A DNA stretch of 64,000 nucleotides from contig JADFWU010000007.1 in NCBI GenBank assembly GCA_015234045.1, forward strand, positions 1 through 64,000. The letters run 5' to 3'. The notes beneath the pieces are model-generated. The model ran no database searches. It was not told the DNA's origin and saw only the letters and a list, made by a program, of their open reading frames with translations. Of the stretch, positions 1 to 64,000 are shown piece by piece. The position numbers and the translations under genes were made by a program. The first letter of the stretch is position 1; every line of letters begins with the position of its first letter. The DNA is from Magnetococcales bacterium. Lineage in GTDB: Bacteria; Pseudomonadota; Magnetococcia; Magnetococcales; JADFWU01.

Positions 1-101
1 TGATGCGCCAAAAACCAGCAGTAGTTTTGCCGACAGGCAAAAAGCAGGGCCGCCCGGACACTCAAGCCCCGGATTTTACGGCTCGGGTATTTAAGGAATG
101 A
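1..101 (+). CDS. mrpE: Mrp antiporter subunit E, C-terminal end (partial)
   Basis: The window opens inside a plus-strand reading frame that stops with TGA at 99-101, four bases before the ATG of the next gene. Only about 32 hydrophilic residues are visible, and they carry no diagnostic motif. The call rests on position: in Mrp/Mnh operons subunit E directly precedes F and G, which follow here. MrpE is a small membrane subunit of the multicomponent Na+/H+ antiporter. A second frame is open up to a TAA at 92-94, so the frame choice is not certain. Confidence 0.5.
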   Translation, partial: MRQKPAVVLPTGKKQGRPDTQAPDFTARVFKE

Positions 102-105
102 TGTC

Positions 106-393
106 ATGATGATTGCAGCAAGTATCCTGATCCTCTCGGCCATGGTGCTCATGCTCATACGCGCACGCATGGGTCCAACGGTCTATGACCGTATCTTGGC
201 TGTTAACATGTTCGGTTCAGCAACAGTGGTCCTCATTGCGGTTCATTGTTACCTTTTTGATCAGCCCGATTTTTTGGATATCGCCCTACTCTATTCCTTA
301 ATCAACTTTCTGGGCACCATTGCGGTCGTTAAATTCGTTACCTTCAGCCGCACCAAAGTTCACACACCAGTGGACGATATCGGAGACCTATGA
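106..393 (+). CDS. mrpF: Mrp Na+/H+ antiporter subunit F
   Basis: This 95-residue protein is strongly hydrophobic, with about three membrane segments. It has the MrpF pattern of a basic stretch RARMGPTVYDR after the first helix and a second helix ending near the DQPDFLDIALLY motif. MrpF is a small accessory subunit of the Mrp antiporter in the cytoplasmic membrane. The stop overlaps the start of mrpG by four bases, as expected for translational coupling. Two adjacent ATG codons are possible starts at 106. Confidence 0.9.
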   Translation: MMIAASILILSAMVLMLIRARMGPTVYDRILAVNMFGSATVVLIAVHCYLFDQPDFLDIALLYSLINFLGTIAVVKFVTFSRTKVHTPVDDIGDL

Positions 394-722
394 TGGATGT
401 CATTATTCATGTAATTTCGGGCATCCTCATGATAGCAGGTGGCATTCTCATGCTGATCAGCGCTATTGGTGTATTGAGATTTCCAGATCTCTTCACACGT
501 ATGCATGCAGCAGGTATCAATGACACGTTAGGTGCAGGCCTTGTTCTACTGGGATTGTTACTGGTCAGTGGCTGGACCCTGGCTACTGTCAAACTGATCA
601 TGATTATTGGCTTGTTCTATTTTACCAGCCCGGTATCCACCCACGCCTTGGCTCAAGCCGCCCTCAGCGATGGCGAACAGCCAGAACTGCCCAGTCAAAG
701 CGAGCAATCCAACCTCTTATAG
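390..722 (+). CDS. mrpG: Mrp Na+/H+ antiporter subunit G
   Basis: This 110-residue protein has three membrane segments. It carries the MrpG signature: a GVLRFPDLFTRMHAAG motif after the first helix, then DTLGAGLVLLG. MrpG is an essential small subunit of the Mrp antiporter. The hydrophilic tail of about 20 residues is slightly longer than usual. It overlaps mrpF by four bases and is followed nine bases later by the DUF4040-type subunit. Confidence 0.92.
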   Translation: MMDVIIHVISGILMIAGGILMLISAIGVLRFPDLFTRMHAAGINDTLGAGLVLLGLLLVSGWTLATVKLIMIIGLFYFTSPVSTHALAQAALSDGEQPELPSQSEQSNLL

Positions 723-731
723 GTCTCTCCC

Positions 732-1298
732 ATGGAAATGATGTTTAACGTAATCCTGTTGATCATGCTCCTGCTCACTGCAATAGGGCTGGTCCGTAAA
801 CGAAGCCTGTTTGCCGTGGTCATGCTGTCGGGGATCTACAGCTTGCTTTCCGCAACACTTTTCATCGCTTTGGATGCAGTCGATGTCGCTTTTACAGAAG
901 CCGCTGTTGGTGCTGGCATCTCAACGGTTCTGATGCTGGGCACCCTTGCACTAACCACCAGAGACGAAGAGGAAACGCCACCTAAAGGCGGGATACTGCC
1001 TTTGTTAGTCGTCATGGTCACTGGAAGTGCCTTGCTCTATGCCACAATTGACATGCCGAATTTTGGTGATCCAATGGCACCTATTCATCACTTTATGGCA
1101 CCCCATTATGTAGAACATTCCGGCGTGGAAACGGGTATCCCCAACATCGTAACCTCTGTGCTGGCAAGTTATCGTGGTTACGATACCATGGGTGAGACCA
1201 CGGTAATCCTGACAGCCACAATCGGTATTCTAGCCATCCTCGGCCGTGGACGAAAACGGCCAAAGAAGCTGCCACATAGAAAGGCAAACACGCCATGA
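732..1298 (+). CDS. Antiporter subunit with DUF4040 (MbhD) and MbhE-like regions
   Basis: This 188-residue membrane protein corresponds to the C-terminal part of MrpA, encoded here as a separate gene. Residues 1-80 match the DUF4040/MbhD pattern, with the segment VDVAFTEAAVGAG. Residues 130-175 carry the MbhE-like motif SYRGYDTMGETTVIL. In classical seven-gene Mrp operons these regions are fused behind the NuoL-like part of MrpA. Here the NuoL-like part must be supplied by one of the large subunits downstream. The stop overlaps the start of mrpB by four bases. Confidence 0.85.
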   Translation: MEMMFNVILLIMLLLTAIGLVRKRSLFAVVMLSGIYSLLSATLFIALDAVDVAFTEAAVGAGISTVLMLGTLALTTRDEEETPPKGGILPLLVVMVTGSALLYATIDMPNFGDPMAPIHHFMAPHYVEHSGVETGIPNIVTSVLASYRGYDTMGETTVILTATIGILAILGRGRKRPKKLPHRKANTP

Positions 1299-1711
1299 AG
1301 AATCAAGCTATTTATCGTGAAGTTGCCAAACTGATGATGCCGTTTATCCTCATGTTTGCCATGTATGTGCAATTTCACGGCGACTTTGGACCGGGTGGCG
1401 GATTTCAGGCTGGTGTTATTCTCGCCGTTGTCTACATCCTTTATGCATTGGTCTTTGGCTTGGGCAATGCCCGCCATGTCACACCAATGACCATTCTAAG
1501 ATTTATGTTGGCTTTTGGTGTACTGCTCTATGCCGGTGTCGGTATGGTTACCATGTTTATGGGTGGGCAGTTTCTGGATTATAACGTCTTATCTCACGAT
1601 CCCGCTCATGGTCAACATCTCGGCGTTTTTCTTGTAGAACTGGGCGTTGGCATCTCGGTTGCCGCTGCCATGATCACTATCTTCTTTGTTTTTTCAGGAC
1701 AGGAACATTGA
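1295..1711 (+). CDS. mrpB: Mrp Na+/H+ antiporter subunit B (MnhB domain)
   Basis: This 138-residue protein has about four membrane segments. It carries the MnhB signature FHGDFGPGGGFQAGVIL near residues 27-43, which is the most conserved stretch of this family. It acts in the antiporter membrane module. Its stop overlaps the TTG start of mrpC at 1708. A second glycine-rich turn, YAGVGMVTMFMGG, follows at about residue 78, as in other MnhB proteins. Confidence 0.92.
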   Translation: MKNQAIYREVAKLMMPFILMFAMYVQFHGDFGPGGGFQAGVILAVVYILYALVFGLGNARHVTPMTILRFMLAFGVLLYAGVGMVTMFMGGQFLDYNVLSHDPAHGQHLGVFLVELGVGISVAAAMITIFFVFSGQEH

Positions 1712-2100
1712 GCACAGATCTCTTAGAACAGGTGTCTGGACACTTCAACTACTGGATGGCCGTCATATTGATGATGGTTGGCCTTTATGTCGTTCTCTCC
1801 CGACACAATCTTATCAAAAAACTTGTGGGTCTTAATATCTTTCAGACCTCTGTTTTTATTCTCTACGTCTCCATGGGCAAAATTCATGGTGGCATTGCGC
1901 CAATCTACGTGGAAGGTGTGACCGAGCAACCGGTTTTCTCCAACCCGGTGCCCCATGTATTGATGCTAACCGCCATCGTTGTCGGCATTGCGACAACGGC
2001 TCTGGGGTTGTCGCTTGTTGTCCTGATTAAAAAGACATTTAACACCATTGAGGAGGATGAAATCCAAGCCTCCCTGGATAAGAAACGGAGGAAGCCATAG
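1708..2100 (+). CDS. mrpC: Mrp Na+/H+ antiporter subunit C (NuoK-like)
   Basis: This 130-residue protein has three membrane segments and is homologous to NuoK of complex I. The motif HNLIKKLVGLNIFQTSVF corresponds to the conserved NuoK/MrpC second helix. The segment PVPHVLMLTAIVVGIATTALGLSLV is the typical MrpC third helix. The start is TTG at 1708, overlapping the mrpB stop. The stop TAG at 2098-2100 overlaps the GTG start of the next gene by one base. Confidence 0.93.
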   Translation: MSTDLLEQVSGHFNYWMAVILMMVGLYVVLSRHNLIKKLVGLNIFQTSVFILYVSMGKIHGGIAPIYVEGVTEQPVFSNPVPHVLMLTAIVVGIATTALGLSLVVLIKKTFNTIEEDEIQASLDKKRRKP

Positions 2101-3593
2101 TGACTGCCCACCTTCCCGTATTGCAGGTGGTCCTCCCTTTGATGGCTGCCCCTTTATGTGTCGTTATTCGACAACTCACTCTTGTACGTCTGTTTTCACT
2201 GGTAGTGACTGGCACAGCTTTTCTGATCTCTGCCACCCTGCTCTACCAAGTGAATACTGCTGGCCCAATTTCATACGCAATTGGCAACTGGCCTGCACCT
2301 TATGGCATTGAGTATCGCATTGATCTACTCAACGCGGTTCTACTGTTTATTATCAGTCTGATCGGATTTCTGGTCCTGATATATTCGAAAAACAGTATCG
2401 CCCGAGAGATCACCCAAAATCGCCTCTATTTGTTTCACAGCCTCTATCTATTATGCATGACCGGCCTATTGGGTATGGTCATTACCGGCGATGTGTTCAA
2501 TCTGTTTGTATTTCTGGAGATCACAGCCCTCTCCTCCTATGCCCTTATTGCCATGGGCGGCGGACGGCTGGGTAATCCCCAAGCGCTTTACGCGGCATTT
2601 CGCTACCTGATTCTTGGTACTCTGGGTGGCACATTCTATATCATCGGCGTTGGTTTGATGTACATGATGACCGGCGCATTGAATATGGCTGATCTTGCCC
2701 GGCTGCTTCCTAGTGTATTCGACACCACAACCATACAGGCTGCGCTGGGCTTTTTGGTGGTTGGCATTACATTGAAGATGGCTCTGTTCCCACTGCATAT
2801 GTGGCAAGCCGCAGCCTATGCCCGCGCACCCTCTACGGTCTCTTCCTTTCTTGCAGCAACGGCAACCAAGGTTGCTGTCTACGTACAGCTGCGAATGATC
2901 TTTACGGTATTTGGTCAAATACCCCTGTTTAGAGATACGCCGCTGGATGAAATTCTAATAGTCCTCGCCTTGTCGAGCATGATTATCGGCTCTCTTTCAG
3001 CGGTATATCAAAAAGACATGCGGCGTATGCTGGCTTTCTCCAGCCTTGCTCAGATCGGTTATATCGTTTTGGGTATCGGCTTGAACAATGCCACGGCCCT
3101 GTCTGCCAGTATCGTTCATCTGTTCAACCATGCCTTGATGAAATCGGCTCTGTTCATGGCACTGGGCGCTGTCTTCATGTCTACACACTCAGTAAAACGG
3201 GGTGCCATGCGCGGTCTAGGCCGCAATATGCCTATCACAATGGCCGCCTTTGTGGTGGCTGGATTGAGCCTGATAGGCGTACCATTAACCTCCGGTTTTA
3301 TCAGTAAATGGCTGTTGGTCCAAGGTGCTCTCGAGAGTGGAATGTGGCCTGTCGCTCTGATGATTTTGGTCAGTTCGCTGTTATCCATTATCTACATCTG
3401 GAAAGTGGTGGAAGCGGCCTACTTCAAAAAACCAAAAAGAGCGCTGCCAAAAGCGCGAGATCCAGGTCCAACCATGTGGGTTCCGATGTGGATACTTGCT
3501 GCCGCAAGTATCTGGTTTGGCGTTGATGCCGGAACCACTGTTGGCATTGCCAACAAAGTGGCTGAGACACTGCTGGGAGGCGTACCCCAATGA
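2100..3593 (+). CDS. mrpD: Mrp antiporter subunit D, NuoM/NuoN-like (first copy)
   Basis: This 497-residue polytopic protein belongs to the proton-conducting transporter family shared with NuoL/M/N. Visible hallmarks are VFNLFVFLEITALSSYALIA, whose glutamate is conserved in helix 5 of the family, a lysine in GITLKMALFPLHMW, and the broken-helix region HLFNHALMKSALFM. It is one of three such subunits in the operon and the most like standard MrpD. It starts with GTG at 2100. Its stop overlaps the next gene by four bases. Confidence 0.9.
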   Translation: MTAHLPVLQVVLPLMAAPLCVVIRQLTLVRLFSLVVTGTAFLISATLLYQVNTAGPISYAIGNWPAPYGIEYRIDLLNAVLLFIISLIGFLVLIYSKNSIAREITQNRLYLFHSLYLLCMTGLLGMVITGDVFNLFVFLEITALSSYALIAMGGGRLGNPQALYAAFRYLILGTLGGTFYIIGVGLMYMMTGALNMADLARLLPSVFDTTTIQAALGFLVVGITLKMALFPLHMWQAAAYARAPSTVSSFLAATATKVAVYVQLRMIFTVFGQIPLFRDTPLDEILIVLALSSMIIGSLSAVYQKDMRRMLAFSSLAQIGYIVLGIGLNNATALSASIVHLFNHALMKSALFMALGAVFMSTHSVKRGAMRGLGRNMPITMAAFVVAGLSLIGVPLTSGFISKWLLVQGALESGMWPVALMILVSSLLSIIYIWKVVEAAYFKKPKRALPKARDPGPTMWVPMWILAAASIWFGVDAGTTVGIANKVAETLLGGVPQ

Positions 3594-5122
3594 CCCCTGA
3601 AATCGCACTGCCTTTGATGCTGATTACGCCTATCCTTGGTGGGTTGCTAATCGTTGCCGCTGGACGTCATCCCAACCTGAGAGAAACGATCACCCTGGTC
3701 ACTGCGGTGAGCCTGTTTCTGATCACAGCGTTCTTGACACCTCATATTCTTCATGGCGCACTGCCTGAACATGTTTTGGTCGAGATGATGCCTGGTATGG
3801 CGCTGACTTTGAAAGCCGACCCCCTGGGTATTGTCTTCGCACTGGTCGCCTCTATTCTCTGGATCATCAACTCCCTTTATTCGATCGGCTACATGCGTAA
3901 GAATGGGGAGAAGAACCAAACCCGCTTTTACCTCTGTTTCGCCCTGGCACTGGCCAGTGTGATGGGTATCGCGCTGGCGGGCAACATGTTGACCCTCTTT
4001 ATTTTCTATGAGGCGTTGACCCTGGTCACCTACCCATTGGTTACCCATGCGGGTACAAAAAAGGCAAAAAAAGCGGGCCGCACTTACCTGGGGATTCTGC
4101 TGGTCTCCTCCATCGGTTTCCAGATGCTTGCCATGATCTGGACCTGGTCCATTTCCGGCACGTTGACCTTTAGTCCTGAAGGCATTCTTGCTGGCCATGT
4201 CGAAGGCCCTATGGTCCTGATCCTGTTAGCCCTTTACATGTTTGGCATCGGTAAAGCCGCCTTGATGCCCCTACACCGCTGGTTACCCGCAGCCATGGTC
4301 GCACCCACACCTGTGAGTGCGCTCTTACATGCTGTTGCCGTGGTTAAAGCCGGTGTTTTCACCGTGGTTCGGGTGGTAATGCATGTGTTTGGACTGGACT
4401 TGCTCAATGCAACATCCAACAGTAATTGGCTTTTGTATGTCGCGTGTTTCACAATCATAACCGCCTCCGTAATCGCGCTGCATCAGAACAATCTCAAACG
4501 CCGTTTAGCCTACTCCACGGTAAGCCAACTCTCCTACGTCGTTCTGGGTGCCGCTATTCTGGCCCCTATTTCCATGGTCGGCGCGGTCATGCATATCGTG
4601 GTACACGCTTTTGGTAAAATCACCCTGTTCTTTGCAGCTGGTGCCATTTACACAGCCCAGCATAAAACATTGGTTAGCGAACTGGATGGCATAGGCCGCA
4701 TTATGCCTTGGACCATGGGTGCATTTACGATTGGTGCTATCTCAATGGTGGGCCTACCGCCTACAGCGGGATTTCTCAGTAAATGGTTTATTCTTCAAGG
4801 TGCCATGGAGACCGGTCAATCCATTGCCGTAGTTGTGGTGGTCATCAGTACACTGCTCAATGCAGCCTATTTCCTGCCAATTGTCTATCGTGCATTTTTC
4901 CTGAGCCCCACTGGCAACAGTGACACTACTGGCGACACCCCAACACAGCATGTTATCAGCGAAGCACCACTTCCCATGGTGATTGCTCTCTCCACAACAG
5001 CGGCCTGCACACTTTTACTATTCTTCTACCCGGAAGTGCCGTTAACATTGGCGACCATGCTGACAGGAACCACCAACACTGTATCCAGTGGTGTGATTAA
5101 CCTGGCAATGGAGACATTCTGA
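3590..5122 (+). CDS. NuoL/M-like antiporter subunit (second copy)
   Basis: This 510-residue membrane protein is of the same proton-conducting family. Key features are LTLFIFYEALTLVTYPLV (helix 5 glutamate), GIGKAALMPLHRWLPAAMVAPTPVSALLHAVAV around residues 220-252 (the NuoL/M-type quinone-module signature) and VVHAFGKITLFF. The motif APTPVSALLHA resembles NuoL and MrpA more than MrpD. It may therefore take the role of the missing NuoL-like part of MrpA. It ends exactly where the small gene at 5122 begins. Confidence 0.88.
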   Translation: MTPEIALPLMLITPILGGLLIVAAGRHPNLRETITLVTAVSLFLITAFLTPHILHGALPEHVLVEMMPGMALTLKADPLGIVFALVASILWIINSLYSIGYMRKNGEKNQTRFYLCFALALASVMGIALAGNMLTLFIFYEALTLVTYPLVTHAGTKKAKKAGRTYLGILLVSSIGFQMLAMIWTWSISGTLTFSPEGILAGHVEGPMVLILLALYMFGIGKAALMPLHRWLPAAMVAPTPVSALLHAVAVVKAGVFTVVRVVMHVFGLDLLNATSNSNWLLYVACFTIITASVIALHQNNLKRRLAYSTVSQLSYVVLGAAILAPISMVGAVMHIVVHAFGKITLFFAAGAIYTAQHKTLVSELDGIGRIMPWTMGAFTIGAISMVGLPPTAGFLSKWFILQGAMETGQSIAVVVVVISTLLNAAYFLPIVYRAFFLSPTGNSDTTGDTPTQHVISEAPLPMVIALSTTAACTLLLFFYPEVPLTLATMLTGTTNTVSSGVINLAMETF

Positions 5123-5373
5123 TGGAAAATCCTGAACAATTGCATTGGCTGGTACGACCAAAAACCATTCGATTGCTGTGGATCATTCTGATCACTGTTC
5201 TCGTCATTGTTACCTTGCTGGATCTGCTAATCCATGCTCATCCCCATTTTGGACTTGATGGCACCTTTGGCTTTTTCTCCTGGTTTGGATTTGCGACTTG
5301 CGTTGCCATGGTATTCGGTGCCAAAGGCTTGGGCATGGTGCTGAAAAGAAAGGACACCTACTACAATGGTTAA
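5122..5373 (+). CDS. Small membrane protein of the antiporter operon
   Basis: This 83-residue protein has two predicted membrane segments, at about residues 20-37 and 49-70, separated by a histidine-rich loop (LIHAHPHFGLDG). It lies between two large antiporter subunits. It overlaps the preceding stop by one base and the following start by eight bases. The tight coupling suggests it is part of the antiporter complex. I do not recognise a named family, and no function can be read from the sequence. Confidence 0.75.
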   Translation: MENPEQLHWLVRPKTIRLLWIILITVLVIVTLLDLLIHAHPHFGLDGTFGFFSWFGFATCVAMVFGAKGLGMVLKRKDTYYNG

Positions 5374-7054
5374 TCTGCCCCCACCTGGTGTGCTACTGGC
5401 TCTTGTCGGCTTGGTACTGCTGTTTATCCGCTCGCCTCAGTTACGCAAAGCCATCATTCTGATCAGTCCGTTAATCGTACTGGCCACTATTTGGTCGATT
5501 CCAGACAATACGGTTTCGTTGGGTACGCACTTCCTGTTTTGGGATCTGGTTCCAGTACGAATGGATCCGCTTGGGCGCTTGTTTGCAACGATCTTTTCTC
5601 TGATGGCATTTGCCGGTGGACTGTTTGCTCTGCGCCAAAAACGGGTCAGCGAACTCTCTGCGGCTTTTGTTTATGCCGGTGGCGCGATTGGAGTTGCTCT
5701 GGCTGGCGATCTGATCACCGTGTTCATTTTCTGGGAACTGATGGCCATCGCCTCTACCGTGGTGATCTGGTCTGCGGTTACGCCTGAGTCCTACAAAGCG
5801 TCCATCCGCTATTTGATGCTCCATCTGCTTGGTGGTGTCATCCTGATGGCTGGCATCATCGGTCATGTGGTGGAACACGGAGATATTGCGTTCCAGTCCA
5901 TGTCACCCGACTCTTGGAGCCATATTCTTATTTTAGTTGGCTTCCTGATCAACGCGGGCGCACCGCCTTTTTCATCCTGGCTGTCTGATGCCTATCCTGA
6001 AGCGTCGTACACTGGCACGGTATTTCTTTCCGCATTCACCACTAAAACGGCTGTGTATGTTCTGATTCGTGGATTTCCCGGCACTGAAATCCTTATCTAT
6101 CTCGGACTATTCATGGTCTTTTACGGCATTGTCTATGCGTTGTTGGAAAACGACATGCGCCGCATCCTGGTTTACAGCATCATCAACCAGGTTGGATTCA
6201 TGGTTGTCGGCATCGGTATCGGTACTGAAATGGCTTTGAATGGTGCAGCGGCTCACGCCTTCGCCCATATCATCTATAAAGGGCTGCTTTTAATGTCTGC
6301 GGGTGCTGTACTGTACCGCACCAATGAACGCAAATGCAGTAACCTGGGTGGCCTCTTCCAGAGTATGCCCCTGACCACTATCTGCGGTACGATCGGTGCC
6401 TTGGCGATCTCCTCGTTTCCGTTTACGTCGGGATTTGTGAGCAAATCCATGATTGCCACAGCCGCAGCTGAACAGCATCTGGCCTTTGTCTGGTACCTAC
6501 TGGCCGCTGCATCAGCAGGTGTGTTTCTCCATGCGGGTATCAAGTTTCCCTGGTTTGTCTTTTTCCAAAAAGATTCTGGTATGCGTCCCAAAGATCCGCC
6601 TTGGAACATGAGTGCGGCAATGGTTCTATTCGCTGCATTGTGCATCGGTATTGGCTGTTATCCTGATCCGCTGTACGCCTTGCTGCCTTATGCGACCAAC
6701 TATGTACCTTATACAGTGCCTCATGTGGTCAACATGTTGCAGTTGCTCCTATTTGCCGGATTGGCTTTCTTCCTACTACTGCCGTGGATGAAACGGACCT
6801 TGACCATCACCTTGGATCTGGATTGGCTCTACCGCCGACTGTTCCCGCGTGTTTGGGTTGTCGGCAGTGCGGCCTTTATTGTCTACCAACAACGCGTATC
6901 TGCATTCACTGAGCTGATGGTATACAGAACGATCATGAGTCTTAAACGTATTCATGGTGGCAAAGGATTGCTCTCACGTAATGTCAGTACCAACAGCGCA
7001 AGCATTGGTGCACTGGTGTTGCTCTGTGTCTGGCTTGTCTCTTTTTACAAATAG
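5366..7054 (+). CDS. NuoM/MrpD-like antiporter subunit (third copy)
   Basis: This 562-residue polytopic protein is the last gene of the operon. Family marks are LITVFIFWELMAIASTVVIW (helix 5 glutamate), INAGAPPFSSWLSDAYPEAS around residues 194-213, KTAVYVLIRGFPG and HAFAHIIYKGLLLM. The motif PPFSSWLSDAYPEAS replaces the usual PLHMW/PLHRW pattern and is typical of Mbh- or Mrp-associated NuoM-like proteins. A C-terminal extension of about 60 residues follows the last core helix. A terminator lies 43 bases downstream. Confidence 0.88.
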   Translation: MVNLPPPGVLLALVGLVLLFIRSPQLRKAIILISPLIVLATIWSIPDNTVSLGTHFLFWDLVPVRMDPLGRLFATIFSLMAFAGGLFALRQKRVSELSAAFVYAGGAIGVALAGDLITVFIFWELMAIASTVVIWSAVTPESYKASIRYLMLHLLGGVILMAGIIGHVVEHGDIAFQSMSPDSWSHILILVGFLINAGAPPFSSWLSDAYPEASYTGTVFLSAFTTKTAVYVLIRGFPGTEILIYLGLFMVFYGIVYALLENDMRRILVYSIINQVGFMVVGIGIGTEMALNGAAAHAFAHIIYKGLLLMSAGAVLYRTNERKCSNLGGLFQSMPLTTICGTIGALAISSFPFTSGFVSKSMIATAAAEQHLAFVWYLLAAASAGVFLHAGIKFPWFVFFQKDSGMRPKDPPWNMSAAMVLFAALCIGIGCYPDPLYALLPYATNYVPYTVPHVVNMLQLLLFAGLAFFLLLPWMKRTLTITLDLDWLYRRLFPRVWVVGSAAFIVYQQRVSAFTELMVYRTIMSLKRIHGGKGLLSRNVSTNSASIGALVLLCVWLVSFYK

Positions 7055-7096
7055 CGCTCAGAACCACTCTGAACATAGCCACAGGACCCACTGAAA

Positions 7097-7132
7097 CAGA
7101 CCCCCGACTTAGCCGGGGGTCTGTTGCGTTTT
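7097..7132 (+). terminator. Rho-independent terminator of the antiporter operon
   Basis: A perfect 10-bp stem (CAGACCCCCG at 7097-7106 pairing with 7114-7123) with a 7-base loop is followed by a T-rich tract, TTGCGTTTT. It lies 43 bases after the last antiporter gene on the same strand. Confidence 0.9.
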
Positions 7133-7166
7133 GACAGTCAAGCATCGCAAAAAACGAGTATTGATG

Positions 7167-7287
7167 TATAGTCATTTCGATCCAAAAATTGACAATGAAT
7201 CACAACCCGAGTGGAAGCCCTGGTGATGTTTTTGCGCCGCTTTTGATAGGCAAAGCAGATCATCAGAGCAAAAATATCACCAGGGCT
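7167..7287. repeat. Dispersed repeat R1, copy A (full stem-loop form)
   Basis: This sequence of about 120 bp recurs at 29741-29840 and 35105-35208. Shared blocks include the segments around ATTTCGA, GATTCACAACC/AATCACAACC, GAGTGGAAG, CCTGGTGATGTTTTTGCGCCG and GCGAAGCAGATCATCAG. Only this copy has a closing right arm: 7216-7235 pairs with 7268-7287 (19 of 20 bases) around a 32-base loop. It lies between the convergent antiporter operon and umuC and could also act as a terminator for umuC. Confidence 0.8.
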
Positions 7288-7329
7288 GGAACGGCTGACT
7301 GTTCACATTTTAGACGAACCCCTCATGAG

Positions 7330-8628
7330 TTATCTTTGGTCTGGGGAATCGGCATACACTGTTGGGAGATCCTGCCAACGGGTGGTATAGGCGGGTGTTT
7401 TGCGCCGCGCTGAAGAACCCCATACAGGTTGAGACGAAATACCTTCAGCACCGAACCGGATTGTACCTCTTCCCCATCGTCCGTTGAGTGCATCCATGGC
7501 ACGCATCAGGTGCGTAGATTTTTCTCGTCCTGTGTGGTCGGTGAACAGATTGGGCTGATAGGATTTTATCGAGATCAGATCAAGCAACAGAACACCGGCT
7601 TTCTGATACCGATACCCCGGTCGATAGATGCGTGTGAGTCCAGCATGGGCATGGTGAATAAGTGTATTGGTATCACTTGATGGCTCAGTCAGAGAGAGCG
7701 TCTGAGCATTTTGATAGCACAACTCCGGCCGATCAAATCGACTGGTGGAAAGAAAGACAGTGAGCGTTGATGTTAACAAACCATGATGACGCAGTTTCTC
7801 CGCTGTTTTGGCCGTAAAAGTGGCCACCGCCTCCAGCAGCGGTTCCAGTTCGGTCACTCTTTGACCAAAAGTACGGGAGGTGGTGATTGACTTTCGCGGT
7901 GGTGGACATGTCTCCATAGTCAACATCGGCTTGCCCTGTAGTTCAAGAACAGTCTGTTGTAAGACCACATTGAACCGCTTTCGAACCCATGTCGGGCAAA
8001 CCCCCCGCAGCTGCGCTGCCGTGGTGATGCCATACGCGGTCAACCGCTTTGACCAACGACGACCAATACCCCAGACATCCCCTATTTCAGTCATATTCAA
8101 GGCGCGTGTCTGTAATGCAGGATCAGTGAGATTCAGCACACCACCGGTTTGTGGATGTTTCTTTGCCAAACGGTTGGCAACCTTGGCCAGGGTTTTGGTT
8201 GGTCCGATGCCGACACATGTGGGAATACCGGTCCAACTGTGTATGGTTTGCCGTAATTGCCTACAAAATGCCGTCGCCTTGGATGGCTTGAAACCGGATA
8301 GATCCAAAAACGCTTCGTCAATGGAATAGACTTCAACAGCGGGTGCTTGCGCTTCTAAAATCTGCATCACACGCGCGGACATGTCCGCATAAAGCGCATA
8401 GTTGGATGACAACGTCACCACTCGGTGAGTATTGACCAGCGCACGAATCTTATACAACGGATCGGCCATACCGATACCCAACGCTTTGGCCTCATTGGAG
8501 CGGGCCACGGCACAGCCATCATTGTTTGACAGTACGATTACCGGCCAACCTTCCAGAGCGGGATTAAAAACCCGCTCACAGGAGACGTAAAAGTTATTGC
8601 AATCCACCAATGCAAAGGAGGGTGTCAT
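7330..8628 (-). CDS. umuC: DNA polymerase V catalytic subunit UmuC
   Basis: This 432-residue Y-family translesion polymerase copies past damaged bases when bound to cleaved UmuD. The first catalytic aspartate is in [13 protein letters not shown] (D9). The second metal site is [10 protein letters not shown] (D104, E105). The finger motif [16 protein letters not shown] follows the family exactly. The thumb and little-finger regions and the DUF4113-like C-terminal tail ([21 protein letters not shown]) are present. I chose the ATG at 8628, which overlaps the umuD stop as ATGA; the open frame continues upstream inside umuD. Confidence 0.95.
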
Positions 8629-9071
8629 GTCGCTATTGGATAGAGGGCATGGATGGCATTGGTCACCACACCCCAAATCGTTAACGCATCCTCCCGCGCA
8701 ATTCGAATGGGTGGATAGTCTTTGTGCGCCGATTCCAACCAGACGGTATCTCCTGCCCGCCGCACTATTTTTACGGCCAAAGAGCCCTCCAGAGCCGCGA
8801 CAACCACCATACCGTCAGCAGGATCAATGGAACGATCCACAACCAGAATATCACCATTCTGAACGCCCATTCCGCTCATGGAACAGCCCTCCACACGCAC
8901 AAAAAATGTAGCGGATGGATTACGAATCAGATGACGACTGATATCAAGACGCCCTTCAACAAAATCATCCGCCGGTGATGGAAAACCCGCTGGTACCCCC
9001 TCAATGAACCGACCGATCATCTCTTCAACCTCATTGTATATATCCTTTTCTACTCCGAAGAGAACATCCAT
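8625..9071 (-). CDS. umuD: UmuD translesion polymerase subunit / self-cleaving S24 peptidase
   Basis: This 148-residue protein has the [17 protein letters not shown] start of mature UmuD. The self-cleavage site is most likely A28-G29. The catalytic serine is S64 in EGCSMSG and the lysine is K101 in LAVKIVRR. Cleavage is normally stimulated by RecA filaments and turns UmuD into the form that supports UmuC. It is translationally coupled to umuC. Its start lies inside the 3' end of the upstream gene, with a 41-base overlap. Confidence 0.95.
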
Positions 9072-9894
9072 CAGAAAGGCCAGAATTGAAGGGAACCACC
9101 TGAGCTGGGATCAATGCCCGATCTGGCCGAAAACAAACGGTAGATTCCGCCTGTTGCAGGATCATTTTTGCAAATAATCGCACCATCGGTTGATGTGTCT
9201 TTCGATTCGGGGCAACCACCTCCATCACACCTGTCTTAGCCTCATAGGTAATCACTGCGTCTAATACCGGACGATGGGCACGAACTGTCCGTTTGCTCTG
9301 TTTACGTTCAACATGTTTATCGGACGTATCTTCACGATAGATAACCGCCTGAATCAATCGGTTCTGTTGGCCTTTTTTGCGCATGCTGTCCCGTTCATAC
9401 AGTTCAAGAAAAGCATTGCTGACATGGAACAGTTTTTTAATACCCTCTTCAAACGCTATACGGTGGTAGTGATTGTCACCAATGGACAATCCCTTGGAAC
9501 CAATAAAGCGGGACCAGCGCGGCCCTTGTCGGTTGAGTTCCGCATACAGAACATCCTCAGCACGACGAAATCCAGTCAGATCATGCAAAAACAACCACAA
9601 CGCCCGATCATGGCGGCTTTCCAAGTCAGGCACGATCTGTTGAGAACCGGCAATAGTGCGTATGGCATCTTGTCCTGGGCTGGATGCCAGGTTAAAAATA
9701 CGCTCGAAATCCGAGTATCCGACTGATCGGACCTCTTCACTCAGTTGATTGATACTCTTTAAAAGCCGCTGTGCTACCAGCCTCTGTTTTCCCTGCCAAG
9801 CCCTGTTTTGGATGGACAGTACATTGCGTTTATTGGAAGCGCATTGCAGCGGATTGAGCGAGGTCCGACGACATTCACTGGCTAAAACAGGCAT
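9031..9894 (-). CDS. Uncharacterised protein at the head of the umuDC operon
   Basis: This 287-residue soluble protein has no signal peptide or membrane segment. I do not recognise a family. The N-terminal half is rich in Arg and Gln; the middle contains WLFLHDLTGFRRAEDVLYAEL; the C-terminal third has a conserved-looking core, VITYEAKTGVMEVVAPNRK followed by VRLFAKMIL. The ATG at 9892-9894 has a GGGAG ribosome site eight bases upstream; two GTG codons just before it are possible alternatives. It is the first gene of the umuDC transcription unit and faces the XRE/ImmA pair. Confidence 0.7.
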   Translation of the reverse strand: MPVLASECRRTSLNPLQCASNKRNVLSIQNRAWQGKQRLVAQRLLKSINQLSEEVRSVGYSDFERIFNLASSPGQDAIRTIAGSQQIVPDLESRHDRALWLFLHDLTGFRRAEDVLYAELNRQGPRWSRFIGSKGLSIGDNHYHRIAFEEGIKKLFHVSNAFLELYERDSMRKKGQQNRLIQAVIYREDTSDKHVERKQSKRTVRAHRPVLDAVITYEAKTGVMEVVAPNRKTHQPMVRLFAKMILQQAESTVCFRPDRALIPAQVVPFNSGLSDGCSLRSRKGYIQ

Positions 9895-10046
9895 CACCAC
9901 TACTCCCTGCTTGTCATTTATTCCGGAACAGATTAAGATATTTTCCGTAAGCAGAACTTATTTTGAGATCTTTCAGGTCCGCTGTCAACTACTATTTATA
10001 TCTGGTTCCGGAACAATGTAGAAACAGAGCACTGGAGTGAATACGC
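9895..10046. promoter_or_regulatory. Divergent promoter region with two TTCCGGAACA operators
   Basis: The gap between the divergent units contains two identical 10-bp sites: TTCCGGAACA at 9921-9930 and at 10006-10015. Both centre on the palindrome TTCCGGAA. The first lies about 27 bases before the start of the umuDC unit, the second about 32 bases before the XRE gene start. TTATAT at about 9996 could be a -10 element for the XRE gene, which would place the second operator at the transcription start. By inference these are binding sites of the XRE repressor. Confidence 0.6.
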
Positions 10047-10367
10047 ATGGCATCACCGATTGGAGAGAAAATTCGCGGCCTACGCAAACAGAAGGGGTAT
10101 ACCCTGGATCAACTGGCAGAACTGTGCGACACCAGTAAAAGTCGTATCTGGGAATTGGAAAACCGGGACAGCGTCCGCCCCACCGCCAATAAGCTTGGCA
10201 AGCTATCCGAGGCGCTGGGCGTGACGCTGGAATACCTGATGAGTGATGATAATAGCCCACCGGAGGACGAAGTGGTGGACCAGGCATTTTATAGGGAATA
10301 TAAAAAAATGCCCACAGATACCAAGAAAAAAATCAGGGAAATGGTGCGAATCTGGAGTGATGAATAA
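10047..10367 (+). CDS. XRE-family transcriptional repressor, DdrO/ImmR-like
   Basis: This 106-residue protein has an N-terminal helix-turn-helix (residues 7-65; GYTLDQLAELCDTSKSRIWELE is the recognition region). A short C-terminal helical segment ends in MPTDTKKKIREMVRIW, a layout seen in repressors that are cleaved or inactivated by a partner ImmA/IrrE peptidase. It probably binds the two palindromes in its own promoter region and represses both itself and the umuDC unit. Its stop overlaps the start of the peptidase gene by one base. Confidence 0.85.
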   Translation: MASPIGEKIRGLRKQKGYTLDQLAELCDTSKSRIWELENRDSVRPTANKLGKLSEALGVTLEYLMSDDNSPPEDEVVDQAFYREYKKMPTDTKKKIREMVRIWSDE

Positions 10368-11218
10368 TGGACCAACCGCGCTCGCCGGTAGATTGGGCCA
10401 TGTTCGTCAATCAAGTCCTGGATCAAGCCTTTGGGCGAGAGCGCCATCCTATCAGCGTGATTGAAACTGCACAGCTTTTTTCAAAAATCAAATTTCCAGA
10501 CGAATCCATCTCCATTGTCCAAGGTGCCGACCTGCCTGGATTTCAAGGCATGCTGATACCAGATCCAAGAGGCCGAAAAGGCTGGGGCATATTTTTTAAT
10601 CATTCTGTCAAACCCAGAACACGGGTACGTTTTACCCTGGCTCATGAGTTCGGCCACTATCTACTTCATCGCCATCAGAAACCAGCGGGATTTCAGTGCC
10701 GTTCCGACACCATGCCGGAGTATGGTGATGTGGCATCCCGACAGGAACATGAAGCCAATCTATTTGCCTCTCATCTCTTGATGCCGCTCCATGATTTTCA
10801 AAGCCAAATCAGTCCTGATGAGATGACTGATTTGAACATGCTCTCTTTCATGGCCCAAAGATACGGTGTCTCTTTGATGGCGATTATCAGGCATTGGCTG
10901 TCTTTTACTCTTCATCCAGCGACTCTGGTTATTTCCCGCGAAGGATATATTCTCTGGTCAATTTCCAGTCAACCAGCAATCCAAACCGGAATGGTATTTC
11001 CTGTCCATAATGATCCAGTTGCCATTCCTGTTGACGCGTTAGCAGCCCATCCGCATATGATCAACTATCCTAAAGAGGGCGCATTAATGTCCGCTGGGAC
11101 TTGGTTTTCAAATCGGGACGTGGTTGAAATGGTGATCTACTCCGAGCGATATGATCTGGTCATTTCACTGTTGCTCTCACTGTCTGACCAGCCTGACAAT
11201 CCGGCTGTCAGATCATGA
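10367..11218 (+). CDS. ImmA/IrrE-family zinc metallopeptidase
   Basis: This 283-residue protein carries the zinc motif HEFGH (residues 93-97) in RFTLAHEFGHYLLH. A third ligand is expected from the downstream QEHEANLFASHLLMP motif (E127 or E129). Members of this family (COG2856) cleave a cognate XRE repressor, as ImmA does in ICEBs1 and IrrE does in Deinococcus. It is coupled to the XRE gene and so is its likely partner. The C-terminal 90 residues may sense the inducing signal. The 3' end overlaps the convergent gene by six bases. Confidence 0.88.
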   Translation: MDQPRSPVDWAMFVNQVLDQAFGRERHPISVIETAQLFSKIKFPDESISIVQGADLPGFQGMLIPDPRGRKGWGIFFNHSVKPRTRVRFTLAHEFGHYLLHRHQKPAGFQCRSDTMPEYGDVASRQEHEANLFASHLLMPLHDFQSQISPDEMTDLNMLSFMAQRYGVSLMAIIRHWLSFTLHPATLVISREGYILWSISSQPAIQTGMVFPVHNDPVAIPVDALAAHPHMINYPKEGALMSAGTWFSNRDVVEMVIYSERYDLVISLLLSLSDQPDNPAVRS

Positions 11219-12469
11219 ATGCAGCCCCTGGTGTTTTGTCAGAACCAACCGTGCCAAGGCAGTGGACATCCAACCATTGCACCAGCGTAACAGCGTAAAC
11301 CGTCTTTTTATCCATGGACTTTCCTGGTAATAAAAACGCCCTTCCTGATGATACATGGTTGTAACAGCCCATTGGGCAATGCGCTCTACGAGACCGGAAT
11401 ATTGATCCATATGGCGACTGAAGGTAAGAATACCTTGCGCTGCGCCGTGAATGTCGTGCGGATACTCCCGATCACTACGCCAACGGGGCGCACCATCAGC
11501 GCTAAACAGATGTTTTGCATAGAAAGCCAGTCCCTTATCATAGGCTTTAGCCCACCTCTTTTCATTATAAACCACCTGTGCCCGATGTAAGGCATCCAGG
11601 ATAAAACCGGTGTGATAGTTGTCAATCTTGACGTGAGAATCTTCGGGAGGATCGGTATAAAACCACGCACCATCCTGGGTTTGGCGATTCACGACATAAT
11701 TCACCAATCTCCAGGCCGTTTTACTGAGTTCCTGATCGGAACAAACTGCCGCATATTGTGCAATGACGGCACCCACAAGGATAGAGACATCCATCACCCG
11801 AACGGTCATGGTCACTGGCTGATAAGAGAGGCAGAGTTCATCAGGTTCATTTTTGAGTTGCTTGAGATCACTAAGGAAAAACGGTAACGCATTCTTGACA
11901 GGCTGAAGAAATGCACGCTCTCCTGTAACCCGATGTGCATAGAGAAAAGCCTCACAAACAAAGCTGGTTACCACAGCATTAGGCGTAAACGCTGGCGAAA
12001 AAAATCCAGCATCTTCCCAAGGGTAAGGATATCCCCACCCTGCCCCACCGGCCGGCGTTGGTTTAACCAGAGTACGCAACAGGTCCAGGAATCCCACAGC
12101 CTCATCCAGATGATGCTGTTCACCACTATATTGATACCGGTCCAAAGAAGCGGTGGCAAAAAGAGCCAGTCCTTTTGGATTATAGGTTTTAGGCGTACCA
12201 AACAGCGGGCGTAGATTGATGGGGAAGCGCATCACCCCCTGGATGGCGACCAATCGCATCCAGCGGTGCCAACCCATGGTCCATCGCAAAATCGGGCTAT
12301 TCAGCCCATCATGCTTATTATGACCACGCCAATCCGATTTCCGTCCCCAGACGTACATCTTATCCAAGATCTGATTGATCTCTTCTGTAGAAGGTGTAAC
12401 AGTATTGGGCACGGACAACTCCTCTGTATAGCCGTCATTACAGGGTTTACCAGGATGGGACATCACCAT
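11213..12469 (-). CDS. Predicted (alpha/alpha)6-barrel glycan-active protein
   Basis: This protein of about 418 residues has helical repeats with aromatic and acidic patches such as GGAGWGYPYPWEDAG, RQTQDGAWFYTDPPEDS and IDNYHTGFILDAL. The pattern resembles six-hairpin glycosidases or polysaccharide-modifying enzymes. No signal peptide is seen. It is the last gene of the minus-strand glycan cluster and follows the asparagine-synthetase-like gene with a short overlap. The start is uncertain: ATGs at 12469 and 12463 are both possible, and the open frame reaches 12505. Confidence 0.6.
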   Translation of the reverse strand: MVMSHPGKPCNDGYTEELSVPNTVTPSTEEINQILDKMYVWGRKSDWRGHNKHDGLNSPILRWTMGWHRWMRLVAIQGVMRFPINLRPLFGTPKTYNPKGLALFATASLDRYQYSGEQHHLDEAVGFLDLLRTLVKPTPAGGAGWGYPYPWEDAGFFSPAFTPNAVVTSFVCEAFLYAHRVTGERAFLQPVKNALPFFLSDLKQLKNEPDELCLSYQPVTMTVRVMDVSILVGAVIAQYAAVCSDQELSKTAWRLVNYVVNRQTQDGAWFYTDPPEDSHVKIDNYHTGFILDALHRAQVVYNEKRWAKAYDKGLAFYAKHLFSADGAPRWRSDREYPHDIHGAAQGILTFSRHMDQYSGLVERIAQWAVTTMYHQEGRFYYQESPWIKRRFTLLRWCNGWMSTALARLVLTKHQGLHS

Positions 12470-14345
12470 TTTTCTCGAACAATTCCACCCACAAAGATGT
12501 GCCAACCATCAAATAGAGTAAAAAATAGTGCCAACGCAAACGATTATCTGGCTGGCTGTGCAAAATTTTATCTACAAAAACAGGATTGAACAGGCCATCG
12601 TCCTTAAGCCGCTGCGGTGATAACCACTCTAGGGCGAAAGGGCGTAAATGGGTACTAAAAAAGTCCGCCGCATTCACTTGGAACCCTGATTTGGGACGAC
12701 TGAGAATCTCATCGCCCAACCAAGGACGAACGACACGGCGCATCAACCCTTTAAGCCGCCCTCCAGGCATCAATTCCTGCCAAGTCAGACGATTGACAAG
12801 CTGAATAAGGGCCTCATCCAAAAAAGGTGTGCGACTTTCCAGGCCAAAAGCCATGCTGACCCGATCCTCTTGCCAGAGAAAATCGTTGACCAGTTTATTA
12901 TCTTCTTCAAACCGTCGTCCCTGGGTCAAATAATCACCCCCACTGTCGGGCCAGTGACCACCCAACCAATGAAAAGCATCGGGCAGATTAGCGTCCAACA
13001 GCCGTGGTCCATAAAGTCTTTGCCGTTGGTGCGGATGGTCCCAAACATTGCGGATAATACCGTAGGCGCGTGGTGTGCCCAGACTGCCTACCATACGGAT
13101 ACCGCGCACCCTCTCTTCCCAACGCAGGGGCGGAATCTGAGGCAAAAACTGTGCTGAAGCGTGAGCAACAGTGCGTAATAGTGGGGTTGCACCTGGCCAG
13201 CGCTTCACTCGGGTCTGGATCTGAAGAAAACGGTGGATCACATAGCCTAAAAACAGCTCATCACCGCCCAATCCAGACAGCGCCACTTTGCAGTGACGGC
13301 TGGCAAGCTGGGCAACTGATGCAGCCTGATACGCGTTGACCTTTGGGGTCTCCAAATGCCACACCAAACGCGGCAACCAGCGGTCAAAACCACCGGGCAT
13401 GGGTTCTCTCAGATTGGAAAGGCCAAACTGGCGCGCTGTCTGCTGGGCACCATCCGCTTCATCAGGATGATCACCGGCCTCAATGGTGAAGGTTTGGGGC
13501 GGCGATCCATCACGATTTAGTTCGCTGGCCACAGAGGCGATAGTTGCGGAATCCAAACCGGCAGAAAGATAGATACCAACCGGCACATCCGCAATCATAT
13601 GACGTTCAACAGCCGAGACAATCTCGCTACGTATCTCCTCCTCGTCTGGAGAACCGGATTTAAAACGGTCTGGAAATGGAGAGAGATGGGTCTGACTAAT
13701 GCGGCCATTCTGCCAAATCAAAACCCCACCTGGAGCAAGTTGGTGAACGCCTTGAAACAGCGTATCCTCACCGGGCACATAACGAAAATTGAGTAGCAGA
13801 TGCAGAGAGGCAGTATCCATCCTGGCCGACTGATTCATAGCAGGCAGAAGCGCCTTCGCTTCAGAGGCAAACAACAACCGTTCACCTTCCTGACGGATAA
13901 AAAGCGGTTTAATTCCCTGTCGATCCCGAACTAAAATTCCCGTTTCACTGTGCGGATCCCAAATGGCAAAAGCAAACATCCCGGAAAGATGCGCTAAACC
14001 GTCAAGCCCATATTCCAGATACTGAACCAAAACGGTTTCGGTATCCGTTCGCGTCTGAAAAGGCGTACCACGCTGTGAAAGTGCGGTTCTGAATTCTGGG
14101 AAATTATAGGTCTCACCGTTATAGATGATCACACCGCGACGGTGGTAATCCCAAAGGGGTTGCGCACCAGCATTAGGATCAATAATGGCAAGCCGGACAT
14201 GCCCCAAACCCACCTGATTCTCCAGATGGATACCCTGACCATCTGGACCTCGGTGGGCTATTTGGCTGATCATTGCTCTCAGCGTCTGTTTTGGACTGCG
14301 ATCACGTTGAGGAGCAGGCCCAAACCATCCAGCGATGCCACACAT
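12447..14345 (-). CDS. asnB: Asparagine synthase (glutamine-hydrolysing)-like amidotransferase
   Basis: This 632-residue enzyme has an N-terminal class II glutamine amidotransferase domain: Cys2 in MCGIAGWFG, then AHRGPDGQG and IYNGETYNF. Its C-terminal synthetase domain has the PP-loop GIYLSAGLDSATIAS. The normal reaction transfers ammonia from glutamine to an ATP-activated carboxylate. Placed in a glycan cluster, it may amidate a uronic acid or other sugar carboxylate rather than make asparagine; that is inference. The DELFLGY motif and a C-terminal FGLESRTPFLDEALI block are as in the family. Confidence 0.88.
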   Translation of the reverse strand: MCGIAGWFGPAPQRDRSPKQTLRAMISQIAHRGPDGQGIHLENQVGLGHVRLAIIDPNAGAQPLWDYHRRGVIIYNGETYNFPEFRTALSQRGTPFQTRTDTETVLVQYLEYGLDGLAHLSGMFAFAIWDPHSETGILVRDRQGIKPLFIRQEGERLLFASEAKALLPAMNQSARMDTASLHLLLNFRYVPGEDTLFQGVHQLAPGGVLIWQNGRISQTHLSPFPDRFKSGSPDEEEIRSEIVSAVERHMIADVPVGIYLSAGLDSATIASVASELNRDGSPPQTFTIEAGDHPDEADGAQQTARQFGLSNLREPMPGGFDRWLPRLVWHLETPKVNAYQAASVAQLASRHCKVALSGLGGDELFLGYVIHRFLQIQTRVKRWPGATPLLRTVAHASAQFLPQIPPLRWEERVRGIRMVGSLGTPRAYGIIRNVWDHPHQRQRLYGPRLLDANLPDAFHWLGGHWPDSGGDYLTQGRRFEEDNKLVNDFLWQEDRVSMAFGLESRTPFLDEALIQLVNRLTWQELMPGGRLKGLMRRVVRPWLGDEILSRPKSGFQVNAADFFSTHLRPFALEWLSPQRLKDDGLFNPVFVDKILHSQPDNRLRWHYFLLYLMVGTSLWVELFEKNGDVPSW

Positions 14346-14376
14346 GTAACGACCTCATACAAAAGATCAACAACGG

Positions 14377-15429
14377 TTAAAAGGTGAACTCAAGGGGTTC
14401 ACGACGTGCGGCCTTAAGCACAAAATCAGTTATGAAATCCGCAACATCAATCGTATCATCCAGAAGCTTTTGATGCGCTGACAGCAACGAATCATCAGAT
14501 TTTTTCAACATATCATCCAGAATTGATTGCAGATTAGGCCAAGAGAAATCCCGCAGATTGTGTACAAGACCGTAGCGACTCTCCTGCTCATCAGTATAAC
14601 CGCGTCCTGTCTCAGCGGCATAGATGGCCGGGACACCCAAAACAGCACACTCTGAGGCCATGGTTGCACTTTCACCCACAAAGAGGCGACAAAAAGCCAT
14701 CAAGTGATGAATCTGCGCGGGATTACCGTGAAAAGCATGGTCAGACAAATCATCAGGCAGCGGCGTTTCCGAGGAGATGATAACCTTACCATATTGAGAG
14801 AGATGGTTGGTGCAACGCCTCAATAATTCAGGTGTCCACCCACTGTCAAACTGATCATGATTGGCCTGCCAGGAGACCGTACGGATAAAGAAGGTTGCAC
14901 CCTCTTGAGCCAATCCATTATCCAGGGCAATCTGCCGGTCGGGGTGAAAACGGCGCGGATGAAGATAGCTCAGTTCATGATACCCTGGATAACGTAGATG
15001 CCGTTTGGGTAACCAGGCTTGATAACAGCGCGGAACCACAACCATCGATGCAAACGGATAAGTAATGGCATTGGAAAGACGGGCATTCTCGGTATCATAA
15101 AACACTACCGAAGGCACCCCGGTAAGGCGACCTACCTGAGCAATGGACACACCAGCAATTCCGGTCATTACGTCTGGCTTAAAAGCGCGCACCACCTTCC
15201 ATAAGGCCCAGTTGCGGGTAATCAGCTCACGAGCCAGAGCGACAAACCCACCACCGCCAAGACTGGAAAGCACTTGGTGTTTCAGTCCCAAGGCATCAAG
15301 AAGATCGGTAGCAATCTCTTTGTGACGGGAGGTGATAAGCACCTCATGGCCGCTTGCCTGCCATTGCTGAATGGGGTGACGGAAAAAATGAACATGGGCA
15401 GGATGAACAATATCAACGATGATTTTCAT
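14377..15429 (-). CDS. DUF354-family predicted glycosyltransferase (GT-B fold)
   Basis: This 350-residue protein begins with IVDIVHPAHVHFFRHPI, the typical opening of DUF354 proteins. A conserved glycine-rich GGGGFVALARELI segment follows. In the second half, LFVGESATMASECAVLGVPAIY matches the nucleotide-sugar binding region of GT-B enzymes such as MurG-like proteins. It probably transfers or processes a sugar of the surface glycan. It lies 31 bases upstream of the asnB-like gene on the same strand. Confidence 0.8.
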   Translation of the reverse strand: MKIIVDIVHPAHVHFFRHPIQQWQASGHEVLITSRHKEIATDLLDALGLKHQVLSSLGGGGFVALARELITRNWALWKVVRAFKPDVMTGIAGVSIAQVGRLTGVPSVVFYDTENARLSNAITYPFASMVVVPRCYQAWLPKRHLRYPGYHELSYLHPRRFHPDRQIALDNGLAQEGATFFIRTVSWQANHDQFDSGWTPELLRRCTNHLSQYGKVIISSETPLPDDLSDHAFHGNPAQIHHLMAFCRLFVGESATMASECAVLGVPAIYAAETGRGYTDEQESRYGLVHNLRDFSWPNLQSILDDMLKKSDDSLLSAHQKLLDDTIDVADFITDFVLKAARREPLEFTF

Positions 15430-15474
15430 AGGCGGCTCACTCTTTATCTAATTCAAAAAGTTGCAACAGAACCG

Positions 15475-16431
15475 TTAACCTGCGCTAAAGCTTTCTATTT
15501 TTTTTCCTTCAAAAAAACTATGCATTAAGAAAATACCAACGATGTTTATCAATCTCCCAGCCACACCACAGAAAATTATCTCAGCAGTACCAACACCAAA
15601 TGGACCCAAGAAAAAAATACATATCCCTTCAGAAACCCCTATACCTTGGACTGTAAGCGGGATCAAAGATGATAAAAAAGCCACAGAAGTGGTGAAAAAG
15701 ACAGGAGTAAATGGCACATCACTCTGTACGCCACGCAACAAAAACAATAAAGCATAAGTTGCCGCAGCCAACCTAACAAAACTAATAATCAGGTTGACTA
15801 ACACTATTCTTCGGTTGTGGTGCTTGAAATACATCAGCGTTTTGAGGACCTGCTCAATCTTCTCTTTTAATCGACCACGGAAACGATCGACTATAAACTC
15901 ATGAACTCGGGTGTTAAATGAAATAAATACGGAAAAGCACAATACTACAAAGATGACAAATAAAAGAAACCAATCCGTACCATAATTTCCATACAAAATA
16001 AAGCCAATTACTGCACAGAAAAGTGTCGCAAAAAAACTGATCAACTTATCCATTATTACGTATAATAGAGAGTCGGAAAGAGGTATGGACCGCTGTAACA
16101 TATGAGAAATTGTAAGATCACCCAACTTTCCTGGCAACCACAATGATAGTGATTGAGAGACAAAAAATGCCTTGAAAAATTGAGCCTTACCTACCTGTCC
16201 CCTACGAGGTGCCCAATAAAAAAGATAGAGATTGATGCCACCCAAACATAGTGAACCGGTAGTAAGAAGAAACCCCAAAAACACCCAAGACGATGATATA
16301 TTATTGATCAAGTATTTCCATTCATCAATGGAACTCAATGATACTATATAGGCCATCAACCCAACTGATGCCATGAGGCGTCCGATAAAAATCAATCGGT
16401 TGCGTTGTACCCGTGATAAATTAATCATCAT
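15475..16431 (-). CDS. Lysylphosphatidylglycerol synthase transmembrane-type protein (UPF0104)
   Basis: This 318-residue protein has about eight membrane segments. The conserved patterns FFVSQSLSLWLPGKLGDL (residues about 89-106) and FLSSLIPLTVQGIGVSEGI (about 253-271) are hallmarks of the LPG_synthase_TM family. Such proteins are common in glycolipid and cell-envelope clusters and may flip or modify lipid-linked intermediates. The start immediately follows the stop of the radical SAM gene upstream. The sequence around it is more AT-rich than the flanking housekeeping regions. Confidence 0.82.
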   Translation of the reverse strand: MMINLSRVQRNRLIFIGRLMASVGLMAYIVSLSSIDEWKYLINNISSSWVFLGFLLTTGSLCLGGINLYLFYWAPRRGQVGKAQFFKAFFVSQSLSLWLPGKLGDLTISHMLQRSIPLSDSLLYVIMDKLISFFATLFCAVIGFILYGNYGTDWFLLFVIFVVLCFSVFISFNTRVHEFIVDRFRGRLKEKIEQVLKTLMYFKHHNRRIVLVNLIISFVRLAAATYALLFLLRGVQSDVPFTPVFFTTSVAFLSSLIPLTVQGIGVSEGICIFFLGPFGVGTAEIIFCGVAGRLINIVGIFLMHSFFEGKKIESFSAG

Positions 16432-17826
16432 CTATTCTTTCCCAAGCAGGAAAAACACTTCCCGCTTTAGCCTATGGTAAAGTCGCATAGGATCCTTACG
16501 CAATAGACGCAATCCAAATAGAAACCGTTTTTTCTGTACCAAACTGTAGAACTTTTTCAACCATGCGTACAACTCCTTACGGTTTAATGTTTTTGACACA
16601 ACTACCGCTCCGTTGAGGACATGTTCTGGCTCCTCAAGTGAGGCAAGAATATCCAGTGATGACCAATCAAAATCATCATCTATTTGAATTATTCCACCTT
16701 TCACAGCATCATCCCATATGTCAGTCCCTGGGTAGGGGATTAGCAGAAACACTTGGAGCAAATGGATTGGGAGCTTTTTAATAAGATCATACGTCTCTTG
16801 AATGTGTTCATTGGTTTCATAAGGAAAACCAATAATAAAGCTGGCTTGAATGTTAATCTTCGCCTTATCCAGAAGCTCAACAGCCCGGATAATCTTATCC
16901 ACCTTATAGCCTTTATTTATATATTCCAATGTAGTTGGTGACCCGGATTCCAACCCCATTGAGACATCAGTAACGTTCATACTTTTCAAAATCTCAATCG
17001 ATTTTGGGGTAATATGGTCGGCACGAGTAGCAACGATGTATTTGAAATTATCAATGAGCCCATTCTCATTCAGAATTTTGGCTATAGCCTTTAATCTTCT
17101 TCGATTTAGAGTGAACAAATCATCCCATATTTTGATTGTACGAATATTAGGATAATGCTCTAAATGTTTTTTAATATACTGAACAATATATTCAGGAGAA
17201 AATACTCTAACATTATCATGTGAAGGGGTAGCACAAAAACGGCAATAAAAAGGACAACCCCGACAAGTCATGATACATAATATGTCATCGTTCAATTTGT
17301 CCATATGCAGCAATGGAATTGGCAATTCATTAAGATCTTGTATAACGGGGGGGCGGCCGGTATTCCGAACAGTACTGGTTTTTTCATCTCGGAAAATCAT
17401 GCCTGGCAACTGTTCCAGACACTCTTGGCTCCAACCTTCATCATACTGTAGTAACAATTCAGGGAAGCTTTGTTCAGCTTCACCAATAACACCAACATCC
17501 ATATCTGGACTAAGATCTTCTGGCCGAATTTCCACATGGGGGCCACCAACGACAACATGGATTCCGCGCCGTTTACAGTTTTGAGCCAGCTCTAACACCT
17601 TGCTCCACACAGCTGTATAGGCTGAAATTCCTACAATATCCGGCTGAAATTCAGCCAATGTTGCTTCATCGGCAAGACCAATTTCAAAGGTAATGCCCGG
17701 AATTTTTTCTCTTGCTGATTCAACGAGATAAGAAAGCCCCAAGGGTGCTGTAACCAACTCCCCAGAGGCATTATAATTGCACGGACATGTCAAGAGAACT
17801 TTAAGGTCAGCAGCACTTTTTTTCAT
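16432..17826 (-). CDS. Cobalamin-binding-domain radical SAM protein
   Basis: This 464-residue protein has an N-terminal B12-binding-type Rossmann region (about residues 8-140; QPDIVGISAYTA and VVVGGPHVE). It is followed by a radical SAM core with the 4Fe-4S motif C191-C195-C198 in CRGCPFYCRFCATP. The radical SAM core continues with SMGLESGSPTTLEYINKGY and ASFIIGFPYET. Such enzymes often perform methyl transfer or other radical chemistry on unactivated carbon. In this cluster the substrate could be a sugar or lipid; the sequence does not say which. Confidence 0.88.
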   Translation of the reverse strand: MKKSAADLKVLLTCPCNYNASGELVTAPLGLSYLVESAREKIPGITFEIGLADEATLAEFQPDIVGISAYTAVWSKVLELAQNCKRRGIHVVVGGPHVEIRPEDLSPDMDVGVIGEAEQSFPELLLQYDEGWSQECLEQLPGMIFRDEKTSTVRNTGRPPVIQDLNELPIPLLHMDKLNDDILCIMTCRGCPFYCRFCATPSHDNVRVFSPEYIVQYIKKHLEHYPNIRTIKIWDDLFTLNRRRLKAIAKILNENGLIDNFKYIVATRADHITPKSIEILKSMNVTDVSMGLESGSPTTLEYINKGYKVDKIIRAVELLDKAKINIQASFIIGFPYETNEHIQETYDLIKKLPIHLLQVFLLIPYPGTDIWDDAVKGGIIQIDDDFDWSSLDILASLEEPEHVLNGAVVVSKTLNRKELYAWLKKFYSLVQKKRFLFGLRLLRKDPMRLYHRLKREVFFLLGKE

Positions 17827-17866
17827 ATTTTAGAATTCTTTCCATGTAGGCGCAACCTACTAATTA

Positions 17867-18472
17867 TTAAAAGAAATCCTGCCATTCAGAGTCTTTTTTT
17901 GATTTGTTGATTGGTTGCTCAGGATATGTAAGTTGAATCCCACCCAGATAAGGTGATTTCTCATCCAAATTTTTGTCGGAAAAACGGCCAAGAACATAAT
18001 TTATCCAGGAGTCACGTCGGGCGATTAGAAATTCCCGTTCCTTCCCTGCATTTCGTGCACTTAAATAACGCTGATAACGTACAATATCGCCCAACAAGGT
18101 TCGAATCCGAAATACACGAAAGGTAAGATAATTACCTATTTGGTCCAAGAACAAATGGAGAAAAACTGCCAAAAAAACATAATAAAACAAAAAAATTTCG
18201 GAATAGACCGCGTAACAAGCTAGAAAAACAAGGGTTTCATAGTTATGAAATATAAGAATTCGTGGACCAAAATAGTCCCATGTCACATAGGATTTAATGA
18301 GATGGTTTAATGGAGTTATTTTGCGGGAATGAAACCACTGGAAAAGAATGTGATCAGAGTCAATGAGTACCGAGGCAGCAATGAAGACCGCTGCCTCGGT
18401 TGAAGATGACCACATCAAAATGGGTAATGCCCCTATCATCCCCACCGCTAAGTGTTGCTTAGCTTGCATCAT
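17867..18472 (-). CDS. Integral membrane protein with His/Asp metal-binding pattern
   Basis: This 201-residue protein has four or so membrane segments. It has spaced residues H7, D38-SDH, HNYE and HLFLDQIGNYL, reminiscent of the membrane-bound metal-dependent hydrolase-like families (DUF457/YdjM-like). A hydrophilic C-terminal tail of about 60 residues ends in polar residues. It lies between two radical SAM genes and starts one base from the stop of the gene upstream. I cannot assign a reaction. Confidence 0.55.
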   Translation of the reverse strand: MMQAKQHLAVGMIGALPILMWSSSTEAAVFIAASVLIDSDHILFQWFHSRKITPLNHLIKSYVTWDYFGPRILIFHNYETLVFLACYAVYSEIFLFYYVFLAVFLHLFLDQIGNYLTFRVFRIRTLLGDIVRYQRYLSARNAGKEREFLIARRDSWINYVLGRFSDKNLDEKSPYLGGIQLTYPEQPINKSKKDSEWQDFF

Positions 18473-18473
18473 A

Positions 18474-19904
18474 TTATTCCGTATTCATCTTTTGACCTTC
18501 CTCAACGGGGATACTTTTATTCGCGTCCCGCTTGTCAACGATATCCAAATCATAGTGCATCTGCATGGACTCTCCTTGATATTCGCGCACAAACTCTTCT
18601 TGACTCATGAGGCGACCTGAATGGGTATCAAGAACGCCATACTTTTCTTCCCGTGGCCGAGTATTGAAAATTCGACAACCAGCACAGTTAAGGGGAATAG
18701 GCTGGTTAGAACGATTGATTAATTTACGGGTCTGGACATATGGCTTGGAATTCCAGATCTCCTTCATCGGTGTTTCAATCAGATTACCAAATGCCCTCTT
18801 GCGTAGTTGAGGCCTATTGTTGGAGATAAAAACAGCACAGCACTGCATAACCAACCCTTTCATCATCACATAGGGTTCCATCCAGGCCATACACATTTCA
18901 GGTCCAGGGCAGTCGGATAAATCATTGGTTCCCGTGAAACTTGCAAACCACTTCCTGGCTGCGGCCCGTTCACTTCCCTTTTGAATAATTTCTTTTGGAA
19001 TCTCTTTTTGTTCCAGATGTTTGATATCATCGAACACGAGCATGCGGTTGAAATTAATTCGTCCTCCAGGTCCAAAATCAGTCCTTGGGGCAAAATCAGC
19101 TATATGATCAATAAACTGAGGAATTTCATTGACATTGTTGTTCATCACTGTATACCCAAAAACAATCTCGGGCAGCATACTGTTCTTCTTTTTCTTCATA
19201 TCAAGAAAACGTTGAATATTGGTATTGACGTTATCAAACTTACAGCCAACTTTTATGGCCTCATAGGTCTCTTTTGTGGCCGCGTCAAATGATACGACCA
19301 TGCCGTCAATCTTCATGTCCACCAATTCTTCAATCATCTCCTCGGTCAAATCACTCAAATGATCAACCTGGTAAACCATTACCTTACGTTCCTTCAAATA
19401 GCGCAGCATTTTCATGCAGTCTTTATTGAGAAACGAAGAGCCCTCACCAACCAGACTGGCCCATTTTAACTTGGGAATGGAGTCCATCATTGTTTTTAAT
19501 TCATCAAACGTAATGTTTAATGCAGGCTGATCACGAACATCCCACATGGTATTTTCACAGTGAATACACTTTTTATCACACACTGTTGTCAGCTCGACCT
19601 CAATCTGGCCGGGCATACGTACCAATTGAGGGAAACGCCGGTAAAGCCAGCCAAAAAAGAAGTATACAAACCCAGCAGAGCCAGGGCCAACCGGGTTGAA
19701 CAACTTCACCCATAGAAAGTTATAGGCTGCTTTAAGCCCCTGTGTACGGGCAATGTGACCGGACATCCTTAAATATTTAAATCCGACCGATGAAATCATT
19801 AACACAACAGCCCATAGGCCGAAGCGCCGCCGTGTAAAAATGAGTGGTGGAGGAATAAATTTTTCTATAATACGGTCAAGTAAAGATAAATCAGATTGTC
19901 GCAT
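18474..19904 (-). CDS. Radical SAM/SPASM protein with N-terminal membrane-associated region
   Basis: This 476-residue protein has hydrophobic stretches at about residues 28-45 and 76-90, then a radical SAM core with C109-C113-C116 in TTVCDKKCIHCENTM. The C-terminal part has SPASM-like cysteines (CPGPEMCMAW, MQCCAVF, NCAGCRIF). SPASM proteins bind extra iron-sulfur clusters and modify peptides or sugars. I chose the ATG at 19904 because the longer frame would overlap the glycosyltransferase upstream by 83 bases. It is part of the glycan operon. Confidence 0.85.
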   Translation of the reverse strand: MRQSDLSLLDRIIEKFIPPPLIFTRRRFGLWAVVLMISSVGFKYLRMSGHIARTQGLKAAYNFLWVKLFNPVGPGSAGFVYFFFGWLYRRFPQLVRMPGQIEVELTTVCDKKCIHCENTMWDVRDQPALNITFDELKTMMDSIPKLKWASLVGEGSSFLNKDCMKMLRYLKERKVMVYQVDHLSDLTEEMIEELVDMKIDGMVVSFDAATKETYEAIKVGCKFDNVNTNIQRFLDMKKKKNSMLPEIVFGYTVMNNNVNEIPQFIDHIADFAPRTDFGPGGRINFNRMLVFDDIKHLEQKEIPKEIIQKGSERAAARKWFASFTGTNDLSDCPGPEMCMAWMEPYVMMKGLVMQCCAVFISNNRPQLRKRAFGNLIETPMKEIWNSKPYVQTRKLINRSNQPIPLNCAGCRIFNTRPREEKYGVLDTHSGRLMSQEEFVREYQGESMQMHYDLDIVDKRDANKSIPVEEGQKMNTE

Positions 19905-19908
19905 TACG

Positions 19909-21123
19909 TTAAGTTCCGTCTGTAAGAGAGTGAAGGAGATTCGCGTAGTGGCGACCAAACCGGGGCCACGAGTATCGCTGGGCAATGTCAATAGAGGCTT
20001 TTTGCATTATAGAGGACACTGGACCAGAAAAATAGTTCAAAATGAGCTCAGCAATATCTTCGTCAGAAGCATCAAGTGGAAGAAGAAAGCCATTTTGGCC
20101 ATGCTTCACAATATCTGAAGGCCCGCCTTTATCAAAGGCTAGCACGGGCACGCCACACGCATTAGCCTCAGTCAAGGACAGGCCAAAGGAGACATTTTTT
20201 TCGAGCAGAATACCGAGCTCTGCAATATTATAAAAGGAAAAAATAGCTTCAGGGTCAGATACAAATCCACAAAAAACCACATGGTCTTCCAGTTGGTATT
20301 CTCTGGTAATCTGTTCCAGTTTTCCTTTTTCAGGACCGTCACCAACCAACAGCAATAATACGCGTACATTGGATTGAACAACAATATTCAATACATTCAA
20401 CACACGATCTAGGTTTTTTTTTCCAACAAATTTCCCTGAAAAAATAATGATTTGAGAGTCATCTGCCAATCTATTTTGAATTTTTTCAGGCAATTCCAGT
20501 AGCTTTTTCGGACGGGCTACCCCTGGTGGCAACACACTAACTTTTTTTGCTCTGTAGAGTTGCTCAACCCATTTTTTATAATCTTTCGAAAAGACGACAA
20601 TATGGTCTGCCCAACCAACAACAATGCGATCAAATGGCCGATATAGCCATGAGAATATTGGTACCAAGTGTCGAAAAACAGATTTTCCTCCAGCCAAAAC
20701 CGTCTCTTTCTGGACATCATAGGCAAAGCGCGGCGGCTGAAAACAGTAATAAAGGCATTTACCTCTAAACAATATTTTATAAAAAAACATGGCAGGCACC
20801 ATATTTTCAGTATAAAAGCATATAACATCAGTGTTTTTAGGTATATTTGTCAGAAGAAATGGTGAAAGGATAAAATCTAACAAACTTTCCAACAGTGGAT
20901 TCTTGAAACGAAAATTAAGAATCCGGGGAAGCCCTTTCAATTGAACACGCTTATCCAAGTGAGGGAGAAACTCATCTGGAAATTTATTGGTCAACACTGT
21001 GTTTTCAAAACCTACATCGGCCATTTCCCGAAAAAGGTTGAAGAGTACCGGTTCTCCTCCACCATGATGTAGCTTAAATTGCGGACAGATATGACAAACC
21101 TTCAATGGCCGTTTTTCAAACAT
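19909..21123 (-). CDS. Glycosyltransferase family 4 (GT-B)
   Basis: This 404-residue protein starts with KVCHICPQFKLHHGGGEPVLFNLFREM, the usual N-terminal layout of GT4 enzymes with a glycine-rich loop. The C-terminal domain shows FSGKFVGKKNLDRVLNV, VLLLLVGDGPEKGKLE and the donor-binding E-x7-E region GLSLTEANACGVPVLAFDKGGPSDIV. It should transfer a hexose from a nucleotide or lipid donor to the growing glycan. The ATG at 21123 gives an eight-base overlap with the epimerase gene; a longer frame exists. Confidence 0.88.
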   Translation of the reverse strand: MFEKRPLKVCHICPQFKLHHGGGEPVLFNLFREMADVGFENTVLTNKFPDEFLPHLDKRVQLKGLPRILNFRFKNPLLESLLDFILSPFLLTNIPKNTDVICFYTENMVPAMFFYKILFRGKCLYYCFQPPRFAYDVQKETVLAGGKSVFRHLVPIFSWLYRPFDRIVVGWADHIVVFSKDYKKWVEQLYRAKKVSVLPPGVARPKKLLELPEKIQNRLADDSQIIIFSGKFVGKKNLDRVLNVLNIVVQSNVRVLLLLVGDGPEKGKLEQITREYQLEDHVVFCGFVSDPEAIFSFYNIAELGILLEKNVSFGLSLTEANACGVPVLAFDKGGPSDIVKHGQNGFLLPLDASDEDIAELILNYFSGPVSSIMQKASIDIAQRYSWPRFGRHYANLLHSLTDGT

Positions 21124-22144
21124 TAAAGATCCTTTTATTTTCCAGAACCCAATCATGTAATCGCTTTAATCCAACCTGTGGCGAAATAGTTGGTTCCCAG
21201 CCTAACTGTTTCTTGGCAAGACTCGTATCGCTGACAAAATATTTCAGATCTCCATGACGCTCTCCGCCAAATTGATAATCAACTTTCCGCCCTAACACTT
21301 CCTCAAGGTAGTCAATACATTCCAGCAAAGAAATTGTATTTGTTTCGCCACCACCAATATTGTAGATTCCCGGTTGCTGTTTTTCATAAAATGCATGGAA
21401 TGCAGTGCAAACATCGGTTGCAAAAACAATATCACGTAGTTGTTTTCCATTTCCGAATAGAGTAATGGCTTTTTTCCGTATGGCACTGATGGTAAAATGT
21501 GCGGCCCAGCCATGATCTTCGCCGCCAAATTGATTTTCCCCATAGAGTCCGGTCAACCGGAAAGTGGCTGCTTTGACCCCATAGGAATGAATATAGGCCA
21601 TCAGGTAATCCTCACCCGACTTTTTTGATGCATGCAATGGAGTTAAAGTCCCAGTCATCACCGGATGGCTCTCTGATATGGCAACCGGATCTCGAATATA
21701 ACGTTTTTTTTCTTCATGCAAGGTATCGTTGATGCCAGTTCCGTAGATATGGATGGTACCGCATGTAGCGACTGGAATTTGATGAATCCGCGCTGCTTCC
21801 AATACGTTGAATGTCCCCAAGGCATTGGTAGTAAAATCTAATACAGGGTCAGTTACCGACAGGGTCATAGCAGGTTGTGCTGCCGTATGAATGATATAAT
21901 CGCAACCATCGGAAGCGGTCAGCAACTCATCAAAATTCCGAATATCTTGAGTAAGAATCTCAACACCAATTGAGTTCAACAAATCCCGATTGTAGTTTCT
22001 GGCCAGTTCAACATTGAAACCGGTTCGCTCCAACTCATATTTTGTCATATTATCGTATGAGATGACATCCCACCCCATCTTTCGATAGTATGTACATACA
22101 TGAGATCCTAAAAAACCACACCCACCCGTTACCATGACCTTCAT
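21116..22144 (-). CDS. NAD-dependent sugar epimerase/dehydratase (extended SDR)
   Basis: This 342-residue protein carries the NAD-binding motif TGGCGFLGSH (residues 6-15). IIHTAAQPAMTLSV and TNALGTFNVLEAA match nucleotide-sugar epimerases. The expected catalytic YxxxK reads LHASK, with Leu at position 170 in place of the tyrosine and K174 kept. The enzyme may therefore use another base or may have changed activity. The stop overlaps the downstream glycosyltransferase slightly, and the start overlaps the nucleotidyltransferase by four bases. Confidence 0.85.
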   Translation of the reverse strand: MKVMVTGGCGFLGSHVCTYYRKMGWDVISYDNMTKYELERTGFNVELARNYNRDLLNSIGVEILTQDIRNFDELLTASDGCDYIIHTAAQPAMTLSVTDPVLDFTTNALGTFNVLEAARIHQIPVATCGTIHIYGTGINDTLHEEKKRYIRDPVAISESHPVMTGTLTPLHASKKSGEDYLMAYIHSYGVKAATFRLTGLYGENQFGGEDHGWAAHFTISAIRKKAITLFGNGKQLRDIVFATDVCTAFHAFYEKQQPGIYNIGGGETNTISLLECIDYLEEVLGRKVDYQFGGERHGDLKYFVSDTSLAKKQLGWEPTISPQVGLKRLHDWVLENKRIFNV

Positions 22145-22869
22145 ATGTTTTCCTCACTATACTGAATTTCAGATTGTGTATTAATGTTCTTATAGCTTGT
22201 ACCGATAGAGAATGAACGAACATCGTGTCCTGCGTCTATAGCGCACTGGATTAAATCTGGAAATTCTTTTTCTGTCCGTTGATGGCTAATCGGTGTGTAC
22301 GGAATAAATTCAAGAATCCCATTGCGAAACAAACAATTACCTGTTCCCTGAATATTATTCAAAGGACGCGGTGGTTTTTCGATCAAACGAAAAATTTTAT
22401 TGTCTTCCCCTTGAAGAATCCCATATGTTTTGGACACTTCGGACCTATCTTTAGGAATTGTGACACCACATACTGAAAACAGGTTATTATCCTGAAAATA
22501 ATCAAGCATTTCTTTGTGACGTGCACCGTGCATAACCTCATCACCCAAAAATGTCATGAAGTCAGCACCATCCAAAGCTTCTGAAGCCGTCTCAATAGCA
22601 TGAACCAAACCTTTCCGTTCCTGCTGAATAACGTATTGGATTTTTGCCCCCTGATAATGAATTCCAAATTGATTTATGATGTCTTCAGCACGATACCCGA
22701 CGACAATTATAATTTCGGTCAATCCAGTCGATATGGCACAGTCCAGGCTATAAGATATCAACGGCTTGCCTTTGAAAGACAGCATGCACTTGTTGGTATT
22801 GACAGTCCGCTCTTTGAGGCGACTTCCCCGCCCACCGGCCAAGATCAACCCTTTGATCTGTCTAGACAC
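22141..22869 (-). CDS. Sugar-phosphate nucleotidyltransferase
   Basis: This protein of about 242 residues carries the nucleotidyltransferase signature GLILAGGRGSRLKERT near the N-terminus, with NKCMLSFKGKPLISYSL following. It activates a sugar-1-phosphate (or sugar alcohol phosphate) as a nucleotide derivative. The GTG at 22869 is preceded by GGAGG four bases upstream and is preferred; an ATG at 22887 would add six residues. It is coupled to the epimerase gene and probably opens this sub-operon, since 220 bases without a gene lie upstream. Confidence 0.85.
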   Translation of the reverse strand: MSRQIKGLILAGGRGSRLKERTVNTNKCMLSFKGKPLISYSLDCAISTGLTEIIIVVGYRAEDIINQFGIHYQGAKIQYVIQQERKGLVHAIETASEALDGADFMTFLGDEVMHGARHKEMLDYFQDNNLFSVCGVTIPKDRSEVSKTYGILQGEDNKIFRLIEKPPRPLNNIQGTGNCLFRNGILEFIPYTPISHQRTEKEFPDLIQCAIDAGHDVRSFSIGTSYKNINTQSEIQYSEENI

Positions 22870-23106
22870 ATTACCTCCGCTTACCATTCTTTACAATTTC
22901 AAGAGACAGCATAAAAAAAACCTGTTCTGTCGCAAACCTTCGAATCAAATAGTAGAGACCTCTTATAGTGATTTCGACTCAAAATTAGCGTTGTTCATGT
23001 TAACATTGACCTTCTCAGAGTCACCATTGCCCCCGATCGTCTTTCAGGCAAATCACAGGGCGACCTTCTTGTCTCGTTTGGCTTTCATTAAGAAATCAAT
23101 GGTGAA
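22870..23106. other. Intergenic region inside the glycan cluster
   Basis: About 235 bases without a supported gene separate the nucleotidyltransferase from the radical SAM gene. The stretch is AT-rich and probably holds the promoter for the nucleotidyltransferase-to-11.2 kb unit. I see no clear hairpin or repeat. Confidence 0.4.
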
Positions 23107-24210
23107 TCAGATAAAATTAACATGGGGCACTCTGTTCTCCACAATCTGCCAAAGATAGCGGTTGATCTCATCCATGCGGCAGTTATTGCGGCATTGGTGA
23201 ATGTCTAAATCCTCTTTAACAAAGGTATAATTAGCTCGACGCGGCTCCCCTTCCCAGATCTCCTGGAAGGTTTGTTCATTGATGTTGCCAAACTCGAAAC
23301 GGTTATCCAACAGATAAGCACTACAGCCAGAAACCGTACCATCCGCAACAATATAGGCCCATAGAAAGGGCACTGCGTAACAATGCTGATAGCGCTCGGA
23401 TGTATTGATATGTTTTTGAATGGTTTTACGCCGAAAAACCACTTTAAATGAATCGCTACTCAGCATTTCCAGCTTGTCTCCCATCTCCATCATCGGACGA
23501 TAATCAATGCCCTCATAGGTGCGGGTATTGCTGAACATATGTTGAGAGTAAGGCTTAATCACCAGATAATCCAGACAAATCTCATCCCGGCACACCCTGG
23601 CCAGGGTCTCCATTTCATGGGCGTTTTCTGGCAGTAACAGTGATTGAGCACCGATGACGCAATCCAATCCTGCCTCATTACGACGCATAATGGCCTGCTT
23701 CATATTATCTATGGTCGTATCAAAATCCTGTGCTTTGGTTTGATGGATTTTTGAGTAGGTTTCAGCAGTTCCAGCGTTGATAGAGGTTTTGATCCAACTG
23801 ATATTGGACATGGCAACGTCTAGAAAATCCTTGGGCATCACCGAGAAATTGGTGGTCATAGAGACATCAATGCCCGCCTGTTTGGTGAGAGCACAAATCT
23901 CGGAAATCTTCTTATGCAGCATCGGCTCGCCTTCTCCAGCGTACATAATGCTTTTCACACCCAATTTACCCATTTCCAGCAAGCGTTTCTGTAAAATCTC
24001 CAGCTTGAGCTGAACCGGTTTATACTCCAGATAGTCCACCGCACAAAAGGTGCAGCGGTGATTACATGCCCCAATAGGCGACACCTCAATATAGAGGGGA
24101 TAGACCGAGCGTGCCTGCTCCCATCCAGCGCGGGCATCAAGCAGCTGCGCCACATGTTTTGGATGATAGATCAGCTTATGACTGTCGATGCGAAATTGGT
24201 CGCTCATCAT
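23107..24210 (-). CDS. Radical SAM/SPASM domain protein
   Basis: This 367-residue protein has the 4Fe-4S motif C49-C53-C56 in GACNHRCTFCAVDY. The SAM-binding GEGEP motif follows as MYAGEGEPMLHKK. C-terminal cysteines in GCSAYLLDN and HQCRNNCRMDEINRY are SPASM-like auxiliary cluster ligands. The order suggests it acts with the GmhA-like and heptose enzymes just upstream, but the substrate is unknown. Spacing to the upstream isomerase gene is nine bases. Confidence 0.87.
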   Translation of the reverse strand: MMSDQFRIDSHKLIYHPKHVAQLLDARAGWEQARSVYPLYIEVSPIGACNHRCTFCAVDYLEYKPVQLKLEILQKRLLEMGKLGVKSIMYAGEGEPMLHKKISEICALTKQAGIDVSMTTNFSVMPKDFLDVAMSNISWIKTSINAGTAETYSKIHQTKAQDFDTTIDNMKQAIMRRNEAGLDCVIGAQSLLLPENAHEMETLARVCRDEICLDYLVIKPYSQHMFSNTRTYEGIDYRPMMEMGDKLEMLSSDSFKVVFRRKTIQKHINTSERYQHCYAVPFLWAYIVADGTVSGCSAYLLDNRFEFGNINEQTFQEIWEGEPRRANYTFVKEDLDIHQCRNNCRMDEINRYLWQIVENRVPHVNFI

Positions 24211-24219
24211 GGCCCGATA

Positions 24220-24798
24220 TCAAGCTGTTTTAGGTGTTGCCATCTCAAGATGATCCATCCAGTGATGGAGGAGAACGGCATGAGCACTCTCCACCATGCC
24301 ATACGTATCCGCTGGGACATGAATATTGAGATCACCCAATGAACGCAGAGTATTATCCGGTTTCATGCCGGTGAGACTGACGATAAAACCCGCTTTATCA
24401 CGAGCGGCCTTGGCACCTTCCACCACATTGGGCGAATTGCCTGAACTGCTGATGGCCACCAGGATATCACCTGCATCCATTTTCTGACGCAGTGGATGTG
24501 CAAACACCTGATCATAGGTGATATCATTGGAAATGGCAGTCATCATGCCCGCATCGAAAAACACTTCCGTACGCACTTTACCGTTTTTACCTACGTCACA
24601 GGCAAAGTGAGAGGCCATTGATGCACTGGCACCATTACCGATCAGATAAAACCGACCGGTATTTTCGCGTAGCTTCAGTGTCTGTTTGAGCCACAGGTCA
24701 AACCCGTCATCCATATCAAGGGCTCTACCGTTGATATCGGTCAGAGTTGTCTGTTTGAGAAACCGGTGCAGTTTTTTCGCATAGTTGGACCACTTCAT
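24220..24798 (-). CDS. gmhA: SIS-domain phosphoheptose isomerase-like protein
   Basis: This 192-residue sugar isomerase has the SIS pattern GRFYLIGNGASASMASHFACDVGKNGK and AISSSGNSPNVVEGAKAARDKAGFIVSLTG. GmhA converts sedoheptulose-7-phosphate to D-glycero-manno-heptose-7-phosphate, the first step of nucleotide-heptose synthesis. The neighbouring kinase/nucleotidyltransferase supports this role. Its start overlaps the stop of the upstream gene as ATGA. Some SIS proteins of this type serve other aldose/ketose phosphates, so the exact substrate is inferred. Confidence 0.82.
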   Translation of the reverse strand: MKWSNYAKKLHRFLKQTTLTDINGRALDMDDGFDLWLKQTLKLRENTGRFYLIGNGASASMASHFACDVGKNGKVRTEVFFDAGMMTAISNDITYDQVFAHPLRQKMDAGDILVAISSSGNSPNVVEGAKAARDKAGFIVSLTGMKPDNTLRSLGDLNIHVPADTYGMVESAHAVLLHHWMDHLEMATPKTA

Positions 24799-25790
24799 GG
24801 TCGGCTCTCCTCGGTATTGTCAGACTGGTATCGAGTGTTGACCAGTGACCAGAGCTGAGGCACCGTATGTGCATGGTCACCCCGCACATAAAAGCTCTCA
24901 CCACCATCGGCAACCGTGCGTACCAACATGGTTTTCCAGGGGCGATAGTAGTAGGACGGATTCTGCTTGACCGCTTCACCCTGGGTCACATTGGACGGCA
25001 GATCGCGCAGATCACACACCAGCGTAGTAAAATGAGCGATTTGGCGATTTTCGGCCTGAGCCACATTACGCACCATGGAAAGGGCTTTCAAATAGACTTC
25101 CGGCCCCATGACCGCACTGCCCAGATTCATGACGACACCGTTTTCCAAATTCTCCAACACATGAGCAAAGCGCAGGAAATCACGGTGTGATGTAGCGCCC
25201 CATGCGGCACCGTCAAAATTAGCGTGTGGATGGATGATATCATAACCAATACCCACATGGACGGTTACCGGCACCCCAAGCCGCCATGCATGGGCAAGCA
25301 TGCTGATATCAGCATGCTTAAAGTCACCTTCGGCAATCACACGTCCAACCGCCTCACCGATACCCTCTTGGCGCTGATGAGCCTCCCGAACGATATCATT
25401 TATCTCACCGGTTTCTTGCCACATGCCGAAGCGACCATCCCGGATATAGTGAGCCACACTCTCAGTAGTCGCACCAATACGGGCAAACTCATAGTCGTGG
25501 ATTACACCGGCACCGTTCAGAGCAATCGCCGACAACAGCCCCTTCTCCATCCAGTCAATCAAGTAACGTTGCACACCAGCCCGCAATACATGAGCACCCA
25601 TCATCAAAACAATGGATGCCCCTTTGCGTTTGGCCCGTACCAGTCTGTCTGCAACCTGATCCAGCCCGTCCAGGGTGTGTGGCATGGGCCGTAACGATTT
25701 GATAACGGACAAATCCAGATCGTGTTGACGCGCTGAGAGCGGATGGAGTGTCAAGCGGTTTGGATCAAACTGGGCAAAGCGACTACTCAC
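24795..25790 (-). CDS. Conserved protein of unknown function, possibly deoxyhypusine-synthase-like
   Basis: This 331-residue soluble protein has Rossmann-like blocks: ASIVLMMGAHVLRAGVQ, IALNGAGVIHDYEFARIG and VPVTVHVGIGYDIIHPH. The layout, an NAD-type fold with His/Asp-rich loops, is reminiscent of deoxyhypusine-synthase-related proteins, but I cannot confirm it by eye. I chose the GTG at 25790 because GAGG lies five bases upstream and it starts just after the stop of the upstream gene; the open frame runs to 25931. It sits between the heptose kinase and isomerase genes, suggesting a sugar-phosphate or NAD-dependent step in the same pathway. Confidence 0.6.
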   Translation of the reverse strand: MSSRFAQFDPNRLTLHPLSARQHDLDLSVIKSLRPMPHTLDGLDQVADRLVRAKRKGASIVLMMGAHVLRAGVQRYLIDWMEKGLLSAIALNGAGVIHDYEFARIGATTESVAHYIRDGRFGMWQETGEINDIVREAHQRQEGIGEAVGRVIAEGDFKHADISMLAHAWRLGVPVTVHVGIGYDIIHPHANFDGAAWGATSHRDFLRFAHVLENLENGVVMNLGSAVMGPEVYLKALSMVRNVAQAENRQIAHFTTLVCDLRDLPSNVTQGEAVKQNPSYYYRPWKTMLVRTVADGGESFYVRGDHAHTVPQLWSLVNTRYQSDNTEESRP

Positions 25791-25800
25791 GATGACCTCA

Positions 25801-27321
25801 TTACTTAAGCAACGATTTGACATGTTTACTAAAGCTGGCCTTATCCACCGGTCGCTGATTACCAATAATCTCCACAGCCAAAGCACCAGCAACATTACCG
25901 ATAAAACCAACCAACTCATCCGCCGTACCATTGCGAATCGCCATGGAGGCTACTGAAAGCAGCGCATCCCCACTGCCAATCCGGTCGAGCACTTGAAAGG
26001 CAAATGCAGGTACTTCAATGATGACACCATCCTCATTGCGAATCATACATCCCCGTTTGCCACGGGTGATCAGCACATGCTTACTATTCAGACGCTCGGC
26101 GATATCATGCAACATGGGATAGATATCACCAGTCTCCTGACGCATTTCCAGACGAAGTTCCGATTCGGACAAACAAATAAAATCGGCTCTGGGATAGCGG
26201 GATATGGTGTGAAAACCACGGTTACCAGCATTGGCCTGGGTATTGACGGCCAAATAAGGAGATTTTTCCACCAGTACCGAAAGCATACGATCAGTGACCG
26301 CACCGTGACCATAATCGGCCACCACCACCAGATCAAATTTCTCCAAGTTCTCCGACAACCAGTCGCAACACTGATCCTCTACCGATTTTGGCAAAGGCGC
26401 ATCTCCAGATACATAAACCTCGAACATTTTGTTCAGGCTATACCCTTCAATAAAGCGCCGTTTGATTATGGTAGGAATGCCAGGATGGTGAAAGAATACC
26501 GGTGTAACATTCTCTTCCAGAGTATCCAGGATAAACGGTTCGTAATCATTCTGATCGCCGAGAATGGAAAACAGCGTGGTTTTGTTGGAAAAGTTGGCAA
26601 TATGGTTGGCAATAGAGACCACACCACCAGCAAACATGTCATTATTGAGATATTTAACAACGATGATCGGTTCTTTGGATGATTTGCCAATCGCCTCAGT
26701 AAAGTGATAATCATCCAGAATGGTATCCCCTACCACCAGCACATTGAGATTTGACATCTCCTCAATGGCATCAAACACCTCTTCAACAGAGTGGCGTTGG
26801 CGCAATAACAAGAGGTAGTTCTGTATATCTTCTGGAAAATTGGATAGATAGCGGTTGATCAGATTGGTGGAACTGAATACGACATCTTCAGTAAAGCGCA
26901 GCTGAGCGCCGATCTCTTCAATGACTTTGAGTTCACGACCAATCTTTCCCGTATGATCCGATTCAATGGTGCGAAACTCAACACCTTTGACATAAATATC
27001 TGGTTGAATCAATCTCAAGGTCTTTTCGGCTGTAGGCCACTCATTGATGGCGACATAATCGACAAATGAGAGCGCAGCAACGGCTTCAGCACGTAGATCC
27101 TGTGGAAATGCTGGTCGATGTGGCCCTTTGTCAACGAATTTATCCGGCGTCAGAGTAACGATCAGGACATCGCCCATAGTGCGAGCCTCCTGAAAATGAC
27201 GCAGGTGGCCAATATGCAATAGGTCAAAGCAGCCGTGGCACTGAACAACAACTTTCCCTTGGCGTTTTGCCTCACGGCTAAGATCCATTAACTTATTGAT
27301 TTTATGTATTTTTTTCTTCAC
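25801..27321 (-). CDS. hldE: Bifunctional heptose kinase/nucleotidyltransferase, reversed domain order
   Basis: This 506-residue fusion has an N-terminal cytidylyltransferase-type domain with HIGH at about residues 36-39 (GCFDLLHIGHLRHF). Its C-terminal PfkB-type kinase domain (from about residue 200) has NLNVLVVGDTILDDYHF, VVADYGHGAV and the catalytic DRIGSGDALL. It should phosphorylate heptose-7-phosphate and transfer a nucleotide to heptose-1-phosphate. Enterobacterial HldE has the kinase first. The GTG at 27321 is preceded by GGGAAGGG and lies clear of the upstream gene; the longer frame to 27417 would overlap it. Confidence 0.87.
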   Translation of the reverse strand: MKKKIHKINKLMDLSREAKRQGKVVVQCHGCFDLLHIGHLRHFQEARTMGDVLIVTLTPDKFVDKGPHRPAFPQDLRAEAVAALSFVDYVAINEWPTAEKTLRLIQPDIYVKGVEFRTIESDHTGKIGRELKVIEEIGAQLRFTEDVVFSSTNLINRYLSNFPEDIQNYLLLLRQRHSVEEVFDAIEEMSNLNVLVVGDTILDDYHFTEAIGKSSKEPIIVVKYLNNDMFAGGVVSIANHIANFSNKTTLFSILGDQNDYEPFILDTLEENVTPVFFHHPGIPTIIKRRFIEGYSLNKMFEVYVSGDAPLPKSVEDQCCDWLSENLEKFDLVVVADYGHGAVTDRMLSVLVEKSPYLAVNTQANAGNRGFHTISRYPRADFICLSESELRLEMRQETGDIYPMLHDIAERLNSKHVLITRGKRGCMIRNEDGVIIEVPAFAFQVLDRIGSGDALLSVASMAIRNGTADELVGFIGNVAGALAVEIIGNQRPVDKASFSKHVKSLLK

Positions 27322-27340
27322 GATCCCTTCCCTGTTTGGA

Positions 27341-28120
27341 TCATGCTTTTGGTTTATGCGCCAGCAACCAGACACTATTACCGAAGCTTGGCTGTTTATT
27401 CTGACCCAACCAGGCAATGGCGTTGAGAATGGGAAACATCAGAGCATAAAGCGCTTTGCGCTTTTCACGTGCGCCTGTGATCCAATAAGAGATATTATTG
27501 GTCAGGTTTTCCCAAAAGCCGAAACTGAAACCGGAATCATCAATAATGAAACCAGCATCCTGAATCAGTTCGACCAACTCCGGTAGATGGTAACCTGGAC
27601 GGATATGACCTTCCACATCAAAGTTGACTGTGCGCTTAAATACTGGCCAACGCCGGTAGTAGTGTGGCACATGGACCAACAGCGTACCGCCTGGCTCCAT
27701 CCAGTCAAAATAGCGTGTCACAGCACCCACATCATCTTCAAGATGTTCCAGGTTATCCACTGATACGATCAGATCGTAGGACTTATCCGGTGTGTATTCA
27801 AAAATATCGGTTGAGATAAACTGGCAGCGTTCCAAGCCCATATGACCAGCCAGTTCCTGATTGATTGCCTGTCCTTCGGAATTGAGATCCAAAGCATCCA
27901 GATGGGCGTCGGCAAAACGTTGTGCGACACTGCGCGCAATCACACCCCGTCCGCAACCGGCATCCAGAATCCGATTGAATGCACGATCTGGCAATAAACG
28001 CATAATGACGCGCAGCCGAACCCGCAATCCCTGAATGGGCAGGCCAAACAGGCGGCAATAAAGGCGCTCCACTTTGGAGAGCTTTGGCGAAAGAGCGAAT
28101 TCCTGTCCGGGTAGAGGCAT
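27341..28120 (-). CDS. Class I SAM-dependent methyltransferase
   Basis: This 259-residue protein carries the SAM-binding motif I ILDAGCGRGVIARSVAQRF (about residues 51-69) and motif II/III DLIVSVDNLEHLEDD. The C-terminal 60 residues are basic and hydrophobic (NNISYWITGAREKRKALYALMFPIL), as in methyltransferases that act at the membrane on sugars or lipids. It lies between a radical SAM gene and the heptose kinase fusion, so a sugar substrate is plausible. Confidence 0.82.
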   Translation of the reverse strand: MPLPGQEFALSPKLSKVERLYCRLFGLPIQGLRVRLRVIMRLLPDRAFNRILDAGCGRGVIARSVAQRFADAHLDALDLNSEGQAINQELAGHMGLERCQFISTDIFEYTPDKSYDLIVSVDNLEHLEDDVGAVTRYFDWMEPGGTLLVHVPHYYRRWPVFKRTVNFDVEGHIRPGYHLPELVELIQDAGFIIDDSGFSFGFWENLTNNISYWITGAREKRKALYALMFPILNAIAWLGQNKQPSFGNSVWLLAHKPKA

Positions 28121-28193
28121 AATCGTATCGTATTGTTATGTCAGGGTGGCTAAAAATGCCAACCCTATAGTGAAATAAGTCAAGAGCAACACA

Positions 28194-29306
28194 TCAACCC
28201 TTGCCTGAAACCAAGCTGAAGAATCGACCAACGGTATGATCCAGTGTGCGAAAAAAGCCGCCCGGCGACAAACGCAGGTTTTCTTCACCATAGCAGGAAA
28301 GAAAACAGCGTGGGCAGTTGCCGGAAAAAGCGTTGTTACGATTCTGACGGTGAATGGCTGATTGCCAAATGGTCTCCATGTCGTCTGTGACCAGATTTCC
28401 GAGGGATTCAGTCATAAACGAGCAGAGAGTGACATTACCGTAAACATCCAGCTCAATCCGATTCGAACCTTGCAGACAGGGTACAGGAAAAAAGCGATGA
28501 CCGGTTCGATAAAATTCCGGTACACGTTTAAGATAATCGACACTGTTTAAGATTATGCCGGTTTTTTTCTTCATTTCGATCAATTGTTTGATCTTTTCAT
28601 CTGCCTTTTCAATGAAAGCCGGATCATAGGTGGGCTCAGGTTCATCATGAGTCAGCGGGCGGAAATAGTCGTGATGCAGGGCAGTAAATCGTACACCTTT
28701 CAACCCATTATCCAAGGCATATTGCGCCAACTCGACCCACTGATCCACATTGTCCGTCGATAGTACCGAACCAAACGCAATGGATGAGAAACCTGCGGCT
28801 TTCAGGTTATTGACGTTTTCCATCACTTTGGTAAAGCCGTTGGGCAATCCACGTGTGGCCTCATAAATGCTGTCGCCAACGCCCTCAAGACCAATGGTCA
28901 GGACACGCGGCGCAAGCCGGGCAATCTGCTCGGCGCGTTTAGCGGTGATCAATGTGCCATTGGTGTTAAGGCCGAACAGAATGCCCAACCGTTTCAGGTG
29001 ATCAAGAATGGTAAACAGATCCGTACGGGTAAAAATCTCACCGGATGCATTGACTGTGATATAGCCAACACCAAACGCCTTCATACGAGAAAAAATCACA
29101 CCCCACTGACGACTGGTCAGTTCATTGGGATCACGTGGACGTTGCCAGAAATCACACATGGTACAACGGGAGTTGCAATAGCTGGTGAGGTAGACCGTTG
29201 CTATGGTGGGTCGAATCCAGTTCGAGGCCCGTCCAAGAGTCATTGGTGCCAGGATGGCACGCGCCGCCTCGTTACGCCATAAATGCAGTGGAAAACGATT
29301 GGCCAT
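28194..29306 (-). CDS. Radical SAM/SPASM protein heading the glycan cluster
   Basis: This 370-residue protein has the motif C44-C48-C51 in SYCNSRCTMCDFWQRP. The core continues with YITVNASGEIFTRTDL and a C-terminal SPASM-like region (VPCLQGSNRIELDVYGNVTLCSF, NCPRCFLSCYGEENLRL). It is the first gene of the minus-strand run. Similar proteins accompany glycan or natural-product clusters, and the substrate is unknown. The next gene downstream lies 73 bases away. Confidence 0.86.
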   Translation of the reverse strand: MANRFPLHLWRNEAARAILAPMTLGRASNWIRPTIATVYLTSYCNSRCTMCDFWQRPRDPNELTSRQWGVIFSRMKAFGVGYITVNASGEIFTRTDLFTILDHLKRLGILFGLNTNGTLITAKRAEQIARLAPRVLTIGLEGVGDSIYEATRGLPNGFTKVMENVNNLKAAGFSSIAFGSVLSTDNVDQWVELAQYALDNGLKGVRFTALHHDYFRPLTHDEPEPTYDPAFIEKADEKIKQLIEMKKKTGIILNSVDYLKRVPEFYRTGHRFFPVPCLQGSNRIELDVYGNVTLCSFMTESLGNLVTDDMETIWQSAIHRQNRNNAFSGNCPRCFLSCYGEENLRLSPGGFFRTLDHTVGRFFSLVSGKG

Positions 29307-29673
29307 GAGGTCACTTGAGCATGTTTCTATTTATAGGGATACGGTAAAACACATGATCACAATCACTTACTCAGTATTGATAACAGGGTTACGCGCTATT
29401 TGAGTATACGCGCCCTTGCTGAACAACAATACCCTGAGTGCCTGGAATAACTCCGTGTTTCTCGCCACCCTTAAACGAATGGATAGAAGGAAATACCCAC
29501 CAATCTTATACCATTTCACTCGATGATCAAGTTTTTTGCATTGACGATATGCCCCAGATTTCAAACAGGTGAATAAGCGCTACTCGGCCCGTCACCCAAG
29601 AGGCACAGAGATGAACAAGAGAAAACACTAAAACGCATAGCGCTACATTCAATGCAAAAGCGCGTCAGGACCA
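29307..29673. other. Gene-free stretch upstream of the glycan cluster
   Basis: About 370 bases contain no supported gene. The stretch is AT-rich near 29310-29400 and probably contains the promoter of the glycan cluster. I see no clear hairpin. It leads into the peptidase remnant and repeats at 29676-29870. Confidence 0.4.
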
Positions 29674-29675
29674 TC

Positions 29676-29728
29676 TCACTCAGGATAATAAATCCTGGCT
29701 CCACAGTGGCCACATGCCCTGATCTCAG
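29676..29728 (-). pseudogene. Fragment of an M24 Xaa-Pro peptidase gene
   Basis: This stretch is closely similar to 33296-33349 inside the intact peptidase gene, with about 47 of 54 bases matching by eye. On the minus strand it reads LRSGHVATVEPG, like LRSGHVVTVEPG in the gene; then a one-base deletion shifts the frame. No further homology is visible on either side. It directly borders repeat R1 copy B and looks like a relic of a second, lost copy. Confidence 0.65.
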
Positions 29729-29740
29729 CACACCCCCGAT

Positions 29741-29840
29741 TGTCGTGATTTCGACCTGAAATCAGACCATGATTCACAACCTGAGTGGAAGTCCTGGTGA
29801 TGTTTTTGCGCCGATTTTGATATGCGAAGCAGATCATCAG
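29741..29840. repeat. Dispersed repeat R1, copy B
   Basis: This matches copies A (7167-7287) and C (35105-35208), sharing the blocks GAGTGGAAGTCCTGGTGA, TGTTTTTGCGCCG and ATATGCGAAGCAGATCATCAG. The closing right arm seen in copy A is missing. It is joined at its right end to a remnant of repeat R2. Confidence 0.75.
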
Positions 29841-29851
29841 ACCTACGCGAC

Positions 29852-29869
29852 TGGGATGATTAATTTTCT
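29852..29869. repeat. Remnant of repeat R2 (right terminal part)
   Basis: TGGGATGATTAATTTTCTG matches the inner part of the right terminal inverted repeat of the R2 element at 35561-35587 and is preceded by the same GCGAC. The outer end is diverged. Confidence 0.6.
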
Positions 29870-29880
29870 GCATTACCCTC

Positions 29881-32800
29881 TTATGAGAAGGTATTTATAA
29901 ATTCTAATAACTGTTTTTTTCTTATCGGTTTAGTCAAGTGTTGATCACACCCTGCCGCTATAGCCTTTTCGGCATCTTCTTTCATCGCATGGGCAGTCAA
30001 TGCAACAATGGGAGTGTGTTTACTCCTACCTGTAGATTGCTGCCACTGCCGCATTTTTCTCGTTGCCTGGTAGCCATCCATGACCGGCATTTGGATGTCC
30101 ATTAATACCAGATCAAAAGAATCGGCCTTGAACCTATCCAATGCTTCCTGACCATCATTTGCAAAGGTCAACCGGCAGGTGCTACGCTTAAGGAACACTT
30201 TGATTAACAGGCGATTATCTTCGCTGTCATCGACCACAAGAATGTGAAAGGATTTTGGTAAAAGCGTTGCATCGGTTGGCTGTTCCCGTCTGGATTGCCG
30301 AACCACAGGATTCGGCTGTGACAGATCCTCCGAAACAACGCGCGCCAATGGCAGTTCAACACGAAACAAACTGCCGTGTTCCACACCATTCTTCACAGAA
30401 ATCTGTCCATCCATGCTCTCTACAAGCTTACGACAAATGGTGAGTCCCAGGCCTGTTCCGCCATAGCGCCGTGTGACCGAGGCATCGGCTTGTGTAAAGG
30501 GCAGAAAAATCTGCTCTTTGATCTCATCCGGTATTCCGATACCGCTATCCGCCACCGAAAAGATGATATGCTCATTGACAGATAGTCGAACCGAAAGCGT
30601 AACATCCCCACCCTTTGGCGTGAATTTAATCGCATTATCACTCAGATTAAGCAGGATCTGGCGCACTCTCTGAGCATCTCCCTTCAGAAATTCAGGAGTG
30701 GTGTTGGCGATCTCCACATGGAAAGCGATATCCTTTCTCATAGCCGCCGACTCCATAATATCCGCGATGCCGTGTACCAACTCCCTCAAATCAAACTTAG
30801 CCTCCTCAAGCACCAACTGCCCGGCTTCAATTTTTGAGAGATCAAGGACACTGTTGATCAGAGCCATCAACCCTTGGCCAGATCGTGACAGAATTTGGAT
30901 ATGATATCGTTGTTCCTCATCATCAACAGACTCTTCTAAAATATCAGCCATGCCGATTATGGTGTTCATGGGGGTCCGAATTTCATGACTCATGGTCGCC
31001 AGAAATTCACTTTTTGCAGCGTTGGCCCGCTCAGCCTCCTCCTTAGCCCGCTCAGCCTCCTCCTTGGCCCTAACCATATTGATCTGATTGAGTTTTGCCT
31101 CTGTAACATCAAGCAGAGCAAAAATCAACCACTCTACTTCGTCAGACGCATTCTTAACAGGATGGAGCGTCCAATCCCAATAGGTCACCCCCCATTCGGG
31201 ATGGTCGGGAAACTCAAACGGTTTAGCATGGATGGTAAATGGCTGGCCAGTTTCCACCACGTTGCGAAATATGGCCTCATTCTCCTCATGAGGATATAGA
31301 TGGAAATGGTTTTTTCCAATAAAATAGTCTGGCGTGAAGCCGCATGCCTCCGCATAAGGTTTGTTTACTCGGATGAAATTGAGTGCTCTGTCCAGGAAGA
31401 CAATGGAAAGAAGAGTGGTATTGAAAAGCTGTTCCAAAAACTCATTTGATTTTCGCAACTCGTTTTCATTCTGAATTCGCTTCGTAATCTCCCTATCAAC
31501 CCCTCTGTAGCCCAAAAGCGTACCACTTTGGTCAAAGAATGGATGCCCACTAGACTCCATGATCACGTGTGAGCCATCTTTGTGGACATTGATATTGATC
31601 ATGCCGTCGAACGGTTCTGCTGCTTCGACAAAATCAGCATATTCTGCCCGGATCTTTTCTGCTTCTTCTTGTGGCATCAGATCAAAGCCTGTCATTCCAC
31701 CGACAAGCTCTTCGGGTTCGTAGCCCAGAAGATCCTTCACTCGAGGGCTGGCATAAGTGAATCTCGCCTCGGTATCAAGCTCCCAAATCCAATCGGATGT
31801 ATGTTCAACAAGAGATCGAAAATGCTCTTCACTGACCCGAAGCGCGTCCTCCGCCAACATACGTTTCTCTCTATAGCGGGAAATCGCTTTGGCCAGGGCA
31901 CCAATTTCATCTCCCCTGTCAGCCAACATGTTATTGGTGTGCTGGACATTCCCTTTCATCGTATTCAGTCCATCCACAAGCGCATGGAGTGGTGATGTCA
32001 CCTTCTGGGCAAATATCCAGTAGAGGAGTGATGCAAAGGCCAGGATGATTGCCATGATCTTGAGGAGATGGTTTCTCATCATCATGGCATTTTCATAGAC
32101 CTTGTCCATAGGCGCTTCTATGACCAATGTCCAAACATCATCTGTCCCAAAATTTAAAGGGATGGAAACCAAAATTTTCTGGACATCACCATTTTTGATA
32201 CCGTGAAAAACCTTTCCTGACATCGTTGAATCAAGAGCATTAAGCACCACAGGTGAGGAGACCGACTTTCCCCACAAACCAACATCAGGATGGGCTACCC
32301 AGCTTTTATTCTGACTGATTAGGGACGCGGCACTACTTTCATATGGGCGAATAGTGGAAACAAACGCCTGAATACTCTCGAGAGTCAGATCGACTGTAGC
32401 TGAACCAACAGCCTGTCCTTCCCCATTACGGATTGGAATGGCTGCGGTTGTCATCCAGACATCAGCATCTTCAACCGGATTGAGATAAGGGGGCATGAGA
32501 TAGTCACGATTTTCCTGAAGCGGAACATCATACCAATCAAACTGAATACCACCCTGATCCAGTGGTCGCATATCAAGAAGGAGTTCTTGTATCTTATCCT
32601 TGGCGCGAAAGTAGTAAACAGCCATCCGACCTCTCGGACTACTGAATGGGTGCCCAACTTGATTTGCATCATTTCCATCAAAGGCATTGGGCTCCCATGC
32701 TGCGGCCATGCCAATAAAAGGATTGCTGCGGACAAGATTTTTCAGGAATAGAGCAGCTCTGCGACGGGGATTGGGTTCATGGCTGGTTTGAATATGCTCA

Positions 32801-33024
32801 AGAGAACGGGCGAGAAGTCGCCCTGTCAGAAGAATGGAGCCGATCTCGCGTTTAATCACTTCCGCTTTTTCAAACGCAACTTGCTCCAATGCGGCCTGTG
32901 ACTGTTGTTTGGCTGTCTTTAAAAGAAAATCATTCGACAGGTAAATGAGCGCACCAAACCCTGAAACAAGAATGGCAATGCCCGAGAAGATGATTTTTTG
33001 TCGGAGTGAAAGAGTCAAACTCAT
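29881..33024 (-). CDS. Hybrid sensor histidine kinase: Cache, PAS x2, HisKA, HATPase, receiver
   Basis: This 1047-residue protein has an N-terminal membrane helix (residues 12-30). A large periplasmic double-Cache-type sensor follows (about 35-315; PFIGMAAAWEPNAFDGNDA, DYLMPPYLNPVEDADVWMTT), then a second membrane helix. Two PAS domains are next (about 405-530 and 540-660) and a short Ala/Glu coiled coil. The HisKA box is LATMSHEIRTPMN with the phosphorylated His; the HATPase has LLNLSDNAIKFT and GTGLGLTICRKLV. The C-terminal receiver has the acceptor Asp in LVLMDIQMPVMDG. It likely senses a small organic molecule; the partner is unknown. Confidence 0.92.
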   Translation of the reverse strand: MSLTLSLRQKIIFSGIAILVSGFGALIYLSNDFLLKTAKQQSQAALEQVAFEKAEVIKREIGSILLTGRLLARSLEHIQTSHEPNPRRRAALFLKNLVRSNPFIGMAAAWEPNAFDGNDANQVGHPFSSPRGRMAVYYFRAKDKIQELLLDMRPLDQGGIQFDWYDVPLQENRDYLMPPYLNPVEDADVWMTTAAIPIRNGEGQAVGSATVDLTLESIQAFVSTIRPYESSAASLISQNKSWVAHPDVGLWGKSVSSPVVLNALDSTMSGKVFHGIKNGDVQKILVSIPLNFGTDDVWTLVIEAPMDKVYENAMMMRNHLLKIMAIILAFASLLYWIFAQKVTSPLHALVDGLNTMKGNVQHTNNMLADRGDEIGALAKAISRYREKRMLAEDALRVSEEHFRSLVEHTSDWIWELDTEARFTYASPRVKDLLGYEPEELVGGMTGFDLMPQEEAEKIRAEYADFVEAAEPFDGMININVHKDGSHVIMESSGHPFFDQSGTLLGYRGVDREITKRIQNENELRKSNEFLEQLFNTTLLSIVFLDRALNFIRVNKPYAEACGFTPDYFIGKNHFHLYPHEENEAIFRNVVETGQPFTIHAKPFEFPDHPEWGVTYWDWTLHPVKNASDEVEWLIFALLDVTEAKLNQINMVRAKEEAERAKEEAERANAAKSEFLATMSHEIRTPMNTIIGMADILEESVDDEEQRYHIQILSRSGQGLMALINSVLDLSKIEAGQLVLEEAKFDLRELVHGIADIMESAAMRKDIAFHVEIANTTPEFLKGDAQRVRQILLNLSDNAIKFTPKGGDVTLSVRLSVNEHIIFSVADSGIGIPDEIKEQIFLPFTQADASVTRRYGGTGLGLTICRKLVESMDGQISVKNGVEHGSLFRVELPLARVVSEDLSQPNPVVRQSRREQPTDATLLPKSFHILVVDDSEDNRLLIKVFLKRSTCRLTFANDGQEALDRFKADSFDLVLMDIQMPVMDGYQATRKMRQWQQSTGRSKHTPIVALTAHAMKEDAEKAIAAGCDQHLTKPIRKKQLLEFINTFS

Positions 33025-33208
33025 TACAGTCTTTCCTCAGCACGACAGCCCTATGATATCGTTTTATCCAAGACACTAACCATGTACCTCCTTGTACAAA
33101 GCCCCCATTGTCCGTAGCAGTATACACCATTTTAATGGCCTTGTTGACAAACTTGTCTTTCAGGGTCAAACACCTAAAAAGACGCGCAACACCTTCATCC
33201 CCTTTCAG

Positions 33209-34339
33209 CTACACTTCCAGAAACTTCGGTACATCTGTCAAATTCCGACATCCACCATCCCCTACCAAAACAACATCTTCCAACCGAACACCACCCCACT
33301 CAGGATAATAAAGTCCCGGTTCCACAGTGACTACATGCCCTGATCTCAATATCTGATCTCGACTACTAATCCTCGGCGATTCATGAATCTCCAGCCCCAA
33401 TCCATGTCCGGTCCCATGAAAAAACCCACACTGCCGCCCATCGTCAGTAACACCGGTTTTAAAGCCACGCTCGGTAAAGAGGTCCGTAATCGCATTATGG
33501 ACGGCCTTACCCGAAACCCCATCAGCTACCTGATCAAAACCAAGCTGCTGCCCCTCTTTAACAAGCTGCCAAACCGTTTTAATAATCTCAGGCGCTTCAC
33601 CCCGACAGATAGTACGCGTCATATCACCAAAGTATCCGGTACGCTCAATACGTGGGAACACATCCATGATGATAGAAGTGTGCGCTTTAATGACACCATA
33701 TCCCTCTTCATGTGGATCAGCACCCTGTGTACCTGCTGAAACGATTGTATGATGAGGAATCGCCCCAAGACGCACTAAAGTCGCGTTAATCTCGCCACGC
33801 AGTCGCTCAGAGGTAAGCGGTTCACCGTCCAACATCAACACATCATCCGCACCGATTCGGGTAGCACGCACCATCTCAATGCCCGCCATCATGCCCAAAC
33901 CAGTTACCCGTAACGCCTCCTCAATGTAACCAACCTCAGCATCTGTCTTAATCTCACGCTCTGGCCAAAACAAACCATCAACCGCCTTTAAGGAGATCCC
34001 CTTCCGGCGCAACACATCCGCCATCGACAGCGGGAAATCACTTGGGACTTCAACTGTAGAAACATTCTTTTGCCCCAAAAACCATGCAATCAAATCCCCC
34101 TCTTTGGGCGATTCATCGCTGTTCTCCTTCCGATAGCCCTTGATCAATTGCCCCATCTCATGAACATGATCCACTTTGGCAACCCTGCGGGCACGATCCA
34201 CCTCCAACATGGAAACCAACATATGACTCGTGCCGTCATCGTCACGAACGTAAACAAAAGGATCTGGTGCAAAAAAACCCGTAGCATAGTACATATCCGC
34301 ACAACGCTCACTGTCAGCATAGATCAATCGAGCTGTCAT
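33209..34339 (-). CDS. pepP: M24-family Xaa-Pro aminopeptidase
   Basis: This 376-residue protein has an N-terminal creatinase/prolidase-type domain and a pita-bread catalytic domain from about residue 150. The metal ligands are visible: Asp pair in IIMDVFPRIERTGYFGDMTRT, His in GFFHGTGHGLGLEIHE, Glu in VVTVEPGLYY and Glu in GVRLEDVVLV. It removes N-terminal residues preceding proline. It lies three bases downstream of elbB on the same strand and is probably co-transcribed with it. A fragment of a related gene lies at 29676-29728. Confidence 0.9.
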   Translation of the reverse strand: MTARLIYADSERCADMYYATGFFAPDPFVYVRDDDGTSHMLVSMLEVDRARRVAKVDHVHEMGQLIKGYRKENSDESPKEGDLIAWFLGQKNVSTVEVPSDFPLSMADVLRRKGISLKAVDGLFWPEREIKTDAEVGYIEEALRVTGLGMMAGIEMVRATRIGADDVLMLDGEPLTSERLRGEINATLVRLGAIPHHTIVSAGTQGADPHEEGYGVIKAHTSIIMDVFPRIERTGYFGDMTRTICRGEAPEIIKTVWQLVKEGQQLGFDQVADGVSGKAVHNAITDLFTERGFKTGVTDDGRQCGFFHGTGHGLGLEIHESPRISSRDQILRSGHVVTVEPGLYYPEWGGVRLEDVVLVGDGGCRNLTDVPKFLEV

Positions 34340-34342
34340 AAT

Positions 34343-35002
34343 CTAAACCATCTCCATAATCTTTTTAACTAATTTCTCAATACCCGCGCCCGCTTCACCA
34401 ATATTGGCCGCACACATATACGCCGCTGTACTCACAATTCGATTTTTTTCATCCACAATAATCTGCTCGGCGTTGGTATTCTCATGCTGATTACCCATAC
34501 TTCGAATCGCACCTGCCGTACCTTCGTCCGTACCAATGGTCACGGTAATACCCCGATCGGCAAATACTTTTGAAACCACCGCCGGTGAGATACAAATCGC
34601 ACCAATCGGCTTACCAGACTGGTGCATGGATTTCAATAACACGATCAAATCACCATTCACCGTGGCATCTGGACCCGCTAAAGCCAGATCTGAAAGATTC
34701 TTAGCCATACCAAATCCACCTGGAAGAATCAGTGCATCCAACTCCTCAGGACGTACTGTGGCTATATCCACAACCTTGCCTCGCGCTATCCGAGCAGACT
34801 CAACCAACACATTGCGCTGCTCATCCATTGGCTCACCAGTTAGATGATTGATCACTTCACGCTGACCCTGATCCGGTGCCATCATGACCACATCAACACC
34901 CGCACGATCCAGAAAATAGAGGGTCAATGTCGCCTCGTGAATCTCAGCACCATCAAAAACACCACACCCTGCCAATACAACCCCAATACGCTTCTTGGCC
35001 AT
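34343..35002 (-). CDS. elbB: ElbB, DJ-1/PfpI-family glyoxalase-like protein
   Basis: This 219-residue protein begins with IGVVLAGCGVFDGAEIHEATLTLYFL, the hallmark of ElbB. The nucleophile elbow GAICISPAVV supplies the conserved cysteine. ElbB belongs to the DJ-1/PfpI superfamily and has been linked to isoprenoid biosynthesis and glyoxalase activity in Escherichia coli. The stop is three bases from the pepP start. Repeat R1 copy C lies about 100 bases upstream of its start. Confidence 0.93.
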   Translation of the reverse strand: MAKKRIGVVLAGCGVFDGAEIHEATLTLYFLDRAGVDVVMMAPDQGQREVINHLTGEPMDEQRNVLVESARIARGKVVDIATVRPEELDALILPGGFGMAKNLSDLALAGPDATVNGDLIVLLKSMHQSGKPIGAICISPAVVSKVFADRGITVTIGTDEGTAGAIRSMGNQHENTNAEQIIVDEKNRIVSTAAYMCAANIGEAGAGIEKLVKKIMEMV

Positions 35003-35104
35003 GATAGGTCTCCTTCTCTCTTCTGAATGATCAAAGTGTAAAAAAATCTTTACACCGCTAGGACTAAAATACGGCTATGGTCTCTTTTACGGCTGTGGCC
35101 TCTT

Positions 35105-35208
35105 TTATAGTTATTTCGATCCAAAATTTGACAATGAATCACAACCTGAGTGGAAGCCCTGGTGATGTTTTTGCGCCGCTTTATTGATATGCGAAGCAGA
35201 TCATCAGA
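35105..35208. repeat. Dispersed repeat R1, copy C
   Basis: It is closest to copy A in its left part (ATTTCGATCCAAAATTTGACAATG) and closest to copy B in its right part (ATATGCGAAGCAGATCATCAG). It has no closing arm. It ends exactly where the reading frame of the Fic remnant begins. Confidence 0.75.
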
Positions 35209-35430
35209 ACATGCACCACGATTCTTTTTGAGATAAGCAGAAAGATACGAAGCAAACTTTGCCAGCAAACCATGACTGACAAAATAGAGCGCGATCAACA
35301 ATCGACCAACACGACCATTGCCAACTAGAAAAGGATGAATTGTCTCGAATTGATGGCGACTCAAAACACAACGGATCAGATGTTGCATCTGAATAGCGTC
35401 ATTATGCCAAAACGCTTCCAGATGAGATAA
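35209..35430 (-). pseudogene. Fic-family protein gene remnant
   Basis: On the minus strand this stretch encodes the Fic active-site motif HPFLVGNGRVGR with correct family context before (RHQFETI) and after (LLIALYF, YLSAYLKKNR). Fic enzymes usually attach AMP to target proteins and need several hundred residues. Both ends are missing: the N-terminal part stops at the R2 element and the C-terminal part at repeat R1. With about 70 residues left it cannot be active. Confidence 0.85.
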
Positions 35431-35587
35431 GGACCACGGAAAAAATTAATCATCCCATTCACTGGTCTCTTGATCCGTCCACTGCGTTCCAGAAAGGGTT
35501 ACGTGCAATAAGCACGCGCCCCTTTCTGCGCCTTGCGGACGAATCAATATCCTGCGCGACTGGGATGATTAATTTTTTCCGTGGCCC
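35431..35587. mobile_element. MITE-like element R2 (157 bp) with terminal inverted repeats
   Basis: The 27-bp ends (35431-35457 and 35561-35587) are inverted repeats matching at 26 of 27 positions (GGACCACGGAAAAAATTAAT / GGGCCACGGAAAAAATTAAT and on). The trinucleotide TAA flanks both ends, an apparent target duplication. The interior also forms an imperfect palindrome (AGAAAGGG with CCCTTTCT and CGTGC with GCACG). It has no coding capacity. It disrupts the Fic remnant. Confidence 0.75.
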
Positions 35588-35722
35588 TAAAAGATCCCGG
35601 AGCGTGTCATGATGCGGCGGAATAAAAACGGAAGCGCCTGCAAACTCTCCGCAGCCTCATTCATGGCCATGATGCGGATAAAGCGATCCACATCCGGTTC
35701 AATCAGAGCGGAACGCACCGCA
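35587..35722 (-). pseudogene. Short open frame next to the MITE-like element
   Basis: A minus-strand frame of about 45 codons (ending GIF then TAG at 35587-35589) reads VRSALIEPDVDRFIRIMAMN and on. It has only a GTG as possible start and no visible ribosome site. It may be a piece of a gene cut by the element. I do not recognise it. Confidence 0.2.
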
Positions 35723-35740
35723 TTTCAGTACACAAACCGA

Positions 35741-35908
35741 CTAGAAATCTTTCAGCGGCACGCCAAAGAAATTTTTGCACTTACGGTCAAGTTTAACCTT
35801 GGTATCTGTGAAATAGGCATCCGAATGCTCAGGCTCTTTTGCCTTTTTAAACGCTTTAAAAACAAACACGGCCAGCATGGCCAAAGGAATCAAATTGAGA
35901 TATTCCAT
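35741..35908 (-). CDS. Small putative membrane protein (55 aa)
   Basis: The frame begins MEYLNLIPLAMLAVFVFKAF, one hydrophobic segment followed by a Lys-rich stretch and a charged tail ending in FFGVPLKDF. GGAG lies 13 bases before the ATG, which is distant. It lies between the groEL terminator and the MITE-like element. It may be a real small protein or a truncated one; no family is recognised. Confidence 0.35.
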   Translation of the reverse strand: MEYLNLIPLAMLAVFVFKAFKKAKEPEHSDAYFTDTKVKLDRKCKNFFGVPLKDF

Positions 35909-35975
35909 TTCTTAAAGATTCTCCAAAACGCTTAAACAGATCGACAATCCACATGACTGCCCGTCTATATAAGTA

Positions 35976-36007
35976 AAACACCCCCGGCCAAAAAGCAACC
36001 GGGGGTG
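35976..36007 (-). terminator. Rho-independent terminator of groESL
   Basis: A perfect 9-bp stem (CACCCCCGG at 35979-35987 with 35999-36007, 11-base loop) is followed on the minus strand by TTTTAC. It lies about 40 bases after the groEL stop. Confidence 0.85.
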
Positions 36008-36047
36008 ATTATTCTGCAAACGGTTCTGTACGATGACAGAGGCGTTA

Positions 36048-37730
<1,683 letters not shown>

Positions 37731-37836
37731 TCATTATTCCAATTTAACAGGCATTCAAAATAGTTGCCTGGATCATAAGACTGTTACCATGAACGCTGTT
37801 CAACACTGTTCATGGTTGGTAACGATGAAGGCGCAT

Positions 37837-38136
37837 TCAGCCTTCAACAACACCCATGATGTCTGATTCACGCATCATGAGAAGCTCATCACCATCAATC
37901 TTCACTTCTGTGCCAGAATACTTGGCAAACAGAACCCGATCACCCACTTTAACATCCAGAGGACGCACGGTTTTGCCATCTTCGGAGACAATACCGTTAC
38001 CAACGGCCAAGATCTCGCCTTGAATAGGCTTCTCTTTGGCTGTGTCAGGAATGATAATACCGCCAGCGGTCTTCTCACTCTGTTCCAGACGTTTAACAAT
38101 GACCCGATCGTGCAACGGACGAATTTTCGTCTTCAT
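37837..38136 (-). CDS. groES: 10-kDa co-chaperonin GroES
   Basis: This 99-residue protein starts [15 protein letters not shown]. It has the mobile loop region [17 protein letters not shown] and ends [16 protein letters not shown], all typical of GroES. It caps GroEL. It is the first gene of the heat-shock operon, and a CIRCE element and promoter lie about 150 bases upstream. Confidence 0.98.
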
Positions 38137-38283
38137 GCCTTTCCTTCCTCGTTCTCAAAAATAGACAGTACAGAGAACCTTTCGATTCTCAATCAGGGAA
38201 CCTGATCCACACCCTTTTCAGGCCGTTTCATCAGGATAACTTCGTAACAAATAATGAGTTGTGATTATCGGCAGATACGCCAA

Positions 38284-38336
38284 TTAGCACTCTCACGGCT
38301 TGAGTGCTAATGTATGCATTGATTGAGCAGTGTCAA
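38284..38336 (-). promoter_or_regulatory. CIRCE operator and promoter of groESL
   Basis: A perfect CIRCE sequence, TTAGCACTC at 38284-38292, nine bases, then GAGTGCTAA at 38302-38310, is the binding site of the heat-shock repressor HrcA. On the minus strand TTGACA (38331-38336) and TACATT (38309-38314), 16 bases apart, form the promoter. The -10 box touches the operator, so HrcA binding would block transcription. Confidence 0.92.
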
Positions 38337-38405
38337 GAGATGGGACGCTTTTTTTTTATTTTTATTTTATTAAAATGGCATCTTCAGCGCAGGACATGAA
38401 TCAAT

Positions 38406-39689
38406 TCAGACAGAAAACTGCTCCAACACAGCCTTCATTCTGCCCGCTGCCGCTTGTGGCAAAGAGACGGTTAAATGCGTATTACTCTCTTCATCCAGAC
38501 GATGCACAACCCGTCCTTCTTCATAAAAACGCGCGATGATACGTCCCTCTGTGGCGGGTACAGTCAGCGTGTGCGTTGACCAGGCCAACGCACACGCCTG
38601 TTCCAATCGTTCCAGAAAAACTTCTTCTCCTTCACCGGTCACCGCTGAGATAAACAGCGTATCATCCTGAGTCGATAACCGTTCCAGCAATCCCGCATTC
38701 TGCGCTTTGTCCAGCTGATCCACCTTATTGTACAGCGTCAGACGTGGTTTTTTTTCAACCCCCATCTCCCGCAATACCGTATTAACCGCTTTGAGTTGAT
38801 CCGACCACTGAGGATCAGCCAGATCAACGATAATCACCAGCAGATCCGCCTCGCCCACCTCTTCCAACGTGGCCCGAAACGCCGCCACCAACTGGTGTGG
38901 AAGATCCCGGATAAAGCCCACAGTATCGGAAAGAATGATCTTGGAGCCACCCGGCAGCGACAATCCACGCATGGTTGGATCCAACGTGGCAAACAACTTG
39001 TCCTCAGCCAACACCGTTGCATTGGTCAACCGGTTGAACAGTGTGGATTTCCCCGCATTGGTGTAACCCACAAACGCCACCGTATACCACGGCACCTCTC
39101 TACGAGCATCCCGTTGCAAAGTGCGCGTTCTGACCACCTGGGCAAGACTCTTTTTCAGCTTGCCAATCCGTTTACGGATCAACCGCCGGTCAACCTCAAT
39201 CTGACTCTCACCCGGCCCACCGCGCAGGCCAACACCGCCGCGCTGGCGCTCCAAATGGGTCCAGGAACGCACCAAACGCGACTGCTGATAGAGCAATGAG
39301 GCCAACTCCACCTGCAACCGCCCTTCCTTGGTCCGCGCACGCGCCGCGAAAATCTCCAGAATAAGCCCGGAACGATCCACCACTTTGGCATTCACGCCGC
39401 GCTCAAGATTACGCTGCTGCACAGGAGACAAGGCCGTATTGACCACCAGAACAACCGCTTCATGGTGCTCCAATATATCTTTGAGGCGCTCGACCCAGCC
39501 TTTACCAATAAAATGCGAAGGAGAAATCTTCTGAATGCGGATCAACTGGGTATCGGAACAGACCAATCCCGCTGTTTTGGCCAGATGACTCAACTCATCA
39601 GCAAGCAACGCACCCTGCTCAGAATCGATATCATCAAGCAGAGGTTGAACCAATACCGCATGATCTTTAGGCTGTTGCGTATCAAACAT
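38406..39689 (-). CDS. hflX: Ribosome-associated GTPase HflX
   Basis: This 427-residue GTPase has the HflX N-terminal domain, with the glycine-rich GGVGLRGGPGESQIEVDRR linker. The G domain shows VAFVGYTNAGKSTLFNRL (G1), DTVGFIRDLPHQLV (G3) and YNKVDQLD (G4). HflX splits stalled ribosomes. I chose the ATG at 39689, since AGG lies about nine bases upstream; a TTG at 39713 gives a longer frame. It follows hfq, as in many Pseudomonadota. Confidence 0.96.
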   Translation of the reverse strand: MFDTQQPKDHAVLVQPLLDDIDSEQGALLADELSHLAKTAGLVCSDTQLIRIQKISPSHFIGKGWVERLKDILEHHEAVVLVVNTALSPVQQRNLERGVNAKVVDRSGLILEIFAARARTKEGRLQVELASLLYQQSRLVRSWTHLERQRGGVGLRGGPGESQIEVDRRLIRKRIGKLKKSLAQVVRTRTLQRDARREVPWYTVAFVGYTNAGKSTLFNRLTNATVLAEDKLFATLDPTMRGLSLPGGSKIILSDTVGFIRDLPHQLVAAFRATLEEVGEADLLVIIVDLADPQWSDQLKAVNTVLREMGVEKKPRLTLYNKVDQLDKAQNAGLLERLSTQDDTLFISAVTGEGEEVFLERLEQACALAWSTHTLTVPATEGRIIARFYEEGRVVHRLDEESNTHLTVSLPQAAAGRMKAVLEQFSV

Positions 39690-39805
39690 GGCAACGCCTA
39701 ACCCAGTGGTCAAATGGGTTCATATGCGCCTCAGACATGATCAATCGTGACATGCCGAATACGGAAAACAAACGCTGAAACCCACTCATGATGCCGTCAA
39801 AGTGA

Positions 39806-40051
39806 TCATTCAGAATCCTGCTCACGATCCCGGATGGGATGCACATTGCGAGAAGGCATCACTGTGGAAACAGCATGCTTGAAAACCAACTGAGTGACGC
39901 TGTTTTTCAGCATCAGACAGTAATTATCAAACGAAGTGATTACGCCCTGAAGTTTAATGCCATTCATCAAAAACACAGTGACAGGCACTTTTTCGCGCCG
40001 AAGTGTGTTGAGAAACGGATCTTGTACGTTATGTCCGTTGTGAACCGCCAT
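39806..40051 (-). CDS. hfq: RNA chaperone Hfq
   Basis: This 81-residue protein has the Sm1 motif [27 protein letters not shown] and the Sm2 motif [11 protein letters not shown]. It forms a ring that pairs small RNAs with mRNAs. The acidic tail is short. GAGGGGG lies seven bases before the ATG. It heads the hfq-hflX pair. miaA, often adjacent, is here 1.1 kb away on the other strand beyond an SDR gene and repeat R3. Confidence 0.97.
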
Positions 40052-40223
40052 AGCGATTCCCCCTCGATTTGTTATCGTTATGATTTTTCAGAACCCATTT
40101 ATAATTAGGCTCCTCACCCTTCATACCATCTACACAGTTTGACTTTACGCCAAACTTGGATTTTAAGCCAGGCTATGCCAAATTGGAACAAAAGAATCCT
40201 AACCACTCGGATAATATATTTTT

Positions 40224-40326
40224 GGCGTTACGCGGTTGAATGAATTGTGTAGCCATCATTCCCGCTTACGCAGGAATGATGGCTACACGCCTTGATGCCT
40301 GTTTCAACCAGCAATTGCGTAACGCC
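40224..40326. repeat. Palindromic repeat R3, copy 1
   Basis: This element of about 103 bp has perfect 10-bp ends (GGCGTTACGC / GCGTAACGCC). An inner 16-bp perfect stem pairs GTGTAGCCATCATTCC (40247-40262) with 40273-40288. GGTTGAATGAA and CCTTGATGCCTGTTTCAACC flank the stem and recur in copy 2. It lies between hfq and the SDR gene. Confidence 0.75.
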
Positions 40327-40346
40327 TGAATAGTAATCCGTGGTCT

Positions 40347-41078
40347 TTATACCGGCTGCCAAGTCATCCATTCCCGGGCATTCAGATGTACGCCATTGAC
40401 ATCGTCTGAAGCGTGCGAAGCCAGATAGAGAAACACCCGCGCCACCTGATCAGCCGTTGGCAACGTTTCCTGAGACTCACCAGGAAACGCTTGTGCCCGC
40501 ATGGGCGTTGCCGTGCCACCCGGATTCACTGTATTGACTCGGATATCTGTGTTAGACAACTCAGCCGCCCAGGTTTCGGTGATATTATTCAACGCCGCCT
40601 TGGATGCCGCATACGCACCCCAATAGGCCCGACCTTCATGACCCACACTGGAAGACACATTGATAACTGAGGCTGCCTCACTACGGCGCAGCAACGGCAT
40701 CATCTCTTTAGTCAGAAACCATGGTGCAGTCAGGTTGACCCGCAAGAGCGTTTCCCACATGCTAGGCTCAACAGCGTCCAACGGTGTAAGCACGCCCAAT
40801 TGAGCCGCATTGTTGACCAGAATATCCAAGCGGCCATAGCGCTCGGCCACACTGGCCGCCAATTCGGGAATCCGAGGTAATTCTTTTTCCAAATCCAACG
40901 GAACGATGGTGGCGCGTCCACCTTTCGCTGCGATTTGATCATAGGTTTGTTCAAGATTTTCCTGGGTGCGGCCCACGAGAATAACGGTGGCACCTTCCCG
41001 TGCAAACGCACAGGAAACGGCCTTACCGATACCAGAACCAGCACCAGTAACCAAGGCGATGCGATCTTTCAACAGCAT
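40347..41078 (-). CDS. Short-chain dehydrogenase/reductase
   Basis: This 243-residue classical SDR has the cofactor motif TGAGSGIG (residues 11-18), NNAAQ, the catalytic serine in NVSSSVG and the YAASK motif. PGGTATPMR follows the active site. The protein resembles YciK-type oxidoreductases of unknown substrate. It stands alone on the minus strand between repeat R3 and the divergent miaA gene. Confidence 0.88.
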   Translation of the reverse strand: MLLKDRIALVTGAGSGIGKAVSCAFAREGATVILVGRTQENLEQTYDQIAAKGGRATIVPLDLEKELPRIPELAASVAERYGRLDILVNNAAQLGVLTPLDAVEPSMWETLLRVNLTAPWFLTKEMMPLLRRSEAASVINVSSSVGHEGRAYWGAYAASKAALNNITETWAAELSNTDIRVNTVNPGGTATPMRAQAFPGESQETLPTADQVARVFLYLASHASDDVNGVHLNAREWMTWQPV

Positions 41079-41170
41079 AGAGGTTCCTTTCCATTGTCCA
41101 TGAGTGTAACACCAACACCGCGTATAAATACCGGCAAAAACAGAGACCTAAATAGAGGCTCAAACAAGCC

Positions 41171-42166
41171 ATGAATCAAGAAAATCGCCATGAAATACGC
41201 TTGGCAGACACACCTCTAATCTTCATCATGGGACCGACAGCCTCTGGAAAATCGGGCCTGGCCCTCTCCTTGGCGCAACATTTCCCTTTTGAGATCGTAA
41301 ACGCCGATTCCATCCAGGTCTACCGTAGAATGGATATTGGCTCTGCCAAGCCCAGTCCCGAAGAGCAGGCTCAGGTACCACATCACCTGTTAGATGTTGT
41401 TGAACCAGATGATCCTTTTTCCGCTGCCCGCTACCGGGATCATGCCCTTGAAATAATGACCGACTGCCACAAACGCGGTGTCATACCGCTATTTGTCGGC
41501 GGCACCGGTCTCTATCTACGCGCACTCTCTGAAGGATTGGCACCGATTCCGCCAGTAGACCCGCAAATCCTTACCGAACTCCAACAGCGCGGCCAAAAAG
41601 AGGGTTGGCCAACCCTGCACAACCAACTGGCCCAACATGATCCAGACGCTGCACAACGCCTGCCACCCAATGACGGCCAGCGTATCAGCCGGGCATTATC
41701 GGTATTTCTCTCCTCAGGCAATACGTTAACCTACTGGCAGAACCAGCAACACCCTATTCCCAAACAGCCGATTCTCAAGCTCGCCCCTTTTCAGGCCCGC
41801 GAGACCCTCTATGCACGCATAGAAAAACGCTTTGATCAAATGATTGCCATGGGATTTATGGATGAGGCCCGCATGCTGCTGGAACGCGGATATGATCGTT
41901 CACTACCCGCCATGAAAGCGGTGGGCTATCGGCAAGCATTTCTACACCTGGATGGCAAACTCTCTTTGCAAGAATCCATTGAGTTAGGCAAGCGGGATAG
42001 TCGCCGTTATGCCAAACGCCAGCTCACTTGGTTGCGCTCTGAGTCTGATCTGGTCTGGATCACCGATCAATGTGCGGACACAGCCACCAGCGTGGTTGAT
42101 GCGTTTATTCAATCTGGCAGAATGCCCACTCAACCAAAAAGCTGGACCAATACGCACCCTGCTTAA
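41171..42166 (+). CDS. miaA: tRNA dimethylallyltransferase MiaA
   Basis: This 331-residue enzyme transfers an isopentenyl group to A37 of tRNAs reading codons that begin with U. It has the P-loop MGPTASGKSGLAL, the substrate region NADSIQVYRRMDIGSAKP, HHLLDVVEPDDPFSAARYRDHA and GGTGLYLRAL. The C-terminal part has RRYAKRQLTWLR. A bidirectional terminator follows the gene. Confidence 0.97.
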   Translation: MNQENRHEIRLADTPLIFIMGPTASGKSGLALSLAQHFPFEIVNADSIQVYRRMDIGSAKPSPEEQAQVPHHLLDVVEPDDPFSAARYRDHALEIMTDCHKRGVIPLFVGGTGLYLRALSEGLAPIPPVDPQILTELQQRGQKEGWPTLHNQLAQHDPDAAQRLPPNDGQRISRALSVFLSSGNTLTYWQNQQHPIPKQPILKLAPFQARETLYARIEKRFDQMIAMGFMDEARMLLERGYDRSLPAMKAVGYRQAFLHLDGKLSLQESIELGKRDSRRYAKRQLTWLRSESDLVWITDQCADTATSVVDAFIQSGRMPTQPKSWTNTHPA

Positions 42167-42220
42167 TTGGAATACGCTCTACTGTCTAACATCCTGAGAT
42201 CCGCACTGCTTTCCATACCC

Positions 42221-42266
42221 CTGAATCAAAAAAAACGGCCCATAAAAGAGCCGTTTTTTGATTCAG
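42221..42266. terminator. Bidirectional terminator between miaA and dksA
   Basis: An inverted repeat pairs CTGAATCAAAAAA...CGGC with GCCGTTTTTTGATTCAG around a short loop (CCATAAAAGA). The A and T runs on the two arms allow termination of miaA on the plus strand and dksA on the minus strand. Confidence 0.85.
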
Positions 42267-42290
42267 AGTCACGTATACGCATTTTCAAAG

Positions 42291-42734
42291 TTAAGGTCCG
42301 CTATGCGCCGAAACCTTAACCCGTTCACCTTTTTCCTGCTTTGTTTTGCAGTCGATACAGAGATCTGTTACCGGACGAGCCTCAAGACGACGCAGGCCGA
42401 CCTCTATTCCGCACTCTTTGCAATAGCCGAAATCATCATGTTCAATTTTAAGGATTGTCCGGTCGATTTTGCCGATCAGCTTAAGCTCACGATCACGGGT
42501 TCGAAGCTCAAAGTTCCGATCCGTCTCTAACGTGGCACGATCTGCCGGATCAGCGAATATCGCCTCTTCATTATTCATATTTTCAACGGTTCTTTCCGCA
42601 CCATGCCGCAACTGATGTTTCCATTGCAACAACAACATACGAAAAAATGCCCGTTGTTCAGGACACATGTACTCTTCATTTTTATTGGGTTTATAGCCTT
42701 CCGGCAGTTCAATATCTGCTATCTTGCTGGTCAT
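42291..42734 (-). CDS. dksA: RNA polymerase-binding factor DksA
   Basis: This 147-residue protein has the coiled-coil arms and the tip region FADPADRATLE, followed by the four-cysteine zinc finger CKECG...CIDCK. DksA works with ppGpp to redirect RNA polymerase, for example at rRNA promoters. The N-terminal PEGYKPNKNEEYMCPEQRAFF is typical. It is transcribed alone. Confidence 0.95.
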   Translation of the reverse strand: MTSKIADIELPEGYKPNKNEEYMCPEQRAFFRMLLLQWKHQLRHGAERTVENMNNEEAIFADPADRATLETDRNFELRTRDRELKLIGKIDRTILKIEHDDFGYCKECGIEVGLRRLEARPVTDLCIDCKTKQEKGERVKVSAHSGP

Positions 42735-43036
42735 AACACCCTCACTAACCGATTTTCACCAGCCATAGCGGGCTACTCATCGGACTGATTTTTTTAATCC
42801 AGACGACCTCTTAATAAATGTATTACCAGAGCTTTTCGCGTGCCCAATTCCCTGGCAACACACACCCTTTTTTTCTAAACAGTCTATTTTATCCAGATTG
42901 CCAATAAACTTCCAACGCTATTATCAAAATCGTGCACTTACTCTTTGACACCGTATCTCACATGCGTTGGAATGCCAAATTTGGCAAAAAAAATCAAGAG
43001 AAATCGACCAGCGCAGGTCAGTTTGTTGTGATTTCT
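42735..43036. promoter_or_regulatory. dksA upstream region with TGCCAAATTTGGCA palindrome
   Basis: About 300 bases lie upstream of dksA and downstream of the oxidase gene. The region is AT-rich and contains a perfect 14-bp palindrome at 42973-42986 (TGCCAAATTTGGCA). A related half-site, ATGCCAAATTGGAAC, occurs near 40175 upstream of hfq. It may be a regulator binding site; no gene is visible. Confidence 0.4.
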
Positions 43037-44434
43037 TCAGGTGTCAGGAAATATCTTACCGGGATTCATGATGCCCAACGGATCAAATAGTCGTTTGATT
43101 CGCCTTTGCAAAGCCAGCGTATCCGTACCAACTTCCCACGACATAAACGCCTTTTTCTGCACACCAATACCATGTTCACCGGAGAGCGATCCATTCAGAC
43201 GTATCACCAGATCAAACAGTTTTTCCAATGCCTTCTCAGCCCGCGCCATTATCGCTGCATCCGCTGGATCTACCAACATATTGACATGGATATTTCCGTT
43301 GCCTGCATGGCCAAAACAGACAATGGGAATAGCGCTCTGTTTGGCAAGCGCGGATACACCATCAATCAATGCCGCCAACCGGGATACCGGCACCACCACA
43401 TCTTCGTTGATGCGCTTTGGCGATAATTTTTTCAAAGCAGGCGACAACGCATGACGGGCACTCCATATTTGCTCCGCCTCAGCGTCACTCTCTGCCACGG
43501 CCATTTCAACCGGTTTTAGCGCCTGTATCTGTTGGTTTACAGCCTCCGCCATACCGTCAATCATGGTAGCGTTTCCACTGACTTCGAGCAACAACAACGC
43601 CTGGGCCGTATCTGGCACGTCCACTGTATTTTCACTGCGGAGAATATCCAGGCAGGCGGCATCCAAAAACTCTATTGCAGAAGGCGGCTCACCCACGGCC
43701 ATCAATTGAGACACCGCTTTGGCGGCTTGAGAAACCGAACTAAAAAAGGCGCGAAGCATCCGACGCGCTTGTGGACGTGGCGCTAATTTAACAATGGCCT
43801 GAGTAATCACAGCCAACGTGCCTTCAGAACCAATCAACAAACGGGTTAGATCGTAGCCCACCACATTTTTTGTGGTCCAACCGCCAGTTTCAATCACGGT
43901 GCCATCCGCCAACACCGCTTCCAATCCCAACACCCAATCGCGCGTCACACCATAGCGAATCGCATTGGGACCAGCAGCACACATGGCCAGATTGCCACCA
44001 ATCGCACAACTTTTTGCAGAAGAAGGATTAGGCGGCCAGAACAAACCGTGCGGCGCCAATGCGCCTTGCAGTGAGTCATTGATCACACCCGGTTCAACAC
44101 GCGCCAGACGATCTTCCGGTACAATTTCCAAAATACGATTCATTTTCTGTGTTGAGAGCACGACACCACCCTGCACGGCCAATGCGCCACCCACATTGCC
44201 CGTACCAGCGCAGCGCGGTGTTACAGCCATACCGGCATCGTTACAGGTCTTCAACGCGGCCACCACCTGATCGCGGTTCTCTGCCAACACCACGGCACCG
44301 GGCATATAGCGCAGCTGGGTATTATCCCAGGCATAGGCCTCCATCTCAGCGGGTTTGCTCAATACCTGAGCCGGTGCGACTGCCTGTTTGAGACGCTCAA
44401 GGAATGTGCGGGTTACTGTATAGTGATCACTCAT
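43037..44434 (-). CDS. glcD: FAD-linked oxidase, glycolate oxidase subunit GlcD-like
   Basis: This 465-residue protein has the FAD-binding type 4 domain, with PRCAGTGNVGGALAVQGGVVLS and AIGGNLAMCAAGPNAIRYG. The C-terminal oxidase domain contains CFGHAGNGNIHVN and SLSGEHGIGVQKKAFM, hallmarks of GlcD and D-lactate dehydrogenases. It oxidises a 2-hydroxy acid such as glycolate or D-lactate. No glcE or glcF partner gene is adjacent in this window. The gene upstream, encoding the BON lipoprotein, ends eight bases away. Confidence 0.9.
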   Translation of the reverse strand: MSDHYTVTRTFLERLKQAVAPAQVLSKPAEMEAYAWDNTQLRYMPGAVVLAENRDQVVAALKTCNDAGMAVTPRCAGTGNVGGALAVQGGVVLSTQKMNRILEIVPEDRLARVEPGVINDSLQGALAPHGLFWPPNPSSAKSCAIGGNLAMCAAGPNAIRYGVTRDWVLGLEAVLADGTVIETGGWTTKNVVGYDLTRLLIGSEGTLAVITQAIVKLAPRPQARRMLRAFFSSVSQAAKAVSQLMAVGEPPSAIEFLDAACLDILRSENTVDVPDTAQALLLLEVSGNATMIDGMAEAVNQQIQALKPVEMAVAESDAEAEQIWSARHALSPALKKLSPKRINEDVVVPVSRLAALIDGVSALAKQSAIPIVCFGHAGNGNIHVNMLVDPADAAIMARAEKALEKLFDLVIRLNGSLSGEHGIGVQKKAFMSWEVGTDTLALQRRIKRLFDPLGIMNPGKIFPDT

Positions 44435-44442
44435 AGCACGCC

Positions 44443-45063
44443 CTATTCGGATGGCTCATCCGGGGATGATGAATCAAACCGGGTATCCACATCAATATAG
44501 GAAACCACTTCTCGGACACCGCGAACGCGGGAGATCTCCACCGCGCGGTCCCGCTCTCTGACCGATCCGGCAATGCCGGTTAAATAGACCACCTTTTTTG
44601 TGGTTTCAACATGAATATCCAAACCACGAACCACCTCATCTGCAAGAATTTTCATCTTGATCGTGCCGGTAATCCAGGTGTCTTCTGCCACCTCTTTCGG
44701 TGTCATTTCCTCAATTTGCAGCTCGGATGAAACCGCCTGCACACCACGGGTATAGCGCGCTATACGGATAGCTTCATCAATCTCCTCTTTGGTGGACGCT
44801 GTACCTGTCAATAGCACCTTACCGCGAAACACCGACACATTGATGTTACCAGCCCGCACCTCTTCACTCTCTACAAAGCTACTGCGCAGCTTCAACGCCA
44901 CCCAATGATCTTCCAGAGACTCACCAGCACCACGCCGCTCCAACAGCGTACTGCCCGCCAGGACACCGGCACCAAGCACCACCACCGGAGCACAAGCGGT
45001 TTGGCTCAATAGCGATACCAGACTGACCACAGCCAACAGTATCCTTTGCCGTTTGCCTACCAT
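44443..45063 (-). CDS. BON-domain lipoprotein, DolP-like
   Basis: This 206-residue protein has a signal peptide with lipobox LSQTAC, so it is probably anchored in the outer membrane. Two BON domains follow (about residues 55-120 and 130-195), with GKVLLTGTASTKEEIDEAI and KKVVYLTGIAGSVRERDRAV. DolP supports outer-membrane integrity. Its position downstream of yraN and rsmI matches that in gammaproteobacteria. I chose the ATG at 45063, which gives a normal signal peptide; the frame is open further upstream. Confidence 0.85.
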   Translation of the reverse strand: MVGKRQRILLAVVSLVSLLSQTACAPVVVLGAGVLAGSTLLERRGAGESLEDHWVALKLRSSFVESEEVRAGNINVSVFRGKVLLTGTASTKEEIDEAIRIARYTRGVQAVSSELQIEEMTPKEVAEDTWITGTIKMKILADEVVRGLDIHVETTKKVVYLTGIAGSVRERDRAVEISRVRGVREVVSYIDVDTRFDSSSPDEPSE

Positions 45064-45085
45064 GGATTTTTTCTCCCTCTCAACT

Positions 45086-45445
45086 TTACCATCCGGGCCT
45101 GAAAGCATCCCGCACCAACTCAATATTCCACAACACACCCTTGCGTTGCATCAACACCGCATCAAACCGACAGGCCATATCTGCCATTGCATTATTCTTC
45201 TGAAGCCACATCTCGGCGAGCCGGATCAATTTATGCTGCTTCATCGCGTCAATCGCCTCGCCTGGATCACCAGATCGACGCGCCTTAACTTCGCAAAACA
45301 CCAAAACATCCCCTTCTCTGGCCACCAGATCAAGCTCACCATAACGACTACGCACATTGCGAGCTACGATTTCATAACCAGACTTTTGCAAGAATCGTGC
45401 TGCAACCCGCTCTGCCGTTGCACCAAAGTGATGTCGCGCATCCAT
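45086..45445 (-). CDS. yraN: YraN-family endonuclease-like protein (UPF0102)
   Basis: This 119-residue protein has the nuclease-fold pattern RSRYGELDLVAREGDVLVFCEVKARRS, with the acidic and lysine residues of the restriction-endonuclease-like core. The N-terminal GATAERVAARFLQKSGYEI is typical. Its molecular function is not settled. It lies five bases after rsmI. Confidence 0.92.
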   Translation of the reverse strand: MDARHHFGATAERVAARFLQKSGYEIVARNVRSRYGELDLVAREGDVLVFCEVKARRSGDPGEAIDAMKQHKLIRLAEMWLQKNNAMADMACRFDAVLMQRKGVLWNIELVRDAFRPGW

Positions 45446-45450
45446 CCACC

Positions 45451-46293
45451 CTACTCCCGCAGACCCAACGCCATTTGATACAGTTTGGAACGCGGCATTC
45501 CCGTTTGATCCGCAACCTGACGCGCGGCATCCTTAACCCGCAGCCCTGATTCAAACGCTTCACGCAGTAGCTGTTCAGGATTTTTTTGTGTCTGATTGAT
45601 AGCAGATTCAGAACCATCACTACCCTGAATCAACACAACAATCTCGCCACGAGGTGGCTCCGCTTCAAACGTTGCCAAAACCGATCCGGCACCGCCTCGA
45701 TACCAGGTTTCGAACCGCTTGGTCAACTCACGTGCCACTACAATCAAGCGCTCCTCACCCAACACCTCAACAATGGTCCGCAACAACGCCACCAAACGGT
45801 TGGGCGATTCAAACAAGATAAGCGTTCTCTCCTCAGCAGACAAAGCCGTGAGCCAACGTTTACGCTCTCCAACCTTGCGTGGCGGGAACCCCTCAAAGAT
45901 AAATCGGTCACCAGAAAAACCAGACCCCGCCAAAGCGGTCACCACTGAAGATGGGCCTGGTAAAACCTCCACATCCATACCCGCATCCACCACCGCTTTG
46001 ATCACCGGTTCACCCGGATCACGCAACACCGGCATGCCGGCATCAGAGACGAGGGCCAACGACCGACCCTGCTCAAGTGCGACGAGCACGCCCGGTATGC
46101 GCTGGTGACTATTATGAGCATTCAGAGATTTTAATGATGTACTTATGCCATAATGGTTGCACAATACCCGCGTGCGTCGAGTATCCTCAGCATAGATAAG
46201 GTCTACTTCGTCCAAAATCCGACGCGCCCGGTAAGTAAAATCCTCCAGGTTGCCGATTGGGGTTGCAACGATGTACAATTTTCCGGTTGACAA
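45451..46293 (-). CDS. rsmI: 16S rRNA 2'-O-ribose C1402 methyltransferase RsmI
   Basis: This protein of about 280 residues starts LYIVATPIGNLEDFTYRARRIL and contains EDTRRTRVLCNHYGI and VSDAGMPVLRDPGEPV, the signature of RsmI. It methylates C1402 in the decoding centre. I chose the TTG at 46293, which leaves room for a divergent promoter before lpoA. An ATG at 46350 would overlap that gene. Confidence 0.92.
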   Translation of the reverse strand: MSTGKLYIVATPIGNLEDFTYRARRILDEVDLIYAEDTRRTRVLCNHYGISTSLKSLNAHNSHQRIPGVLVALEQGRSLALVSDAGMPVLRDPGEPVIKAVVDAGMDVEVLPGPSSVVTALAGSGFSGDRFIFEGFPPRKVGERKRWLTALSAEERTLILFESPNRLVALLRTIVEVLGEERLIVVARELTKRFETWYRGGAGSVLATFEAEPPRGEIVVLIQGSDGSESAINQTQKNPEQLLREAFESGLRVKDAARQVADQTGMPRSKLYQMALGLRE

Positions 46294-46390
46294 GTTATTG
46301 ACTCGACATAAAAATCCAACAAAAAACCATGGGATCCAATAAAAATCCATGGCCAGAAACCGCCACCCGTACCAAACGGAAACCATCCGC

Positions 46391-48673
46391 ATGATCCGGT
46401 TAGCCCTTCTCCGACTCTTTTACAAACCACGTGCAGCCTATCTGGCGCTGCTGCTTCCTGTGGTGCTGTTGACCAGCGCCTGTAGCCTTGATTCAACGGG
46501 AACTGACGCAGTTAAAAAAACCGCTGACAAACCACCCGCAATCAAAAAACAGGTTAAAAAAGCACCGACACCCAAGCTACCACCCGGACCAAGCCCAGCG
46601 GAACAGGCCGCAGAACAGCTCTTGTTTCAAGGGGACCAATTCACCCTGGATGACCAGCTTGATCAAGCGATTTTCGCATTCCAACAATTGATCAAACGCT
46701 ATCCTGAAACGCCGTTCGTCTCTGAAGCGTTGGTTCGACTGGCTGATATTCACCTGCGCCGCAATGAACGCCAAGCCGCTGAACGCGCCTTACAGTCGGC
46801 TGCACGTTACGTTAAACATCCTGCCGCTGACCGTGCTGCATGGAAACTCGCCATGCTCTATGACCACGATGGTGATCAAGAACGCGCTTGGCCCTATTGG
46901 GCGCGTTTGGCCAAAGCTGGACAGTTTCAACATCAAGGTGCTTGGGCGCGTCTGATTGATTCCTATTTTTCCACCGGTTCCAAGGATAATAGCATCATCT
47001 TTTTACGCAACCTGCCGCAAACCAATCTGGAACAGCCTCAACTGAGACATTTTCTCAACGCAGCAACCTTTCAAACACAAACACGTTTGGAAGATTTATT
47101 GTCTTTCCAGCCAGCCTCTTCGCCTTTGCGCCGTCCACTCCATCTGATATTGGGCGACAAGCTCGCAGAAAACCAACAACTGGATGAGGCCAAAAAACAT
47201 TGGAAAAAAGCGGCGGGCCTGCCCGGTGAGGCGTCACCAGTCAACAGTGCTGATGAACAATCCAGTAGTGAATCACAGGATACCATACCACCGTCAAGCA
47301 CTGATCTACTGGGCGCGTTGATGCTGCAAGCTGACAGTGCATTTAATACTGACCAAACCAATGACCTTCTGCCAGACCATGAGTCACCGTTAGAGAATTC
47401 TGACCGGGACACGCTACCGGAAACATCACGCTCTCAACTGAAACAAGAGGCATTGATTCGACTGGGCGAAACAGTCTCATCAGAAACCCCACTGCATGTT
47501 GGCCTGTTACTTCCACTCACATCCCGCTATGCGCGTCTTGGTCAAAATCTGATTCAAGGTGCCCTTCAGGCGTTGTCGGATTATCGGGATGTCTCCATCA
47601 CGCTGAGAGTGGAAGATACCGGTGGTGAGCCCCAATCTGCCCAGGATGCCTTTCATCGGCTCATGGATGGTGACGTGGACCTGATCATCGGACCGCTGGT
47701 TCATGATGCCGCCCAAGCGGTGATCCCACTGGCACGCCGACAAGGCATACCACTGATCGCCCTCAATCCACATCTTGAACTTCTACAAGCTGGTGAGGTT
47801 GCACCTAACGAAGGTGTTGACTCAGCCCCTGTCTTTCTCAATGCGTTCCATCCCACCCATCAGGCCCATGTCATGGCCCGCCATGCGGTACAGATTGCCC
47901 AACGACAACGCTTTGCCATCCTGGCCCCTGATTCTGATTTTGGCACATTGATGACCCAAGCTTTTACTGAAAAGGTGGAGTCATTGGGCGGTAGCGTTGT
48001 GCGTGTGGTACGTTTTCCTGCCAATACCCGTGATTATTCTGATAGCATAAAAGCCCTGGCTCACCTGAGTAAGGAGAGTACCAAACAGAGAATACGCTTG
48101 GTGTGGAAATCACCGTCTCTGGACCCTTCGGACCCAACGCGACCTCAACAGGAACGCGACTTGGAACCCTGGGTTGATTTTGATGCACTTTTTTTACCGG
48201 TATCTGCCGAACAGGTGCGCTTGATTGCACCGCAAGCCAGCTTCTTCAATATCCGTATGCCGGATGTGGCTTTTTTGGGTGTTTCTCTTTGGAATCAGCC
48301 TGACAAACTACTTTCAGAAGGAACGGATTATCTGCAAGGTGCCGTATTTTGTGACAGCGGTCAACAGGAGCGCAGCCATTTTCAAGCGGTGTTTTCGTCC
48401 ATCTGGACCCAACCGCCCTACAGCATCACCCATCTGGTGTATGATAGCGTTGCGCTGCTGGCCCAATTACGCCGTGATGAACGACTGGGCGGCCCAGAAT
48501 GGCAGGCTGGCATGACACGACCAATGGGATTTATCGGCTCCTCTGGACAGCTCCAGCTATTGGAAAGCGGCCTGAGCCAGCGCCACTACCAGTTATTACA
48601 GATTCAGCGTGAAGGCATTGTGCCTCTAACCAGTGCGTTGCACGCTACAGACAAAAGGACCAATCCACTATGA
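46391..48673 (+). CDS. lpoA: LpoA-like penicillin-binding protein activator lipoprotein
   Basis: This 760-residue protein has a signal peptide and lipobox LTSAC. It contains TPR-like helical repeats (about residues 60-250; AEQLLFQGDQFTLDDQLDQA) and a low-complexity linker. The C-terminal domain of the periplasmic-binding type begins at about 355 (HVGLLLPLTSRYARLGQNL, VDLIIGPLVHDAAQAVIPLARR). LpoA activates peptidoglycan synthase PBP1A. I chose the ATG at 46391; an upstream ATG at 46349 would add 14 residues before the signal peptide. It overlaps metF by four bases. Confidence 0.87.
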   Translation: MIRLALLRLFYKPRAAYLALLLPVVLLTSACSLDSTGTDAVKKTADKPPAIKKQVKKAPTPKLPPGPSPAEQAAEQLLFQGDQFTLDDQLDQAIFAFQQLIKRYPETPFVSEALVRLADIHLRRNERQAAERALQSAARYVKHPAADRAAWKLAMLYDHDGDQERAWPYWARLAKAGQFQHQGAWARLIDSYFSTGSKDNSIIFLRNLPQTNLEQPQLRHFLNAATFQTQTRLEDLLSFQPASSPLRRPLHLILGDKLAENQQLDEAKKHWKKAAGLPGEASPVNSADEQSSSESQDTIPPSSTDLLGALMLQADSAFNTDQTNDLLPDHESPLENSDRDTLPETSRSQLKQEALIRLGETVSSETPLHVGLLLPLTSRYARLGQNLIQGALQALSDYRDVSITLRVEDTGGEPQSAQDAFHRLMDGDVDLIIGPLVHDAAQAVIPLARRQGIPLIALNPHLELLQAGEVAPNEGVDSAPVFLNAFHPTHQAHVMARHAVQIAQRQRFAILAPDSDFGTLMTQAFTEKVESLGGSVVRVVRFPANTRDYSDSIKALAHLSKESTKQRIRLVWKSPSLDPSDPTRPQQERDLEPWVDFDALFLPVSAEQVRLIAPQASFFNIRMPDVAFLGVSLWNQPDKLLSEGTDYLQGAVFCDSGQQERSHFQAVFSSIWTQPPYSITHLVYDSVALLAQLRRDERLGGPEWQAGMTRPMGFIGSSGQLQLLESGLSQRHYQLLQIQREGIVPLTSALHATDKRTNPL

Positions 48674-49515
48674 CCTCTCAGGTGCCTGCACTCTCCGTGG
48701 AATTTTTTCCGCCTAAGACACCAGAAGCGGAAGGCCGTTTTTGGAAAGCACTGCCCGAATTGTTGGCAGTAAATCCCGAATTCATCTCCATCACCTATGG
48801 TGCAGGCGGCAGTGATCGAGACAGTTCCGGCAAGTTTGTCTGTGCGGTCAAAGAGAAAGTGAAGTGCGGTTTGGTGGCACATCTGACTTGTATTGGTGAG
48901 ACCATTGAGACCATCGAAGGGTTACTCAAAACCTACCGTAATGCCGGCATCAATGAGATTCTCGCTTTGCGTGGCGACCGGGCCGATGACATGCCCGAAG
49001 ACATCTTTGACAAAAGCGCCTTTCGGTACGCCAATGAACTAACCGCCTATTTACACAATACGCACCCGGATCTGAAACTCGGTGTGGCGGCCTATCCTGA
49101 AACCCATCCAGAAGCCTCCAGTCCAGAAGCGGATATTGAGGTTTTGAAGAAAAAACAGGATGCCGGCGGCCAATACGCCATCACCCAGTTTTTCTATGAT
49201 AATGATAACTACGCCCGCTTTTTGGAAAAATGTCAGAAAGCCGGTATCACCATCCCGATCATTCCCGGCATTCTTCCTGCGGCTTATTATAAACAGCTGG
49301 TACGCTTCTCCGATTTTTGCGGGGCAAAAGTGCCAGATTCAATCCGAAACAGAATGGACCCCTTTCTGGATGACCCTGATACACTGTTCAAGAAAGGCGT
49401 TGAGCTAACGGCTGAACATGTGCAAACACTGAATAAAATAGGTGTGCCCGGCATTCATATATACACCCTGAACCGCTCTGATGCGACAGTGGAAATTGTC
49501 AAAGCGCTCTCATAA
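48670..49515 (+). CDS. metF: Methylenetetrahydrofolate reductase MetF
   Basis: This 281-residue FAD enzyme reduces 5,10-methylene-THF to 5-methyl-THF for methionine synthesis. Family marks are SVEFFPPKTPEAEGRFW, FISITYGAGGSDRD, NEILALRGDR and QYAITQFFYDNDNYARF. The length is normal for the bacterial form. It is coupled to the lpoA-like gene by an ATGA overlap. Confidence 0.95.
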   Translation: MTSQVPALSVEFFPPKTPEAEGRFWKALPELLAVNPEFISITYGAGGSDRDSSGKFVCAVKEKVKCGLVAHLTCIGETIETIEGLLKTYRNAGINEILALRGDRADDMPEDIFDKSAFRYANELTAYLHNTHPDLKLGVAAYPETHPEASSPEADIEVLKKKQDAGGQYAITQFFYDNDNYARFLEKCQKAGITIPIIPGILPAAYYKQLVRFSDFCGAKVPDSIRNRMDPFLDDPDTLFKKGVELTAEHVQTLNKIGVPGIHIYTLNRSDATVEIVKALS

Positions 49516-49665
49516 ATACACCGCTTTTCATGCGCTGATAAACGGACCACTGACACACGTGTTCGTCCCCTCTGCATTGGCTATTGCTTTGTCTATGCGG
49601 CGATCAACCTGGAAGCAGAACGCCTTTTGACATATCATGTGAACTGGATACACGGATTATGATTA

Positions 49666-50595
49666 ATGGCTGAAGTCTCTTTTACTGCGATTGATCGCGT
49701 TGCAAGGATTTTGTGGTCGCCTATGATTTTTTTGCGTATTGCTCTTCCGCTTCTTGCCTCAATTGCCCTGCTATTGTCAGCCGGCACGCTTTCGGCGCAA
49801 GACAAGATGATTCAACACCCCGGTGGCAAATTACTCTATCAGTCACGTGAACTCTGGTTGACTGGTGAGCACCATGACGCGGCCAATAAGATGATCGCTG
49901 CCATGGCATTGACACCGGATCATATTGATATTTCAGATTGGCTCACCCAAAAGAACAAGACAACGCTGGAATCCCTGACACATCCACTCATCGTTGATCT
50001 CAAACGTCGATTGGAACGCGCCCGACGCTATATTCCCTACCGCGCTTCTGAAACATCATTTCCAGACAAAGCCCGTTACCGGTTTCGCACGGCGCGTACG
50101 ATAACACTCTCAAAAAGTGCGCCTGATCTGATTTGGAACCGGGTTGGACCATTAACCCGCTATGAACTTGTGGTGGATGATGCACTTTATTCGATTCCGC
50201 CCAAAACAGATATCGGATGGCTACGCTATACCATCCAACCGCTAGCGCCCGGCGAACATCATTTCCGAATAGGACTGTTCAACGGTGAACAGCCGGTTCC
50301 ATATCCACGTCACGACAATCACATCATCTGGTTGGATGACAAAGTGGACAATGAACTGTTCGGCCAATTGACCTCATTGGAAGAACAGTTCCCGGACAAT
50401 CCACTACTGGCTGCCGTCTTCCTGGATACCCATGGTCTCTTGGTGCCTGCGTTTGAACGCTATCGGAAACTCTGGGTCGATGATCCACTCAACCCGGTTT
50501 TACTGCAATTTCTGATCAGAGTCAGTAAGTTGCTTGGACTGGAGTGCAGTTTTTCCTTTTATAAAATGCTCTGGCACCAGTCTCAACATGAATAG
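49666..50595 (+). CDS. Exported protein of unknown function
   Basis: This protein of up to 309 residues has a signal peptide or anchor (LRIALPLLASIALLLSAGTLSA) starting at about residue 22. The mature part has an Ala/Arg helical stretch and a beta-rich segment around residues 140-235 (YELVVDDALYSIPP, RYTIQPLAPGEHHFRIGL) that looks like an Ig-like or carbohydrate-type fold. I do not recognise the family. A shorter start at 49723 would place the signal peptide at the N-terminus. Confidence 0.65.
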   Translation: MAEVSFTAIDRVARILWSPMIFLRIALPLLASIALLLSAGTLSAQDKMIQHPGGKLLYQSRELWLTGEHHDAANKMIAAMALTPDHIDISDWLTQKNKTTLESLTHPLIVDLKRRLERARRYIPYRASETSFPDKARYRFRTARTITLSKSAPDLIWNRVGPLTRYELVVDDALYSIPPKTDIGWLRYTIQPLAPGEHHFRIGLFNGEQPVPYPRHDNHIIWLDDKVDNELFGQLTSLEEQFPDNPLLAAVFLDTHGLLVPAFERYRKLWVDDPLNPVLLQFLIRVSKLLGLECSFSFYKMLWHQSQHE

Positions 50596-50701
50596 TTGCC
50601 ATCCAGAGTTTCAAAACCAAGCTGTTTAACTAAAATGACTTATTCCACAAGGGTCAGATACGGTTGTGGCGCGAGGCAACATAAAGGTCTCGGAAAAAGA
50701 G

Positions 50702-51958
50702 ATGCATGCATTTATCTTTCGCCAATTAAAAGTATTTTTTAAAAAAAGATACGGACATGGCTTTTGGGAAAAGCTTGATCTTCCCGAAGAGATCCGCTCG
50801 CTTGATCATACCGTTACCGGCGCGTTCCCTGCTGACACCCTGTTTGATCTGTTATCCAATGCCGTTTCACTGAGTGGCGAATCAGAAAAAACGATTCTGA
50901 ACACATTTGGCCACTCACTTGGTGAAATCATCATGGAATTGGCTGGATTCATGGGCGTATTGCAACCAGGCCACACCATGCTCGCCACACTTGAACAGCT
51001 TCATGAATCTCTCGACAAACTCCCGCAACTCAATATCAACCGCTCGATAACCTCGAAGATCGACAGTAACGATCCCAATCGCATCATACTGACTTGCCCT
51101 ATTGATCTGCGTTGGGAACCATTGCTGCGCGGCTTGATTATAGGCGCTGGAAAAACCATTGCAGACGAAGTCATCGTTCACTCTGACACAGTTCAAACCA
51201 CTGATGACACCATCCCAACTTTCCGTTTGATTGTTGATTCACCCAAAAGTCCGATAAAACCGGGCAGTATGGATGTTACTGTTGATTTGCAACGCATCCT
51301 TGATGATGGTGGTGCCATCAAACTTCATAATTATTATAAAAATATTCCCATTTCATATCCTGGTGAACTCATAGGGGTTGATCGCACTGTTCTGCGTATT
51401 CGCGCACCAAAAAAACAGCTGATTGCCATGAGACATGAAGGATATGTCACTTTTGCCAGTACGATTTTAGATCATCCTCTAATCGCACAAATTAAACGTA
51501 TAGACCTGCATCAGCGTCAAGCGGTGCTGTTTCAGGTTGAACCCCTGCCAACAGAGCAGGAGCGCCGCAAAACAATCCGTGTCACACCGAGCAAGCCAAT
51601 TCCATGCACAATCAAAGGACAGGACGCTCAATCAAACAGTACAATCAGTGATCTCTCTTCAGATGGCATGTCAGCCACAGTGATCACCTCCAGCAGATCC
51701 ATTCAACAAAAAAACATGTTACGCATTCGATTCACGCTACCATTGGAACTCTGGGATCCTCTCACCATGGAACCCCATCAGGACAAAGTGCCGATAGAAG
51801 CCTGGGGACAGGTGGTTGGTTTGATGAAACAACAGGATAATCGCGCACTGCGGATTCACTTCTCACGCATTGAACGGAGCCAGCAAGCCGCAATTGAACA
51901 ATATGTGATGGAACGACAGATCGAAACCCTTGAGGAGTTGGATCGTTTCCGAATATGA
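50702..51958 (+). CDS. H-NOX-like domain fused to a PilZ domain
   Basis: This 418-residue protein begins MHAFIFRQLKVFFKKRYG, as H-NOX heme domains do. About residue 101, the His in LEQLHESL lies where the heme-ligating His102 of H-NOX proteins is found. The YxSxR motif that binds the heme propionates (131-135) reads CPIDL here. A YcgR-like region (about 230-300) and a C-terminal PilZ domain follow, with the c-di-GMP motifs RKTIR and DLSSDGM. It probably links a gas or other signal to c-di-GMP output. I chose the ATG at 50702; a GTG at 50666 gives 12 more residues. Confidence 0.72.
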   Translation: MHAFIFRQLKVFFKKRYGHGFWEKLDLPEEIRSLDHTVTGAFPADTLFDLLSNAVSLSGESEKTILNTFGHSLGEIIMELAGFMGVLQPGHTMLATLEQLHESLDKLPQLNINRSITSKIDSNDPNRIILTCPIDLRWEPLLRGLIIGAGKTIADEVIVHSDTVQTTDDTIPTFRLIVDSPKSPIKPGSMDVTVDLQRILDDGGAIKLHNYYKNIPISYPGELIGVDRTVLRIRAPKKQLIAMRHEGYVTFASTILDHPLIAQIKRIDLHQRQAVLFQVEPLPTEQERRKTIRVTPSKPIPCTIKGQDAQSNSTISDLSSDGMSATVITSSRSIQQKNMLRIRFTLPLELWDPLTMEPHQDKVPIEAWGQVVGLMKQQDNRALRIHFSRIERSQQAAIEQYVMERQIETLEELDRFRI

Positions 51959-51988
51959 GCGTATACCGCCTTATTCCTAAACAAGCCG

Positions 51989-53707
51989 TTACTGAATTGC
52001 CACGCCTAACCGGGCAAGGTGCTTACCCATGTGTCGGTCCGATTTTGCCGTATGCGTAATCAACCAATCCACCAGAAACAGATTGATTTTAAAGAGCAGA
52101 AAACGTTTGCCATGCCGTTTGGATAACAACTCCTCCCGGAAAACGCCATAGGATTCAGCGAATCGCCTATGCTCTTCAACATGCTCCCGGAACAGTGGGT
52201 AATTGTGATCTCTCATCAAGGCTTCTTCTGTCTGGAAATGCTCCATGGCATAGTGACCCAGCGCATCCAGCACACCATTCAAATCACCACCCTCATTGCG
52301 ATGCACCAATATCGACACCTGGTTGATCAAGTGAAGAAGTTGCTTATGCTGTTGATCTACCACAGGGATACCGATGGAATAAGCATCACGCCAAAGCACC
52401 TCAACTTCCAACTCACCCGTGCCTTCATGAATACCGTTCTGTGTGTAATTCGCACATCGTTCCAGATATAGTTCGGTAATGACATCATCAGGCAAGCGGG
52501 ATTGGCACTGTGCCAACAACTCTACTGCATCCTCAATGTCACGCATATGATAGTAGGAGAGCGCTTGTTCGTGGACTTCACGTACAACCTCTTTAGCATG
52601 TAGAACATGTTTCGGGTCATGATCAAACACCTCATAGATGGACTGAGGCCGCAGCTTACCCCGAACGCGGATTCGGTCGATAAAGCGAATATGGAATTGA
52701 CTCGGATTTTTCAGGGCGTTGTAAGTTGCTTCAGTAATAATCAACGGCGTTTGGTAGCTTTTTGTCAGCGCTTCGGTCCGAGAGGCACTGTTCACTGTAT
52801 CGCCGATCACTGTGCGTTGAATACGTTCAGCACTGCCCACCGTACCAAGCATGACAATGCCAGTGTTAAGCCCAATACCGATCCGAGGTTCACTCGCCTG
52901 CCAAACAGGCATGTTAGGATCTGTCTGCAACGCTTGCAGCATCTCCACAGAGGCTGCCACAGCGTGATCAGCCGGACCATCAAACAGAGCCATAATCGCA
53001 TCACCGATAAATTTATCAATCACACCGCCGTGTTTATGGATGATGGGCACCATCTTACCGAGAAAGGTATTCAGAAACCTGAACACCTCTTCCGGCTCCA
53101 TCTGTTCTGATAATGTTGTAAAACCACGAATATCGGTGAACAAAATGGTCAGACGCTTCTCAACACAATCACCCAAACGCACTGAATCCAGATCACCATC
53201 ACCAAACAGGATACGGCTTTTGTGGTGCAATGCCATGCGCCGATCCCAACTGATGCATGCATTACGCGCCAACTGTCGAATCTCATCCTGACTTATCGGC
53301 TTTCGAATAAAGAGTGCATCATGGGAAAGCGCGTACTGAATCTCATCAATGGCCCGATCAACATAAGCGGTCACAATCACCAGATAAATGCGTTCATCCA
53401 GTTCACGAATCCGCTTGGCTGTCTCCAGGCCATCCATACCAGGCGGCATACGAATATCAATAAACGCAACGGCAAAAGGCGTGTCACCCTTGAGGGCTTG
53501 CTCAGTCATTGCGACGGCATCACTCCCTTGTGTCGCTGTTTCGACCTCAAAGTTGAAGTGAACACCTTTGACATCACTTTTGACACCATCATCGGTAAAA
53601 TGGGCCAGACGGGATGACATTTCTGGGACGGCTGGCTTCAAAGCATCACAATATGCTTGGATAATGGCGGGATCATCATCAACAACCAATACTCTGCTAT
53701 TTTTCAT
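51989..53707 (-). CDS. Receiver / class III nucleotide cyclase / hemerythrin protein
   Basis: This 572-residue protein has three parts. The receiver domain (1-150) has Asp in FIDIRMPPGMDG and an insertion of about 35 residues after the first helix. The class III adenylate/guanylate cyclase domain (about 185-370) has both metal Asp residues (LFTDIRGFT, IGDAIMALF) and the Asn/Arg pair in VNSASRT. The C-terminal bacteriohemerythrin domain (about 435-565) has the iron ligands in DQQHKQLLH, HYAMEHFQTEE, REHVEEHRR and HTAKSDRHM. It could make cAMP or cGMP in response to O2 or NO and phosphorylation. Confidence 0.9.
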   Translation of the reverse strand: MKNSRVLVVDDDPAIIQAYCDALKPAVPEMSSRLAHFTDDGVKSDVKGVHFNFEVETATQGSDAVAMTEQALKGDTPFAVAFIDIRMPPGMDGLETAKRIRELDERIYLVIVTAYVDRAIDEIQYALSHDALFIRKPISQDEIRQLARNACISWDRRMALHHKSRILFGDGDLDSVRLGDCVEKRLTILFTDIRGFTTLSEQMEPEEVFRFLNTFLGKMVPIIHKHGGVIDKFIGDAIMALFDGPADHAVAASVEMLQALQTDPNMPVWQASEPRIGIGLNTGIVMLGTVGSAERIQRTVIGDTVNSASRTEALTKSYQTPLIITEATYNALKNPSQFHIRFIDRIRVRGKLRPQSIYEVFDHDPKHVLHAKEVVREVHEQALSYYHMRDIEDAVELLAQCQSRLPDDVITELYLERCANYTQNGIHEGTGELEVEVLWRDAYSIGIPVVDQQHKQLLHLINQVSILVHRNEGGDLNGVLDALGHYAMEHFQTEEALMRDHNYPLFREHVEEHRRFAESYGVFREELLSKRHGKRFLLFKINLFLVDWLITHTAKSDRHMGKHLARLGVAIQ

Positions 53708-54035
53708 AGGATCACCACGCATTTATCAGAGCCTGTTTAAGGGTCGCGGAAAAAATAAATCATCCCACTCACTAAATTCCGACACAATTTCTGCAATTTT
53801 GTTCAGCCATAAAATCTCTATTTATCTCTTATTGATAGATCTAAAAACACAACAAATCATCCACATACACAATATATGGAAATTAAAAATATCAAAATTA
53901 CATACAGTAAAAACTGTACTGATATAATTTTTTACATTTAGGTATTTATTATCCAAATTGAATTTTTATTAGATATATCGAGTCATAAGTATATACAACT
54001 ATTTCGACTATCAGCCAGGTCATTGAGAGAAGCCA
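53708..54035. other. AT-rich intergenic region with an R2 end
   Basis: About 330 bases separate the divergent cyclase genes. The right 200 bases are very AT-rich with runs of A and T, and probably hold promoters. A single R2 terminal repeat lies at 53741-53767. No open frame is supported. Confidence 0.5.
53741..53767. repeat. Solo terminal repeat of element R2
   Basis: GGGTCGCGGAAAAAATAAATCATCCCA matches the 27-bp terminal repeat of the element at 35431 at 23 of 27 positions. It is preceded by TTTAA. No matching opposite end is found before 54035, so it is a degenerate or deleted copy. Confidence 0.65.
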
Positions 54036-54671
54036 ATGTCCCAACCTGTCCCAATCCAGACCGATATTATTCTGGTAGATGTTATAGCATTTTCCACGCT
54101 ACCCGATCCGCTGCAATATGCCACAGCAATGATCATCAACAGTGGTATTGCTGAAGCGGTCAGTCTGATTGGTATTCCAGAACCAGAAAATGACCGGCAA
54201 AGCATCCTCGGTGTCGTTCCCACGGGTGATGGATTCTATATCATTCTCGATCAACACCTTGCCGGTTTTGGACTACTGGTCGCTTTGGGTCTACGCAATA
54301 TTTTGCTGTTCAAAAGTCGGAAATTCGGCAGCCCTTATGCTGGTGCCCGCGCCTCGGTTCACTTTGGACCAGCCACACCGTTCCAGGATGCCACGGGCAA
54401 AGAGAACTTCATCGGCAGTGGATTGAATGATTGCGCTCGATTACAGAGTCTGCCTTCAGAGCAAAAAAAGCTGGGGGAACGCTTCGCAAAAGATGCCAAT
54501 TGGGTAAACATTTCCCGAGAGTGCTGGAATAATGCCGCCCATATTGGTCTCTACCATCAGCTTAAGCAACAGGCTGATTTCAGGATATCAGAGGAGCATC
54601 TCTTTCGAGATAAACATGGCTTTGAACATATCTGTCGGTTCGTGGATATATCCCGTCTTTGGATTGCCTAA
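54036..54671 (+). CDS. Free-standing class III nucleotide cyclase-like domain
   Basis: This 211-residue protein contains the cyclase homology pattern: D15 in LVDVIAFS, D65 in PTGDGFYII (the two metal aspartates) and the transition-state pair N131 and R135 in GLNDCARL. Length and fold correspond to a single cyclase domain with no receiver or sensor. It could be active as a dimer or act as an inactive partner. GAGAGAAG precedes the ATG. It lies 40 bases upstream of a kinase gene and is probably co-transcribed with it. Confidence 0.72.
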   Translation: MSQPVPIQTDIILVDVIAFSTLPDPLQYATAMIINSGIAEAVSLIGIPEPENDRQSILGVVPTGDGFYIILDQHLAGFGLLVALGLRNILLFKSRKFGSPYAGARASVHFGPATPFQDATGKENFIGSGLNDCARLQSLPSEQKKLGERFAKDANWVNISRECWNNAAHIGLYHQLKQQADFRISEEHLFRDKHGFEHICRFVDISRLWIA

Positions 54672-54711
54672 CCGATTGTGAACAGTACCGAAAAAATCGC
54701 CAGAGGTCATC

Positions 54712-57700
54712 ATGACTATTCCCGATAAGAAAACCATAAGAATCCTCTTCATTGATGATGACTCTGAACTGGCTGACCACTTGCGGACAATTCTCATAAA
54801 CCATGGCATTGAGCTTGAACACGCCATTGATGGTACAACCGGTTTATCACGCCTTAAAGAAGAGGCATTTGATGTTGTACTGGTGGACTACTATCTGCCC
54901 GACATTGATGGCCTGCACATCCTGAAAAACATTATGGATGCAGAGGTGGCAATGCCACCATCCATAATGGTGTCCGGCACATCAGCCATTGCAACTGCGG
55001 TGCAATCCTTTCGGCTTGGCGCATCCGAGTTCGTCATGAAAAAGGATCACAACGCACTTTTCAAAGTGCTGCCAACGGTTATTCACCAAGTAGTAGACCA
55101 ACATCGCAACACCGCGCAGGAGCAGTTTAATCACCAACGCAGGAAAATTCAGCGCCGCATCCTGCAACAGGTAGTCGAGGTTCAAAGCCAGTTTATCAGT
55201 GAAACACCGGAATCCATACTGTTCGATAAGTTACTCACCGGTGTCATGCATGTGACTGACTCTCCCTATGGATTTATGGCATCTTTAGAGGAAGATAACG
55301 ATGGCAAATCCTACTTGCGCCCGTTATCAATCAACATACCTGACAGCGATGTACAGGCACACAACTGGTGTGCCCAGCATGAAGATTCTGATATACAATT
55401 CCATAATCTTAATCTGCTTTTCGGCGAACCGATCAAACACCGTTCAAATATCATCTCCAATGATCCTTCCAAACATCCTGCCTGGATGTCTGGACCGCCT
55501 GAAGGACACCCGCCCATTCATAGCTTTGCCGGCTTGCCACTATGGCAAGGTGATTTAATAACCGGTGTCATTGGATTATCCAACCGTGATGGTGGATATG
55601 AGCCTTGGCTGTTAGATGAACTGGCACCTTTGCTGGCAACCTGCGCCCAACTACTGGAATCAAGTCGCTTGGAACAGAAACGACAGCGTGCTTGGCAGCA
55701 ACTGGTCAAAAGTCGGCACTTCTTCGAAACAATTTTGGAAGATTTACCGATTCTAATCTGCCGTTGGAAAACAGATGGCACAATCACCTATGTCAATGAA
55801 TTATATTGTGATTTTTTTGGCAAAACACGTCAGAAATTGATTGGCTCTTCCTTCATACCGATGATTACTGAAGATGACCGAAAGGGTATGCAACAACATA
55901 TTGACAGTCTGATCCACTCTGCCGATACAGAATTTAATGAACACCGGGTAACCAATCACGCAGGAAAAATTTGCTGGCAGAAATGGTTGAACCGGGCGTT
56001 GAAAGACGAGAATGGCCAAGTAAGTGAAATCCAATCCATCGGCATGGATATCACCGAAGAGTACCAACGCAAACAAGAACTAAAAATGACGCGACATGCC
56101 CTTGAGATCAGCCGGGAGGCGACATTCTGGATAGACAAGGAGAGCCGCTTATATGAAGTCAACAGAGCAGCTTGCGATTCCCTAGGATACAACCGATCTG
56201 AACTCATAAAAATGCATGTATATGATATTGATCCACTTTTCCCAAAAGAACGGTGGCCTGCACATTGGCTTGAGGTGATTGATAAAGGCCACATGTGCTT
56301 TGAATCCTTTCATCTCCGTAAAGATGGTTCCACCTTTCCCGTTGAAATCACAGTCAACCACTTTGAGTTTAATGGGGAAAATTATATTTTTGCCCACGCT
56401 ATCGACATCACACGACGAAAAGCGTCCAAAAAAAGAGAAGAGGAAGCCGTAGATGCCTGGGAGCGCACCTTTGACGCTATTTCCGATCCAATAATGATTT
56501 TGGATACAGGCTATAAAATCATTCGTGCCAACCATGCCATGACCCAATTATTGGACCTATCCACTGAGTCAATCATTAGTCAGACTTGCTTCACTCTGAT
56601 GCACGGCACCACAAAACCCGTGGAATCCTGCCCACACAAACAACTTTTGCAGGATGGAAAATGTCATACCGTTGAGATCCATGAGGAGAAGTTGAATGGT
56701 GATTTTCTTATCTCCGTCTCTCCACTCCATGATGCCAATGGACAACTGGCAGGCTCAATCCACATTAGCCGTGACGTGACCAAACAGAAACGCATGGAAG
56801 ATGCCCTCAAGGCAAGTGAAGCTCATTTTCGCCAGTTTTTTGAATCCGCACCTTTGGCATATCAAGCTCTGAACAATACCGGCCACCTGATTTCCATGAA
56901 TCAGGCTTGGCGCGATCTGACCGGTTATAAAATCAAACCCGCCCTGGGCAAGTGGTTTGGCACTCTGTTGATCGAATCGGATAGAAAACGGTTTACCGCG
57001 TTCTTAAACAAACTGCTTCAGGATGAAATGCCAAAACCATTTGAGTGCCGAATGATGACCGCTAGAAAAGAGATGGTCCAAATCAGCATTCAAGTCCGCA
57101 CAATTCATGATACCCAAGGTCAACCCGCCAAAATCCACTGTATTCTGGTTGATTTGACGGCACAAAAAAAACGGGAAGATGAGAATCGAAAAGCCGCCTA
57201 TCAAGCCGGTCTGGCTGAAATGGGCGCTACAGTCCTCCATAATATCGGCAATGCCATCATGAGTATCCAACACCAAGCATCGGTGATGGAACAAGCTGCA
57301 ACGCAGGTACAAAATATCGCAGATCAACTGCGCCAAGTACCAATGGTGGTCACAAAACAGCTCAATACTGGCGGAAAAGCCGACGAAATTCTTGATGTTC
57401 TTATGAGTGTGATATCCGACACATCCGATCAACTTGATCAGATAAGCGGTGGACGCGTCCTACATAATGCTCAAACCATCAACGCAGCAGTTGATCATAT
57501 TGCCGAGATTATCAGAATCCAACAGAGCGCAGCACGTCCTATTGAAATGGCGCATGACTTCAGCCTTGAAGAAATTCTCAATGAAACATTGGCAATCTTC
57601 GGAGATGGCATGAAACGCCGCGATATTATCATCAACCGAGTGGAAGAAGCCGGTCCATTCATGCTGCACCTCCCTCACGGACAGTTATTGCAGTCCCTGA

Positions 57701-58035
57701 TCAATTTGGTCAAAAATAGTGTAGAGGCCATTGCTACACGCAGAGAAAGTGAAACGATCAAAGGCAAAATTCATATATCTGCACTGCGTCCAAAATCTGG
57801 ATGGGTGGAACTCCATGTTGAAGACAACGGTTGTGGCATTCCCAAAGAGGATATAGACCAAATTTTTCGGCATGGATTCACGACAAAGAAAAGCGGTGTT
57901 GGATTCGGCCTTCACTCCACGGCACTATTTATTCAATCAATTGGTGGAACAATCCAGGCAGTCAGTAAAGGCATTAATCAGGGAACTGAATTCATTCTGA
58001 ACATGCCACTGCATTTGAAGGGAACCCGATCATGA
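54712..58035 (+). CDS. Receiver / GAF / multi-PAS histidine kinase
   Basis: This 1107-residue soluble protein has an N-terminal receiver (residues 5-125; acceptor Asp in VLVDYYLPDIDGL). A GAF-like domain (about 150-320; IHSFAGLPLWQGDLITGVIGLSN) follows, then four PAS domains (about 335-820). The kinase core has the phospho-acceptor helix MGATVLHNIGNAIMSI (His near residue 843) and a HATPase ending in VGFGLHSTALFIQSIGG. HNIGNAI is an uncommon H-box form, shared with the kinase at 58906. The stop overlaps the next gene as ATGA. Confidence 0.88.
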   Translation: MTIPDKKTIRILFIDDDSELADHLRTILINHGIELEHAIDGTTGLSRLKEEAFDVVLVDYYLPDIDGLHILKNIMDAEVAMPPSIMVSGTSAIATAVQSFRLGASEFVMKKDHNALFKVLPTVIHQVVDQHRNTAQEQFNHQRRKIQRRILQQVVEVQSQFISETPESILFDKLLTGVMHVTDSPYGFMASLEEDNDGKSYLRPLSINIPDSDVQAHNWCAQHEDSDIQFHNLNLLFGEPIKHRSNIISNDPSKHPAWMSGPPEGHPPIHSFAGLPLWQGDLITGVIGLSNRDGGYEPWLLDELAPLLATCAQLLESSRLEQKRQRAWQQLVKSRHFFETILEDLPILICRWKTDGTITYVNELYCDFFGKTRQKLIGSSFIPMITEDDRKGMQQHIDSLIHSADTEFNEHRVTNHAGKICWQKWLNRALKDENGQVSEIQSIGMDITEEYQRKQELKMTRHALEISREATFWIDKESRLYEVNRAACDSLGYNRSELIKMHVYDIDPLFPKERWPAHWLEVIDKGHMCFESFHLRKDGSTFPVEITVNHFEFNGENYIFAHAIDITRRKASKKREEEAVDAWERTFDAISDPIMILDTGYKIIRANHAMTQLLDLSTESIISQTCFTLMHGTTKPVESCPHKQLLQDGKCHTVEIHEEKLNGDFLISVSPLHDANGQLAGSIHISRDVTKQKRMEDALKASEAHFRQFFESAPLAYQALNNTGHLISMNQAWRDLTGYKIKPALGKWFGTLLIESDRKRFTAFLNKLLQDEMPKPFECRMMTARKEMVQISIQVRTIHDTQGQPAKIHCILVDLTAQKKREDENRKAAYQAGLAEMGATVLHNIGNAIMSIQHQASVMEQAATQVQNIADQLRQVPMVVTKQLNTGGKADEILDVLMSVISDTSDQLDQISGGRVLHNAQTINAAVDHIAEIIRIQQSAARPIEMAHDFSLEEILNETLAIFGDGMKRRDIIINRVEEAGPFMLHLPHGQLLQSLINLVKNSVEAIATRRESETIKGKIHISALRPKSGWVELHVEDNGCGIPKEDIDQIFRHGFTTKKSGVGFGLHSTALFIQSIGGTIQAVSKGINQGTEFILNMPLHLKGTRS

Positions 58036-58904
58036 ACACAAACCATCGTATTTTGGTCATTGATGATGATGCCCAGCTACTGGACACCTATCGGGAAATC
58101 CTTCACCCGCCGGTCAGACAACACTCTCAACTTGAGGATTTTCTTGGCCTCAGTCAGGAACAGAAGACGATTCTGCCTGACTTTGAGATCACCACTGCTG
58201 CACAGGGAGCAGAAGGTGTTGAACTGGTTGAGCATGCACTTGAAGCAGATAAACCTTTTGCTGTGGCTTTTGTGGATGTCCGTATGCCGCCGGGCATTGA
58301 TGGCGTTGAAACAGTAAGACGGATCAGAGAGGTAGACGACAACATCTATATAATCATGGTGACTGCCTACAGTGATCGAAGTGTTGATGAAATGCAATTG
58401 GCCGCACGTCACGATGTGGTTTTGGCACGCAAACCCCTTGGCCATGAAGAGATCATCCAATTGGCTCGCAATGCCTGTAACAGCTGGAACGGCGACCAAA
58501 TACTGAAACAACAGAAAGACGCACTGCACCGTCAAGTGCGTGAAATGTCTGTTACCCGCTGGTATATGGAGAAAATGCTATCTGCCACCAAAGAAGGATT
58601 CTTGATCTGTAGTATGGATGGCACAATCCGTTCTGCCAATAACGCTGCGTGTACACTGTTGGGACATGACATTGAAACGCTTAAACAGACCAATTTTGCA
58701 ACACTGTTCATAGAAACAGACACCCTCCCGCTGTTACAGGAAATTGTCAAAAGCGGCATATCACAAACCGTAAAAAGGCAACCAATCACCAATGGCACAA
58801 CACCTACCAACTCAGCACTGAGTATAACGCCAACACCAATGCGAGATCCTGAACAGCATACCGAACAGGTCATCATGATCACCTTGACCGACAGGATGAT
58901 GTAA
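58032..58904 (+). CDS. Extended receiver domain with PAS domain
   Basis: This 290-residue response regulator has a receiver (1-155) with DDDAQLL acidic pocket, phospho-acceptor Asp in VAFVDVRMPPGIDG and Lys in ARKPLG. About 35 extra residues separate the first helix from strand two, as in three other proteins of this cluster. A PAS domain (about 180-285) follows and there is no DNA-binding output. It probably relays phosphate between the two flanking kinases. Confidence 0.87.
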   Translation: MNTNHRILVIDDDAQLLDTYREILHPPVRQHSQLEDFLGLSQEQKTILPDFEITTAAQGAEGVELVEHALEADKPFAVAFVDVRMPPGIDGVETVRRIREVDDNIYIIMVTAYSDRSVDEMQLAARHDVVLARKPLGHEEIIQLARNACNSWNGDQILKQQKDALHRQVREMSVTRWYMEKMLSATKEGFLICSMDGTIRSANNAACTLLGHDIETLKQTNFATLFIETDTLPLLQEIVKSGISQTVKRQPITNGTTPTNSALSITPTPMRDPEQHTEQVIMITLTDRMM

Positions 58905-58905
58905 C

Positions 58906-60822
58906 ATGAACGCCTCATCGCACCTACCTGAGCAAGACAACCAACGGCTCATTCTGGAGCCTCACCTTCGCCTACTGCTTGGTCTGGCCTTGCTCATATT
59001 GGTGCTTCTACCCATGGTTGTCATGTTTCTGGTGCGTGAAGAGATGACACAACAGGTCATTACTGCCACAGAATCAGAAGCCATCAAAACAGGCCAACAT
59101 CTGGCTTTCATGCTTCTGCCGGATAACAGGGAAATTGGTCATACGGTGGTGAATCAATCAGTACAAAATCAGTTTACTGCCCTGATGGGACAACTTGGAC
59201 TGATTAAAATCAAACTGTTCAGCCCAACGGGCGAAATCATCTACTCCAGCGACCCCACAATCATCGGCACACTCAATACCCACAGCTATTTTTCTCAGTC
59301 GGTGGCCCAAGGAGCAGTCTTTACCAAAATTGTAAGGAAAACAGAACGCAGTGTTGAAAATGAACCTGTTCCCGTCGATGTGGTGGAAACCTATGTTCCT
59401 TTGATGGATGGCGACCGATTTCTGGGCGCATTTGAACTCTATTACGACATGACCCAGTCACTCAGAGAACTGCATAACTACACAGTGCGTTTGATGACTG
59501 GTTTGACCATAGTCTCCATTATGCTTGGCATTGGGCTGTTTATTGTCTGGCGGCAGGCCAGGATTGCGTTGTTACAGCGAGAACACCTGACATCCAAAAT
59601 CAAACAGAGTGAAGAACAGTTCCGCAATATGGCATCCCTGGCACAGGACGCTATCATTTTGGTTGATGATCAGGAGCATATCACCTTCTGGAACCGAGCC
59701 GCTGAAGTCATTTTTGGTTATAGCGCCACCCAGGCCATTAAACACAGATTAAGCACTCTGATCATTCCATCCAACCACCATACCAACATTCAAATAGCCC
59801 TGCTCGACTCTCGGAAAAGAGAGGTCTCTTCCGGCCACACCCTGGAGATAATGACCAAGCACAAAGACGGATCAACACTGCCAACCGAGTTATCCATTGC
59901 CAGTATGAAACGGAATAATACTTGGTACAGCTTATTGATTGCACGAAACATTTCAGAACGACGCAGGATCGAACAACAGAAACAGTTCCTCGCCTATAAT
60001 TCCGGCATAGCAGAGATGAGTATTGTGGTGATGCATAATATCGGCAATGCCATCATGGGTGTACAAAACCGCTCAGAATTTATCCAGCGTCATGCCATAC
60101 CTCTTCGGGAAATCACGCAACTCCTTCAGCAAATGGATGTACTGGCCGAACAAAAGAAAAAAGCCGGCTGGACAGAACATCAACTATTATCAGAGTTGCT
60201 CAAAGTGGTGACTGAAACCGGTGCGTCCCTGTCGGACAGAATCAATCAACAGGTTCTTGACCCTACCCGTGCCATTCTAAGCGGAATAGAGCAGATTACC
60301 GAAGTGCTGCGCGTCCACCATAACGTCACCTCTTCCAGTGAACAGAGTGATTGCTTTGATCCCAAATCATTGTTGTTTGATGCCTTAATGATCCTCGACA
60401 AGTCCCTGCTTAAACTCGGCATTGCTACGCAATTACACCCAACAGAATTACCGGAAGAGGTGCATTTACCCAGAGCACCTTTGATCCATGCGTTCGTCAA
60501 CATCCTGGAACACTGCATTCAATCAATTTCAACCCGTCGTAAAACCGAACCAGAACTGATCGCCGTGATCAAAATCCACAGCCGTATGCTTGAAACACAA
60601 CATATTGAAATTATAATTGAGGACAACGGTACGGACATTCGCCCGGACAAACTAATCAATCTATTTTCCTTTAATCAAACCCGTGGCCTGCATTTGGCCT
60701 CAACATTTGTACAATCAATAGGTGGAAAAATACGCGCCGAACCGCTCAATCCCGGCACCAGTATTATTCTCGAACTCCCCCTGAAAAATGACACTAAACA
60801 AGAGAATAATTGTCAAAAATAA
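58906..60822 (+). CDS. Membrane-bound PAS histidine kinase with HNIGNAI box
   Basis: This 638-residue protein has a membrane helix at about residues 25-45, an extracytoplasmic domain (about 50-190) and a second helix (195-215). A PAS domain (about 235-350) and a kinase core with VVMHNIGNAIMGV (His near 378) follow. The ATP-binding region is short: DNGTDIRP replaces the usual DNGxGI loop, and the G2 glycines are partly missing (TRGLHLASTF). ATP binding may therefore be weak or lost. It lies directly after the receiver-PAS gene. Confidence 0.85.
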   Translation: MNASSHLPEQDNQRLILEPHLRLLLGLALLILVLLPMVVMFLVREEMTQQVITATESEAIKTGQHLAFMLLPDNREIGHTVVNQSVQNQFTALMGQLGLIKIKLFSPTGEIIYSSDPTIIGTLNTHSYFSQSVAQGAVFTKIVRKTERSVENEPVPVDVVETYVPLMDGDRFLGAFELYYDMTQSLRELHNYTVRLMTGLTIVSIMLGIGLFIVWRQARIALLQREHLTSKIKQSEEQFRNMASLAQDAIILVDDQEHITFWNRAAEVIFGYSATQAIKHRLSTLIIPSNHHTNIQIALLDSRKREVSSGHTLEIMTKHKDGSTLPTELSIASMKRNNTWYSLLIARNISERRRIEQQKQFLAYNSGIAEMSIVVMHNIGNAIMGVQNRSEFIQRHAIPLREITQLLQQMDVLAEQKKKAGWTEHQLLSELLKVVTETGASLSDRINQQVLDPTRAILSGIEQITEVLRVHHNVTSSSEQSDCFDPKSLLFDALMILDKSLLKLGIATQLHPTELPEEVHLPRAPLIHAFVNILEHCIQSISTRRKTEPELIAVIKIHSRMLETQHIEIIIEDNGTDIRPDKLINLFSFNQTRGLHLASTFVQSIGGKIRAEPLNPGTSIILELPLKNDTKQENNCQK

Positions 60823-60843
60823 TATATAATAATTAAGATGGGA

Positions 60844-60926
60844 GTCACGCAGTTGAATGAACTTTGTACCTGTCCCTCCCGCAGAAGCGGAAATAACAGG
60901 TATACACTTTGATGCCTGTTTCAACC
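60844..60926. repeat. Palindromic repeat R3, copy 2
   Basis: Its ends match copy 1 (GTCACGCAGTTGAATGAACT and TTGATGCCTGTTTCAACC). The middle has a different sequence but is again palindromic: TACCTGT (60867-60873) pairs with ACAGGTA (60896-60902) around a CCGC-AGAA-GCGG hairpin (60879-60890). It lies between two signalling genes. Confidence 0.65.
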
Positions 60927-60994
60927 GATCACTACATAGCTCCTGTATTTGATCACAAATCATTGGGCGACTGTCTTATGAGGAGACCCAAAAG

Positions 60995-61882
60995 ATGGTC
61001 AACAACAGACAGATATTGGCACTGGACGATGACCCAGAGCTATTGACGATGTATCGGGATGTACTCTCTCCAGCACCACAGGCGCAAAGTCGGCTGCAAT
61101 CGTTTGTGGGCGGGAATCAACCGACATCAACACGCTCAACACCCCTCTTTAACCTGACCACAGCTTCCCAAGGTGAGGAAGGCGTTTTGTCTGTCCGTAA
61201 CGCTTTGGCACGTGACATGCCGTTTGCGGTTGCTTTTATTGATATCCGCATGCCACCGGGTATTGATGGCCTGGAAGCAGCTCGCAGAATTCGTAAACTG
61301 GATGATCGAATCTATCTAATTATTGTCACAGCGTATAGCGATCACAGCGTCGATGCACTCCAAGCAGCAGCAAAACATGACATCATTCTTGTACGTAAAC
61401 CGTTAACCGGCGATGAATTAATACAGTTGGCCCGCAATGCCTGCAACCGCTGGGATCAAGACGAACACCTGAGAAACTCTTTCCAAGAAACAGATAATCG
61501 CATTGAACAGCTGGATACCGTCCGTAATTTTTTCGGTGATGTTCTGGAAGCTCTGCCCGATGGCATCCTGCTCTGTAAACCAAATGGCCACATCCAGTTT
61601 TCAAACCAGCATGCCCTTCAACTTTGTGGCATCAGCGCAGATAGGATCAGACGTATGAGCCTATTCAATCTCATCGCAGCCGAAACAGTGAAACCATTAT
61701 TTAAGAAATTGATTAATAACGAAAAAGTGTATGATCTACCGTTAACCCTCACCAAACCAAATGGTGAGCATGTTCCCATTCTTCTTTCAGGTTCAATAAT
61801 CTGTAGTTTTTCAGGTCATGTTCAATCACTGTTACTGGTTCTACATCCCAATCGGAACCGATGGAAAGGAAACAAATCATGA
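60995..61882 (+). CDS. Extended receiver domain with PAS domain (second copy)
   Basis: This 295-residue protein has a receiver (1-160) with DDDPELL, acceptor Asp in VAFIDIRMPPGIDG and Lys in VRKPL. It has the same long insertion after the first helix as its neighbours. A PAS domain (about 185-285; ALPDGILLCKPNGHIQFSN) follows. No output domain is present. AGGAGA lies before the ATG. It overlaps the next gene as ATGA. Confidence 0.87.
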   Translation: MVNNRQILALDDDPELLTMYRDVLSPAPQAQSRLQSFVGGNQPTSTRSTPLFNLTTASQGEEGVLSVRNALARDMPFAVAFIDIRMPPGIDGLEAARRIRKLDDRIYLIIVTAYSDHSVDALQAAAKHDIILVRKPLTGDELIQLARNACNRWDQDEHLRNSFQETDNRIEQLDTVRNFFGDVLEALPDGILLCKPNGHIQFSNQHALQLCGISADRIRRMSLFNLIAAETVKPLFKKLINNEKVYDLPLTLTKPNGEHVPILLSGSIICSFSGHVQSLLLVLHPNRNRWKGNKS

Positions 61883-62748
61883 CCGAGAACCGACGCCTTC
61901 TTGCCATTGACGATGATTATTCACTTCTGGAAGTGTATCAGGACACCTTCAGACCGGAGAGTTCAACAATCTCCAGCCTACAACACTTCATCGGTGATGA
62001 TTCAATAACTGAATCATCTGAACAGACATATGATCTGTCAACAGCAACCCAGGGCGAAGAGGGTATCGCGCTGGTTCAGAAATCACTTGACCAGGATACC
62101 CCGTTTGCCGCAGCCTTTATTGATATCAGAATGCCGCCAGGCATTGATGGACTGGATACCGCACAGCGTATTCGTGAGTTGGATGATAGAATTTACATCA
62201 TACTTGTCACAGCCTACAGTGATCGCACCATTGCGGAAATTCAGCAGACCATACAACATGATATACTTCTTGCTCATAAACCATTGGCACGTGATGAGAT
62301 ACTACAATTGGCGCACAACGCCTGTCACAGTTGGGAACAGGATGAACGCAATCGCCAACATGTTGCCAGCCTGGAGGAGAAAGCTCAGTCACATGCCCAT
62401 GAGAAGGGCTTTTTGGAACGCATTGTCCGATCATTGAACGAAGGTCTTTTGGTCTGCTCTCTGGATAACAATCTCATTGTCCAGATCAATCCCGCTATTG
62501 CACAAATAAGCGGACACTCTGAAGAACGTCTGCTCGGCATGCCAATTTCTGACCTTTTGCCCGAATTGGCAGCAAACTTTTTACAAAACATGGCACAACA
62601 GGAAGCGAATAACGTTGAGACAACATCCCATTTAATGAACGCTCAAGGAATCGCTTCTCCGGTCTATATTACAGCATCAAAACTTCAGGAAGATTCTGAA
62701 AGTTTATATGGGAATTTCATCATATTAATAATCAAACCCCAGCAATAA
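61879..62748 (+). CDS. Extended receiver domain with PAS domain (third copy)
   Basis: This 289-residue protein is a close paralogue of the preceding one: DDDYSLL, acceptor Asp in AAFIDIRMPPGIDG, Lys in AHKPLARDEILQLAHNAC, and a C-terminal PAS (SLNEGLLVCSLDNNLIVQ). I chose the ATG at 61879, which overlaps the upstream stop as ATGA; a frame start six codons earlier also exists. It is probably part of a phosphorelay leading to the PilZ protein. Confidence 0.86.
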   Translation: MTENRRLLAIDDDYSLLEVYQDTFRPESSTISSLQHFIGDDSITESSEQTYDLSTATQGEEGIALVQKSLDQDTPFAAAFIDIRMPPGIDGLDTAQRIRELDDRIYIILVTAYSDRTIAEIQQTIQHDILLAHKPLARDEILQLAHNACHSWEQDERNRQHVASLEEKAQSHAHEKGFLERIVRSLNEGLLVCSLDNNLIVQINPAIAQISGHSEERLLGMPISDLLPELAANFLQNMAQQEANNVETTSHLMNAQGIASPVYITASKLQEDSESLYGNFIILIIKPQQ

Positions 62749-62785
62749 AACCCTTCACACCAAACATCCTGGGAGTTAAGCTATT

Positions 62786-63523
62786 ATGTCCATATCATCT
62801 ATTAATCGAGACACCACAACAACAAACGCCCATGCGATTGCTGAGATGATCACGTCCTCGGTGGTGGATAACTTTCCTATTCAGATACAACTTGCCAACC
62901 AGGGCATGACCTATATTTCACATTTTCATCTACAACATGATGGTATGGCGGCGCTGATTGAAGGAGAATACATTGATATCGCCGCACTTGATCCACCGGT
63001 TGGCAATGTGCGTATTCTCAAATGTGAAGAGGTGTTAATACAGTTCTATACCACACGCCATGTCATTGAAACCGTAGTCCCTTTTATTGAACGTGTGGAC
63101 CAACATACGCTCAGACTGGGGTTCCCGGACACGGTCTATTACAGCCATCAACGCCGCAGCGCTTACCGTGTGGAGTTCGAATCATCCTGGCCTGTTTCTC
63201 TGAAGATTATCCGACCTTCCGGACTCTCTTTTTTAGGCAAACTGGAAGATATCAGTATCGGCGGCACACTGTTCCACGCCATGGGACCGACCCCACGCAT
63301 TGCCAACAAAGCCCGTGTCACACTGGTGATTGAGTGGCGCGATATGGATATTTTGGTCAAAACAGATGCCATGATGCTCCATCAGTTTAACAAGGCCGGA
63401 GAGCTCTGTTTCCGAGCGCGTTTCATGCCAAAATCACACACTATTGCCCGTACAATTGAAGAACTGGTGGCAGCGGCACAACGGAAACAGATCCAACGAC
63501 GACGACGACTTCTAGGCGATTGA
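62786..63523 (+). CDS. PilZ-domain c-di-GMP-binding protein, YcgR-like
   Basis: This 245-residue protein has an N-terminal YcgR-like beta domain (about 25-110) and a C-terminal PilZ domain with the c-di-GMP motifs RRSAYR (residues about 120-127) and EDISIGG. It lacks a signal peptide. Such proteins brake flagellar motors or regulate surface processes when c-di-GMP rises. It ends the plus-strand signalling run, 37 bases after the last receiver-PAS gene. The basic tail QRRRRLLGD is notable. Confidence 0.88.
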   Translation: MSISSINRDTTTTNAHAIAEMITSSVVDNFPIQIQLANQGMTYISHFHLQHDGMAALIEGEYIDIAALDPPVGNVRILKCEEVLIQFYTTRHVIETVVPFIERVDQHTLRLGFPDTVYYSHQRRSAYRVEFESSWPVSLKIIRPSGLSFLGKLEDISIGGTLFHAMGPTPRIANKARVTLVIEWRDMDILVKTDAMMLHQFNKAGELCFRARFMPKSHTIARTIEELVAAAQRKQIQRRRRLLGD

Positions 63524-63575
63524 TACAGTTACTGTAAAAATTGCTTAGCAGATTTATTGCACGGGTATTTGACCC

Positions 63576-64000
63576 TCACTCCAGTCCAGCCAACGCTTTA
63601 TCCAGAGCAATGGCCATATCCGCATCAAGGCCGTCATTCATTGACACTTCCATGGACTGCACATGTTCACCCATATTCTGAGTCATAGCCTCAACTTCTT
63701 CGGCACCGGGCAACTCAATCATTGGCGCTTCGATGGCATAGCGCCGCCTTTTATTATGGGATTTATGAACGGTCTTTTTTGACGATTGGGAAGATTTGGC
63801 TTTACGCTCTTTAAGGCGTTTTTCCATCAAACGAACGATGGCTTTATGCTTGCCTCTTTTGGCTAATTTCAACGGGGATTTACCGGAACGATCCTTCAGC
63901 AACGGATCAGCCCCCTCAGCCAATAACATGCGTACCACGCCTCCATGACCTTTGCGGGCTGCCTCATGCAAGGCTGTTGATTTTTTTCGAGTCCGAGCAT
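63576..64000 (-). CDS. Ankyrin-repeat protein (partial, N-terminus outside window)
   Basis: The minus-strand frame runs off the right edge. The visible part has two ankyrin repeats (STALHEAARKGHGGVVRMLL and GKSPLKLAKRGKHKAIVRLM), a Lys/Arg-rich linker and an acidic C-terminal tail. Ankyrin repeats mediate protein binding. Upstream repeats are expected beyond the window. Convergent with the PilZ gene, with a 50-base gap. Confidence 0.75.
   Translation of the reverse strand, partial: ARTRKKSTALHEAARKGHGGVVRMLLAEGADPLLKDRSGKSPLKLAKRGKHKAIVRLMEKRLKERKAKSSQSSKKTVHKSHNKRRRYAIEAPMIELPGAEEVEAMTQNMGEHVQSMEVSMNDGLDADMAIALDKALAGLE

Follow-up and report, generated by a model that had tools for sequence, protein, structure and literature searches.

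A captured temperate-phage lysogeny switch, CapH/CapP, likely controls a umuDC operon in place of LexA in a Magnetococcales bacterium. In the window (the whole 64,000-nt stretch of DNA analysed), capH and capP on the plus strand lie divergent from X'-umuD-umuC on the minus strand (Table 1), with the capP start overlapping the capH stop and the end of X' only 10 bp from the umuD start. The original prediction had described an XRE repressor and a HEFGH peptidase divergent from an unknown gene followed by umuD and umuC, and all of these parts were found in place; the range quoted for them (9031-11218) excludes umuD and umuC. The X' ORF was first called as 9031-9900 (minus strand), and the ATG at 9894 is the better start. 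UmuC is the sole Y-family polymerase found in the genome (a single PF00817 match) and CapP its one M78 peptidase. On its near flanks the cassette has an antiporter operon and a gene cluster that includes asparagine synthase and DUF354, and no integrase, replication or structural phage genes were found there. Elsewhere in the window, the G+C content of positions 15000-23000 is about 0.41 versus about 0.5, with minus-strand genes beside glycosyltransferase-like and asparagine-synthase genes.

Table 1. Genes and putative regulatory elements of the capHP-X'-umuDC locus (positions in the window; offsets are relative to the -35 element).
Feature	Position	Strand	Basis
capH (XRE repressor, 106 aa)	10047..10367	+	PADLOC capH 4e-27; PDB 7T5U (CapH N-terminal domain) 1.5e-17
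capP (M78 metallopeptidase, 283 aa, HEFGH)	10367..11218	+	PADLOC capP 1.4e-59; PDB 7T5T (CapP) 4.4e-48
X' (287 aa, short member of a phage early-gene family)	9031..9894	-	homologue searches; tree with the G018 X'
umuD (131 aa, without HTH)	8625..9020	-	NCBIfam NF007621 above cut-off; Peptidase_S24
umuC (Pol V catalytic subunit)	7330..8628	-	NF002955 above cut-off
-35 TTGACA of the putative X'-umuDC promoter	9983..9988	-	aligned with L287 and L029
-10 CAAAAT, spacer 17	9960..9965	-	promoter-motif match
O1, operator-like site GTTCCGGAACCAGATA, offset -26	9999..10014	-	motif match; offset shared with G018
O2, operator-like site GTTCTGCTTACGGAAA, offset +31, just 3' of the -10	9942..9957	-	offset shared with L287 and L029
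O3, operator-like site GTTCCGGAATAAATGA, offset +59	9914..9929	-	GTTCCGGAA..ATGA at +60 in G018

By sequence comparison the pair is CapH/CapP and not IrrE/DdrO. The window peptidase is homologous to the solved CapP over nearly its full length (7T5T, residues 14-269), the PADLOC capP match covers positions 17-240 of the 242 of the model, and the HEFGH and downstream E-A columns are invariant in five aligned CapP proteins. IrrE (3DTE) gave a marginal match only (E 0.6, against 4.4e-48 for CapP), which rules out an IrrE/DdrO identity, so the Deinococcus analogy originally drawn holds in kind and fails in family. The homology of CapH to its solved counterpart covers the HTH domain, whose recognition helix, TSKSRIWELENRD, is identical in the window, in G018 (a genome of another Magnetococcales family) and in L029. 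Homologues of CapP are activated by ssDNA, cleave CapH and thereby derepress the adjacent operon (PMC13373217; PMC10904395). In the CapH/CapP pairs known from immune operons such as CBASS (Lau et al. 2022; in PMC13373217), an XRE repressor and a zinc peptidase are likewise encoded divergently from the controlled operon; there the cargo is immune, whereas the window carries X'-umuDC, a translesion polymerase operon, described here with three operator-like GTTC-N8-GATA/GAAC sites. A CBASS operon was considered and rejected, the adjacent operon holding no CD-NTase or effector and the neighbours being X', UmuD, UmuC and host genes. Other repressor-peptidase switches differ in what they control: IrrE (PprI) of Deinococcus cleaves an XRE repressor upon ssDNA or damage, but DdrO runs a multi-gene regulon, and the Deinococcus mutagenesis cassettes are LexA-controlled (PMC8072749). 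ImmA/ImmR of ICEBs1 and MpaR/CI-like of Listeria phage elements (PMC6872733) similarly combine a mobile-element repressor and an M78 protein with divergent early genes, yet they control excision and lysis, while the window switch adjoins a host polymerase operon. A link of DUF955 (M78) to DinB and ImuB-C has been noted, without the arrangement described here (PMC3765255), and no paper linking CapH/CapP with umuDC was found in the open-access literature.

The gap between capH and X' contains the only minus-strand promoter-like match from umuC to capH (-35/-10 at 9988-9960). As originally predicted, it also holds two identical palindromes: the 64-kb window has exactly two copies of TTCCGGAACA (9921-9930 and 10006-10015; 0.19 copies expected), both in this gap, the full palindrome being TTCCGGAA and the capH-side copy GTTCCGGAAC. 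The capH-side palindrome lies within O1 and the second copy within O3. A 16-bp motif of the GTTC-N8-GATA type, learned from relatives with the window excluded, has its best match in the gap at O1 (shuffle P 0.008); O2 and O3 match it weakly. Of the two palindromes, one alone coincides with the CapH-X family's operator motif; the other matches a third site, which G018 shares. With TTGACA as the anchor, the window and G018 share the offsets -26 and +31 for the first two GTTC-type sites, and the third is at +59 in the window and at +60 in G018. This GTTC spacing was reached in 2 of 200,000 shuffles, and the two gaps are identical at 22 of 32 site positions and at 33 of 76 positions elsewhere. The argument for conserved operators draws mainly on two cassettes, those of the window and G018. 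Genome-wide, TTCCGGAACA has eight copies, and none of the six outside the gap, five of which are inside long ORFs, was found upstream of another repair gene; inspection by eye likewise revealed no such operator upstream of recA. The layout of a -35 element with GTTC-N8-GA has three matches in the genome, one of them the X'-umuDC promoter. Among the sites examined, the candidate operator was thus seen at the umuDC promoter alone, with no sign of a shared repair regulon. The remaining TTCCGGAACA copy (L092, position 1469) precedes a CNNM/CorC-like gene by about 60 bp; the G018 cassette is also flanked by CNNM-like genes, a match that is possibly due to chance.

UmuDC is a classic LexA target, and LexA was found neither at the locus nor in the genome sequence. 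In agreement with the original prediction, neither CTGTN8ACAG nor GTTCN7GTTC is present in the gap, and GAACN4GTTC and CCTN10AGG were not found between capH and X' either. The last of these, which we take to be the Magnetococcus LexA box, occurs upstream of the umuC loci of G010 and G007 and is absent from the gap in both the window and G018. No LexA DNA-binding domain was found in the window genome, which is 93% complete, so that lexA could sit in the missing part; the S24 proteins found in it comprise UmuD and two CI-like repressors. Searches for the LexA domain and for UmuC across the order Magnetococcales together gave 23 other UmuC loci: 20 are LexA-type, one (G018) is CapHP-X' and two are cut by contig ends. 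With the window included, a LexA-type HTH/S24 gene lies upstream in 20 of the 22 resolvable umuC loci, always on the same strand as umuC (in two loci 2-4 kb away), and the other two are the window and G018. LexA is present in 41 of the 61 relative genomes searched. Like the lexA-umuDC and lexA-imuAB-dnaE2 cassettes, the window has a regulator gene adjoining a translesion polymerase operon; there the regulator is LexA, here CapH/CapP. In G010 and G007 (L292, about 3785-5760; L291, about 272-2196), an HTH-S24 protein most like UmuD is encoded directly before umuC, a UmuDAb-like layout.

The co-occurrence of the XRE-peptidase pair with umuDC was looked for in relatives, and the complete five-gene cassette (capP<capH<X'>umuD>umuC>) was found in G018, with flanks unrelated to those of the window. 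The X' of G018 (283 aa) is short like that of the window, and the two are sisters with 96/94 support. In G018, X' and umuD are some 450 bp apart, with repeats in between, making co-transcription of the two genes less sure there. Part of this repeated sequence (L287, 6414-6860) also seems to recur upstream of umuC. In UmuC trees the window groups with G005, which carries lexA-umuDC, and G018 stays within its own family, whereas the window and G018 group together in the CapHP trees (with L029) and in the X' trees; several of the tree rows have long branches. This discordance suggests that the regulator cassette moved relative to umuC, although the rewiring may also have arisen more than once. 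LexA-free control of umuDC is supported because cassette and operator geometry recur in a second family, at the position that lexA occupies in relatives.

The X family, like its partner Y, has no Pfam or PADLOC name. In Magnetococcales, full-length X (385-415 aa) precedes Y (about 315 aa) and is mostly divergent from capH-capP; X' retains the CENP-N/RdgC-like half at the N-terminus, lacks most of the C-terminal one and is not accompanied by Y. The window X' alone gave no matches in the genome-contig collection, an alignment query being needed. X had no match in the phage collection, one in plasmids and many in IMG/VR. Among the 81 X loci examined (80 from IMG/VR, one from a plasmid), CapH is divergent from X in 36, all but one with CapP (35), an M78 gene is co-oriented and mostly preceded by an XRE gene in 32, and 13 have neither. 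Many are flanked by Sak4-like AAA_24, helicase, serine recombinase and DUF2924 genes, and one adjoins a D5/Toprim primase. On this gene content, CapHP divergent from X-Y is best described as the switch of a temperate phage together with the first of its early genes. The CapP<CapH<X> order of the window is that of the CapHP/XRE-M78 immunity regions of serine-integrase temperate phages (L099-L179), and its promoter layout is also seen in Magnetococcales relatives; the phage loci, however, continue as X-Y-Sak4-helicase or primase, where the window has umuDC and neither Y nor phage genes. CapHP adjoined UmuC in none of 80 UmuC loci in viral contigs. Two phage capHP loci have defence-like cargo, namely McrBC genes (L118, 272-5824) and a 1764-aa HATPase/NO VEIN-type protein (L103, 808-7842).

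The role of X' can be read from its fold only. An AlphaFold model of full-length X (pLDDT 85) had no significant Foldseek match (RexA was marginal, E 0.097), and the Y model had none in the PDB with E <0.1. The top VIA-align rows for X were CENP-N/Chl4 (Z up to 8.5, residues 55-256), followed by CENP-L/Iml3 and RdgC (Z about 6), RexA not being listed; the CENP-N-like part of the model is the part kept in X'. RexA, which biases the lambda switch, is reported to be related in structure to RdgC and Iml3/Chl4 (PMC11077077). The model weakly suggests that X' is a DNA-binding protein of the RdgC/RexA/CENP-N fold group.

X is also associated with damage genes in relatives. The order lexA-umuD-umuC-X-Y-recA is present in Candidatus Magnetaquicoccus inordinatus and a related MAG (L027, 5625-11749; L024, 2368-11374; transposase-like ORFs interrupt the umuC of L024, the MAG locus), and further X-Y operons have an upstream lexA (L026, L031, L032 and L019). 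In L021 (5546-10122), capH-capP is followed by dinB and divergent from X-Y, so that a second Y-family polymerase is linked to CapHP. That LexA and CapHP take each other's place in front of the same genes supports a damage signal common to both.

Alternative readings of the locus were weighed against control of umuDC by CapH/CapP. It could be a decaying prophage immunity region in which capH-capP-X' is a leftover switch and umuDC a chance neighbour outside its control, given that X' is shortened and that Y and every other phage gene, including the Sak4-like ATPase and the helicase that come after capHP-X-Y in phages, are gone. We regard this as unlikely, since a second family also has umuDC behind a shortened X' that is sister to the one in the window, since CapH and CapP are intact and, like the operator positions, conserved, and since the cassette occupies the place of lexA upstream of the relatives' umuDC. 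There is similarly only a slim chance that CapHP controls itself and X' alone, with umuDC transcribed from a separate promoter that is constitutive or otherwise regulated. Most CapHP-X-Y operons elsewhere come without umuD and umuC, and in G018 X' and umuD are separated by repeats, but in the window X' almost abuts umuD, the single minus-strand promoter-like match is upstream of X', and no LexA box was found within the X'-umuD stretch. Ordinary SOS control by an unlinked LexA missed in the draft assembly, which the incompleteness of the assembly and the frequency of LexA among relatives would favour, is very improbable: no LexA-type domain was found, the only S24 repressors are the two CI-like proteins, and the known LexA boxes are absent from the gap, though CCTN10AGG is present at relatives' loci.

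Under CapH/CapP control, CapH dimers bound to the predicted sites O1-O3 would shut the X'-umuDC promoter in undamaged cells, and O1, on the capH side, would probably also serve capH autorepression. From the behaviour of CapH/CapP homologues we infer that ssDNA made by damage would activate CapP at this locus, that activated CapP would cleave CapH and that the resulting derepression would allow the Pol V genes to be expressed together with X'; conversion of UmuD to UmuD' would still need RecA*. Comparative evidence supports the core of the original prediction, namely LexA-independent release of umuDC from an XRE repressor by a damage-activated peptidase, though with another family than the one named. 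A further-reaching combination, in which LexA has been lost in the lineage, the captured CapH/CapP switch regulates the only Y-family operon, an ssDNA-sensing metallopeptidase directly gates damage-induced mutagenesis and X' is a phage-derived accessory DNA-binding factor in the Pol V response, is conceivable, but we put it forward tentatively and with some doubt.

Replacement of lexA by a phage/defence-type protease switch would mean that inducible mutagenesis can be rewired to another damage signal, and the locus offers a natural test of LexA-independent Pol V induction. It would also tie the CapH/CapP of immune operons to both the control of temperate-phage lysogeny and host mutagenesis.
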